Below are positions 1 to 35,065 of a DNA stretch of 35,065 nt, in pieces. Within the stretch, counting starts at the first letter, position 1, and every line of letters begins with the position of its first letter. The stretch spans positions 1-35,065 of the IMG/VR virus record IMGVR_UViG_3300025087_000219; one strand, 5' to 3'. The notes beneath the pieces were generated by a model. It was given only the letters and a program-made list of their open reading frames with translations. It made no database searches and had not been told where the DNA came from. Source of the DNA: a virus. A program made the translations under genes and the position numbers.

Positions 1-132
1 TCTATTATACAAAATTCTGGCAGTTTTAAAAGCATCGAGAAAATCAGGAAAATTATTGATAGCGTATTTTGAAATAGGCCCTAATTTCCCGTCAGCTTTC
101 ACTTTAACAAGCCTTTGAGCTATTCTGATTGA
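1..132. repeat. Terminal direct repeat, left copy
   Basis: Bases 1-132 match 34934-35065 with a single mismatch (T at 6, A at 34939). The repeat lies inside the endolysin gene and joins its two halves in frame, so it marks a circular map rather than a gene boundary. The length and the end mismatch look like an assembly overlap. A genuine short terminal repeat on the packaged DNA cannot be excluded from sequence alone. Confidence 0.95.
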
Positions 133-423
133 AGTCCCACGTCCTGCATTAACACCAAAATCAAAGATTTGCAAAACAACATCTCCTGAAGTAATGCCTA
201 TCAAATTCATAGGTTTCCAGTACTTTTCATAATAGATCGTTTTCGCTCCTTCGATTGTCAAATTCTTAATATCCAACCCCGGAAAAAATCGAGCGGCAAT
301 ACCGTATTTCGTGCCTACCAGTTTTCCATTTGACCAGTTGCCGGAATCATTCGGGTTGCGCTGAAACCCGCCCTCTGACTTTAGGACAATTTCTATACAT
401 TTATTGAAAGCTTCTGGATACAT
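1..423 (-). CDS. Endolysin, GH108-type lysozyme (N-terminal part; gene crosses the contig join)
   Basis: The ATG is at 423 and the frame is open to the left edge (141 codons). Through the end repeat it continues to a TAA at 34859, giving a 165-residue protein. The N-terminus carries the family's EGGFQ motif with the catalytic Glu (about residue 17), followed by NDSGN and GTKYGI. A peptidoglycan-binding-like segment (VKADGKLGP) lies near residue 112. Proteins of this family cleave the glycan strand of peptidoglycan and release progeny. There is no signal peptide, so export to the wall should depend on the holin candidates encoded directly upstream (424-1026). The gene begins right after the stop of the 93-residue membrane protein, as expected for a lysis cassette. 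Confidence 0.9.
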   Translation of the reverse strand, partial: MYPEAFNKCIEIVLKSEGGFQRNPNDSGNWSNGKLVGTKYGIAARFFPGLDIKNLTIEGAKTIYYEKYWKPMNLIGITSGDVVLQIFDFGVNAGRGTSIRIAQRLVKVKADGKLGPISKYAINNFPDFLDAFKTARILYNR

Positions 424-705
424 TTATTTAATAAGTTTTAAAAATTCCAAAACCCCAAAACTCTGAATTAGAACCGCTAAAATAGATGCGAGCAATACCA
501 TTCCAGCCATTTTCCAACGTAAATATTTTTGTTTTGAATCCCGTAATGCCTGCTTTAATTCGAGAGAGTTTACCCGGCCATTGGTAATGTCCTGCTTTCT
601 GATCATTCGCTCCTGATTTTCAGCAACTACAATAAAATGAGCATTCATAAGATCGGTAAGCCGGCCAAATTTCTCGTCCATCAACTCCCTGTCTTGAGCG
701 TTCAT
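424..705 (-). CDS. Small membrane protein of the lysis cassette (XhlA/holin-like)
   Basis: A 93-residue protein with a charged, helical, probably coiled-coil N-terminal half (residues 1-60) and one C-terminal transmembrane helix (about 66-88), ending in Lys. This layout resembles XhlA/haemolysin-type accessory holins, in which the cytoplasmic coiled coil is anchored by a single membrane segment. It lies between another membrane protein (706-1026) and the endolysin, so a role in timing or enabling lysozyme release is likely. The TAA of the upstream gene directly abuts its ATG. Function is inferred from topology and position only. Confidence 0.65.
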   Translation of the reverse strand: MNAQDRELMDEKFGRLTDLMNAHFIVVAENQERMIRKQDITNGRVNSLELKQALRDSKQKYLRWKMAGMVLLASILAVLIQSFGVLEFLKLIK

Positions 706-1026
706 TTAAATGTCTTTAACTTTTTTCAGATACATCTGATAGATAACGGAAGAGAAACCTAAGCCGAAAACAAAACAAAGTCCAGGGATGCCGATGTCCT
801 GCATCCACACGGGAAGTTTTAAAATTAAGGTCTCCACACTGCCACCTTTCATATTTAAAATGATCATGAAGGCAACATTTAAAAGCAGTGTTGTTGATAG
901 CTCCTGAAAGTTATCCCGAAGCCAGAAACCAAGTGAAAATTTTTTTGTCTTTGATTTGCGTCCGCTGAATCGGTTAATGAAAAAAATCAGTATCCCGATT
1001 GCATTTAAAATTACGTTTAGTATCAT
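706..1026 (-). CDS. Probable holin, three-segment membrane protein
   Basis: A 106-residue protein with three hydrophobic stretches (about residues 3-20, 45-61 and 78-98) separated by a basic loop (SGRKSKTKK) and a short amphipathic region, ending in a lysine-rich tail. Size, topology and position two genes before the lysozyme fit a class I-like holin that permeabilises the inner membrane. Its ATG overlaps the stop of the head-tail connector gene by four bases (ATGA), so it belongs to the late operon. No specific holin family motif was recognised. It could also be an antiholin, with the 93-residue protein acting as holin. Confidence 0.65.
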   Translation of the reverse strand: MILNVILNAIGILIFFINRFSGRKSKTKKFSLGFWLRDNFQELSTTLLLNVAFMIILNMKGGSVETLILKLPVWMQDIGIPGLCFVFGLGFSSVIYQMYLKKVKDI

Positions 1027-1541
1027 ATCCTGAATGTTAAGAAATTAGTCTTATTCGTTTCGTCTGTTGATTTCCAAAGTGAATAACTTGAAGCGTTTAC
1101 GTTCAGAAATTTTATGCAGTCATTCGCATAGCTCTGAGCACTCTGCATATAACCCGTTGCGATCCGCTCTTTCTCTTTTGCAGTCTCAAAATTCTGCTGT
1201 GGGTTATTCGTGAACTGAACCGCTCCCATGTTGGAGTGGAATAAGTCACCTTCCCTGGTTGCCACAGCAAGCCACCAGAATGCGAGGATGGGTTTAAGGC
1301 CGTAAAATTGGATAGTTTCTGAGTTCAGTAGGTAAGATTTTCCTGCAAGTAAGTCTAAGTAAATTCCCGCTGTTCTCGCATCTGCCATAAAAGCGAAATA
1401 CAAAGCGTCACCAAGTAAACCCTTCAGGTTCTCCCGCTGCACCCCGGTTAAGAATGAATTGAACCGGTTAACGTCAAAAGTCGGTGAAATCTGACGGTAA
1501 TTCCGAACATCGGATATTGTTATGAGGGTAGTTTCAGCCAT
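1023..1541 (-). CDS. Head-tail connector / adaptor protein (DUF6712-like)
   Basis: A 172-residue, mostly alpha-helical protein with no export signal. The N-terminus (DVRNYRQISPTFDVNRFNSF) and the central Trp/Ala-rich helices resemble the small adaptor proteins found after the portal gene in Bacteroidota phages. These dock under the portal ring and close the filled head. It follows the portal gene by six bases and precedes the lysis genes. The family assignment is from memory of the sequence style and is moderate. The position directly after the portal is the stronger evidence. Confidence 0.6.
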   Translation of the reverse strand: MAETTLITISDVRNYRQISPTFDVNRFNSFLTGVQRENLKGLLGDALYFAFMADARTAGIYLDLLAGKSYLLNSETIQFYGLKPILAFWWLAVATREGDLFHSNMGAVQFTNNPQQNFETAKEKERIATGYMQSAQSYANDCIKFLNVNASSYSLWKSTDETNKTNFLTFRI

Positions 1542-1547
1542 GATTTT

Positions 1548-3116
1548 TTAAATGTCTTGTTCATCATTGACCAGCCAAATCTTTATTTGCTCATCAGAAA
1601 ATCCAAAGCCGTCTTTTAGAAGGCTGGCAGCCTGCTCATAAGTGAGCTCCGCCTTCTTATATTTTCTGGTTATCCTGAAAACCCCCTGAAGTTGCCTACC
1701 TGTTAGATTTGTTAGAGTGTCGTTAACTTCCGGCGGTTCTCCTGCTGGTTGCCCTCCTGGCGTCAAAGCTCCCGCACCTATCATTCTGCGGGCGGTTTCT
1801 TCAGCAAATCCGTAAATCTCAACAAGGATAGTAATTGCGCTTTCCGGTGTGGTTGTTTTAGCTGCAAGACCTGCAAGTATAGCCATAATCCCATCAACCC
1901 CACCTACCGTGCCTTTTAAGGCAGCTTGAGCAGTTTCCCTCGTTTCGATTGATTTCTGCTGAATCTCTTGAGGTGTCAACTGTTCTTTATTCGCGCTAAA
2001 TTTTTTCGGCTGTATTTGAATTTCTTTAACAGGAAAAACAGCGTAACTCAGAACCTTACTCAGCACCTTCTCAACTTCCTTGCGTTCGGTTTCGGTCTGT
2101 GAATTGTAATAGTTGAATGCATCCGCAAATGATTCCTTGTTAAACATCCCTGAAGTTGCTACCCCGTTTAAAATCGGAGGTTGCCGGAATGCTGCGTAGA
2201 TGTTGAATTTTGCACGCTCGATTTGATTCGTATGAAGAGAGTCAATGTTATTGCGTGAAATCGGAGTGAACCATTTCCAATTAGTAAGATTTTCGGAAGG
2301 AATAGCACCAATTACCCGGATACCCCCGGCGTTTTTGCTTCCCATGTCCTCCTTAAGTTCAGTTTTAATGTTGTCTAGTTCGCCTTTATCCGTGATATTT
2401 TTCGGATAGCTTAGGATTCCAGCTAATGAGTAGTCGTTCTGAATGCTTGAAAGCGAGTAGAGTTTCGATTCAGCTTCAAATTGTGCATCGTCAAGAACGC
2501 TATCCCACAAACAGGTGCAATAGTAATCTTTCAGGTTCGGAATCCAGTAGAAAATTTGGCCCTTGTATTTTGAAATATCCCCACACTGCTTAATTTCAGC
2601 AAGCACCTGATCAGGGTTAAACGGCTGGTACTCGATCTCTTCTTTCCTGCGATTCCTTCTGGCCCAGTCAGGGTTAACGACATAGCGTTTCAAGTCTTTG
2701 CTCCAACGCACAAACTCGAAGTTTACCGGGGTAATCTCTGTGATTTGACCAAGTAAGTTATAGTTGAAGTGTAAAGCAAAGCCCCTGAACATTGAACGGG
2801 AATCTGCTATATGCCGGATAATATCCCAAAGTGTCTGCTCTTCTGAATTAACGACGGTGTCCATCCCCGCGAACCCCTCGCCTGAAATAAATGCCGATAG
2901 CGTGCCGATAGCTGAAGACGTGGTTCCAGAACGGGCTGCAATAGACTTGACTTTATTCGGGTAAAGGTTATCCCTGTCATAAGGGATTATCCTGTCAGCA
3001 GGAAAAGCGATATTAACATACAGGCGTTCTACGAATAGGGTGCGCTGGATAGAATTAACGGCGATTTTATAACCGCCGCTCTCTTCCTGTGTCAATATCG
3101 TGGGGCCGTTGTTCAT
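1548..3116 (-). CDS. Portal protein
   Basis: A 522-residue protein of typical portal length. The N-terminal half includes IPYDRDNLYPNK (about residue 44), where the portal fold usually begins. A middle part has conserved-looking FRQPPILNG and a following NKESFADAFNYYNSQ segment, comparable to the stem/wing region of phage portals that select the protomer helix. The C-terminus is helical and Thr/Gln-rich. Twelve copies should form the vertex ring through which the terminase pumps DNA. It overlaps the upstream gene by one base (TAATG). In this genome it lies after the capsid gene rather than next to the terminase, which is unusual. Confidence 0.8.
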   Translation of the reverse strand: MNNGPTILTQEESGGYKIAVNSIQRTLFVERLYVNIAFPADRIIPYDRDNLYPNKVKSIAARSGTTSSAIGTLSAFISGEGFAGMDTVVNSEEQTLWDIIRHIADSRSMFRGFALHFNYNLLGQITEITPVNFEFVRWSKDLKRYVVNPDWARRNRRKEEIEYQPFNPDQVLAEIKQCGDISKYKGQIFYWIPNLKDYYCTCLWDSVLDDAQFEAESKLYSLSSIQNDYSLAGILSYPKNITDKGELDNIKTELKEDMGSKNAGGIRVIGAIPSENLTNWKWFTPISRNNIDSLHTNQIERAKFNIYAAFRQPPILNGVATSGMFNKESFADAFNYYNSQTETERKEVEKVLSKVLSYAVFPVKEIQIQPKKFSANKEQLTPQEIQQKSIETRETAQAALKGTVGGVDGIMAILAGLAAKTTTPESAITILVEIYGFAEETARRMIGAGALTPGGQPAGEPPEVNDTLTNLTGRQLQGVFRITRKYKKAELTYEQAASLLKDGFGFSDEQIKIWLVNDEQDI

Positions 3117-3466
3117 TATTTTTTCTTAACTCCGAAATAATACAGGAAGTTTTTTTCAGGGACTAAATTACTGACAGCAGCAGGAACAGGAATCCCCTGA
3201 ACAAGTAACACCTGTTCGTTATTGATTGCAGCCCTAACGGTGCGAACGGGAACAAAACCGGAAGCGGCCTTTAATTCAACTTCAAGTTCTGCAAGTTCTT
3301 TAATTTGCGCTTCAGTAAGTTTCGTTTCGGAAAGTTCAAGAAATTTTAATCCGGTGTAGCGGTCATACTTTACGTTTTCTACCGGAAGCTTTTCCAGTTG
3401 TTTTGCTTTTTGCGCTGGTTTCGGCTGGTTTGCCGGCTGTGATGTTTTGTTTTTCGGTTGAGCCAT
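3116..3466 (-). CDS. Unknown head-region protein, possibly the second half of a frameshifted gene
   Basis: A 116-residue protein with a Lys/Pro/Gln-rich flexible N-terminus (residues 1-30) and a mixed domain containing VKYDRYTGLKFLELSETKL and a C-terminal YYFGVKKK. I do not recognise the family. Upstream in frame there is a TAA only five codons before the ATG. The preceding 64-residue frame overlaps it by 104 bases, far more than other overlaps here. Removing one A from the A7 run at 3474-3480 would fuse the two frames into a protein of about 148 residues. It sits just upstream of the portal and overlaps it by one base, so a structural role is likely. Confidence 0.65.
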   Translation of the reverse strand: MAQPKNKTSQPANQPKPAQKAKQLEKLPVENVKYDRYTGLKFLELSETKLTEAQIKELAELEVELKAASGFVPVRTVRAAINNEQVLLVQGIPVPAAVSNLVPEKNFLYYFGVKKK

Positions 3467-3557
3467 TTCGATGTTTTTTTATTTGTTTTTGAACATGTAA
3501 AGGCAGCGAGTCAAATTCAACCCGCTGGCTTTTATGGTAATAAAAGTAAGTTTTCAT
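3363..3557 (-). CDS. Small basic protein overlapping the next gene; N-terminal half looks genuine
   Basis: A 64-residue frame starting 12 bases after the stop of the 184-residue gene. Without it there would be a gap of about 100 bases in a tightly packed operon. Residues 1-28 (with YFYYHKSQRVEFDSLP) look like real protein. The rest runs in an alternative frame across the start of the 116-residue gene and is low-complexity (Lys/Thr/Ser). The change of character falls at the A7 run at 3474-3480. It is either a true short gene, a gene split by a homopolymer indel, or a frame joined by slippage to the next gene. Confidence 0.5.
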   Translation of the reverse strand: MKTYFYYHKSQRVEFDSLPLHVQKQIKKHRNGSTEKQNITAGKPAETSAKSKTTGKASGRKRKV

Positions 3558-3569
3558 CTGGGCAAGCCG

Positions 3570-4124
3570 TTAAGGAGCCAGAAGTGTCAGAATATCAAAG
3601 GTGCTTTCAATCAACTGTGGCGGATCGATCTCAGGCGGGTCATTCTCAGGCGTTTTGATAACGATCTGGAAACTTCCCCCGGTATCGGCATCCCCAGGCA
3701 TCATCTGGAAGTCACTCATGCGAAGTCCTACCCTGCGGCCATACATCATTGATTTTCCGTTAACCAGCGGGACCAATACCACGACTTTCTGAAACCTCAG
3801 TTTCTTAGCGGTGTTAACGCTAAGTTGAGTAGCATCCACAATTCGCATGTCGAGTGAGTGATCAAACCCGTCAATGGCAGATACACCCCGAAATGGACTC
3901 GAAGGTATGATTTGCGCAGAACCTTTTGAAGATTCAAACTTGTAGGCGTATGTTCCGGTATCGAGGGTTATTGTTTCAATTTCTTTAGAAACAGCATCCT
4001 CAGTAATAGCTCCTGCGTCCAAGTCATCTTTATTTATCAGCAGGGCATAGTTTCCTATTCCCCCCTGTACGATAGCGTCGCCGTCAAAGGCGACTCCCCT
4101 ATCTATTTTAACGTTTGTGCTCAT
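3570..4124 (-). CDS. Unknown virion-cassette protein, 184 residues
   Basis: A beta-rich protein without signal peptide or membrane helix. The N-terminus (VKIDRGVAFDGDAIVQGG) and the alternation of short strands through residue 150 suggest a compact structural domain. The C-terminus is acidic and proline-rich (TPENDPPEIDPPQL). It lies between the two signal-peptide proteins and the portal-proximal genes. A head decoration, connector or tail-tube-like role is possible, but no diagnostic motif was recognised. Start and stop fit the operon, with nine bases to the preceding gene. Confidence 0.7.
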   Translation of the reverse strand: MSTNVKIDRGVAFDGDAIVQGGIGNYALLINKDDLDAGAITEDAVSKEIETITLDTGTYAYKFESSKGSAQIIPSSPFRGVSAIDGFDHSLDMRIVDATQLSVNTAKKLRFQKVVVLVPLVNGKSMMYGRRVGLRMSDFQMMPGDADTGGSFQIVIKTPENDPPEIDPPQLIESTFDILTLLAP

Positions 4125-4133
4125 GGCAGTAAT

Positions 4134-4517
4134 TTAGTATTTTAAATAGTATCGTACATTACTGAAATAACAGGTATCCCCGGTTTCCCCGTCACCCCAA
4201 AGTCTGTAATACTTATAACGAGGTGGTGTCTGGTACAACTCATGATTGACAGCAGTAGAACCTGTTACAGATACGGTGTCAATCGGATACCAGGCAGAAG
4301 TATTGTAACAGCCTTGCAGAACCACCGTAGCGGTGTCGTGCGTAGTAGTGAACACAAACCCGGCAACTCCCTGATAAATACTGGCATCTTTCGAGCCGGT
4401 AAAATACACATTTTCATTGCCGTGCGTGGTGTCCGCTACGAAGACCTGGTTTGCAGCCTGCGACCACCCGGAGGCGGTCACAAGAGCAAGACATAAGATC
4501 AGGATCAGGTTTTTCAT
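4134..4517 (-). CDS. Secreted protein, paralogue of the 134-residue neighbour
   Basis: A 127-residue protein with a clear Sec signal peptide (basic MKN, hydrophobic core to about residue 16, SGWSQA cleavage region) and a beta-sandwich-like mature part. It shares with the upstream gene the pattern D-T-A-T-V-x-L-Q-G followed by a Trp and a C-terminal Y-x-Y-Y-R-L ... Y-F ending, so the two genes are duplicates. The signal predicts export across the host inner membrane, which is unusual for a gene between capsid and portal. The mature domain could bind the cell surface or the outside of the virion. Its start overlaps the preceding stop by four bases. Confidence 0.75.
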   Translation of the reverse strand: MKNLILILCLALVTASGWSQAANQVFVADTTHGNENVYFTGSKDASIYQGVAGFVFTTTHDTATVVLQGCYNTSAWYPIDTVSVTGSTAVNHELYQTPPRYKYYRLWGDGETGDTCYFSNVRYYLKY

Positions 4518-4918
4518 CTTTTGTAAATAAATACTTTATACCTAAAATAAGCAGTATCAGCAACCTCGTAAGCCCGTTTATATAGTCGGTACTTTAAATA
4601 AGTTGCGGGACTTGCTGATAATTGATACTTCGTATAAACAGCAGATGCACCCTGAATATGAGTTGTAGTGCTGATAGTCTTATAAGAAACCCAGGCATCG
4701 TTTGACCCCTGGAAATCGACATATACAGTGTCATTCTGCGCTTTCCCTTTAACGTCAAAATCGAACGTGATAAATCCGTTATAAGGAACAGAAACTGTTG
4801 AAGTTGTTATAGCAGTATCGCCGTTAATCGTATCAGCAGCGAAAGTCTGAAATCCCTGTTGTGCGCTTGCGGTCATAGCTACTACGACCAAGAAAGCTAA
4901 AATTATAAATTTTTTCAT
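4514..4918 (-). CDS. Secreted protein, first of a paralogous pair after the capsid gene
   Basis: A 134-residue protein with a strong signal peptide (MKK, hydrophobic residues 4-16, TASAQ cleavage site after about residue 19) and a beta-rich mature domain ending in Tyr/Lys/Arg. It starts two bases after the major capsid stop. Segments D-T-V-Y-V-D-F-Q-G-S, a following Trp, Y-L-K-Y-R-L-Y and A-Y-F-R-Y align with the next gene. Position suggests a capsid-associated or decoration-like protein, whereas the signal suggests delivery to the periplasm or cell surface. I do not recognise a named family. Confidence 0.75.
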   Translation of the reverse strand: MKKFIILAFLVVVAMTASAQQGFQTFAADTINGDTAITTSTVSVPYNGFITFDFDVKGKAQNDTVYVDFQGSNDAWVSYKTISTTTHIQGASAVYTKYQLSASPATYLKYRLYKRAYEVADTAYFRYKVFIYKR

Positions 4919-4920
4919 GA

Positions 4921-5862
4921 TTATGCAGGTGTATAAAGTAACAGTTCTTCAGCAACGCGGTAGTTGGCATCAGCTTTGTAATCCAGTCTTAAAAACCAAA
5001 GACGGGAATTGTTGGCCACTTTGTCAACGACTACGCTTTCGGCTTCGGGATCAACCCAAACTCCCAGGTTCAGGTTTGAATCTTCGCCGGCAGTAACTTT
5101 CGCACCGATGATATGGTGACGGGTTAAGCCCTGGAAGTGCTTGATTCTTTTTTGCTGATACATGGTCTCCATGTTCATCCCGAAAACTCCGACAAAAGCT
5201 TCTTTGAGCTTAGTGTTCCCAGCTTGCATTGTCTTCCAGTCGGTTGTGTTCACGTGAAGAACAAAGTCAGGATCGTCAATGAACTTATCAGGGATTGCAG
5301 CCCAGCAAGCGGCCAAAATGTCAACAAAGCTCTGGTCTGTGATGTTTCCGGCCGGAGTGGGTTTGATAACGTTTGCGTCAAGAATGGCCCTTGTGATAAT
5401 CCCGTTGAACTTATTCAAAGGGTCAGCGGCTGCAAGAAGCAGATCACCCTGCCAGAACAGTTTCGCCATTTGCGTTCCAATTCCGTTTTTATACAAGTCA
5501 AGGATTGCATTCAAAAGTTGAGCATTTAGCTCAAGGTTCGTGAAGTCGCCGACAGATTTCCAAATCTGCCAAACATCGTGAAATGTAGTCGGAAGGAATG
5601 TCTCGTAAACCGTCATCGGGTGAACAACAAGCTCCCTTTCGGCATAAGTTGTTGTCGCAGTAACTCCTGCGGGGGCCCCCACCTGATAGTCGCCTATCGG
5701 GTCGGCAGTCTGGCTCAACCTGGGAAGAGCTTTTTTCGTAGAAATGTCAGTATGCAGTTTAGCTGCTCCTTTACTGGTAACCTCGTTACCAACGCCGGTT
5801 ACAAGGTAAAGGTTCTCCAGAACCTCACCATTGTAATTTGTATTTGAAAGTGTCAAGCTCAT
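4921..5862 (-). CDS. Major capsid protein
   Basis: A 313-residue protein directly after the protease-scaffold gene (three-base gap), the canonical place for the coat protein. It has a flexible N-terminal arm (residues 1-60), a long helical and mixed core and a C-terminal segment (LWFLRLDYKADANYRVAEEL), consistent with an HK97-fold shell protein. No signal peptide or membrane segment is present. It should assemble with the portal into the procapsid and mature after proteolysis by the upstream ClpP-like domain. Identification rests on size, composition and neighbours. Confidence 0.82.
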   Translation of the reverse strand: MSLTLSNTNYNGEVLENLYLVTGVGNEVTSKGAAKLHTDISTKKALPRLSQTADPIGDYQVGAPAGVTATTTYAERELVVHPMTVYETFLPTTFHDVWQIWKSVGDFTNLELNAQLLNAILDLYKNGIGTQMAKLFWQGDLLLAAADPLNKFNGIITRAILDANVIKPTPAGNITDQSFVDILAACWAAIPDKFIDDPDFVLHVNTTDWKTMQAGNTKLKEAFVGVFGMNMETMYQQKRIKHFQGLTRHHIIGAKVTAGEDSNLNLGVWVDPEAESVVVDKVANNSRLWFLRLDYKADANYRVAEELLLYTPA

Positions 5863-5865
5863 GGC

Positions 5866-6903
5866 CTATGCTTTTCTGGATTCGTTAATTGCTTTGAAAA
5901 TTCCGTCAGTCACTTCTTTGACTTTGGAATGAGGGTCGGGCACTTCTGCTTTTCCGGCTGTCACAGTACCTTTTACAGGTTTGTGAGTGCTGGAAATTTT
6001 TCCAAGTGCTTCAGTAAATTCAGCCCTTACTGCATCCACGGCAGCAGTTACAAGGGGAGCGACAGCTGCAACAATAGCCGCAACTTCTGCATTTGCAGCA
6101 GGTGCAGGTTCAGCAGCTTTTTCAGCTACCTCGGTGATTACTCCACCGGCTACGCTGATCTTGCGACCGTCAGCCAGTTCATAGGTTCCATCTTCTAAGG
6201 TCATTGCTCCCAAAGGGGCAACCTCCACGCCCGTAGCAGGTTCGGATGCGTTAATCAAAACGCTCTTGCCGTCCTTCAGGGCTAACACATTCATGACATC
6301 GAGTTTTTTCCCTTTGTCTTTTGAAAAAATGTTCATCTTTTCTTTTAATTTAGTTATTAATAAATCACTTACTTTTCCTTGTGCCGTTTCCAAAAGGACG
6401 GAGGCGGCTATCTTTGTACCGGATGAAACGATCCGGTCAACAAATCCATATTCAAGAGCTTCGACAGGGCTGAGCCAGTCAGAAGCTTTCATTAAATCTT
6501 TAATTTTCTGGTCTTCAAGTCCGGTGGATTCACGGTAAATCTTGACCATTAGTGCATCGGTCTTCATAAGATCGGAAGCGGCTTTCTGCATATCAAACAC
6601 ATTCCCGGTCTGTTCTTTCCACCCGTTGTGAACTAAGAAAAGAGCGTTATCAGAAATTGATCTTTCGTCACAAGCAACAGAAATAACAGTACCTGCGCTT
6701 GCGGTAAGTCCTACGATATTAGCTGTTGTGTGTTGTGGATGAGACCGGATAAGAGAATGAATGGAGATTGCTGTTGCCAGGTCTCCACCTAAAGTTGAGA
6801 TGTCAAATTGGACGGGTTCGGATTTATTAGCGTTAAGGAATGATCTAACACCTTCTAAAGTGATTTCCTCCCCAACCGTTCCAAAAAGCTCCAGAATTTT
6901 CAT
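5866..6903 (-). CDS. ClpP-type prohead protease fused to scaffold-like C-terminal domain
   Basis: A 345-residue protein. Residues 1-170 form a ClpP/S14-type serine protease with DISTLGGDLATA (about 34-45), the nucleophile Ser in TASAGTVIS (about 67-75) and the catalytic His in LFLVHNGW (about 88-95). A later acidic residue in the helix after it completes the triad. Residues 190-345 are Ala/Glu/Lys-rich and helical, like a scaffold or delta domain; a Met at the end of the linker (KEKMNIF) could give a separate scaffold product by internal initiation. Known members mature the procapsid and remove themselves. A promoter-like TTTG-N20-TAATTTCG ends five bases before the ATG. Confidence 0.88.
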   Translation of the reverse strand: MKILELFGTVGEEITLEGVRSFLNANKSEPVQFDISTLGGDLATAISIHSLIRSHPQHTTANIVGLTASAGTVISVACDERSISDNALFLVHNGWKEQTGNVFDMQKAASDLMKTDALMVKIYRESTGLEDQKIKDLMKASDWLSPVEALEYGFVDRIVSSGTKIAASVLLETAQGKVSDLLITKLKEKMNIFSKDKGKKLDVMNVLALKDGKSVLINASEPATGVEVAPLGAMTLEDGTYELADGRKISVAGGVITEVAEKAAEPAPAANAEVAAIVAAVAPLVTAAVDAVRAEFTEALGKISSTHKPVKGTVTAGKAEVPDPHSKVKEVTDGIFKAINESRKA

Positions 6904-6907
6904 GAAG

Positions 6908-6939
6908 CGAAATTAAAACGCTTTCAGGTAGGGAACAAA
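6908..6939 (-). promoter_or_regulatory. Candidate promoter of the head operon, nearly leaderless
   Basis: On the minus strand TTTG (6939-6936) is followed after exactly 20 bases by TAATTTCG (6915-6908), one base off the Bacteroidota -7 consensus TAnnTTTG. The ATG of the protease begins five bases downstream, so a start point about seven bases after the -7 box would make a leaderless or almost leaderless mRNA. It lies in the largest gap of the structural region, which supports a new transcription unit for the head genes. Confidence 0.4.
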
Positions 6940-6962
6940 TCGGGTTGTAATGATTGCAGTTA

Positions 6963-8291
6963 TTAAATCCCGTATTTTGTCGCCAAATAATTATAAATTG
7001 CTGTTTCATCCCCTGAGATGTCTGCAATTTTTCTCAGGATTATTTCCTTAACTTGTATATTTGCAAATGCAGAGGCATTAAACCTTGCTCCCAAAATAAA
7101 ACCAGCCATATTTGATGCCCCAGTGAACGTCTGTAAGGGGCCAGTACCAATCTGCATATGTCCTCCCGCTCCATTGAATAAAATACGTAATACTCCATAA
7201 TTATTTAAAGTCCAGACGAAAGTTTTAACAGTACCGCCACAATACTCACTTATTTTATTAGCTATATTAAATTGGTATATTTCACCTCGATCCAATGCTC
7301 CGCCATCAAAAAATATATCATTTAGCGTCCAAGTAAGTTGTTTCATAACAATAAAAATCTCACAAGGCTGATTCCAAGTGAAATTAACAGCTCTTAAGTA
7401 ATTATCTACCCCATCAAATAAAATCCCGTCAACATCTACCCATTTAGGCTGATTGGTTCCGGTTGCCTGAATAAGATCATGACCACTGCCTAATTTATCA
7501 TTCCATCTGCTTACAAAATCAGAACCGTCTTTCGTTATTGTTGTGAGATCATCTGACAAATACCACCCTACTGTGTTACCATCTTCTAAAATAGCGGGGT
7601 AACCTCCCTCAGTAGTAATACTTTCAGTAGCAGTATAACCTGAATAGAACGTATCTTTTATTGCCCTGACTTTCACATAATAAATCTGACTTGAATCCAG
7701 TCCGGTAAATATTTTAAACTCTGTTCCGGCTGCTAAGGTTTCGGGTATCCATGTGACCTGATCCTCTGAATACTCAATAACTATTCCGGTCTCATCCGTA
7801 CTTCCATTAATCCAATCTGCCCGGAATCCGTCTGCTGTAGCTGCTGAAAGTAAGAGGTCTGAACAAGAACCGTTCGGGAAGATGCTGTTATCCACATTTG
7901 AACTAAAGGCGATAACTTCATTGCCTGCTAAGTCTTGTAAGGGATTGCTTCCGGGAACGTAAGCGATTTGATCAGTATCTGAATAAAGTATCTCAGATGT
8001 AAAAGTCAAAGTAACAACCGCTCCTGTTACATCCACCCCGGTTACACTTTGAGCGTAAACGAAATCAACAAAGTCAGGAACAGAAGCCTCGTTAAGAGCC
8101 TTATCAAAAGTCAAAGCAAGCGTAAAGTTATCAGTAAGAATAGCAGAAACTAAAACAGGCGGCGTAATCTCTGCCTGTGTTAAAACAAACTTCCACGTGT
8201 TGGCAGGAGTGACCACGAAAGTCACCTTACCTAAGATCGTAACAACAAACTTCCACGTATTCGAAACTGCTATTTTAAGACTGTTATCCAT
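6963..8291 (-). CDS. Multidomain tail fibre / receptor-binding protein (Ig-like, FnIII, LamG-like)
   Basis: A 442-residue protein. A short repeated N-terminal strand (NTWKFVVT / NTWKFVLT, residues 12-35) is followed by a SwmB-like bacterial Ig domain (about 48-135, VSAILTDNFTLALTFDKAL). Next comes a fibronectin type III domain (about 143-228, with YYVKVRAI) and a C-terminal concanavalin/LamG-like jelly roll (about 230-442, containing GVDNYLRA and GARFNASAF). Such modules bind glycans or surface proteins, so this is a good candidate for host recognition. It lies between the tape measure gene and the protease and overlaps the 116-residue gene by eight bases. Confidence 0.75.
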   Translation of the reverse strand: MDNSLKIAVSNTWKFVVTILGKVTFVVTPANTWKFVLTQAEITPPVLVSAILTDNFTLALTFDKALNEASVPDFVDFVYAQSVTGVDVTGAVVTLTFTSEILYSDTDQIAYVPGSNPLQDLAGNEVIAFSSNVDNSIFPNGSCSDLLLSAATADGFRADWINGSTDETGIVIEYSEDQVTWIPETLAAGTEFKIFTGLDSSQIYYVKVRAIKDTFYSGYTATESITTEGGYPAILEDGNTVGWYLSDDLTTITKDGSDFVSRWNDKLGSGHDLIQATGTNQPKWVDVDGILFDGVDNYLRAVNFTWNQPCEIFIVMKQLTWTLNDIFFDGGALDRGEIYQFNIANKISEYCGGTVKTFVWTLNNYGVLRILFNGAGGHMQIGTGPLQTFTGASNMAGFILGARFNASAFANIQVKEIILRKIADISGDETAIYNYLATKYGI

Positions 8292-8634
8292 TAGTCACGT
8301 CTTGAAGCACAACCAAGTCACCCCGGTAAATCGTGTATGAATCCTCAATTATATCGCAATCCCATACATATGTATCCGCTGCGATGTCCGCAATAAAGTC
8401 GAAAGTGATCTCGTTACTACTCACCCCTCCGATAATCATTTCAGTTCCACTGTTCAAAGTTTTTACAGACACAGCACTGTCCTGTCCTTTTTTCTTAATC
8501 TCACATTTAAGGGTTTTCCCGGCAAGGCTGTAAGCTGCCCCCGTGTCATTGCGGGTAACAACGAATTTATAATCAAATTTCGAGTTTCGTAAAATTTTTG
8601 CATCCAATATGGCTGCCCTGCTTAAGTCTTCCAT
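8284..8634 (-). CDS. Small beta-rich baseplate/fibre-associated protein (BppU N-terminal-like)
   Basis: A 116-residue protein predicted as a beta sandwich: FDYKFVVTRNDTGAAYSL, then LKCEIKKKGQDSAV, then a final YTIYRGDLVVLQDV strand. This resembles the small N-terminal domain of upper baseplate proteins and stand-alone fibre-anchoring proteins, which set the limits of allowed ligand properties in the tail tip. It sits immediately before the LamG-type fibre gene and overlaps it by eight bases, so it probably connects that fibre to the tail. The family match is from pattern only. Confidence 0.55.
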   Translation of the reverse strand: MEDLSRAAILDAKILRNSKFDYKFVVTRNDTGAAYSLAGKTLKCEIKKKGQDSAVSVKTLNSGTEMIIGGVSSNEITFDFIADIAADTYVWDCDIIEDSYTIYRGDLVVLQDVTNG

Positions 8635-8645
8635 TGTATCGTTTT

Positions 8646-8843
8646 TTAAGATATAAAATCGTTAAATATTGTCCGTTCACTTACTGCGAAAATGTTCTTT
8701 AAAGCCTCCACCACATCCTGAGTGTTTTTACAATTCTCAAGTCCTAAAGCAAGATCCCTAAGTTCACAGGCTGCCTTCTTCTGATCCATCAGTGCCAGTT
8801 TGCAAAATTTCTGCCTTATCTTCAGGTACTGATCCCGCTTCAT
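8646..8843 (-). CDS. Small helical protein after the tape measure gene
   Basis: A 65-residue, lysine-rich, all-helical protein (MKRDQYLKIRQKFCKLALMDQ at the start) with three Cys and no membrane segment. The ATG overlaps the tape measure stop by four bases, so it is translated with the tail genes. No family was recognised. The size would suit a small assembly factor or regulator. Eleven bases separate it from the next gene. Confidence 0.6.
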   Translation of the reverse strand: MKRDQYLKIRQKFCKLALMDQKKAACELRDLALGLENCKNTQDVVEALKNIFAVSERTIFNDFIS

Positions 8844-11158
8844 AACACCCCCACATTTTTAGTGTTATTATAATCCGTCATTCCTGTAACGATGTCCCCA
8901 ACTTTCACCACTATCGGGGTGCGCCTGAATTCCGCTGCGACCTCTGATTGTAGATTCTGCGTGCTTACTTCGCCCCCTTCTGCCAAGTGTGCTGCCGGGC
9001 GACCCGTCCAACTTCTACCGCCAAACTGTTCATTGATTGCAGATAATGCTGCGATCTCTGCCGTTGCGTCTTTTTTCATCACGAACATAGCCTCCCCTCG
9101 TTCAGCTTCAAACCGTGAACCGTCACTGCCTATGAAGTGAGTACCACCTTGCGAGTGTGGAAGTCCTCCGATAATTGCCCCGCCTTCCGCTAAACTCGGC
9201 TCAAATCTTTTCGCAGCTATTGCAGTAGTCCCCGCGGCTCCTAATATCCCGATTGCAATTCCAAGGGGTGTGACAATTCCGGCTTTTAGGACTGCTAAAA
9301 TGGTTGCGATAGAGCTATCAACTATTGCCTTTATTTTATCCTGAGTAAACTGTTTTTTCTTGAGTTCCAGTTCTTTTCTCGCGTAACGTCTGTTGATCGC
9401 ATCCTGCATGGCTTTATTACCTTCATAGAGATCAAGCTCTTTCTGCTTGTTTGCCTCCAGGTTGTTGAAAGCTTTCTGTTGTCCTGCAATTATAAGATTA
9501 GTAAGCCCTGATGCCGCCTGACCGATAGCAATAAAACCCTCCTTAGTCCCCTCAACTTCATCCCAATTAATTGTTGCAATCTTTGCAAAGGCATCCTGCA
9601 TAATCGTTATTCTCGCATCTGCCATGTCTTGCGTCGCATCGATTATTCTCTGCATATCTGACAGGGCTTGATCTAAATCTTCTTGTCGTAAATCACGTAG
9701 AAATTTATTTCTTTCAATAATTCCTTCAGCTCTTTTTATGTCCTGTTCTTCAGAAGTTTTCATACCATCCTCGAAATTATCGAACATCATATCATCTAAG
9801 TTGATAACCTCCTCCACAGCTTCCAGGTTCAAAATAGATATTTGACTTTCAATCCTTCGCCTTTCTTCCAGTCCTTCGGCTTTCTTAGAAATCAGATTTG
9901 CCTCTGCCTCTGCCACAGCATCTAAAAATTCTTTTTCTTCACCGTTAATTTTCAGATTCAATTTAGCGGCTTCAAGCCTCATTGTTGCAAGTGCTTCTTC
10001 ACGTGTAACCAAATCAATGATTTCCTTTTTAGCTGCCTCAAGTAAAACTAATCTTTGAGCCTCTGAATTCAAATCCTTTCTTTTTGATTGCAGAATTTTT
10101 TCAGCTACTGAAACACGGGTTTTTTCACGGTCAACAATCATTGCCCTCTCTCTCTTATCAATAGCAGCCTGAATGTCCGATAACTTTATCGACATTGCAA
10201 TATTTTTCTTAGTGTCCTCAACTATCCCTTTCAATGCACCATTCACACTTTCAACAGCATTTTTCATCTTATCAAAACTATCCGTAACCCCGGTAACGGC
10301 CTGAACGCCCCCTTCGGCAAGTTCTTTGAACCCCTCTTTGAAGTCACCTTTTAATATTTTCACTATCGCTTTCCCCATTACTCCGAAAGCCTCAAAGCGA
10401 TTAATCAGATTTTCTTTTATCAGGTTACCGAGCTTCTCGATGCTTTCACGTGGTTTACTAACCACATCGAATATTATCTCGCCAACTTTCTCTACCACGT
10501 TCATAAGGGCTTCCCAAATTCCTTTAGCGATGTTGGTTACTTTATTCAGTCGGTTTTGACCCTCCTCAGAACCTTTGAAATACTTCATTAACGCACCTAA
10601 TGCCAAGCCGATTGCAGCGATAACCATTCCGATAGGAGTAGCAATGAAAGCTAATGACGCCTTAGTCATACCTACAATCCCGTTAATCACTCCACCGATA
10701 GGGCCGGGAATATTCTTTAGAGCATCGCCATAACCACCGATGCCAATCTTTTGCTTTGTCAGTCCGTCAACATTTTCTTTGATAATTGCATTATGCTGAT
10801 CGAGTGTTTTGTTAATTTCATTAACCCGCTTTCGCCCTTCGGCGGTGTTCAGATTAAGTTTATTTCTTTCGTCTGTCAATGTTTTCACAGCAGCCCGAAG
10901 TTCATTCAGGCTCCCCTTTTCTGCGCTCATTGACTGAATAGTAGTTTTTCTTTCAGCATTCGCCTTCCCCGTTATAACCTGACTTTCCGTAAGTTTCTTA
11001 TTATACTCCTCCCAACTGATAACCCCCGCTTTCAAGTTCTCTTTCAGTGCAACCTGTTTCGTTTTCTGAACCTCAACAACGTCATTGAGCTTGACAACGT
11101 TCTGAATCGCCGCGTCAACATCATACTGGATTTCTACTATGACCACCTTATCTGCCAT
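8840..11158 (-). CDS. Tape measure protein
   Basis: A 772-residue protein with long coiled coils (about 20-130 and 330-520), a glycine-rich hydrophobic stretch near residues 150-195 (GPIGGVINGIVGMTKA, then IATPIGMVIAAIGLALG) and a second hydrophobic hairpin near 615-645. The C-terminus is glycine-rich with SLAEGGAIIGGLPHSQGG. This is the standard layout of siphovirus tape measures, which set tail length and help DNA cross the host envelope. At the usual 0.15 nm per residue the tail would be about 115 nm. The gene overlaps the upstream distal tail gene by 11 bases. Confidence 0.92.
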   Translation of the reverse strand: MADKVVIVEIQYDVDAAIQNVVKLNDVVEVQKTKQVALKENLKAGVISWEEYNKKLTESQVITGKANAERKTTIQSMSAEKGSLNELRAAVKTLTDERNKLNLNTAEGRKRVNEINKTLDQHNAIIKENVDGLTKQKIGIGGYGDALKNIPGPIGGVINGIVGMTKASLAFIATPIGMVIAAIGLALGALMKYFKGSEEGQNRLNKVTNIAKGIWEALMNVVEKVGEIIFDVVSKPRESIEKLGNLIKENLINRFEAFGVMGKAIVKILKGDFKEGFKELAEGGVQAVTGVTDSFDKMKNAVESVNGALKGIVEDTKKNIAMSIKLSDIQAAIDKRERAMIVDREKTRVSVAEKILQSKRKDLNSEAQRLVLLEAAKKEIIDLVTREEALATMRLEAAKLNLKINGEEKEFLDAVAEAEANLISKKAEGLEERRRIESQISILNLEAVEEVINLDDMMFDNFEDGMKTSEEQDIKRAEGIIERNKFLRDLRQEDLDQALSDMQRIIDATQDMADARITIMQDAFAKIATINWDEVEGTKEGFIAIGQAASGLTNLIIAGQQKAFNNLEANKQKELDLYEGNKAMQDAINRRYARKELELKKKQFTQDKIKAIVDSSIATILAVLKAGIVTPLGIAIGILGAAGTTAIAAKRFEPSLAEGGAIIGGLPHSQGGTHFIGSDGSRFEAERGEAMFVMKKDATAEIAALSAINEQFGGRSWTGRPAAHLAEGGEVSTQNLQSEVAAEFRRTPIVVKVGDIVTGMTDYNNTKNVGVL

Positions 11159-12899
11159 AACTCAAAAGTTTTACGTTTGTCTTCCTGCCAGGAATGAAGT
11201 TTGAAATCTCAAGTACCAGGAATGAAGTTTTAAAGTAATCTACAAATATCAACTGATCCTCAGACCAGCTCAAGACGTCCAGCTTACTCAAATTGAACTC
11301 TGATTTCAACGCTCGCACACGATACAGGCAGTTAAACCAGTTAGCGTAGTAACTCGAAGCCAATTCACCCCAGCTTAACCCCCCGAATTTAAGAGCGGAA
11401 CCGGACACGGCAAACAACCTGATGTTAATAACTTGCTCCGGTTTGCGGGTTGTATCAGAATAAACAGGTACATGAGCGCAAATCCCGGCGGTGAAAGTCA
11501 CGTCGTTACTTGCTCCGAATTTTAAAACAAGGTAGTCGCCTTCATCTTGCAGACTTTCATTGTCAGTAGCGAATGAACTCCATCCCAGCTCAGGATTAAC
11601 AGTCAGATCATTCGTGTATTTTAGCCAGTTCTTTTTTGCCAATCCGGGAAAAGAACTTGTGATCTGCTCTGAACCTTGCACGAATTTATCAGACCAGTCC
11701 ACAGCGTTCATCTTGTTAAGACCTGCCAGGTTTCCAAATTCGAAAGTCTTCGCATACGCCCCGATAACCTGGAACTGATTTCCGGTAACGCAAAACAGCC
11801 TGAATAAATCTAAGTAAGTGAGTTCTGAGGGCAGGTTATCGAATGCTTTTATTTTGTATCCGAGAAACGGATTCCCTGAAAGGTCTCCATCCTTATCTGA
11901 AATCAGGGTATAGAGCAGTGCGTCAATAGTCACTTCCCCCGTGCCTATCAAACTTAAAGTGACGGTCATCCCTGCTGCGCTGTAAAACTCCGCTGTTGAA
12001 AAATCCACATCCTGAGTGCCAATAGCCAGGGGGAAGCGGCTTTCTGAAATGTTGGTTGCCGTCACATCATCGGTTGCAGTTATAGCCAGCACCACGGCAG
12101 CGTCACTTGTTACACTCCCCCGGAGCCGGAATTTCGTTTTTACAGCAGCTATCCCGATGCTGCCTGAAACAACCGTCAAGTCAGCGTGTGCAAAGTCATT
12201 CGTGTCAAGGCCCGTTATTGCCAGTGTGCCAACCGGGTTAAAAGTATCTGCGAAGGTTTTCTGGTATGAAGTGAAGAAGAACTGCTGATGCCACCCGGAG
12301 AACGCAAGGTCAAGAGCGGAGGGAGTGTAAGTGTAACCCTGAGCGACTACTGCCCTACTTAGTAACCCGTTGGCATAGAAAGAAGGGCGTGAATACTTGC
12401 ATCGGGCATCCCCCGTTGTCTGATCTGTATTTATTTTAAGTGCGTTTTCATGCAAACAAACTTTATTCCATATCCAACAGGTAGTAATATCTGCGGTATC
12501 GAGTGCGTCAATGGCGGCTGTGGTTAAGATCGTGTCTTTGTCATCCCAGCTCAGAACGGATAGTTTCACATCCAATGCCTTAAACAAGTCAGCACTCGAA
12601 TCTTGAACTTGCAGGGAAAAGCCGGAGCGGGAGGACCCCTCGACAAACCCATTGCCCTGAAAATATTTAAACACGTCTTCAACTGTGACGGCAAACAACT
12701 TATCCAGGCTCCGGGAGTCGCTACCTACACTTGCAGGGCTTTCCAGTATCCGGATATTCTCAGAAGTTGCAGGAACCTGAAACTTATTTGTTATGTCAAG
12801 AAATCTGGCAGTCGGGTTGTTAACGTCAATATTTTTACGGGTTATAGCCGGGAGGCTGTTACCAAGTTCTATTGTCTGTCCGTTTACTTTTACTTCCAT
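11148..12899 (-). CDS. Large tail protein after the fibres, probable distal tail / baseplate hub
   Basis: A 583-residue protein with an N-terminus typical of Bacteroidota phage tail proteins (MEVKVNGQTIELGNSLPAITRK, then ITNKFQVPATSENIRIL at about 36-50), a beta-rich middle and a C-terminal beta domain ending ISNFIPGRKTNVKLLSYGR. Size and adjacency to the tape measure gene fit a distal tail or hub protein at the tail tip. Near its 3' end the same 13-base stretch (ACTTCATTCCTGG) occurs twice 30 bases apart, coding for F-(I/L)-(P/V)-type turns. The exact role is not certain. Confidence 0.6.
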   Translation of the reverse strand: MEVKVNGQTIELGNSLPAITRKNIDVNNPTARFLDITNKFQVPATSENIRILESPASVGSDSRSLDKLFAVTVEDVFKYFQGNGFVEGSSRSGFSLQVQDSSADLFKALDVKLSVLSWDDKDTILTTAAIDALDTADITTCWIWNKVCLHENALKINTDQTTGDARCKYSRPSFYANGLLSRAVVAQGYTYTPSALDLAFSGWHQQFFFTSYQKTFADTFNPVGTLAITGLDTNDFAHADLTVVSGSIGIAAVKTKFRLRGSVTSDAAVVLAITATDDVTATNISESRFPLAIGTQDVDFSTAEFYSAAGMTVTLSLIGTGEVTIDALLYTLISDKDGDLSGNPFLGYKIKAFDNLPSELTYLDLFRLFCVTGNQFQVIGAYAKTFEFGNLAGLNKMNAVDWSDKFVQGSEQITSSFPGLAKKNWLKYTNDLTVNPELGWSSFATDNESLQDEGDYLVLKFGASNDVTFTAGICAHVPVYSDTTRKPEQVINIRLFAVSGSALKFGGLSWGELASSYYANWFNCLYRVRALKSEFNLSKLDVLSWSEDQLIFVDYFKTSFLVLEISNFIPGRKTNVKLLSYGR

Positions 12900-13309
12900 G
12901 TTTTAATATCCGTCAAAACCAAACTCAAAGTTACTGAGTACCTCCCGTCCATTAACCTGTATTTGAATCCGCCAGGTTCAGGAGCGTACCTTTCAACCGT
13001 GCCCGCCTTGAGTAACCGGGTGACGTAACGATTTTCCATAATCTGCCCGACAATAACCAAATCTGATTTGCTCAAATCGTCTGCTGTGAGTGTTATTCCT
13101 TGTCCTACCCTGCTCACTAAGCTCTGAATCCTTGCAGAATCCTCCGTGTTGATCTGTTCCGAATCTACCCTGGTAGCCAGTTCGGCATCGTAAAACATAT
13201 ACAGGTATTCTGAGCCGTCACGACCCATCCAACGGATGAGGTATTCGTAAGTTTCATAAGCGGAGTCCGTTATGCTTTTTGGTCGGATTAACTCGAAAAT
13301 TTTGCTCAT
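12890..13309 (-). CDS. Unknown tail-region protein, 139 residues
   Basis: A soluble mixed alpha/beta protein containing TYEYLIRWMGRDGSEYLYMFYDAE (split here: TYEYLIRWMG then RDGSEYLYMFY) and ending ITLSLVL-type strands. It overlaps both neighbours (10 and 4 bases), and is therefore translationally coupled to the fibre and the large tail protein. The aromatic N-terminal pattern resembles small baseplate wedge or fibre-attachment proteins, but no motif is diagnostic. No signal peptide or membrane helix is visible. Confidence 0.6.
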   Translation of the reverse strand: MSKIFELIRPKSITDSAYETYEYLIRWMGRDGSEYLYMFYDAELATRVDSEQINTEDSARIQSLVSRVGQGITLTADDLSKSDLVIVGQIMENRYVTRLLKAGTVERYAPEPGGFKYRLMDGRYSVTLSLVLTDIKTWK

Positions 13310-14187
13310 GATAAAGCATATCTTATAACTATCATCCCTGTCGCAGCATTGAAAGAAGCTGAATCAAAACGACCTCCTGTTGTCCGATATAAACTAACAT
13401 TTACTGAATCAATAATTATCATCCCGCCAAGCTCTCCGCCTATTCCTACCCCCTCAAGAGAATATAAGGCACTACCTGAATTATTCAATATCACCGCTTT
13501 TACATCTGCAATGTTATCCCATAACCCTGCCGCCAGCCCATGAGCCACCGCCTTCGTGTCAGTCGTATCCATATTCCACCCGGTAAAAGTCAGTATCTTT
13601 GTTATCAACCCCCCGTCCTTCGCCTGAAGATTTGCCGGGGTTATGAAGTGAGTAGTATCCGTTCCCGTGAGCGTCTCAGCATCCGTCGCAGCTTTAAACG
13701 CAAGTGAAGCAGGTGTTAATATCTTTGCATTCTCAACCGCTGCCAACACTTCTGCTTCAGACGCAACCGTGATAGTATTATAAATAGCACGAACAAACGG
13801 ATAAGCAATTTGTTTTTTCCATACTTCAAAAAGGATAGTCGATGCGGCTGTAAGATTACTCGTCAGAGGAGTCACATCTGTTGCTGATGAGAAAGTAATC
13901 GTTTGTCCTGCTGTTTTCGTGACATATAAATACTTATGTTCACCATCCGAAAGACCTGTTAAAGTTATTAACAATGACCCCCCCGTGCGGGTAAGGTTTA
14001 TCCTGTCCTTTCCCGTGAAGTCGCAAGTGATAGCACTTACCGAGCTACTCTGCGTACCGACGACATCTTCTCTAAAGACGAGATTGTCCGCAAGTTCGGT
14101 GTTTAACATCGCTGTTAAGTCAGCATTACTGACCGTCGGAACGTTCTGCGCTACTATGTTTGTCTTTACTGTTGTCCTGTTGCTCAT
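13306..14187 (-). CDS. Tail fibre protein
   Basis: A 293-residue Ser/Thr/Ala-rich protein. The N-terminal helix (residues 1-35) is followed by short beta repeats and a stretch ILTPASLAFKAATDAETLTG ... HFITPANLQAK (about 153-190), a pattern typical of phage fibre shafts (T-P-x-x-L repeats). The C-terminal domain has GLAAGLWDNIADVKAV and a final RYALS strand. It should form a trimeric fibre in the tail tip. It starts five bases after the stop of the preceding virion gene. Confidence 0.7.
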   Translation of the reverse strand: MSNRTTVKTNIVAQNVPTVSNADLTAMLNTELADNLVFREDVVGTQSSSVSAITCDFTGKDRINLTRTGGSLLITLTGLSDGEHKYLYVTKTAGQTITFSSATDVTPLTSNLTAASTILFEVWKKQIAYPFVRAIYNTITVASEAEVLAAVENAKILTPASLAFKAATDAETLTGTDTTHFITPANLQAKDGGLITKILTFTGWNMDTTDTKAVAHGLAAGLWDNIADVKAVILNNSGSALYSLEGVGIGGELGGMIIIDSVNVSLYRTTGGRFDSASFNAATGMIVIRYALS

Positions 14188-14191
14188 TTGT

Positions 14192-15121
14192 TTAAGATAT
14201 TAAGAAGTCCGGGGTTGCAAAATCCGGGGTTGCAAAGTCATAAACTGCATTTATATATAAAGAAAAATCAATATAAACCGTCGAATCTGCTACACTTGCA
14301 GCCGACGGCCACTGCCAAATAAAGTACCCGTTTACATCTGTTTCGATAATTCCCAGCGTGCTATCCGTGATAACCTCCCTGTTGTTATTCAGTTCATTAT
14401 ACGCGAGCTCTGACTCACTTCCAGGTGCGCCTGCTTTGATAGCGGCGCAAATTGCACCTGGGTAACTCAAATAGAGTTTAGGGATGTCGAATTGATTCAA
14501 CACCGTACTTTCTGAAGGTGCGTCGATAGCATACAGCATAATGAAAAGCTTGCCATCAACAAGAGTAAAGGCGTTTGAACTTCCTGAATAAACCTCCCTG
14601 TATTGGATTTCAAACTCGGTAGTGCTTTCCGACACGTGACTTTCAACAATTACACCCCGTTGGCTGTTGAGTTCATTGCAGATGCTCACGTCTATAATAA
14701 TGTTACCTGCTGAATCGCCGTCGGATTCGAGGGAGAAGGGAAGGATGTTAAGTTCAGGAATTGTCGGGTTCACACATTGAAGCTCAACATAATAATTTTT
14801 TTTGTAATTTAAATACCCCACTCCTCCGCTTTCGATATACGGAGTGTCAACTGTTATCTCACCGGCTGCTACTGTCAGCACTTTGAACAAACCGTCATAG
14901 GTCATATTAGTTGCGGGAGAATAGAGATAAATAACGTCACCTGGTAGGACGACCCCGGATAAGTCTCCGGCGTGAGTAATCTTTGCTTTGTCACCAACTC
15001 CTGCCACAACCGTAGCTACTGCCAGGTCTTCACGCTTGAAAACAACCTCGCACTTCTGGAACCCTGCGAAAAATTTCGAGGTTCCTGAACCGACTGGATT
15101 GGTTGTAAGTGTTAAAGCCAT
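14192..15121 (-). CDS. Tail / baseplate protein with a duplicated C-terminal pentapeptide
   Basis: A 309-residue beta-rich protein. Residues 1-100 contain a small barrel-like region (ITHAGDLSGVVLPGDVIYL). The C-terminal half has EYIF-type strands, ending in a tandem FATPD-FATPD caused by a 15-base duplication at 14207-14236. No signal peptide is present. Neighbouring fibre and tail completion genes place it in the tail tip. Its ATG overlaps the stop of the 59-residue gene by one base (TAATG). Its family is not recognised. Confidence 0.65.
   Translation of the reverse strand: MALTLTTNPVGSGTSKFFAGFQKCEVVFKREDLAVATVVAGVGDKAKITHAGDLSGVVLPGDVIYLYSPATNMTYDGLFKVLTVAAGEITVDTPYIESGGVGYLNYKKNYYVELQCVNPTIPELNILPFSLESDGDSAGNIIIDVSICNELNSQRGVIVESHVSESTTEFEIQYREVYSGSSNAFTLVDGKLFIMLYAIDAPSESTVLNQFDIPKLYLSYPGAICAAIKAGAPGSESELAYNELNNNREVITDSTLGIIETDVNGYFIWQWPSAASVADSTVYIDFSLYINAVYDFATPDFATPDFLIS
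14207..14236. repeat. 15-base tandem duplication
   Basis: Two 15-base units (14207-14221 and 14222-14236), each containing TCCGGGGTTGCAAA on the plus strand, differ in one base. In the coding strand they give Phe-Ala-Thr-Pro-Asp twice, close to the C-terminus of the 309-residue tail protein. The frame is kept, so this looks like a recent in-frame duplication rather than damage. Confidence 0.9.
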
Positions 15122-15300
15122 TATTTAAATACTATTCTAACATTATCTTTCGTGAACCCTTTATCTCTGTCAATATAATCTATGACAGCATTTTTTTTCA
15201 AGTCATCTATTTTATTAATAAATTCTTGAATCTTTTTGATATAAACAGATCTTAATTTTTCTAATTCTTTGCAATTTTTACATTCAAATTGTTCTTTCAT
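15121..15300 (-). CDS. 59-residue AT-rich protein with partial HNH-like motif (moron-like)
   Basis: The ATG at 15300 opens a frame of 59 codons ending at TAA 15121, which overlaps the next ATG by one base (TAATG); this coupling supports a real gene. The product begins with a CKNC knuckle, has a Lys/Glu/Leu helix, and ends DYIDRDKGFTKDNVRIVF. That ending is close to the D-R-I-D-x-x-K-G-Y-T-x-x-N-V segment of HNH/endonuclease VII-like proteins, but the downstream catalytic and zinc residues are missing. The gene is far richer in A+T than the flanking tail genes and has its own promoter-like sequence just upstream. It is probably a late insertion or nuclease remnant. Confidence 0.6.
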   Translation of the reverse strand: MKEQFECKNCKELEKLRSVYIKKIQEFINKIDDLKKNAVIDYIDRDKGFTKDNVRIVFK

Positions 15301-15322
15301 TTTTTTTTAAGTTAGTTAAATT

Positions 15323-15353
15323 TAAAGATATATTAAATTACTCCCATTTCAAA
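15323..15353 (-). promoter_or_regulatory. Candidate internal promoter before the 59-residue gene
   Basis: On the minus strand TTTG (15353-15350) is followed after 19 bases by TATCTTTA (15330-15323), one base off TAnnTTTG. The -33 box lies inside the end of the upstream gene and the -7 box in the AT-rich gap. A transcript would have a leader of about 16 bases before the ATG at 15300. It is one of only a few such matches I found, and it sits exactly before a foreign-looking gene. Confidence 0.5.
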
Positions 15354-15751
15354 ACCTCCGCTGCTACTTCATCAGGTAGCTCTTTTATTAGATTTTCCAG
15401 CATCTCATCAACTAAGGAGTCAAGTTGAATGCCTTTGCTTTTGTCACGGAAAATACGTGAACCCTTATTTGCAATTCCATAAGCAGCGGCATAAGGATTG
15501 ACGCCCCTATTTTTAGCCCATCCTGATTTATCTAAAATAAAACCTAAACTCTTATAATCTTGCGGATGCGTCCACGGTTTAGAACCCTGATCTAAGTAAT
15601 ACAGGTAGTCATTGCCCATCAGCTTATTGCCTTTCACCTCAAGACTTGCTGAAGCTCCCCCGGTATTGTCAATGCCTTTAGCTGCGAGGGTGTCGCTAAT
15701 CCTTGCCTTAAGCAGGTTTAAATGCCTCGCTGTTAGTTTCTCATAACTCAT
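15338..15751 (-). CDS. Tail completion / HK97 gp10-like protein
   Basis: A 137-residue soluble protein. An N-terminal helix (LTARHLNLLKARISDTLAAKG) is followed by short strands with YLYYLDQGSKPWTHPQ (about 50-65) and a C-terminal helical region with LVDEMLENLIKELPDEVA. Small basic proteins of this design (HK97 gp10 type) join head to tail or complete the tail. It overlaps the upstream 173-residue gene by four bases (ATGA). The assignment is suggested by pattern and place and is not certain. Confidence 0.5.
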   Translation of the reverse strand: MSYEKLTARHLNLLKARISDTLAAKGIDNTGGASASLEVKGNKLMGNDYLYYLDQGSKPWTHPQDYKSLGFILDKSGWAKNRGVNPYAAAYGIANKGSRIFRDKSKGIQLDSLVDEMLENLIKELPDEVAAEVLKWE

Positions 15752-16269
15752 AGCTCATAGTCGAATGAATAGATTTCAGTATCCCAGCTTATAAGTTCAG
15801 TATCCCACCTATATACAGGAACCACGTCGATAGTCGGGTCGTAATCATAATACCTTTTCACTGTCGGAGCGGCTGTCTGCATTTTAATAGAGTAAGCCAT
15901 ATCCTTGTGAGGCTTAACATCCGACTCCTTACAAAATACAGGGGTGTTGTAAAACCTAAATGAACCGTCATAGAACTCGACTAAAAAGCACCACCCGTAC
16001 ATGCTTGTTTTAAGTTGGTTTAGAATGTCGAGATTTATGAGGCTAAGTTCAAGCAGCAGGAAAGAAAGGCTGTGTTCCTGAGTTAACTTTCCCGACTTGC
16101 CTATCTTTAAAGTTGTCTCATACTCAGGTCTTTGTAAGTTTTCGATTAACACCTGAGACCCTGGACTGGTAAGGTCAGTTATTGCCGACGAGTTTAGCGG
16201 GTCATAAAATCGAAATGTTATGTCCTTGTTCTCATATAGAGTGATCCGTTTAACTCCGGCTTGGTACAT
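15748..16269 (-). CDS. Unknown tail-region protein, 173 residues
   Basis: I chose the ATG at 16269 (MYQAGVKRITLYENKDITF), one base after the stop of the upstream fibre gene. The open frame continues back to 16380, but that part overlaps the fibre gene and looks like its shadow. The protein is beta-rich with aromatic strands (WCFLVEFYDGSFRFYNTPVF) and ends with a repeated Trp-Asp-Thr-Glu (WDTELISWDTEIYSFDYEL). It may be a minor tail or baseplate protein. No family is recognised. Confidence 0.65.
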   Translation of the reverse strand: MYQAGVKRITLYENKDITFRFYDPLNSSAITDLTSPGSQVLIENLQRPEYETTLKIGKSGKLTQEHSLSFLLLELSLINLDILNQLKTSMYGWCFLVEFYDGSFRFYNTPVFCKESDVKPHKDMAYSIKMQTAAPTVKRYYDYDPTIDVVPVYRWDTELISWDTEIYSFDYEL

Positions 16270-16270
16270 T

Positions 16271-17500
16271 TTATAATGCTTTAGTAAACACGTGATACCA
16301 CCAATCAGTCCCATCTGAATAAACCCGGTACACAAGGGCCGTCCCGTTAGTATCTTTGATAAAGAACTGATAACCTGCACCCGCCGTGCTTGCTGTCAAT
16401 CCGCTTGCAGAATTTAATTCTGTTGCCGTAGGCGTCGCATCGGTTAAGGCTGCTGTGACGTGAAGGGTTTTTAACTGTCCTGCTGCAACAACATTCCCAG
16501 TGCCGGTGACTTTGAATTTTTCAGTTGTCTTTATAAGCAACATAAGCGTATCGCAATTTGAAGACACTCCATAATAAGGAATTGACCGTAATCCCGAAGT
16601 CTGCGAATGTGTTCCAGGTGCATCAGCCCCGGATGTTACATTTACACAAGCTGAAGCATTTATCCCGGATGTAGAGTTATAACTTCCGTAAGCCCCTGTA
16701 TCTGCTGTCAGGTTGAAAGTTCCGTAAGCATCTTTATTGTAAGTTATGTTATATGATGCGTGTGCTGCCTGTCCGTAAGTTTTAGTATATATACCATAGC
16801 GACCCACCGATGTCCCAGCATAGCTTGAGTTGACAACCAGCGCAACGGAATCTGAAGAGTTGATCTCAGCTCGTTTAATAAAAAATTTCCCTCCGCCTGT
16901 AATAGTGCTAACCTCCGTAGCTCCGTTTCTAAATCTAATTAATTTCTCTGTATATGATAAATCAGCTCTATTAGTGCCTCCATCACTCTTATACCCAATT
17001 AACGCGATAGCTGCATTACTTCCCATTGTTGTCCCTGAATAGCCGGTAAGGCTTAATGCACTTATTATCGGGGAATTTTTTGAAAAACCAGTTAAATTAA
17101 GACCACCAGATGTTGAACTATTGCCGGAAATTAACCCTATCGTATTAGTCGTGATTTGCGCACTGAACACGGATGAATAATCTGGTACTGTTACATCTAA
17201 ATCATGTAATTGCCAAGCTGGAATAACTGATCCGCTTGATGAAATAATTCCGTACCCGGTAAAAACAGGATTATACCTGCTTAAATTTCTTTCCCCCGTC
17301 CCATCACCCAAATAAAGCGAATCCCCGGAAACTCTCATCCAAGCCATAGCGTCACGGGATGAGTTGGTAATGTCCACCCTCGTACCCTTAACTTGAAGGG
17401 TATCCATCTTAGCTGTGGACTTTGAAGACTTGTAAATGAACTGAGCCTGAAGACTTAACCCCATCCCGGCTATAACTGCTAAAATCAGAATTTTTCTCAT
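16271..17500 (-). CDS. Signal-peptide-bearing fibre-like protein
   Basis: A 409-residue protein with an N-terminal Sec signal (MRK, hydrophobic residues 4-17, LQAQ cleavage region). It is followed by Ser/Thr/Gly-rich beta repeats (for example GSYNSTSGINAS and related units near 270-300) and a C-terminal knob-like segment with TELNSASGLT and GTDWWYHVFTKAL. The shaft-plus-knob design is that of a tail fibre, but the export signal is not expected on a virion part assembled in the cytoplasm. It may be displayed on or secreted from the infected cell, or the signal-like start may be a hydrophobic anchor. It lies in the fibre cluster, 15 bases after the preceding gene. Confidence 0.7.
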   Translation of the reverse strand: MRKILILAVIAGMGLSLQAQFIYKSSKSTAKMDTLQVKGTRVDITNSSRDAMAWMRVSGDSLYLGDGTGERNLSRYNPVFTGYGIISSSGSVIPAWQLHDLDVTVPDYSSVFSAQITTNTIGLISGNSSTSGGLNLTGFSKNSPIISALSLTGYSGTTMGSNAAIALIGYKSDGGTNRADLSYTEKLIRFRNGATEVSTITGGGKFFIKRAEINSSDSVALVVNSSYAGTSVGRYGIYTKTYGQAAHASYNITYNKDAYGTFNLTADTGAYGSYNSTSGINASACVNVTSGADAPGTHSQTSGLRSIPYYGVSSNCDTLMLLIKTTEKFKVTGTGNVVAAGQLKTLHVTAALTDATPTATELNSASGLTASTAGAGYQFFIKDTNGTALVYRVYSDGTDWWYHVFTKAL

Positions 17501-17515
17501 ATCTTGAATATTTGT

Positions 17516-17878
17516 TTAAACTTCTATTAGTGCCACATAACTAAAATTCCCGGCACTACCTACATTAATAGTGAACCCGTTTGCATCCTGAGCCGCTATC
17601 TCGATTCCTAACCCTTCATTATCAATTATCACAAGAGCTGCATCGGCTGTAAATTCAGAGCTGTATAAAATAACCTGGTACGGTGCTCCCGTTGCAGCTA
17701 CATCTTTTGCAGCTCTAAGTAAACTCGCAGGGGTGACTATCGAGGCTTCTAAATCAGCTACCCTGGTGAATAGCTCCGTCAGGTCGGCAACTATCGCAAG
17801 GCCTCCAACTCTTATTTTACTTCCTGATCCGTCATTCGCCGCTGCACCCATCGCAGCCGTTAAAAATGTTTGTGCCAT
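17516..17878 (-). CDS. Small Ala/Gly-rich virion protein
   Basis: A 120-residue protein. The N-terminus (AMGAAANDGSGSKIRVGG) is followed by a coiled-coil-like helix (about 27-45, LTELFTRVADLEAS) and a beta-rich C-terminal part (GFTINVGSAGNFSYVALIEV). This helix-then-beta layout is seen in small fibre or spike components that trimerise. It lies between the putative tail terminator and the signal-peptide fibre gene. There is no signal peptide; family not recognised. Confidence 0.6.
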   Translation of the reverse strand: MAQTFLTAAMGAAANDGSGSKIRVGGLAIVADLTELFTRVADLEASIVTPASLLRAAKDVAATGAPYQVILYSSEFTADAALVIIDNEGLGIEIAAQDANGFTINVGSAGNFSYVALIEV

Positions 17879-17881
17879 GTT

Positions 17882-18325
17882 TTAAAATGTTACGACTTCG
17901 TTATAATTAACCGACATCTCAAGAGCCACCCCCGTCAAGTTGGAAGTGAACACGTGAAACATTGGCGTTACTTTATATTTTTGATTATTGCCTGTTAATC
18001 GGATAGGAAGCTCTTGATAAAGCCTTGCTGCCACCCTGTCAGCATACACTTCCATGCTTACCCGGATGTCCTCAGACTGTGAGTCGGTGTTCTCTACTGA
18101 ATCCAGACTCAAAAAGGAAATCAAAATCCGGGAATCCTTAAGTACGTTATTATTTTTCTGAATGCTACCCTCCCTGGGGAGTTCATTGTCGAGAATGATA
18201 AGAGGGAAATCCGTGACCCCGGCAAGAAACGCCTGCACGTTGGCCGAAAATTTGGAAGATAGGGTGAAAGTGGCATCCGGGTATAACTCGTTAACAATCG
18301 TGCTGATGTCGGTTATCAAACTCAT
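17882..18325 (-). CDS. Probable tail terminator / tail completion protein
   Basis: A 147-residue alpha/beta protein starting MSLITDISTIVNELYPDATFTLSS, with an N-terminal helix and then several strands (SRILISFLSLDSVE) and a helix containing VYADRVAARLYQELP. Tail terminators (gpU/HK97-gp10 fold) are of this size and cap the tail tube at the head-proximal end. The ATG overlaps the stop of the frameshifted chaperone extension by four bases (ATGA). Assignment is from size, fold pattern and neighbours. Confidence 0.5.
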   Translation of the reverse strand: MSLITDISTIVNELYPDATFTLSSKFSANVQAFLAGVTDFPLIILDNELPREGSIQKNNNVLKDSRILISFLSLDSVENTDSQSEDIRVSMEVYADRVAARLYQELPIRLTGNNQKYKVTPMFHVFTSNLTGVALEMSVNYNEVVTF

Positions 18326-18582
18326 TTCTTTCGCCCTTGTTTTGCCTTAAGCTCCATGAACTTTTGCTCAAAATTAGATTTTTCTAAATTAGAAAGCAAA
18401 ATTTTTGTGCAAAAACTATCATCACTCTCAAGAATCTTTTCATAATCCGCACTCAATAGACTACTCAGGGTTTGAATTTCTAAGTAATTTGAGTACGTGT
18501 TGAGCCTTTCCACGCCCGCAGCTTTCTTAAGTTCTCCATCTTTATCAAACCCGGAAGCCAACTTAAATAACGTTGCCCGCTT
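18322..18582 (-). CDS. GT-type extension of the tail-assembly chaperone (-1 frame)
   Basis: A -1 frame open from the slippery region to the TGA at 18322, about 86 residues when entered at the A7 site. It contains KLASGFDKDGELKKAAGVERL and a helical, charged C-terminus ending in GRKK. Within it there is no early ATG, only a TTG, so independent initiation is unlikely. By analogy with lambda gpG/gpGT, translation should reach it by ribosomes that slip back one base on the upstream gene. The fused product would be 238 residues. In other phages the T part recruits the tail-tube protein. Confidence 0.75.
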   Translation of the reverse strand, partial: KRATLFKLASGFDKDGELKKAAGVERLNTYSNYLEIQTLSSLLSADYEKILESDDSFCTKILLSNLEKSNFEQKFMELKAKQGRKK

Positions 18583-19037
18583 TTTTTGCCAGCCTTGTAG
18601 TTCTGAAAGAAAAAAAAACCGGCAGGCAAAACCAACTCGAAAGGCTGTTCCAAGTACGATGCCTCCAAAACAGCAACCTGATCGCTATTATTACTTCGTG
18701 CCTGAGCAACAGCCAGGCAAAACACAAGTAACTCATAACCCGTCTTCCCGGAATTTTCCACCTGGTGGCGTTGACCGACGGTATCAATAAGTTTCGTGTA
18801 GTCAAAATTTTTAGGCCGGGGCAGTTTGGTTATGTCAGGAATGGTTCCGATAGCGGCTTCAACTACTGAGGAGGTGACTGCGAAAAATGCTGAGTTTAGA
18901 TCCGCTCCGGTTTGCCAGGCGATATACTTAACTGTTGTAAGGCCTTCGATTTTTGACAGTTCAAGAAACTCCGCTGTGTTGAGTTCTGAAATGGATTTGA
19001 TTTTGTAGCTTTTTTCAGCAATTTTTATAGGTATCAT
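18480..19037 (-). CDS. Tail-assembly chaperone (G-like)
   Basis: A 185-residue, mainly helical soluble protein (MIPIKIAEKSYKIKSISELN, then helices through 150), placed after the large terminase and before the tail genes. The zero-frame product ends with about 33 residues (from SGQRYLSWLPG) after the A7 run. A second frame (18322-18582) overlaps and is reached by a -1 shift. This arrangement is the known signature of G/GT chaperones, which bind and shape the tape measure protein before tail assembly. The N-terminal hydrophobic-basic start is not a signal peptide. The tape measure gene is about 7 kb away, farther than usual. Confidence 0.7.
   Translation of the reverse strand: MIPIKIAEKSYKIKSISELNTAEFLELSKIEGLTTVKYIAWQTGADLNSAFFAVTSSVVEAAIGTIPDITKLPRPKNFDYTKLIDTVGQRHQVENSGKTGYELLVFCLAVAQARSNNSDQVAVLEASYLEQPFELVLPAGFFFFQNYKAGKKSGQRYLSWLPGLIKMENLRKLRAWKGSTRTQIT
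18581..18587 (-). promoter_or_regulatory. Candidate -1 frameshift site, A7 run
   Basis: In the coding strand the zero frame reads GGC AAA AAA AGC GGG at 18590-18576. Slipping back one base at the second AAA gives AAG CGG GCA and enters the open -1 frame. The two frames differ by exactly -1, as expected for G/GT. C-AAA-AAA is a weaker heptamer than A-AAA-AAG, so the T9C run just upstream may be the main site. Confidence 0.65.
18609..18618 (-). promoter_or_regulatory. Candidate -1 frameshift site, T9C run
   Basis: The coding strand has nine T then C. In the zero frame this reads GGT TTT TTT TTC TTT, so T-TTT-TTC (18615-18609) is a perfect X-XXY-YYZ heptamer. After a -1 slip the frame is open with no stop through the A7 run to 18322. 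Both possible shifts give a product of the same length, 238 residues. Confidence 0.55.
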
Positions 19038-19052
19038 TTTCTTTAGGTTTTC

Positions 19053-19084
19053 GGGCTGGCCTGCCCTTTTTTTTATTTTTTTTT
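19053..19084 (+). terminator. Terminator-like hairpin facing the plus strand
   Basis: On the plus strand GGGC-TGGCCT-GCCC (19053-19066) is followed at once by eight T, an A and a further T-rich run. This has the form of an intrinsic terminator for plus-strand transcripts, although all genes are on the minus strand. It lies in the gap between the terminase large subunit and the chaperone gene. The stem is only four perfect pairs, so strength is uncertain. Confidence 0.4.
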
Positions 19085-19086
19085 TA

Positions 19087-20289
19087 TTATAACGGTCGGA
19101 TGCTTCGGCGGTAAAATCTCAACCCGTAAGTCACGGGGTCAAAAATATGGTCGTCTTTGTCTTCCGGTTCATTGAGTGACTTACCTGTTGATTTATCGAC
19201 TGCCCATTTATGGTTCGAAAATTCGTTGATAGCATTCTTTGAGTCTTCATGCAGAAATATTTCAAACTCCATCAACCTTTCAAGACCATCTATTTTCGAA
19301 CCCTCGCCCTTAGTCGATCCTAAAACGGAAATACCTGCCATCTCTAACTCAAATTTCTTATCCCTCCGAGCCGAATCGCAGATAACAAAAGAATTCTCAG
19401 GGTTTACTTTTAAAATATAATCAATGAGTTTTGAGTTTAAAATATTTGGCTGATAAATATGTTCCTTCAGGTAAAGCCGGTTTAAATCCCCGTCAATATG
19501 CATTTCAGTTAGGGTCGTAGGATCATTACCACCCCAGTCAATAACCCATAATTTATACAAATCACATTCCGGTAATTCCTTGTAAATCTTCCAGTTCTTA
19601 ATGATAACCCCCTCATGAGCTGTCCTAACTCCAAGTCCGTACACTTTCCACCTGAAATCATCTGCTGTTCCCTGGGCAATGTTGGTCGGCGTTGGCTCAT
19701 AGCTTAAAATCTTATTGCGCTCGTTAACAGAAATATAAGGGTTATCCAAAAAAGTTGAGTGAAAGAACACCACGTCCGACCGCTTGCATACTTTTTCATA
19801 CACCCAGTGTTCAGTGCGTTTCGGGTTATAATCCAAAATAAAAAATTTTCTGCAACGCTGTTCGAGCTGATCGAAAGCCATGTTAGGCTGGTCCAGGACC
19901 TCATTCATCCAGAACAGCCAACTCCCTGCCCCTTCGAGCCGGTCATGATCATCTGATCCGATTAAATGAATTTTGTTGTCTAAAATCTGAAACTCAGTAA
20001 CGTTCTTTGTATCTAAAAAAGGCGATCTTATCCCGAAATCAGGAAGTCGCCTGTTGAAGTCGTCGTATAGAGTAGTTTTGAAAGATGTGTAAGTGTCCCT
20101 GGTAATAACTATTTTTTCATTCTTAAACTTCCTTGCACTGAAATAAGGGAGGCTGTCAATGATGCTCCATGTTTTGCCTGATCGGCTGGAACCTTCGAGA
20201 ACTACACCAGCGGCCCCCTGGTTATAAGCTTTGACTATCTCACGAAAATTAGGATTTATCAATCTCCTCATCGGAAGGGAATAAATCAT
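19087..20289 (-). CDS. Terminase large subunit
   Basis: A 400-residue packaging motor. The ATPase domain has a Walker A motif GSSRSGKT (residues 33-40) and a hydrophobic Walker B-like LFWMNE (about 125-131). The C-terminal nuclease domain has VIDWGGNDP (about 247-255), ICDSARRD (about 304-311) and DDHIFDPVTYG (about 381-391), whose acidic residues bind the metal. It cuts concatemeric DNA and pumps it through the portal. It overlaps the small subunit gene; the ATG at 20289 gives 41 bases of overlap, the internal Met at 20271 gives 23. Four hundred residues is short but acceptable for this class. Confidence 0.93.
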   Translation of the reverse strand: MIYSLPMRRLINPNFREIVKAYNQGAAGVVLEGSSRSGKTWSIIDSLPYFSARKFKNEKIVITRDTYTSFKTTLYDDFNRRLPDFGIRSPFLDTKNVTEFQILDNKIHLIGSDDHDRLEGAGSWLFWMNEVLDQPNMAFDQLEQRCRKFFILDYNPKRTEHWVYEKVCKRSDVVFFHSTFLDNPYISVNERNKILSYEPTPTNIAQGTADDFRWKVYGLGVRTAHEGVIIKNWKIYKELPECDLYKLWVIDWGGNDPTTLTEMHIDGDLNRLYLKEHIYQPNILNSKLIDYILKVNPENSFVICDSARRDKKFELEMAGISVLGSTKGEGSKIDGLERLMEFEIFLHEDSKNAINEFSNHKWAVDKSTGKSLNEPEDKDDHIFDPVTYGLRFYRRSIRPL

Positions 20290-20764
20290 TTAATGTCTTG
20301 CGGGAATCACTGAGCCTAAGGCTCTGGTCAATGAACTGCTGATCTTTCTCTCCGAGTTGTTTCATTCGCCATATGGCAGGAGCTGCCGGGGCCTGGTCTT
20401 TCATGGCAAGCCGGTTGACCCTTCTAACTATCTGTTCCATAATGTCTTGTTTTATTGAACGCAGAATATCGTGAGTATCAACAAGATGGTCAAATGTACG
20501 GGATGGAATAGCGGTCTTATATTTAGCGTCTTGAAGGCATAAGCAGTCTTCATTTTCGGTCGCAAATTTCAAAGCATCCTCAAAACGTGGGAGTGCATTT
20601 TCGAGGTTGTAAACCTCTGAGTACTTATGTCCGGGTTCAAATACCATGACGTAGAGTTTAGAAAGCCCAAAGATAAATAGAAAAATTAACAATGTCAAGA
20701 GGGCAAGGAAAATGATCAGATGAGGCATGAGGTTACGGGTGTTATGACGTGAGTAGTGGTGCAT
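20249..20764 (-). CDS. Terminase small subunit, with possible N-terminal membrane segment
   Basis: The frame from ATG 20764 gives 171 residues. Residues 40-171 look like a Bacteroidota phage small terminase: CLCLQDAKYKTAIPSRTF (a helix-turn-helix-like DNA-recognition region) and IWRMKQLGEKDQQ near the end, followed by an acidic tail. Residues 14-38 are a strongly hydrophobic helix, odd for a DNA-binding packaging protein. An internal ATG at 20647 (MVFEPGHKYSEVYNL) would give a normal 132-residue protein. The first ATG lies only 12 bases after the preceding stop, so both starts are plausible. It precedes and overlaps the large subunit gene. Confidence 0.8.
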   Translation of the reverse strand: MHHYSRHNTRNLMPHLIIFLALLTLLIFLFIFGLSKLYVMVFEPGHKYSEVYNLENALPRFEDALKFATENEDCLCLQDAKYKTAIPSRTFDHLVDTHDILRSIKQDIMEQIVRRVNRLAMKDQAPAAPAIWRMKQLGEKDQQFIDQSLRLSDSRKTLNDLFPSDEEIDKS

Positions 20765-20776
20765 GGTGGTTTGTTT

Positions 20777-21241
20777 TTACTCATAAAATCCCTGGGAAAT
20801 GAATTTACCGGAGGAGTTGAATCTTACACCGCTATATGCTTCAAACCTTTCATCTATGTCATCATGAAGGCTTATGTAATATTCTTTATTTATTTGCAAG
20901 GGCGGTCTCTCAATCTCAATCCCGAAGCTCTTGTACAGCTCAATGAACCTGTCCATGTCGGAGGCTTGCTCTGTTTTCTCTTTCCCTTCAAGTTCAGCTG
21001 TGAGGCGGAGGATTTCGGGTTCGTTTTGCTTTCGAATAGCTATCCATAATCCTATCTCATTATTAGGCCATAAAAAAGAGTTATCAATAAATACATCGAA
21101 TTGTTTTATTGCAATCAATTTGAAAAACTCATAAGATGGAATTCGATTATTCCTATTCCTCACCCACCTGTCAGTAGCTTTGTACATGTCGAGAATAAAC
21201 CGGAACTTAGCCGGTATGTCATTTGCTGTTATTGTTTTCAT
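20777..21241 (-). CDS. Unknown soluble protein, 154 residues
   Basis: No family recognised. The protein is rich in charged and aromatic residues, with an N-terminal helix (ITANDIPAKFRFILDMY), a segment RNRNNRIPSYEFFKLI, a central acidic helix and a C-terminus NSSGKFISQGFYE. No signal peptide or membrane helix is present. It is the first gene after an intergenic region of about 140 bases and is followed by the terminase, so it may be regulatory or part of the late transition, but this is only context. Confidence 0.65.
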   Translation of the reverse strand: MKTITANDIPAKFRFILDMYKATDRWVRNRNNRIPSYEFFKLIAIKQFDVFIDNSFLWPNNEIGLWIAIRKQNEPEILRLTAELEGKEKTEQASDMDRFIELYKSFGIEIERPPLQINKEYYISLHDDIDERFEAYSGVRFNSSGKFISQGFYE

Positions 21242-21380
21242 TGTTATTTATTTTAAGGTTTATCAATAAGTTCAGAAATAGTATTCCAGTCACTTTCCAT
21301 TATTGTATAATTACAATTTACACAATGTTGTGAATAATATCGGTTTTGCTTTCATGGCTTATGATTTAGTTTGGTTCTGG
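21242..21380. other. Intergenic region with short inverted repeats
   Basis: This 139-base gap separates the small accessory genes from the terminase region. It holds two short inverted repeats, TTGTA-TAAT-TACAA (21303-21316) and CACAA-TG-TTGTG (21321-21332). On the minus strand a 14-codon frame at 21355-21311 begins MKAKPILFTT, a start typical of ASCH-domain proteins, and stops at once. No good TTTG...TAnnTTTG promoter was found. It could hold an operator or a late-gene control site. Confidence 0.4.
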
Positions 21381-21635
21381 TTATTTTATTTTAACGTAAA
21401 TAGTATCAATTACCTCACCATTTTCAACTACCTGCTGGATTTTATACACAGGATTGCCCTTGAGATAAGAGATTGAGGTTTCTTTTTCGGATTTCATTTG
21501 CATAGCCAATAACAATAAAAGAATGGCGACCATAATAAAATAAGCTCTTATAAAGCTTTCAAGTTCTTTATATCGAAACATATAGAACATTCCAATAATA
21601 AGCAGGATAAGTCCGATAATTAATAATGTTATCAT
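21381..21635 (-). CDS. Small membrane protein with two helices
   Basis: I chose the ATG at 21635, just after the stop of the previous gene (21640), giving 84 residues; the longer frame to 21695 would overlap that gene. Residues 1-20 and about 27-46 are hydrophobic helices with a short charged loop (RYKELES). A charged C-terminal domain of about 36 residues follows (YLKGNPVYKIQQVVENGEV). It should sit in the inner membrane with most of the rest on one side. Function unknown; possible roles are superinfection exclusion or other membrane effects, which are inferences only. Confidence 0.6.
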   Translation of the reverse strand: MITLLIIGLILLIIGMFYMFRYKELESFIRAYFIMVAILLLLLAMQMKSEKETSISYLKGNPVYKIQQVVENGEVIDTIYVKIK

Positions 21636-21639
21636 AGCT

Positions 21640-22098
21640 TTATGATTTAGTTTGTTTTTCGATTTCGGATTTGAACCAGTCAAATAATTGTCCATAAGTC
21701 ATATTCCCATTATCACATAATGCAATAAAGTCAGGTTTAATCTTCTCCCAATCAATCTCCCTGCTGTTGGCTTCGTGGTAGAGTTTGGCGTATTCGTGCA
21801 TGGCATTAATAATATCATCTTTCATAGTAACAGGGAATACCCAATTATAACTATATAACACATCTTCCGGCTTTAGCAGTTCCTTCCATTCCGGCGTATC
21901 CTGAATCTTGCCTATTTCAGCACTTGGCAGTTTGGCTGGTTCGGGTTGTGATTCTTCAAGTTGCTTAATTCTATTAAGAAAATCTTTATACTTTCCGTAT
22001 GTAGTTCTACTTCTAATAGTACCATTTTCAACCCTATTTGTAAAATATTGAATAAGTTCAATAGCTTCCTTGTAATTTTTTAATGTATTTGTTTTCAT
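21640..22098 (-). CDS. Unknown protein of the accessory cluster, 152 residues
   Basis: The start at 22098 (MKTNTLKNYKEAIELIQYFTN) follows the stop of the preceding gene by four bases; a longer frame to 22131 would overlap it. The protein is helical and charged, with a long N-terminal helix (about 1-60), a linker, and a C-terminal part containing DWEKIKPDFIALCDNG and FDWFKSEIEKQ. The segment YAKLYHEAN resembles small unknown proteins common in Bacteroidota phages. No catalytic motif is visible. Confidence 0.6.
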   Translation of the reverse strand: MKTNTLKNYKEAIELIQYFTNRVENGTIRSRTTYGKYKDFLNRIKQLEESQPEPAKLPSAEIGKIQDTPEWKELLKPEDVLYSYNWVFPVTMKDDIINAMHEYAKLYHEANSREIDWEKIKPDFIALCDNGNMTYGQLFDWFKSEIEKQTKS

Positions 22099-22102
22099 AG
22101 CT

Positions 22103-22432
22103 TTATTTATTTTCAATATTAATTTTCCCATCCCTAACAGCTTTTGCGCCGGCTTGGTAGGCAGACAATACTAATACAGCAGTATCTATTCCGTCCCCAT
22201 TCAATTGCTCTGTATATTCACATGAAGCATTCTCAATATCCTCATCGCTGGGCTTTGGATCATTAACTGGTAAATCTTCCTTTATTCGTTTAAATATTGC
22301 TTCAAGTTGATTTTCCTTATAAGGTTTTAAGTAAACCAATTCCCATCCTTCATCTCCGTATTCATTTAATACAGAAAGTGTCATCGGAATTATAATATCT
22401 CCTACTACTTTATACTCGAACTTTTTTATCAT
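22103..22432 (-). CDS. DUF4177-like small protein
   Basis: A 109-residue protein. Residues 1-50 match the DUF4177 pattern, with KFEYKVVGDI at the start and LNEYGDEGWELVYL (about 22-35) followed by a terminal strand (LEAIFKRI). The second half (DPKPSDEDIENASCEYTEQL) is an unrelated acidic helix. DUF4177 proteins are short, of unknown function and occur in bacteria and phages. It starts five bases after the preceding stop. No membrane segment is visible. Confidence 0.65.
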   Translation of the reverse strand: MIKKFEYKVVGDIIIPMTLSVLNEYGDEGWELVYLKPYKENQLEAIFKRIKEDLPVNDPKPSDEDIENASCEYTEQLNGDGIDTAVLVLSAYQAGAKAVRDGKINIENK

Positions 22433-22436
22433 GGTT

Positions 22437-23273
22437 TTATTTATTTAAATTTATATTTAATAAAATTTCAACATCAGACAATACGTCATTTATAAATCTA
22501 CGGACAGCTAAAAGTTTTAAATCTTCTGTTTTATCAATACTTTTTGACAATAACTCTGTAACAATATCCCTTTTTAATTTCCATTTATTTTCAAATTCAT
22601 TTAATAACTTCCACTGGCTGTCAGGTCGTAACACTGTTTTACCTTCGTAGGAACTTGGTTGTTGAGGTGGTAATTGATTCCAACATTGCTCACAAAGATT
22701 ATCGCTTTTAAGTATTGTTATTTTTTTACAAATCTCACATTCTTCTTCCCCATCATAGTTAAGAGATTCCTTACTGCATCTAACCAAAACATCTCCATTT
22801 TCATACAGTCTGTCAATTATTAACTCAGCCATTGCGACCATATCGGCAAGTCTCTTTGGCTGAATTTTGCCATTATTAAACAATAATGCTATTTCTATAA
22901 GTTGTTTGTCGGTAGGCAATTTAAATCTTGGATCAGATTTCACTTCTCGCTGGGAGATAAAATTTTCTAATATTTTTTGCCCATTTTTTAAAATTTTAAC
23001 TAATAGTTTTTCAGCCCCTATTTGAGCTTCTATTCTACTTTTATAAATATCCGAAATAGACTCCATTATCTCGTCTCTATAACTAACTCTTGCTTCATAA
23101 CTGTCATGCCAAAAAATTGTTTCAAGTTTATATTTACCAATTTTAGTAAACCCTGTTTGGTGATGATTGGATTTCCATTTCAATTTTAGCCCATCATTTT
23201 TATCGCCAAGTCTATCAACACCTATACCTCGTTGCTTTTTATCTTCATCATCAAATAAATAATTAGTTTTCAT
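22437..23273 (-). CDS. Unknown protein with a four-cysteine zinc-binding motif
   Basis: A 278-residue soluble protein. The N-terminal third (residues 30-75) contains WKSNHHQTGFTKIGKYKLETI and FWHDSYEARVSYRDEI. A long helical section follows, and then CEICKKITILKSDNLCEQCW near residue 185, a CxxC-x(12)-CxxC knuckle able to hold zinc. The C-terminal helices (about 215-275) are leucine-rich. No other family signature is visible. Neighbouring genes overlap by four bases (23273/23270), so it belongs to the accessory operon. Confidence 0.65.
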   Translation of the reverse strand: MKTNYLFDDEDKKQRGIGVDRLGDKNDGLKLKWKSNHHQTGFTKIGKYKLETIFWHDSYEARVSYRDEIMESISDIYKSRIEAQIGAEKLLVKILKNGQKILENFISQREVKSDPRFKLPTDKQLIEIALLFNNGKIQPKRLADMVAMAELIIDRLYENGDVLVRCSKESLNYDGEEECEICKKITILKSDNLCEQCWNQLPPQQPSSYEGKTVLRPDSQWKLLNEFENKWKLKRDIVTELLSKSIDKTEDLKLLAVRRFINDVLSDVEILLNINLNK

Positions 23274-23587
23274 TTCTTATCTCCTTTCTTTTGTTCGGTG
23301 AGGTATTGGTCGATAAGCCAATATCCGAAATCAATATCAATAGCCATGTTTTCAGTGAATGATTCCATTTTATGAAATTCCAGATATTTCTCTTTAACGT
23401 AATTCCATGTTGGTTTCAAATCCACTGGTTCGGGCGAGGGGAGTTCTAAAAGAAGTAAAGTAATAATTTCATTTAAGTGTTCTTCTGAAATAACTTGTAT
23501 TTCACTTCCACTATACGTATAGGCTTTGAATGATTTATCTTCAAATAATTCACTTGCTTTTTGTATTTGTTCTTTTGTTGTTTTCAT
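23270..23587 (-). CDS. Unknown acidic protein, 105 residues
   Basis: A small acidic, helical protein beginning MKTTKEQIQKASELFEDKSF, with IDIDFGYWLIDQYLTEQKK near the end. The DxD(F)GYWLIDQYL ending is a pattern I associate with small unknown proteins in phage accessory regions, without known function. It overlaps both neighbours by four bases (ATGA), so translation is coupled. No signal peptide, membrane segment or metal site is visible. Confidence 0.6.
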   Translation of the reverse strand: MKTTKEQIQKASELFEDKSFKAYTYSGSEIQVISEEHLNEIITLLLLELPSPEPVDLKPTWNYVKEKYLEFHKMESFTENMAIDIDFGYWLIDQYLTEQKKGDKK

Positions 23588-23829
23588 GATTCAGTTATTT
23601 TCTGTAATAGTTTAGCTTTAAAAAACTTAGCCCCTTTAATAAATCCTATATTTTGCCATAATTGGGCCTTGGAAACAGGGTCGGAATATTGTGAAAATGC
23701 TTCAATTTCCTCATCAGTTATTTTATTACACTTTTTCTCAATCTCATCCTGAATTACCAGGTCGAGGTCTTGTTCAATTTCTGCATGAAAAAGTAACCCG
23801 TATTTTTCTATAAGTTTCTGTTTGTTCAT
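23584..23829 (-). CDS. Unknown acidic helical protein, 81 residues
   Basis: MNKQKLIEKYGLLFHAEIEQD at the start and LWQNIGFIKGAKFFKAKLLQKI near the end: an acidic first two thirds and a basic last third. Small proteins of this shape can act on host enzymes, but no function is recognised. It overlaps the preceding and following genes by four bases each. Confidence 0.6.
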   Translation of the reverse strand: MNKQKLIEKYGLLFHAEIEQDLDLVIQDEIEKKCNKITDEEIEAFSQYSDPVSKAQLWQNIGFIKGAKFFKAKLLQKITES

Positions 23830-24197
23830 CTATTTAGTTTTAACCAAATTTTAGCGGTCTCAAATGCGAAAACACGGAGTTTAGACTCTTCTGAATCGTG
23901 ATCTAAAAATTCATTTAGGTTATTCCAGAAATCTTTTTCCCAGGCTTCTACTGTTCGTGTGTAACATCCCATTTTAACCAGTTCTGAATTATCTTCTGAA
24001 ATGATAGGAATTACTAAATATTTATATAGTCCGGTGAAAACAACTGCTTTTTTAATAACTATTTTTTCACCGTCTGCGCCTGTGAGGTATGCGCCATTTT
24101 TTACAGCCTCAATAACAGTTCCTTTTAAAGTGTTGTTTTCTTTTTCATATTCAAAAAGCGCACTTCCGTAAATTGATTTGATTTGAATTTTAATCAT
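23826..24197 (-). CDS. Unknown small protein, 123 residues
   Basis: An alpha/beta protein starting MIKIQIKSIYGSALFEYEKEN and containing LKGTVIEAVKNGAYLTGADGEK (short parallel strands). It ends in a helix LRVFAFETAKIWLKLNR. The N-terminal strand pattern (a short sheet repeat with Gly at turns) resembles a small beta-helix or pentapeptide-like fold, but this is uncertain. It starts 21 bases after the stop of the 51-residue gene. Confidence 0.6.
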   Translation of the reverse strand: MIKIQIKSIYGSALFEYEKENNTLKGTVIEAVKNGAYLTGADGEKIVIKKAVVFTGLYKYLVIPIISEDNSELVKMGCYTRTVEAWEKDFWNNLNEFLDHDSEESKLRVFAFETAKIWLKLNR

Positions 24198-24217
24198 TGG
24201 TTAAAATTGTTTAATTA

Positions 24218-24373
24218 TTAAAGTCCGTTATCTGCATCTGAGTAACATTGTCCGGTGCAATCAGTATAGAGATCATTCCACCACTCAGGAGTTTTAATCC
24301 CTACTAATTTAGCTTGCCTGATTATTTCAGGTCTTCGCTTTTCGATTCCGTCCTGAATTTCTTTACGTGTCAT
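24218..24373 (-). CDS. 51-residue Cys-containing protein
   Basis: An ATG at 24373 overlaps the stop of the 67-residue gene by four bases (ATGA), and the frame ends at TAA 24218. The product begins MTRKEIQDGIEKRRPEII and ends GQCYSDADNGL, with two Cys and a TPEWWNDLYTD segment. It fills an otherwise empty 170-base stretch. No family recognised. Confidence 0.5.
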   Translation of the reverse strand: MTRKEIQDGIEKRRPEIIRQAKLVGIKTPEWWNDLYTDCTGQCYSDADNGL

Positions 24374-24573
24374 TTCAGATAATTTTCTGCGTTAATAGTC
24401 ATAAAGTGATTCAGTTTGCCTACATTAAACTTTTCGTGATAGGTTATCATGTCCACATGCTTAAATATAGCATTGGCTATCTTAGTAGCCTTATTTAATT
24501 CAAATGCCTGGATTATCACGTAATGATAGCGCAGGACAGAGATATGCCGGAAGGTGACGTGGAAGTGTTTCAT
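24370..24573 (-). CDS. 67-residue His-rich protein
   Basis: A 67-residue protein with seven His, beginning MKHFHVTFRHISVLRYHYVII and ending NAENYLK. The start follows a structured leader sequence (24596-24665). Charged and aromatic residues alternate in a short beta-alpha pattern. Function unknown; the size is close to small anti-host proteins, but nothing is diagnostic. Confidence 0.5.
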   Translation of the reverse strand: MKHFHVTFRHISVLRYHYVIIQAFELNKATKIANAIFKHVDMITYHEKFNVGKLNHFMTINAENYLK

Positions 24574-24595
24574 TTTTATTATGTTTTTCCACCCG

Positions 24596-24665
24596 AAAAC
24601 CCCGGCTCTCTCATCGAAAGTCCGGGGCTACCGTCTGCTAAGATTAGCAGAACTTAGCAGGGGTT
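24596..24665 (-). ncRNA. Candidate structured leader RNA or terminator
   Basis: On the minus strand TCTGCTAA-TC-TTAGCAGA (24651-24634) forms a perfect 8-bp hairpin. Then CCCCGG-A-CTTTC-GATGA-GAGAG-CCGGGG (24627-24600) forms an 11-pair stem (one G-T pair), followed by TTTT. The outer AACCCC (24665-24660) can pair instead with GGGGTT (24603-24598), so alternative folds compete. It lies right between two small genes. It may be a weak terminator, an attenuator or a separate RNA. Confidence 0.5.
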
Positions 24666-24912
24666 AAAAATCTGAATTCATAAACTCCGCAAGGGTCCTA
24701 CTGTCGTCATCATTTATTATTTTCTGGTATTCCATCCCAAGGGTTAATAAAAATGCTGATTGAGTATCTGAAATAGAAACCTCTCCATTTTCATCAATCG
24801 AAATCGAATTATTCGATATATGGCTCCTTATCTCAGTGTTGTGGATAGCCTGTTTGAAAGTTTCGATAAAATCTTTATCAATACTAATTTTTTCCGATGT
24901 GGTCGTTTTCAT
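24664..24912 (-). CDS. Unknown acidic protein, 82 residues
   Basis: I chose the ATG at 24912 (MKTTTSEKISIDKDFIETF); the longer frame to 25113 would overlap an AT-rich gap with a promoter, and its upstream part is unlike protein. The product is acidic, with ISIDENGEVSISDTQ and a final MEYQKIINDDDSRTLAEFM. A promoter-like sequence lies 39-70 bases upstream, giving a leader of about 30 bases. Function unknown. Confidence 0.6.
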   Translation of the reverse strand: MKTTTSEKISIDKDFIETFKQAIHNTEIRSHISNNSISIDENGEVSISDTQSAFLLTLGMEYQKIINDDDSRTLAEFMNSDF

Positions 24913-24950
24913 TTTGCTAATTTTTAAGTGAATGTTTCTGTTTGATGAAG

Positions 24951-24982
24951 TAAAGATACGACCGAAATACCCTCTATGCAAA
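24951..24982 (-). promoter_or_regulatory. Candidate promoter before the 82-residue gene
   Basis: On the minus strand TTTG (24982-24979), 20 bases, and TATCTTTA (24958-24951) match the Bacteroidota consensus except for the last base. It stands in the 98-base gap after the 81-residue gene, and the transcript would start roughly 30 bases before the ATG at 24912. The good spacing and place make it one of the better promoter candidates here. Confidence 0.55.
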
Positions 24983-25010
24983 TTTTTAGTCAAAGGTTTC
25001 AGTACGTTGG

Positions 25011-25256
25011 TCAAATAAACAGTCTGAAATTTTGCACGAGCTTTGTAAACGCCGGATTTTTCTCCCGCATTTTCTGGATTTCGAAATAAACATCTAAGTC
25101 TATTTCCACACATTTCAGGAATTCGCAGAGTTCAGGGGACAGCTTTGAAATTTTAAGTGTTTCGCCTGAGATGGAATCTATAACTTCCATACTCCTGATC
25201 AGAATGCCCTCCGGGGTAACTTCTGCTGTTTTTATTATTAAGCGGGTGTTGCTCAT
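25011..25256 (-). CDS. Unknown protein, 81 residues
   Basis: MSNTRLIIKTAEVTPEGILI at the start, then VIDSISGETLKISKLSPELCEF and a charged C-terminus (RE-K-NP-AF). A short beta-rich N-terminal half precedes a helical C-terminal half. Its ATG overlaps the stop of the VRR-NUC gene by four bases, so the two are co-translated. No function recognised; a partner of the nuclease is one idea. Confidence 0.6.
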   Translation of the reverse strand: MSNTRLIIKTAEVTPEGILIRSMEVIDSISGETLKISKLSPELCEFLKCVEIDLDVYFEIQKMREKNPAFTKLVQNFRLFI

Positions 25257-25591
25257 GTCAGTAAGTTTGCGATTAAGGTTTGAAACTCATCCAGACTTCT
25301 GACAACCTCGTACCTGAACCACGCCCCCTGGACTTTCGCTTGCCAGTCGGATTGCACCGGGCTTTGCTTACCGGATTCCGTTTTGAATTCTATAAACACG
25401 GCCTTGCCACCCGGAACCAACAGGCAGGAATCGGCAACGCCTGGAATGACCCCGCTCGCCTTGTCCCTTGCTCCTGTTATCCGGTTAGTCCCCTCGTTTT
25501 TAATCCTGAAGAATAAGCCCCTGAGTTCTGGGTGTCGGTTCCAGAGCCATAACCAGCAATCTTGTTGTAATCTTAATTCTGAGGTTTTCAT
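25253..25591 (-). CDS. VRR-NUC domain nuclease
   Basis: A 112-residue protein with the PD-(D/E)xK-type VRR-NUC core. An N-terminal helix (LRLQQDCWLWLWNRHPELRG) is followed by IPGVADSCLL (the D of GVADS) and VFIEFKTESGKQS (the E and K of the catalytic E-x-K). A Gln-rich helix ends the core. This is close to a minimal stand-alone VRR-NUC. Such phage proteins are known or suspected to cut branched DNA in replication and recombination. Its gene lies one base from the methyltransferase gene. Confidence 0.85.
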   Translation of the reverse strand: MKTSELRLQQDCWLWLWNRHPELRGLFFRIKNEGTNRITGARDKASGVIPGVADSCLLVPGGKAVFIEFKTESGKQSPVQSDWQAKVQGAWFRYEVVRSLDEFQTLIANLLT

Positions 25592-25592
25592 T

Positions 25593-26288
25593 TTAGAATA
25601 GTGTTGGTGAAATTTTATTTAGTTTTGTTTTGGCATAACCTAAAGTCATCGCCTCATATACTGCCTCCACCCGTTCGCATCCTGCTTTAAAATAATCAGC
25701 GTCGATCTCAATTCCGGTATAAGTGAAACCCATCTTTAGGCAGGCGACTGCTGAAGAGAAACTCCCTGCGTGGGTGTCGAGTATGATGTCGTTTGGCTTT
25801 GCGTAGTTTTTTAGGAGCCATTCATAGAGGGCGACGGGTTTTTGGGTAGGATGGATGCGGGTATGTGTATCCTTAGCATTTGCACCCACCCATGATTTAT
25901 AAAATTTTTTTACTGTGCTATTAAAGGAGGTCCAAGCAAGCTCCCCGTCTGCATAGTCATTATTACCAGTTCCTTTGTCCCAAAAAATCCAACAACTTGA
26001 GTCAAAAGGAATTTTACTGATAAAATGATTTGCTCCCCACAATATTTGATTTTCAGAAATATTTAACAGTTTATCGAAATATTCCTTTTTCGGAGATTCT
26101 TTATCCCAATCATTTTTACCTCTGTATATTTTATTTTTACCATTTCCTAATGCCATTTTATTAACCCCAATTCCGTAATTCACATCACAAACAGCCAACC
26201 CAAAAGCCTTATCCCCCAGCCCCTCCATAAACTCCATACAGTCGCCATGTATAAGCGTTACGCTTCCGAAAGTTTTTATTTCACCCAT
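25593..26288 (-). CDS. DNA methyltransferase, beta-class amino-MTase (N6-adenine / N4-cytosine type)
   Basis: A 231-residue protein. TLIHGDCMEFM (about 11-21) precedes the catalytic motif at residues 35-39, which reads DVNYG instead of the usual DPPYG. In the C-terminal part THTRIHPTQKPVALYEWLLK and then ILDTHAGSFSSAVACLK and TGIEID (about 140-195) carry the SAM-binding motif, with DTHAGS in place of DPFAGS. The order IV then I defines the beta class. It should methylate DNA to protect the phage from restriction or to mark it. No restriction partner is next to it. It overlaps the helicase gene by eight bases. Confidence 0.8.
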   Translation of the reverse strand: MGEIKTFGSVTLIHGDCMEFMEGLGDKAFGLAVCDVNYGIGVNKMALGNGKNKIYRGKNDWDKESPKKEYFDKLLNISENQILWGANHFISKIPFDSSCWIFWDKGTGNNDYADGELAWTSFNSTVKKFYKSWVGANAKDTHTRIHPTQKPVALYEWLLKNYAKPNDIILDTHAGSFSSAVACLKMGFTYTGIEIDADYFKAGCERVEAVYEAMTLGYAKTKLNKISPTLF

Positions 26289-27699
26289 TTTTCAAATAAT
26301 TTTTAATTTGTATCCGAGCCCAGCCGTTTTTATAAGACCGAAGCTTCTCATATTCGTAAAACTGCTCTTCACTCTTGAACTTATGAAGCAAGTACCCCAC
26401 CTTGTACCCCTTCCCCACCCGTATATCTTCCATTTCCTGAACGCTTTCAGCCTCTGACATTCGCTTCTGAACCTGACTAAAGCTCAATTCCGAAAGCTCC
26501 GCAAACACTCGTTCTTTTTCAGTCACTGCCCAAATATAGCCACATTCAGGACAGGTCTTTGCATTCACGCTAACTACCGCCCCGCACTGCGGGCAGAACT
26601 TAACAGGGAAAACATCCTTTCCCTTCTTTGCTTTTTTCGGAGGCTCAAGACTCCAAACCCTGTCTATGTGCCAAAAGCCGAACCTCTGGACGTTCATCCC
26701 GAAGTCTAAAATAACGAAAGTACTCTTACCCGGTGCAACCCTCGACCCCCGGCCTATCATTTGCAGGTACAGCGGAAGCGAGGTTGTTGCCCGGTAAAGA
26801 ACGATGCACTCGATACCGGGACAGTCGTAACCGGTTGTAGTTATTCCGCAATTTGTCAGTACCGCTCCGGGAGTTGTTTCGAAGGTTGTTAAGATTGCGT
26901 CCCTGGTTCCAGCAGACATCGACCCGTCCACATGAGCGCAACCCAACTCAGAGGCTACTTTTTCAGAGCTGGCAACAGACGGGCAGAAGATCATCGTTTT
27001 TAAACCGGAGGCGTGTTTGTCGAGATTATGCCGGAGTCCTTCAAAAACTTTCGTTTCAGAATATAGCCTCTCCTGATCCCGCTCGTCAAACTCCCCTGCT
27101 TTCATTTTGATCTTACTCAAATCTACGCTGACCCCGAAATAACGGGGCTTGCTCAAGTAGTTTTCAGCTATAAGCGATACGATGCTGGGGCCGGTGACCA
27201 GAGAAGTGAAGTTTTGAGAAAGCGGTCTTTTTGCAGTTGAGACCGGAGTTGCTGTAAATCCAATGACATAGCAGGAAGGAGTGAAGTACTGGAAGACCTC
27301 GAAAAAATTCCCAAGATGCACTTCATCCAGTATCAGCAGATCCACGCTGCGAAGTAACATCTGAAAGTCAAGACGTTTTAAGGCCCGTCGTTTGATCGTT
27401 TCGATCATTGCTACTAAAATTTTACTCCGGGGGATGGCACGGGTTGAGGCTGTAATGTTTTCAAACTGGATGTTCAGGCGGTCAAAAGTTCCCCCCGTCT
27501 GCTCCAAGATTTCTGTACGGTGGGTAAGAATAAGGCAGCGTTTGCCTTTGTCGGCAGCGGATTTGACCATGAAGCTGAAGACGATGGTTTTCCCGCTGCC
27601 AGTCGGAGCTTGGGTAACTATGTGGTTATGCCCCTTCTGCATCTCTTTGCGGATGTCGGAAATTAGCTGGTGCTGGTATGGGCGTAACTGAATAGACAT
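26281..27699 (-). CDS. SF2 DEAD/DEAH-box helicase with C-terminal zinc ribbon
   Basis: I used the ATG at 27699 (MSIQLRPYQHQLISDIRK, a Q-motif-like start), two bases after the previous stop; an upstream ATG would overlap it. In order: Walker A QAPTGSGKT, motif II LDEVHLG, motif III TATPVS, motif IV-V MIFCPSVAS and TTTGYDCPG, motif VI QMIGRGSR. A CPQCG-x(10)-CPECG zinc ribbon follows near residue 385. The protein has 472 residues. It probably unwinds DNA or remodels branches in replication and recombination, as the neighbouring nuclease and methyltransferase also act on DNA. Confidence 0.9.
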   Translation of the reverse strand: MSIQLRPYQHQLISDIRKEMQKGHNHIVTQAPTGSGKTIVFSFMVKSAADKGKRCLILTHRTEILEQTGGTFDRLNIQFENITASTRAIPRSKILVAMIETIKRRALKRLDFQMLLRSVDLLILDEVHLGNFFEVFQYFTPSCYVIGFTATPVSTAKRPLSQNFTSLVTGPSIVSLIAENYLSKPRYFGVSVDLSKIKMKAGEFDERDQERLYSETKVFEGLRHNLDKHASGLKTMIFCPSVASSEKVASELGCAHVDGSMSAGTRDAILTTFETTPGAVLTNCGITTTGYDCPGIECIVLYRATTSLPLYLQMIGRGSRVAPGKSTFVILDFGMNVQRFGFWHIDRVWSLEPPKKAKKGKDVFPVKFCPQCGAVVSVNAKTCPECGYIWAVTEKERVFAELSELSFSQVQKRMSEAESVQEMEDIRVGKGYKVGYLLHKFKSEEQFYEYEKLRSYKNGWARIQIKNYLKNG

Positions 27700-27700
27700 T

Positions 27701-27943
27701 TTAAAACAATTTCGGTTCATTATTAACAGGCTTTTCTTTGCCCTTCCGGTTCCAACTGACAAAACAGAACACTCCCGGTTTAATCCTTCTGATCCTTCCG
27801 TCTTTTACCATTCTGGAAAGAATCTCACCCATCCATTTTGACTCATTTCTTTCGTAGTTACAACTGCAATTATGGTAAATCTGTTCAATGTTAGCTGATT
27901 CAACTGTTTGCAGATACTTCAATATTTCGTTTTGCTTTTCCAT
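27701..27943 (-). CDS. Winged-helix DNA-binding protein
   Basis: An 80-residue protein. ILKYLQTVESANIEQIYHNC is the first half of a winged helix, SKWMGEILSRMVKDGRIRRIKPGVF the recognition helix and wing (split: SKWMGEILSRMVKDG then RIRRIKPGVF). The tail is basic. I chose the ATG at 27943, one base after the stop of the truncated methyltransferase, over 27955. As a likely transcription regulator it sits between the helicase and the candidate origin. What it controls is unknown. Confidence 0.6.
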   Translation of the reverse strand: MEKQNEILKYLQTVESANIEQIYHNCSCNYERNESKWMGEILSRMVKDGRIRRIKPGVFCFVSWNRKGKEKPVNNEPKLF

Positions 27944-27944
27944 G

Positions 27945-28166
27945 TTAATAAACATTAAATATTCTCGTAAAACACGGCGTAACCTTTACCGGGATATACT
28001 GCCAATGGTTAATAACTTCAAAAATATCCTGCTGTAAATGCCATTCAGGATGCCCGCCTGAACACGGTAAAATATCGCAACTAAACGCTTCATGCCCAAG
28101 TTTACGAAACTCAATACAAACTGCTTGTGATTCTTCACAGGCTATTAACACTTTCAGTTTTTTCAT
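27945..28166 (-). pseudogene. Truncated DNA (cytosine) methyltransferase remnant
   Basis: A 73-residue frame. Residues 1-55 (KVLIACEESQAVCIEFRKLGH, split: KVLIACEESQAV then FRKLGHEAFSCDILPCSGGHPEWHL) look exactly like the N-terminus of a phage DNA methyltransferase that is normally over 200 residues long, including the SAM-site GxxxAxx and the LPCSGGHPEWH segment. Then about 18 residues unlike the family lead to a stop. The remaining catalytic part is gone, so this is probably a deleted, non-functional copy. It stands next to the candidate origin. Confidence 0.7.
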
Positions 28167-28178
28167 ATCAAAATTTAT

Positions 28179-28192
28179 TTAGCCAACCTTAA
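28179..28192. repeat. Iteron-like repeat, copy 1
   Basis: TTAGCCAACCTTAA. Identical to 28221-28234, 42 bases apart. The core TTAGCCAAC is found inverted further right (near 28393 and 28475). Confidence 0.7.
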
Positions 28193-28220
28193 CAACTTTA
28201 TTTATAGATAGTTACAAATT

Positions 28221-28234
28221 TTAGCCAACCTTAA
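28221..28234. repeat. Iteron-like repeat, copy 2
   Basis: TTAGCCAACCTTAA, an exact copy of 28179-28192. Together with the inverted and partial copies it gives six related sites in 310 bases, which by chance is unlikely at this length. Confidence 0.7.
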
Positions 28235-28480
28235 AACGCTGTAACGTATTGAATTTCAAATAATTTGCCAACTTAGACAACAAAAACACAATTTCAAGAC
28301 CTTCCTGGGATATTCCCCTCTGCTTCCCATTATACCACCATCCCCCTATACTATATATTATATATATCTTTTATATAAAAAAGGTTGTCATAGTTGGCTA
28401 AAGGGCTGGAAGGTTTATTATTATTACGTTTCACGTAGCCGACTTTTTTTGTTAAGGTTGGAATGAGTCGTCACGGTTGG

Positions 28481-30727
28481 CTAAAAAGGCAGCTTTTCGA
28501 CGACTGAATCCCCAGGTTGCTCCCCTGATCGCATCTTATCCAATACCCAAAAACCCCGGAGTTGGTTCCCGTCATAAATTCGCCTGTCCGGTTCGAAGCC
28601 TAAATTCTTAAGGCTTATGCTTAACTTCTGCTGTGAAAGTCGGATTCCCGTCCTCTGCTCGATCACGCTCCTAATCTCAGAAGCTGAAACAAAAGTTGCT
28701 CCCGGTGCGTAACTGCTCGACTTCTCGAAAAACTTAAGCGGCAGTTCCATTTCAGGAGCTACCTGATTAGCTCCGTAACAGACCTCATTAAGCCTTTCAA
28801 TGTCGGCTTTAAGCAGAAAGAAACTTTTAGGGGACTCCCGGAATTTCCAGTAAAGCTCAATAAACAGCTCCGTCTTGTCAATTTCAGCAAACTTCGCCTC
28901 ATCCACATAATTAACCTGAATAGGAATTATTCGCCGATTGCCTGTAAGGTCATTGATGATCTGCTCCTCATTTGTAGTCCCGCAAAGCACTGCCAGACGT
29001 TTCATGTCCTCAAAATAACGCCCGTAAGGCTTACGGATTGAAAACACGTCTTTCCCTATCAACTCCTTAAAACGTTTCTCATCCTGCTTACTTTTGCCCC
29101 CAAACTCGTCATCCAGGATTAACCACTTACTGCACATGAGTTGCCCAATATCCGCTTCCTTACCGTCGAGTTTATTAGTAGCAAAAAGCCAGCGCAACGG
29201 CTCAGGAAACAACTCCCTGAAAAAATTCGTTTTTCCCGTTCCCTGAACTTGCCCGGTCAAGACCAAGCAGATAATGGAAAACGTCCCGTGTGCGCTGGCA
29301 ATAAGTGATAACAGCCACTTCTCTAAATAATAGCTTACGAAATCAGCATCTTTAAGTTTTAAATCAGACTGGATGCATTCAGCGAGCCGCTTAACATTCC
29401 CGGTTGTTCTTATGTGTTTATTTTTTTCAAACCATTCGGTTATCGGGTTGTATTTCGGGGTGAAATCGCTGTGAATGAGATCGAAAATTTTATCTTTAGT
29501 TGACTTCTCTATTATTCTCGAACACTTCAAATAAATGGAATTAAAGATGTAGTCATTCATAGGCTCGCTATCCACCTCAACAATGCTGGTAATCTCATTA
29601 AGTCGAAACTTGTAATTTGACTTCAGAAACATTTCAATCTCATACAGTACCCCCTCCTCCGATACCATCTCTTTGAGAGGAGCGGCCCAAACCTGTTCCA
29701 GAACGCTATCTACATCAGAACCGGAAATCCCTTCAAATTCCAGTAAGTACTGGACGGCATCTTTCCTCCCTGAGATCGGAGCACCTGAACCGCCGGAAGC
29801 CTCCTGTTTGCGCCTTAGTTTGCCTATTGTGGTTATTTTTTTCGTTCGCTCACTTGTCAGGTTACAACCCGCAAGTTTTGCGTAATAAAAAAAGCTCTTT
29901 ATACTTACCCCTGATTTTCCGGCTTTCAGGCATCGGTCATATTGCTTGTTCGGATCTGTCTTTTGTTTGCCTGAGTAGTAACTTGAAATCAGCAGGAATG
30001 CTTCACGCCCCCCGTCACCTAACTTGTCTGCAAGGCCAAAACCGATCCTTAACCAGCTGTAATAGTCCGGTGCAATGTTGAGCTGGCGTTCTTTAATCTG
30101 TGACAGGATATAGGTTATGTCGTTATCGCTGAAAATGATATGCGAGTGCTCCTGCTCCCCGGTAGATACCCGCTTTTCCTTCGGCTCCAGGTAAGACCAG
30201 ACTGAGGCCCCGTAATTCAAATGGCATTCGGGGTCATAACTCACGAATCTAAGCCTCCCGATATTTCCACAGCTCATATCAGGTACTACTCCGTAATCAT
30301 TGACCAGCATTTTTGTAATTGCCTCAAAACTCTCGAAATGCTTCGCCTTAGAAATTCTGAAATAGACAGCAAGTCCAAGACCTCCTAAACTGCTGTGGAT
30401 AGCGAAAACTTCCGGGATTTCTTTTAACCGCTCCCGGATTTCTGAAATAGAAAGGTTCTGGTCTTTATCGTCAATGTCGATAACTAATAATCCAGAATGT
30501 TCTGTAAGGTCAGCATCTTTACGCCCTGAAAAAAGGCCAGAAGCCGTGACGGCTTGTATCTTTTTCTTTTTTTCAGGAGAGGGGGACGCCCGGTACTGAA
30601 GGACTTCATCCTGCCATTTACCCTCCGCAATCCCTGCGAAATAGTCATTAATAGTAATTTGAATTTGATTTGATTCGACAGCGTTTTCGAACACACTGAT
30701 TAAGTGTTCCTGCGTTTTTTTACTCAT
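28481..30727 (-). CDS. Primase-helicase replication protein (VirE-N, PriCT-2, VirE-type helicase)
   Basis: A 748-residue protein. An N-terminal BT4734/VirE-N region (about 50-180) includes HSGLLVIDIDDKD. A PriCT-2-like module (about 220-295) includes YYSWLRIGFGLADKL and SIKSFFYYAKLAG. A C-terminal VirE/D5-type ATPase (about 440-680) has Walker A GQVQGTGKTNFF and a Walker B-like WLILDDEF. Such proteins prime and unwind DNA in Bacteroidota mobile elements and phages. A helical tail follows. It is directly upstream of the gene-free repeat region that may be the origin. Confidence 0.88.
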   Translation of the reverse strand: MSKKTQEHLISVFENAVESNQIQITINDYFAGIAEGKWQDEVLQYRASPSPEKKKKIQAVTASGLFSGRKDADLTEHSGLLVIDIDDKDQNLSISEIRERLKEIPEVFAIHSSLGGLGLAVYFRISKAKHFESFEAITKMLVNDYGVVPDMSCGNIGRLRFVSYDPECHLNYGASVWSYLEPKEKRVSTGEQEHSHIIFSDNDITYILSQIKERQLNIAPDYYSWLRIGFGLADKLGDGGREAFLLISSYYSGKQKTDPNKQYDRCLKAGKSGVSIKSFFYYAKLAGCNLTSERTKKITTIGKLRRKQEASGGSGAPISGRKDAVQYLLEFEGISGSDVDSVLEQVWAAPLKEMVSEEGVLYEIEMFLKSNYKFRLNEITSIVEVDSEPMNDYIFNSIYLKCSRIIEKSTKDKIFDLIHSDFTPKYNPITEWFEKNKHIRTTGNVKRLAECIQSDLKLKDADFVSYYLEKWLLSLIASAHGTFSIICLVLTGQVQGTGKTNFFRELFPEPLRWLFATNKLDGKEADIGQLMCSKWLILDDEFGGKSKQDEKRFKELIGKDVFSIRKPYGRYFEDMKRLAVLCGTTNEEQIINDLTGNRRIIPIQVNYVDEAKFAEIDKTELFIELYWKFRESPKSFFLLKADIERLNEVCYGANQVAPEMELPLKFFEKSSSYAPGATFVSASEIRSVIEQRTGIRLSQQKLSISLKNLGFEPDRRIYDGNQLRGFWVLDKMRSGEQPGDSVVEKLPF

Positions 30728-30751
30728 ATTGACCGGGTTTGAAAATGTAAG

Positions 30752-31045
30752 TTACAACTCTTTTGCCGACTTAGAAAATTTTCTGTCTGTAAAACTTTTC
30801 TTTTTCCAAGCAAAAATACTGAATATCTGAAATTCCAGGTCATCAATTCTTTTTTGCATTTCAAGCCATTCATCCGGCTCAGAATTTCTCTGCAAGTATT
30901 CTAAAGTTTTTTTCTCATCATTCAGAAACCAGAGCTTTTGTTTGTCATTTTTGTAAGATATTTCCCGGACTTGAAATGCAGGGGTTTTCGGTTTCTCTTC
31001 CTTTTCAGGCGGTATATAATAATCTTCAATGGTTAGTTTTAGCAT
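30752..31045 (-). CDS. Small charged protein before the primase, 97 residues
   Basis: A Lys/Glu-rich protein: a proline- and lysine-rich N-terminal part (YYIPPEKEEKPKTPAF) followed by helices (KKTLEYLQRNSEPDEWLEMQ) and a basic end. No membrane segment. It sits 24 bases upstream of the primase-helicase and may assist replication. Family unknown. Confidence 0.6.
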   Translation of the reverse strand: MLKLTIEDYYIPPEKEEKPKTPAFQVREISYKNDKQKLWFLNDEKKTLEYLQRNSEPDEWLEMQKRIDDLEFQIFSIFAWKKKSFTDRKFSKSAKEL

Positions 31046-31049
31046 GATT

Positions 31050-31199
31050 TTAATGAGTTAAAACCAATACCGCTAAAATCAGAGCAATGGCAAGAAGGAT
31101 AATACAGGTAATTTTGAATGCAAAGATAAGTCCCGCAGCTGTTATTAAACAAGCTGCAAGGATTATCCGGGGGCCGGTGAAGTCGCTGCGGGGGGTCAT
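31050..31199 (-). CDS. 49-residue two-helix membrane protein
   Basis: An ATG at 31199 opens 49 codons ending TAA at 31050. The product (MTPRSDFTGPRIILAACLIT at the start) has two close hydrophobic helices (about 11-28 and 30-47). It begins three bases after the stop of the 127-residue membrane protein and ends four bases before the next ATG, so it fits the operon well. A longer frame on the same strand (31290-31039) runs through it in another reading and is not protein-like. Function unknown. Confidence 0.6.
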   Translation of the reverse strand: MTPRSDFTGPRIILAACLITAAGLIFAFKITCIILLAIALILAVLVLTH

Positions 31200-31202
31200 G
31201 TT

Positions 31203-31586
31203 TTAAAATTTTAAAAGTTGAAGTGCAAAAACGTAAATAAGCATAGGGATCATGAGGCCGAAGAAGACGGCCACCCAATTTTTCCGCCAAAAAATACGAA
31301 TAGACTCCCGGCGGTGTATCCTTGCCCTGATTCCGTTTTCAAAGAAGTCCATTGAGTAATAATACATGTTTATCACTATTTCGACAAATGCCCCCAAGAG
31401 CGCAAGTGCCGGGTTTTTGATTATCACGAAGGCAAAAATTGCAACTGATATGAGGCTACAAAAAACTATCGACTGAAAGAGTTTCAGCCACCCTTTCAGG
31501 CGGCTGAAGGAGTTAAACACGAAATATGTATGAACTGTCTGGCTGACAATAGCAGCGATTGTTAGGGCGATGAAGAGGTTTCGCAT
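31203..31586 (-). CDS. Four-helix membrane protein
   Basis: I used the ATG at 31586 (MRNLFIALTIAAIVSQTVHT), one base after the previous stop, rather than the TTG at 31595. Four hydrophobic segments (about 4-22, 38-56, 57-80 and 105-125) with a basic loop (ARIHRRESIRIFWRKNW) indicate an inner-membrane protein of 127 residues. A membrane protein with the early recombination genes is unusual. Possible roles are superinfection exclusion or membrane docking; both are guesses. Confidence 0.6.
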   Translation of the reverse strand: MRNLFIALTIAAIVSQTVHTYFVFNSFSRLKGWLKLFQSIVFCSLISVAIFAFVIIKNPALALLGAFVEIVINMYYYSMDFFENGIRARIHRRESIRIFWRKNWVAVFFGLMIPMLIYVFALQLLKF

Positions 31587-31587
31587 C

Positions 31588-32208
31588 TTAAGCAAGTTTT
31601 GAGATTATATTATCAAACATTAATTTTGCTTCAGTCACCCTATTCTTGAGTAACTCCAGGTGAGCGGGGAAAAGTTCAATATTCAGTATCAACATTTTTT
31701 GCTCAGGTTTCTGAAACCTGGGATCATACGAACAGAACTTCCATTTATTAAGTCCGGTAAGCCACATATAGCTAACGCACTGCCAGTAATACTCCGTTCT
31801 CAAATCCAGTAGGTCGGCAGCGTTCTGCATACCCAAATTTTTCAAATGGTTCCCGGAATTGTACGGGCATTTTATTTCAAAGCCCCATTCCTTAGATTCA
31901 GCAATGCCGTCCGGCGTGCCAATTATATGACCATTATCTAAGGTAGTACCGGCCTTTACTCTGCTTCCGGTCGCAGCTTCAAAGTAGAGTTGAGCTTCGA
32001 GTTCGTGGTCAATTCCCCACTGAGTTGAGGCTGCTGTGAATTCCTCTTTATTTGGCTGTCCTGTGAGCTTTTCAGCGACTTTTTCATAAATGTAAGTTTC
32101 TCCGGTTTTTCCGAAGCCTTTAATTCCCATGAGCTTGTGAAGCTCTGATCCTGCGAACCGGCCTATTCTTAAGGCTTTCTGTTCGTCTGTGAGGGTTGAG
32201 GTTGGCAT
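31588..32208 (-). CDS. YqaJ / lambda-type exonuclease
   Basis: A 206-residue protein. FAGSELHKLMGIKGFG near the start, WGIDHELEAQLYFEAATG (about 65-82, Glu), IIGTPDGIAESK (about 95-105, catalytic Asp) and GFEIKCPYN (about 109-117, Glu-x-Lys) match the YqaJ viral recombinase motifs in order and spacing. Such 5'-3' exonucleases resect DNA ends so that a partner annealing protein can load. The annealing protein and an SSB-like protein are encoded just upstream, so this completes a recombination set. Confidence 0.88.
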   Translation of the reverse strand: MPTSTLTDEQKALRIGRFAGSELHKLMGIKGFGKTGETYIYEKVAEKLTGQPNKEEFTAASTQWGIDHELEAQLYFEAATGSRVKAGTTLDNGHIIGTPDGIAESKEWGFEIKCPYNSGNHLKNLGMQNAADLLDLRTEYYWQCVSYMWLTGLNKWKFCSYDPRFQKPEQKMLILNIELFPAHLELLKNRVTEAKLMFDNIISKLA

Positions 32209-32249
32209 TGTAAGTTTTTAAGTGTAAGTTATTGATTATTAGTCAGTTA

Positions 32250-32606
32250 TCAAAAAGGGAGGTCATCAAGTCCAGTCGCTACTTTTCCAGCGTTCAAATC
32301 GGCGGGGGGTGCTTCGCCCCTGGCTCCGCCTTCAGAAACTCTGAGGTTTCCTAAAATCGGAAGGTTCTTTTTCTTTTCCTCATCCATTGCTTCGAGTACT
32401 TCCTTTGAAAATGACTGCTTAACAAGGTGTGTATCTTTTCCGGCTTCCGGGTTTTTTAGTTCAAAAGCTATCAAATCCAAGTAGATTCCTTTTTCGCCTT
32501 CGAAAAGGTTGTTTTCCGCAATCGGGATAACCACAACCTTTGCCCCTTTCGGAGTTGTCATAAGCGCATGGTTAAGCTGTCTTAAGTTAATTTTTCCTGT
32601 TATCAT
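32250..32606 (-). CDS. SSB-like single-strand DNA-binding protein
   Basis: A 118-residue protein with a beta-rich N-terminal domain (INLRQLNHALMTTPKGAKVVVIPI, split: LRQLNHALMTT then KGAKVVVIPI) and a helical middle. A flexible Ala/Gly/Pro tail ends in GLDDLPF. The acidic DDLPF tip is that of single-strand DNA-binding proteins, which use it to call in partner enzymes. It lies between the YqaJ exonuclease and the annealing protein genes. Overall similarity to standard SSB is low, so it may be an unrelated protein with the same tail. Confidence 0.65.
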   Translation of the reverse strand: MITGKINLRQLNHALMTTPKGAKVVVIPIAENNLFEGEKGIYLDLIAFELKNPEAGKDTHLVKQSFSKEVLEAMDEEKKKNLPILGNLRVSEGGARGEAPPADLNAGKVATGLDDLPF

Positions 32607-32647
32607 AATATTTGGTTTTAGTGGGCTTGCGCCCGGTTTATCTGTAT

Positions 32648-33031
32648 TTAAGAATTTTCAATAATAAAACATATTTTATGTTTTATCATTTCGTATAATT
32701 TTTCATCAATTTTATATATCCTCTGATTATTTAAATAATTATTAGCCCCGGAAATTTGACTATAATCTAAAAAAAGGCTTCTATATAAATCTATATTTTT
32801 TGTAAAACTTAATAAATTCATGTTTATAAGTACAGCCAAGCAAGTACCTACATGTTTTCCTCTTCCATCCTTTATATATTGAGCTAATTTTTCTGAAAAT
32901 AAATGTTTTTTCTCATGATTTAAAAAATCAGTAAACAAAATATTTCCTTTTGTTTCTTTTTTAAATAAGTATAATTTTAAATCATAAATTTCTGATTCAC
33001 TTAATGAATTAATAAATTTTTCTATGTTCAT
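32648..33031 (-). CDS. AT-rich unknown gene inserted in the recombination operon
   Basis: A 127-residue protein with many Lys, Ile, Asn and Leu, encoded in DNA that is visibly richer in A+T than its neighbours. Helices dominate (MNIEKFINSLSESEIYDLKLY). A conserved-looking GRGKHVGTCLAVLINMNLL sits near residue 57. No family is recognised. Composition and position between two recombination genes suggest recent transfer. Confidence 0.6.
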   Translation of the reverse strand: MNIEKFINSLSESEIYDLKLYLFKKETKGNILFTDFLNHEKKHLFSEKLAQYIKDGRGKHVGTCLAVLINMNLLSFTKNIDLYRSLFLDYSQISGANNYLNNQRIYKIDEKLYEMIKHKICFIIENS

Positions 33032-33058
33032 TTTTATCGTTTTTTAAACTAATTAAAT

Positions 33059-33592
33059 TTATTTTTCAGTTATTTTTGCATCTTTAAACCGCTCCGGGTC
33101 TGAAAGGAGCGAATCATAAGCCATCGTATCTTTACGGTTCAGGTCTTTACCGAAAATCTTACCAAGCTCCTCGGCGGCATCTTTCACGGCATAACTTTTT
33201 GCGGCGGGTACGGCTTTCATAACGCTGTCGGCCTGAACTTCATTCCAGTCCATTGCACCTTTACCTTTAGCGGTGTGGATAGGCGCAGCACCTACGCCGT
33301 CCTGCCATTCCATTTCATTTGAAATAGGGTTCTGATAGTGTAACCTGACGGTTATAACAGCGGAATTAGCGATTACTTGCACCTGCTTAACTTCGATATT
33401 CCATTTGATGAAAATTTTTGTAAGCAGAAACTCCACCTTATCGATAGGCAGGTAATCGGTTTTACTCATCGGGTGTTTTTTCACCCATGTGGAAGGGGGA
33501 GTCTGGTTCAGCAGCACATTCAGTGCGTTATCTTTACCGGCAATAGAAAGCTCGCCGGTTTGAATTTCTCTTATTGTCGGGAGGTTGTTCAT
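33059..33592 (-). CDS. Single-strand annealing protein (Rad52/Sak-like)
   Basis: A 177-residue protein. YLPIDKVEFLLTKIFIKWNI (about 47-66), EWQDGVGAAPIHTAKGKGAMD (split: EWQDGVGAAP then HTAKGKGAMD) and PAAKSYAVKDAAEELGKIFGKDLNR (split: KSYAVKDAAEELGK then IFGKDLNR) resemble Rad52/Sak-family phage annealing proteins. These form rings on single-stranded DNA and pair complementary strands. It is encoded beside an SSB-like protein and the YqaJ exonuclease, so it is probably the annealing member of that set. The assignment is strong on context, moderate on sequence. Confidence 0.75.
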   Translation of the reverse strand: MNNLPTIREIQTGELSIAGKDNALNVLLNQTPPSTWVKKHPMSKTDYLPIDKVEFLLTKIFIKWNIEVKQVQVIANSAVITVRLHYQNPISNEMEWQDGVGAAPIHTAKGKGAMDWNEVQADSVMKAVPAAKSYAVKDAAEELGKIFGKDLNRKDTMAYDSLLSDPERFKDAKITEK

Positions 33593-33804
33593 TCGAAATC
33601 CCCCTCTCTTTTTTGGTCGGCCTTGAGCTCCATTTCCTGAGAGTAGAGGTCTTCTTCTTCCTCATCTGAATCCTGAGGGTCTGCAAGGTTACGGACAAGT
33701 TCCCTGGAGTGAGCTTTTTTTTCCTTCCCTGTCGGGTCGAAAGCCGTTGCGAGTGTTTCGAATAAGTCGAAAGTTACGGGCGTGTGATGGTTTACGTGTG
33801 ACAT
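33589..33804 (-). CDS. Acidic early protein, 71 residues
   Basis: I used the ATG at 33804 (MSHVNHHTPVTFDLFETLATA): the ATG at 33828 would lie upstream of the likely transcription start from the promoter at 33826-33857. The protein has a mixed N-terminal part and a very acidic run (DSDEEEEDLYSQEMELKAD). DNA-mimic-like acidity is common in small early proteins that act on host proteins, but this is only a suggestion. It overlaps the annealing protein gene by four bases. Confidence 0.6.
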   Translation of the reverse strand: MSHVNHHTPVTFDLFETLATAFDPTGKEKKAHSRELVRNLADPQDSDEEEEDLYSQEMELKADQKREGDFE

Positions 33805-33823
33805 GGCTTTAAGTTTTTGTTTC

Positions 33824-33865
33824 AGCAAAGTAATGCAAAAAATTTCACACTTGCAAATTTTTGCA
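33824..33865 (-). repeat. 42-base repeat, copy 1, carrying an early promoter
   Basis: An almost exact repeat of 34176-34217: 36 identical bases, then one mismatch, then five identical. It contains the promoter (see 33826-33857) and a palindrome TTGCAAA-TT-TTTGCAA on the plus strand (33851-33866) overlapping the -33 box, which could be an operator. It stands upstream of the 71-residue gene. Confidence 0.85.
33826..33857 (-). promoter_or_regulatory. Early promoter, copy 1
   Basis: On the minus strand TTTG (33857-33854), 20 bases, TTACTTTG (33833-33826): close to TTTG-N19/20-TAnnTTTG of Bacteroidota sigma factors. Transcription should begin near 33819, giving a leader of about 15 bases to the ATG at 33804. 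Same spacing as copy 2, because both belong to the same repeat. Confidence 0.65.
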
Positions 33866-33868
33866 AGG

Positions 33869-34036
33869 TTATTTTTGTTTTTTCAGACTCCCAGAAATAA
33901 CATCCTCAACAGCCTGGTTGCATTCATCAAGTAGCGGCTTCAGGTGTTTAACCCTGAGTTTTTGCGATTGTCCGGTAAGTCGTTTGGAGACTTGGACGGT
34001 CTTGACGTAGTTTGGGATTTTCTTAGTTTTTGCCAT
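33869..34036 (-). CDS. Basic early protein, 55 residues
   Basis: I used the ATG at 34036 (MAKTKKIPNYVKTVQVSKRL); the ATG at 34078 would overlap the preceding gene more widely and adds a hydrophobic stretch unlike the rest. The product is very basic and helical, with LDECNQAVEDVISGSLKKQK at the end, suggesting nucleic-acid binding. The first ATG is 14 bases inside the end of the 49-residue gene. Family unknown. Confidence 0.55.
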   Translation of the reverse strand: MAKTKKIPNYVKTVQVSKRLTGQSQKLRVKHLKPLLDECNQAVEDVISGSLKKQK

Positions 34037-34172
34037 ATTCGAAAAGTATATAATTATTTTTTTCTGGTTTAAGCTCATGCAGGGCCGGATAGTAAAATTC
34101 AGAGTATGCCGCCTCTAACTGATGTAGCGGGATAAGGATTTCTCCTTTATGAAAGTCGTTGTTATTCAACAT
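34023..34172 (-). CDS. 49-residue first early gene, possibly leaderless
   Basis: The frame from ATG 34172 to TAA 34023 gives 49 residues (MLNNNDFHKGEILIPLHQLE at the start; ends FEYGKN). It is the first gene downstream of promoter copy 2, whose -7 box ends only five bases before the ATG, so the message may start on or very near the start codon. The gene is below usual length limits, but it fills an otherwise empty region and its end overlaps the next gene by 14 bases. Function unknown. Confidence 0.5.
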   Translation of the reverse strand: MLNNNDFHKGEILIPLHQLEAAYSEFYYPALHELKPEKNNYILFEYGKN

Positions 34173-34175
34173 GAA

Positions 34176-34217
34176 AGCAAAGTAATGCAAAAAATTTCAC
34201 ACTTGCAAATTATTGCA
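34176..34217 (-). repeat. 42-base repeat, copy 2, carrying an early promoter
   Basis: Second copy of the repeat at 33824-33865, exactly 352 bases further right. The palindrome differs by one base here (TTGCAAATTATTGCA), so any operator would be weaker or different. The promoter boxes are identical in both copies. Confidence 0.85.
34178..34209 (-). promoter_or_regulatory. Early promoter, copy 2; head of the genome-wide transcript
   Basis: On the minus strand TTTG (34209-34206), 20 bases, TTACTTTG (34185-34178). It directly follows the terminator of the lysis end and directly precedes the first early gene, so transcription of the whole map probably starts here. The predicted start is about at the ATG of the 49-residue gene (34172). 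Confidence 0.6.
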
Positions 34218-34227
34218 CGAAATAATT

Positions 34228-34263
34228 AAAAAAAAACCGGAAGGCCACCTAAGCGGCCCCCGG
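34228..34263 (-). terminator. Intrinsic terminator at the end of the lysis genes
   Basis: On the minus strand CCGG-G-GGCC-GCTTAGGT-GGCC-TT-CCGG (34263-34237) folds into two 4-bp stems with a small internal loop, followed by nine T (34236-34228). It lies 20 bases after the stop of the 191-residue gene and before the early promoter. This is the end of the late transcript. Confidence 0.8.
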
Positions 34264-34283
34264 AAAACTACTAACCTAAAACC

Positions 34284-34859
34284 TCATTTCTTAACTATCT
34301 GTATTTCACGTGTATAGCTTTCTCCACATTCTGAGTCTGAGTTTACGAAAGTTTTTTTCTTGCCGAAATGAATAAACCAAAAATGCCGGGACCGTTTCCA
34401 GTAGTATATATTTGTTGTCTTATTTTGGTAGGTGAAGTCCTCCCTGGTTACCGAAAGCAAGTTATCAGTAAGCGAAGCAGTCCCCTTCCACAGCCAGCAA
34501 GCTCCAAAATCCTGAATTTCCCAAATCTTAACTTCTCCCTGGTTCTCTACCGGTGTGATCTCAGTCGCTTGACTTGAAGTATCCGAAACCACCTGAGTAA
34601 CCTCAACGGTGCGAATAATCTTTTTTGGCTTCACCTTAAGTGCATTTGCGAGGCTATCGAGCTTCAAGCCGGAAATACTGTCAGTTTGTTTTAAAGTTAA
34701 ATTAAGAGCCTTATAATGGCTGTTTTCAGACAGCAAGTTATTGACGTTCTCGATTTGCGTGTCCCGGTCTTTTTTGAGGTTGCTGATTTGAGCAATGAGA
34801 AACCAAGCAAGCAGCCCCATCCCTGCAATAACAGCGAATAAAATTATTTTTATTTTCAT
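34284..34859 (-). CDS. Membrane-anchored periplasmic protein, spanin-like
   Basis: A 191-residue protein. One N-terminal hydrophobic helix (about 4-24, MKIKIILFAVIAGMGLLAWF at the start) acts as membrane anchor, and a coiled coil follows (about 26-75, with SNLKKDRDTQIENVNNL). The outer domain is beta-rich with TNIYYWKRSRHFWFIHFGKK and two Cys (DSECGES and GACWLW). As the last lysis gene it may act like an i-spanin or other late lysis protein. It resembles DUF6808-type proteins near phage lysozymes; this is recalled, not tested. Its ATG overlaps the endolysin stop by one base. Confidence 0.6.
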   Translation of the reverse strand: MKIKIILFAVIAGMGLLAWFLIAQISNLKKDRDTQIENVNNLLSENSHYKALNLTLKQTDSISGLKLDSLANALKVKPKKIIRTVEVTQVVSDTSSQATEITPVENQGEVKIWEIQDFGACWLWKGTASLTDNLLSVTREDFTYQNKTTNIYYWKRSRHFWFIHFGKKKTFVNSDSECGESYTREIQIVKK

Positions 34860-35065
34860 TAGAAATGTGTATTTGAAACCCTGTTTAACCAGCCTTGTAA
34901 AAATCCTGCATTCCGGGGCTTTTCTGCTATTTTTCTATAATACAAAATTCTGGCAGTTTTAAAAGCATCGAGAAAATCAGGAAAATTATTGATAGCGTAT
35001 TTTGAAATAGGCCCTAATTTCCCGTCAGCTTTCACTTTAACAAGCCTTTGAGCTATTCTGATTGA
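34859..35065 (-). CDS. Endolysin, GH108-type lysozyme (C-terminal part)
   Basis: This is the remaining part of the lysozyme that starts at 423, in the same frame. Beyond the repeat it adds 24 residues including KPRNAGFLQGWLNRV, a C-terminal helix typical of GH108 lysozymes, and ends in TAA at 34861-34859. That stop overlaps the ATG of the next gene by one base (TAATG), a coupling seen repeatedly in this genome. The clean in-frame junction is good evidence that the contig is circular. Confidence 0.9.
   Translation of the reverse strand, partial: SIRIAQRLVKVKADGKLGPISKYAINNFPDFLDAFKTARILYYRKIAEKPRNAGFLQGWLNRVSNTHF
34934..35065. repeat. Terminal direct repeat, right copy
   Basis: Second copy of the 132 bp end repeat. 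At the mismatch this copy encodes Tyr and the left copy Asn, in the context Ile-Leu-Tyr-(Tyr/Asn)-Arg of the endolysin. The YYR version is the more typical sequence for this lysozyme family, so the right copy is probably the correct one. Confidence 0.95.

Follow-up and report, generated by a model that had tools for sequence, protein, structure and literature searches.

Genome organization and the genes downstream of the capsid gene

The window is the whole 35,065-nucleotide stretch of IMG/VR record IMGVR_UViG_3300025087_000219, a 35 kb tailed-phage record whose recognisable genes all lie on the minus strand. Its ends carry a direct repeat of 132 bases (1-132 and 34934-35065, 99% identical); the record therefore probably represents a complete or circular genome, with the endolysin gene split where the ends meet. 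The morphogenesis genes run in the order ClpP-like protease, capsid, A, B, 184-aa protein, 116-aa protein and portal (Table 1), which confirms the placement of two related genes directly after the capsid gene, at 4134-4918 on the minus strand, made in an earlier note based on the sequence. Both genes start with ATG and are tightly coupled to their neighbors: a gap of 2 nt separates the capsid stop from the start of A, and the stop of A overlaps the start of B by 4 nt (ATGA). A database search gave no identification for the 184-aa neighbor of B. A Bacteroidota host fits the record names of the capsid relatives in the genome collection (33/34 named Bacteroidota, one only 'uncultured bacterium') and the closest phage records, which are those of Bacteroides phages.

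Table 1. Features of the window around the capsid gene and in the tail module
Feature	Coordinates	Strand	Remarks
Portal protein	1548..3116	(-)	phrog_11226, E 4e-55
Conserved 184-aa protein immediately past B, without signal peptide	3570..4124	(-)	
Protein B, 127 aa, tandem paralogue of A; Cys 70, 116	4134..4517	(-)	AlphaFold2 pLDDT 88.6; 8/11 contigs
Predicted signal peptide of B, residues 1-19, MKNLILILCLALVTASGWS, Gln20 at +1	4461..4517	(-)	
Protein A, 134 aa, first gene past capsid: predicted signal peptide and jelly-roll domain	4514..4918	(-)	AlphaFold2 pLDDT 90.5; 11/11 contigs
Predicted signal peptide of A, residues 1-19, MKKFIILAFLVVVAMTASA, Gln20 at +1	4862..4918	(-)	
Major capsid protein	4921..5862	(-)	phrog_11320, E 3e-34; hankyphage p00-like, ~26% identity
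ClpP-like head maturation protease	5866..6903	(-)	
409-aa fibre-like protein, tail module	16271..17500	(-)	Q-rule signal peptide residues 1-19, 17444-17500

A and B are a duplicated pair found in close relatives

Sequence comparison supports the proposal that A and B arose by duplication, as the homology extends to the mature parts of the two proteins. They share 33% identity over their full length (BLASTP E 2e-13). For the mature parts, the Smith-Waterman score is 98 (Z 11), whereas 1000 shuffles average 32 and none exceeds 60 (0/1000); the profile-profile probability is 98% (E 1.4e-14). The shared motifs listed in the earlier note are exact, reading NDTVYVDFQG...W...YLKYRL in A and HDTATVVLQG...W...YKYYRL in B, but the Y-x-x-Y-R-L element described there as an ending lies ∼20 residues before the C-terminus.

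The search for relatives that the note had proposed recovered ten related viral contigs with an A homologue after the capsid gene, their capsid proteins being 76-88% identical to that of the window; a fragment identical to the window was left out. Counting the window, A directly follows the capsid gene in 11/11 contigs and B is present in 8/11 (7/10 relatives), which yields a homologue set of 19 proteins. Outside this clade, neither a DNA search around A and B in 50,697 phage records nor protein searches with A or B returned a match, and Pfam, PHROGs, NCBIfam and PADLOC offered no usable family. A pattern scan of the genome collection, run with the B alignment only, the A alignment being too divergent, gave no confirmed B relative. 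Among the more distant capsid relatives, a profile search of the 14,564 ORFs of the fetched loci found no further member of the A/B family, and the same ORFs contain no A/B relative without a signal peptide. A fold or family missing from such match lists was not counted as proof of difference.

Conserved Q-rule signal peptides

The N-termini of A and B each combine a Lys/Arg n-region, a hydrophobic core (Kyte-Doolittle 3.6-3.8) and an A/S-x-A/S site followed by Gln. Under a home-made consensus rule combined with conservation across homologues, all 19 homologues show the same arrangement of Lys/Arg n-region, hydrophobic core, small-x-small and Gln at +1. In a 17-sequence alignment, only Met1 and Gln20 are invariant within the first 30 columns, a pattern with which both proteins of contig L090, which lies outside that alignment, also agree. 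Mean pairwise identity in the signal region is only 47% for A and 42% for B, so the Gln at +1 looks selected rather than merely inherited. Two alternative start codons inside the hydrophobic core, Met15 of A and GTG13 of B, were rejected for lack of conservation.

This arrangement corresponds to the Bacteroidetes-specific Q-rule, in which signal peptidase I (SPI) exposes a Gln that glutaminyl cyclase (QC) converts to pyroglutamate (PMC5837995; PMC10653852); it covers >60% of the SPI substrates of P. gingivalis (PMC5837995). With a Q-rule signal peptide in 19/19 homologues and capsid relatives in Bacteroidota, the Sec export claimed in the earlier note is well supported, and A and B are very probably exported. 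Of the two destinations that the note had allowed, the periplasm is favored, whereas display on the surface of intact cells appears less likely before lysis, since there is no lipobox, the mature part is all-beta, and no type IX sorting-domain model occurs among the Pfam and NCBIfam matches up to E 1. Spanin features are likewise absent (Gln at +1, no lipobox, and a mature part that is all-beta in both models). Cysteines 70 and 116 of B are kept in every copy seen and, if they form a disulphide, would suit an oxidising periplasmic compartment.

Fold and relation to post-capsid cement proteins

Structurally, AlphaFold2 predicts a jelly-roll-type beta-sandwich for both proteins, with a signal helix (2-18) followed by about nine strands; structure prediction had been among the checks suggested in the note. 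Among solved structures, A matches best to the porphyran-binding carbohydrate-binding module (CBM) 8xmz (Z 10.8; B, Z 10.7), and equally high scores against A or B come from GOLD domains, TNF-like lectins, PirA and XepA. B aligns with the N-terminal domain of XepA at Z 10.7 (104 residues, rmsd 3.3) and A at Z 9.0, in both cases tied with unrelated folds. Ties of this kind indicate a widespread fold and say nothing on function.

The best BFVD matches of A are small uncharacterised phage proteins, including V5YTA7 of Pseudomonas phage PPpW-3 (TMt 0.73), which is taken to be ORF-7 by its length (115 aa) and 'hypothetical' annotation, not by accession. ORF-7, of the phrog_5707 family, is encoded two genes after the PPpW-3 capsid gene and has no signal peptide. 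In Synechococcus phage S-CBS1 a member of its family immediately follows the capsid gene, and in Serratia phage MQ-4 and Xanthomonas phage Murka the members are encoded close to it. Profile comparison links A to this family (probability 61%, E 8e-5) with a score of 30.4, compared with a column-shuffle maximum of 18.9 (0/150). When the A profile is run against the 14,564 ORFs, its best non-family matches are three ORF-7 family members (E 0.002-0.04; next 0.84). The contrast that the earlier note drew with normal, cytoplasmic virion genes is therefore apt, the best non-family matches of A being post-capsid proteins without signal peptides. The B profile alone shows no link to the ORF-7 family.

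ORF-7 in turn resembles Bbp16, at a sub-threshold E of 0.017 against the Pfam model and, for the family profile, at an hhalign E of 1.4e-4; a combined A+B profile compared directly with Bbp16 is not significant (E 0.09). A PDB sequence search with ORF-7 returned designed ankyrins only, which were rejected as a composition artefact. Bbp16 is the jelly-roll cement protein of Bordetella phage BPP-1; its gene adjoins the capsid gene, and the protein is uncleaved and required for phage production (PMC3863775). In gene order, bbp16 follows bbp17. Like the ORF-7 family and Bbp16, A and B are predicted jelly-rolls of about 110-140 residues encoded just past the capsid gene, and they share with the ORF-7 family the V-x-L/F-Q-x-S-N/D-D motif and, for A only, a weak profile similarity above shuffles. 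Unlike ORF-7 and Bbp16, which have no signal peptide, A and B carry predicted cleavable Q-rule signal peptides. The chain from A through the ORF-7 family to Bbp16 is thus suggestive at the profile level, and the relation of A to post-capsid cement-like proteins is supported but weak; a general beta-sandwich resemblance may account for the similarity despite the shuffle controls.

Rapid divergence of A

A is the fastest-diverging of the compared neighbors. In most relatives it shares 37-66% identity with its counterpart in the window, compared with 76-88% for the capsid, 56-68% for B and 69-83% for the 184-aa protein. The copy in contig L009 gave no tblastn match to the A of the window; this allele and that of L014 are ∼23-25% identical to it, next to capsids at 87% and 76% identity, which points to replacement of the allele or to very rapid change at this gene alone. 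For comparison, ORF-7 retains 63% identity where its capsid is 80% identical, and 34% where its capsid is 48%. Post-capsid proteins of the ORF-7 type thus change faster than their capsids as well, and A does so to a greater degree. Such fast change would be compatible with an arms race as well as with surface exposure.

A second locus with predicted export signals, in the tail module

Comparison of the window with four related contigs reveals a second conserved site of predicted export. At a syntenic position in the tail module, a fibre-like protein bears a Q-rule signal in 4/4 readable genomes (409 aa in the window, 840 aa in the contig of L009, 401 aa in that of L010 and 747 aa in that of L013), while the position in L016 falls at contig ends. 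The flanking genes are homologous across genomes. In the 401-aa protein, matches to tail-spike and structural proteins from other phages fall within residues 69-248. After the signal, the 840-, 401- and 747-aa proteins begin with a common N-terminus, QLDITKR, and then diverge; a conserved N-terminus with a divergent remainder looks like the layout of attached fibres. These proteins are unrelated to A and B yet bear the same Q-rule signal, a hint that the outer parts of the virion may follow one scheme. In the contig of L013 (G004, 24287-25162), the gene of the exported fibre-like protein is adjoined by that of a Q-rule sialate-O-acetylesterase-like enzyme (L138; Pfam SASA, E 3e-14), which, by its family match, may cut acetyl groups off host surface glycans.

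Proposed role of A and B

The earlier note had suggested that A and B block receptors, attach to virions after lysis or exclude other phages; all three roles are hypotheses here. A capsid-exterior role is favored by the position of the genes, their operon coupling and their likeness to post-capsid jelly-roll proteins; such a role, combined with export, leads to attachment at lysis. The homology of A and B, their operon position, the conserved Q-rule signals and the fold were all established in silico. In the proposed sequence of events, A and B would be late proteins of the capsid operon, synthesised as Sec precursors. Host signal peptidase I would cleave them and expose Gln20, which host glutaminyl cyclase would probably cap as pyroglutamate. 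The mature jelly-roll of ∼110 residues resembles, by fold and position, post-capsid proteins of the cement/decoration type, and the phage would in effect have shifted an outer capsid layer to the periplasm. A (and B) would build up there while cytoplasmic capsids fill, and lysis would mix the two compartments, allowing the proteins to attach to the capsid exterior. Cleavage, capping, periplasmic accumulation and virion binding are steps that we infer. Taken as a whole, this chain, in which A and B derive from cement proteins, undergo maturation in the periplasm and encounter virions upon lysis, is a tentative reading, preferred over each alternative although its chances fall short of even.

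Several observations count against it. The known cement proteins, Bbp16 among them, are unprocessed and cytoplasmic; B lacks the ORF-7 link; A+B against Bbp16 falls short of significance; and the fold is common. The divergence of A, far above that of the capsid, and the lack of B in 3/11 contigs would be odd for an essential cement layer. The main alternative is a role in the host envelope, in which A and B would act as periplasmic superinfection-exclusion or receptor-modulating proteins that bind an outer-membrane receptor from its periplasmic side (e.g., a TonB-dependent transporter) or another envelope part. By analogy with T5 Llp, the receptor would be closed to further phages and progeny would not be trapped on debris. 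Llp is a small exported lipoprotein whose gene adjoins that of the receptor-binding protein, and which jams FhuA from the periplasm (PMC9586334); A and B are similarly small, predicted to be exported and encoded among virion genes. An export signal kept in 19/19 homologues fits this role, as do the fastest divergence among the compared genes and the divergent L009/L014 alleles, as in arms-race proteins, and placement in the capsid operon permits late expression that protects progeny. However, A and B have Gln at +1 where Llp and Cor lipoproteins have a lipobox Cys, and so have no membrane anchor; they adjoin the capsid gene and not a receptor-binding protein gene, and exclusion creates no need for a gene a few nt past the capsid gene in every relative. 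PADLOC returned no match, and the fold resembles that of post-capsid phage proteins. Exclusion is ranked second, as a serious but rather unlikely alternative.

Secreted adhesins that bind envelope or polysaccharide in the manner of CBMs, acting on the host surface or beyond the lysed cell and taking no part in the virion or in exclusion, come next and are improbable. The best solved match of A is indeed the porphyran-binding CBM, CBM and lectin folds are abundant, and one relative encodes the Q-rule esterase-like enzyme beside its exported fibre, but the fold is generic, there is no convincing sequence match to a carbohydrate-binding family, and neither a pre-lysis route across the outer membrane nor a type IX sorting-domain match was found. 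The two remaining alternatives rank equally, both at a very low probability. One would make A and B lysis helpers like XepA of the B. subtilis prophage PBSX, that is, exported beta-sandwiches absent from the virion that perturb the membrane before or at lysis. XepA is a phage-exported, cytotoxic beta-sandwich protein absent from particles (PMC6834076), B matches its N-terminal domain, and in distant capsid relatives the region past the capsid gene contains lysis genes or encodes a holin-like protein that bears a signal peptide. Yet the structural match is a tie common to many unrelated proteins, with no sequence relation found between A or B and XepA. XepA has two domains, forms pentamers and belongs to a lytic cassette, and its N domain alone is inactive, whereas A and B are predicted to be soluble single domains. 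They also lie outside the candidate lysis set of the phage, which, from translations read by eye, comprises the endolysin and small membrane proteins at 1-1026 and a spanin-like locus at 34284-34859. The other alternative dispenses with export: A and B would take part in cytoplasmic head assembly, the N-terminus serving as a membrane-contact or assembly element or being cut by the phage head protease. A ClpP-like head protease is encoded two genes upstream of A, and for capsid proteins of P. gingivalis phages that have signal-like N-termini, prohead-protease cleavage was proposed (PMC10367356). An invariant Gln at +1 behind small-x-small is, however, the signature of host SPI and QC, and a phage protease leaves it unexplained.

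Relation to earlier reports and wider implications

Assembly of tailed phages is usually regarded as entirely cytoplasmic. A conserved export signal on A, B and the fibre-like proteins would mean either that virion parts exit separately or that virion-type folds are reused in the host envelope. The broader proposition, that these phages export both the A/B cement or decoration layer and tail-fibre-like proteins through Sec, SPI and glutaminyl cyclase, so that virions are finished only at lysis and are pyroglutamate-capped, is doubtful at present. The Q-rule provides a clear signature for A and B, namely pyroglutamate at residue 20, and would yield a simple sequence criterion by which envelope-acting or late-attached proteins could be picked out among the many unannotated genes of Bacteroidota phages.

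Q-rule proteins of unknown function were described in 2023 for Nixviridae phages of Porphyromonas gingivalis, so that phage-encoded Q-rule export is not new (PMC10367356). A and B are comparable to those proteins by description, not by sequence, as predicted Q-rule proteins of Bacteroidota phages; unlike for A and B, the passages on them describe no cement-like fold or post-capsid pair. A search of the open-access literature found no cement- or fibre-like virion-type proteins with Q-rule signals at a conserved post-capsid or tail locus.

The capsid locus itself varies among distant relatives. Many of these have a longer capsid ORF of ∼400 aa (in hankyphage p00, L005 12001-13224, annotated with a BACON domain); in the window clade, a capsid protein of 313 aa is followed by the separate A and B jelly-roll proteins. 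Hankyphage p00 also encodes, downstream of its capsid and lysin genes (L005 13701-14087), a small multi-span holin-like protein with a Q-rule-like signal N-terminus, annotated only as 'hypothetical'; its multi-span, holin-like character led to its rejection as a relative of A and B.
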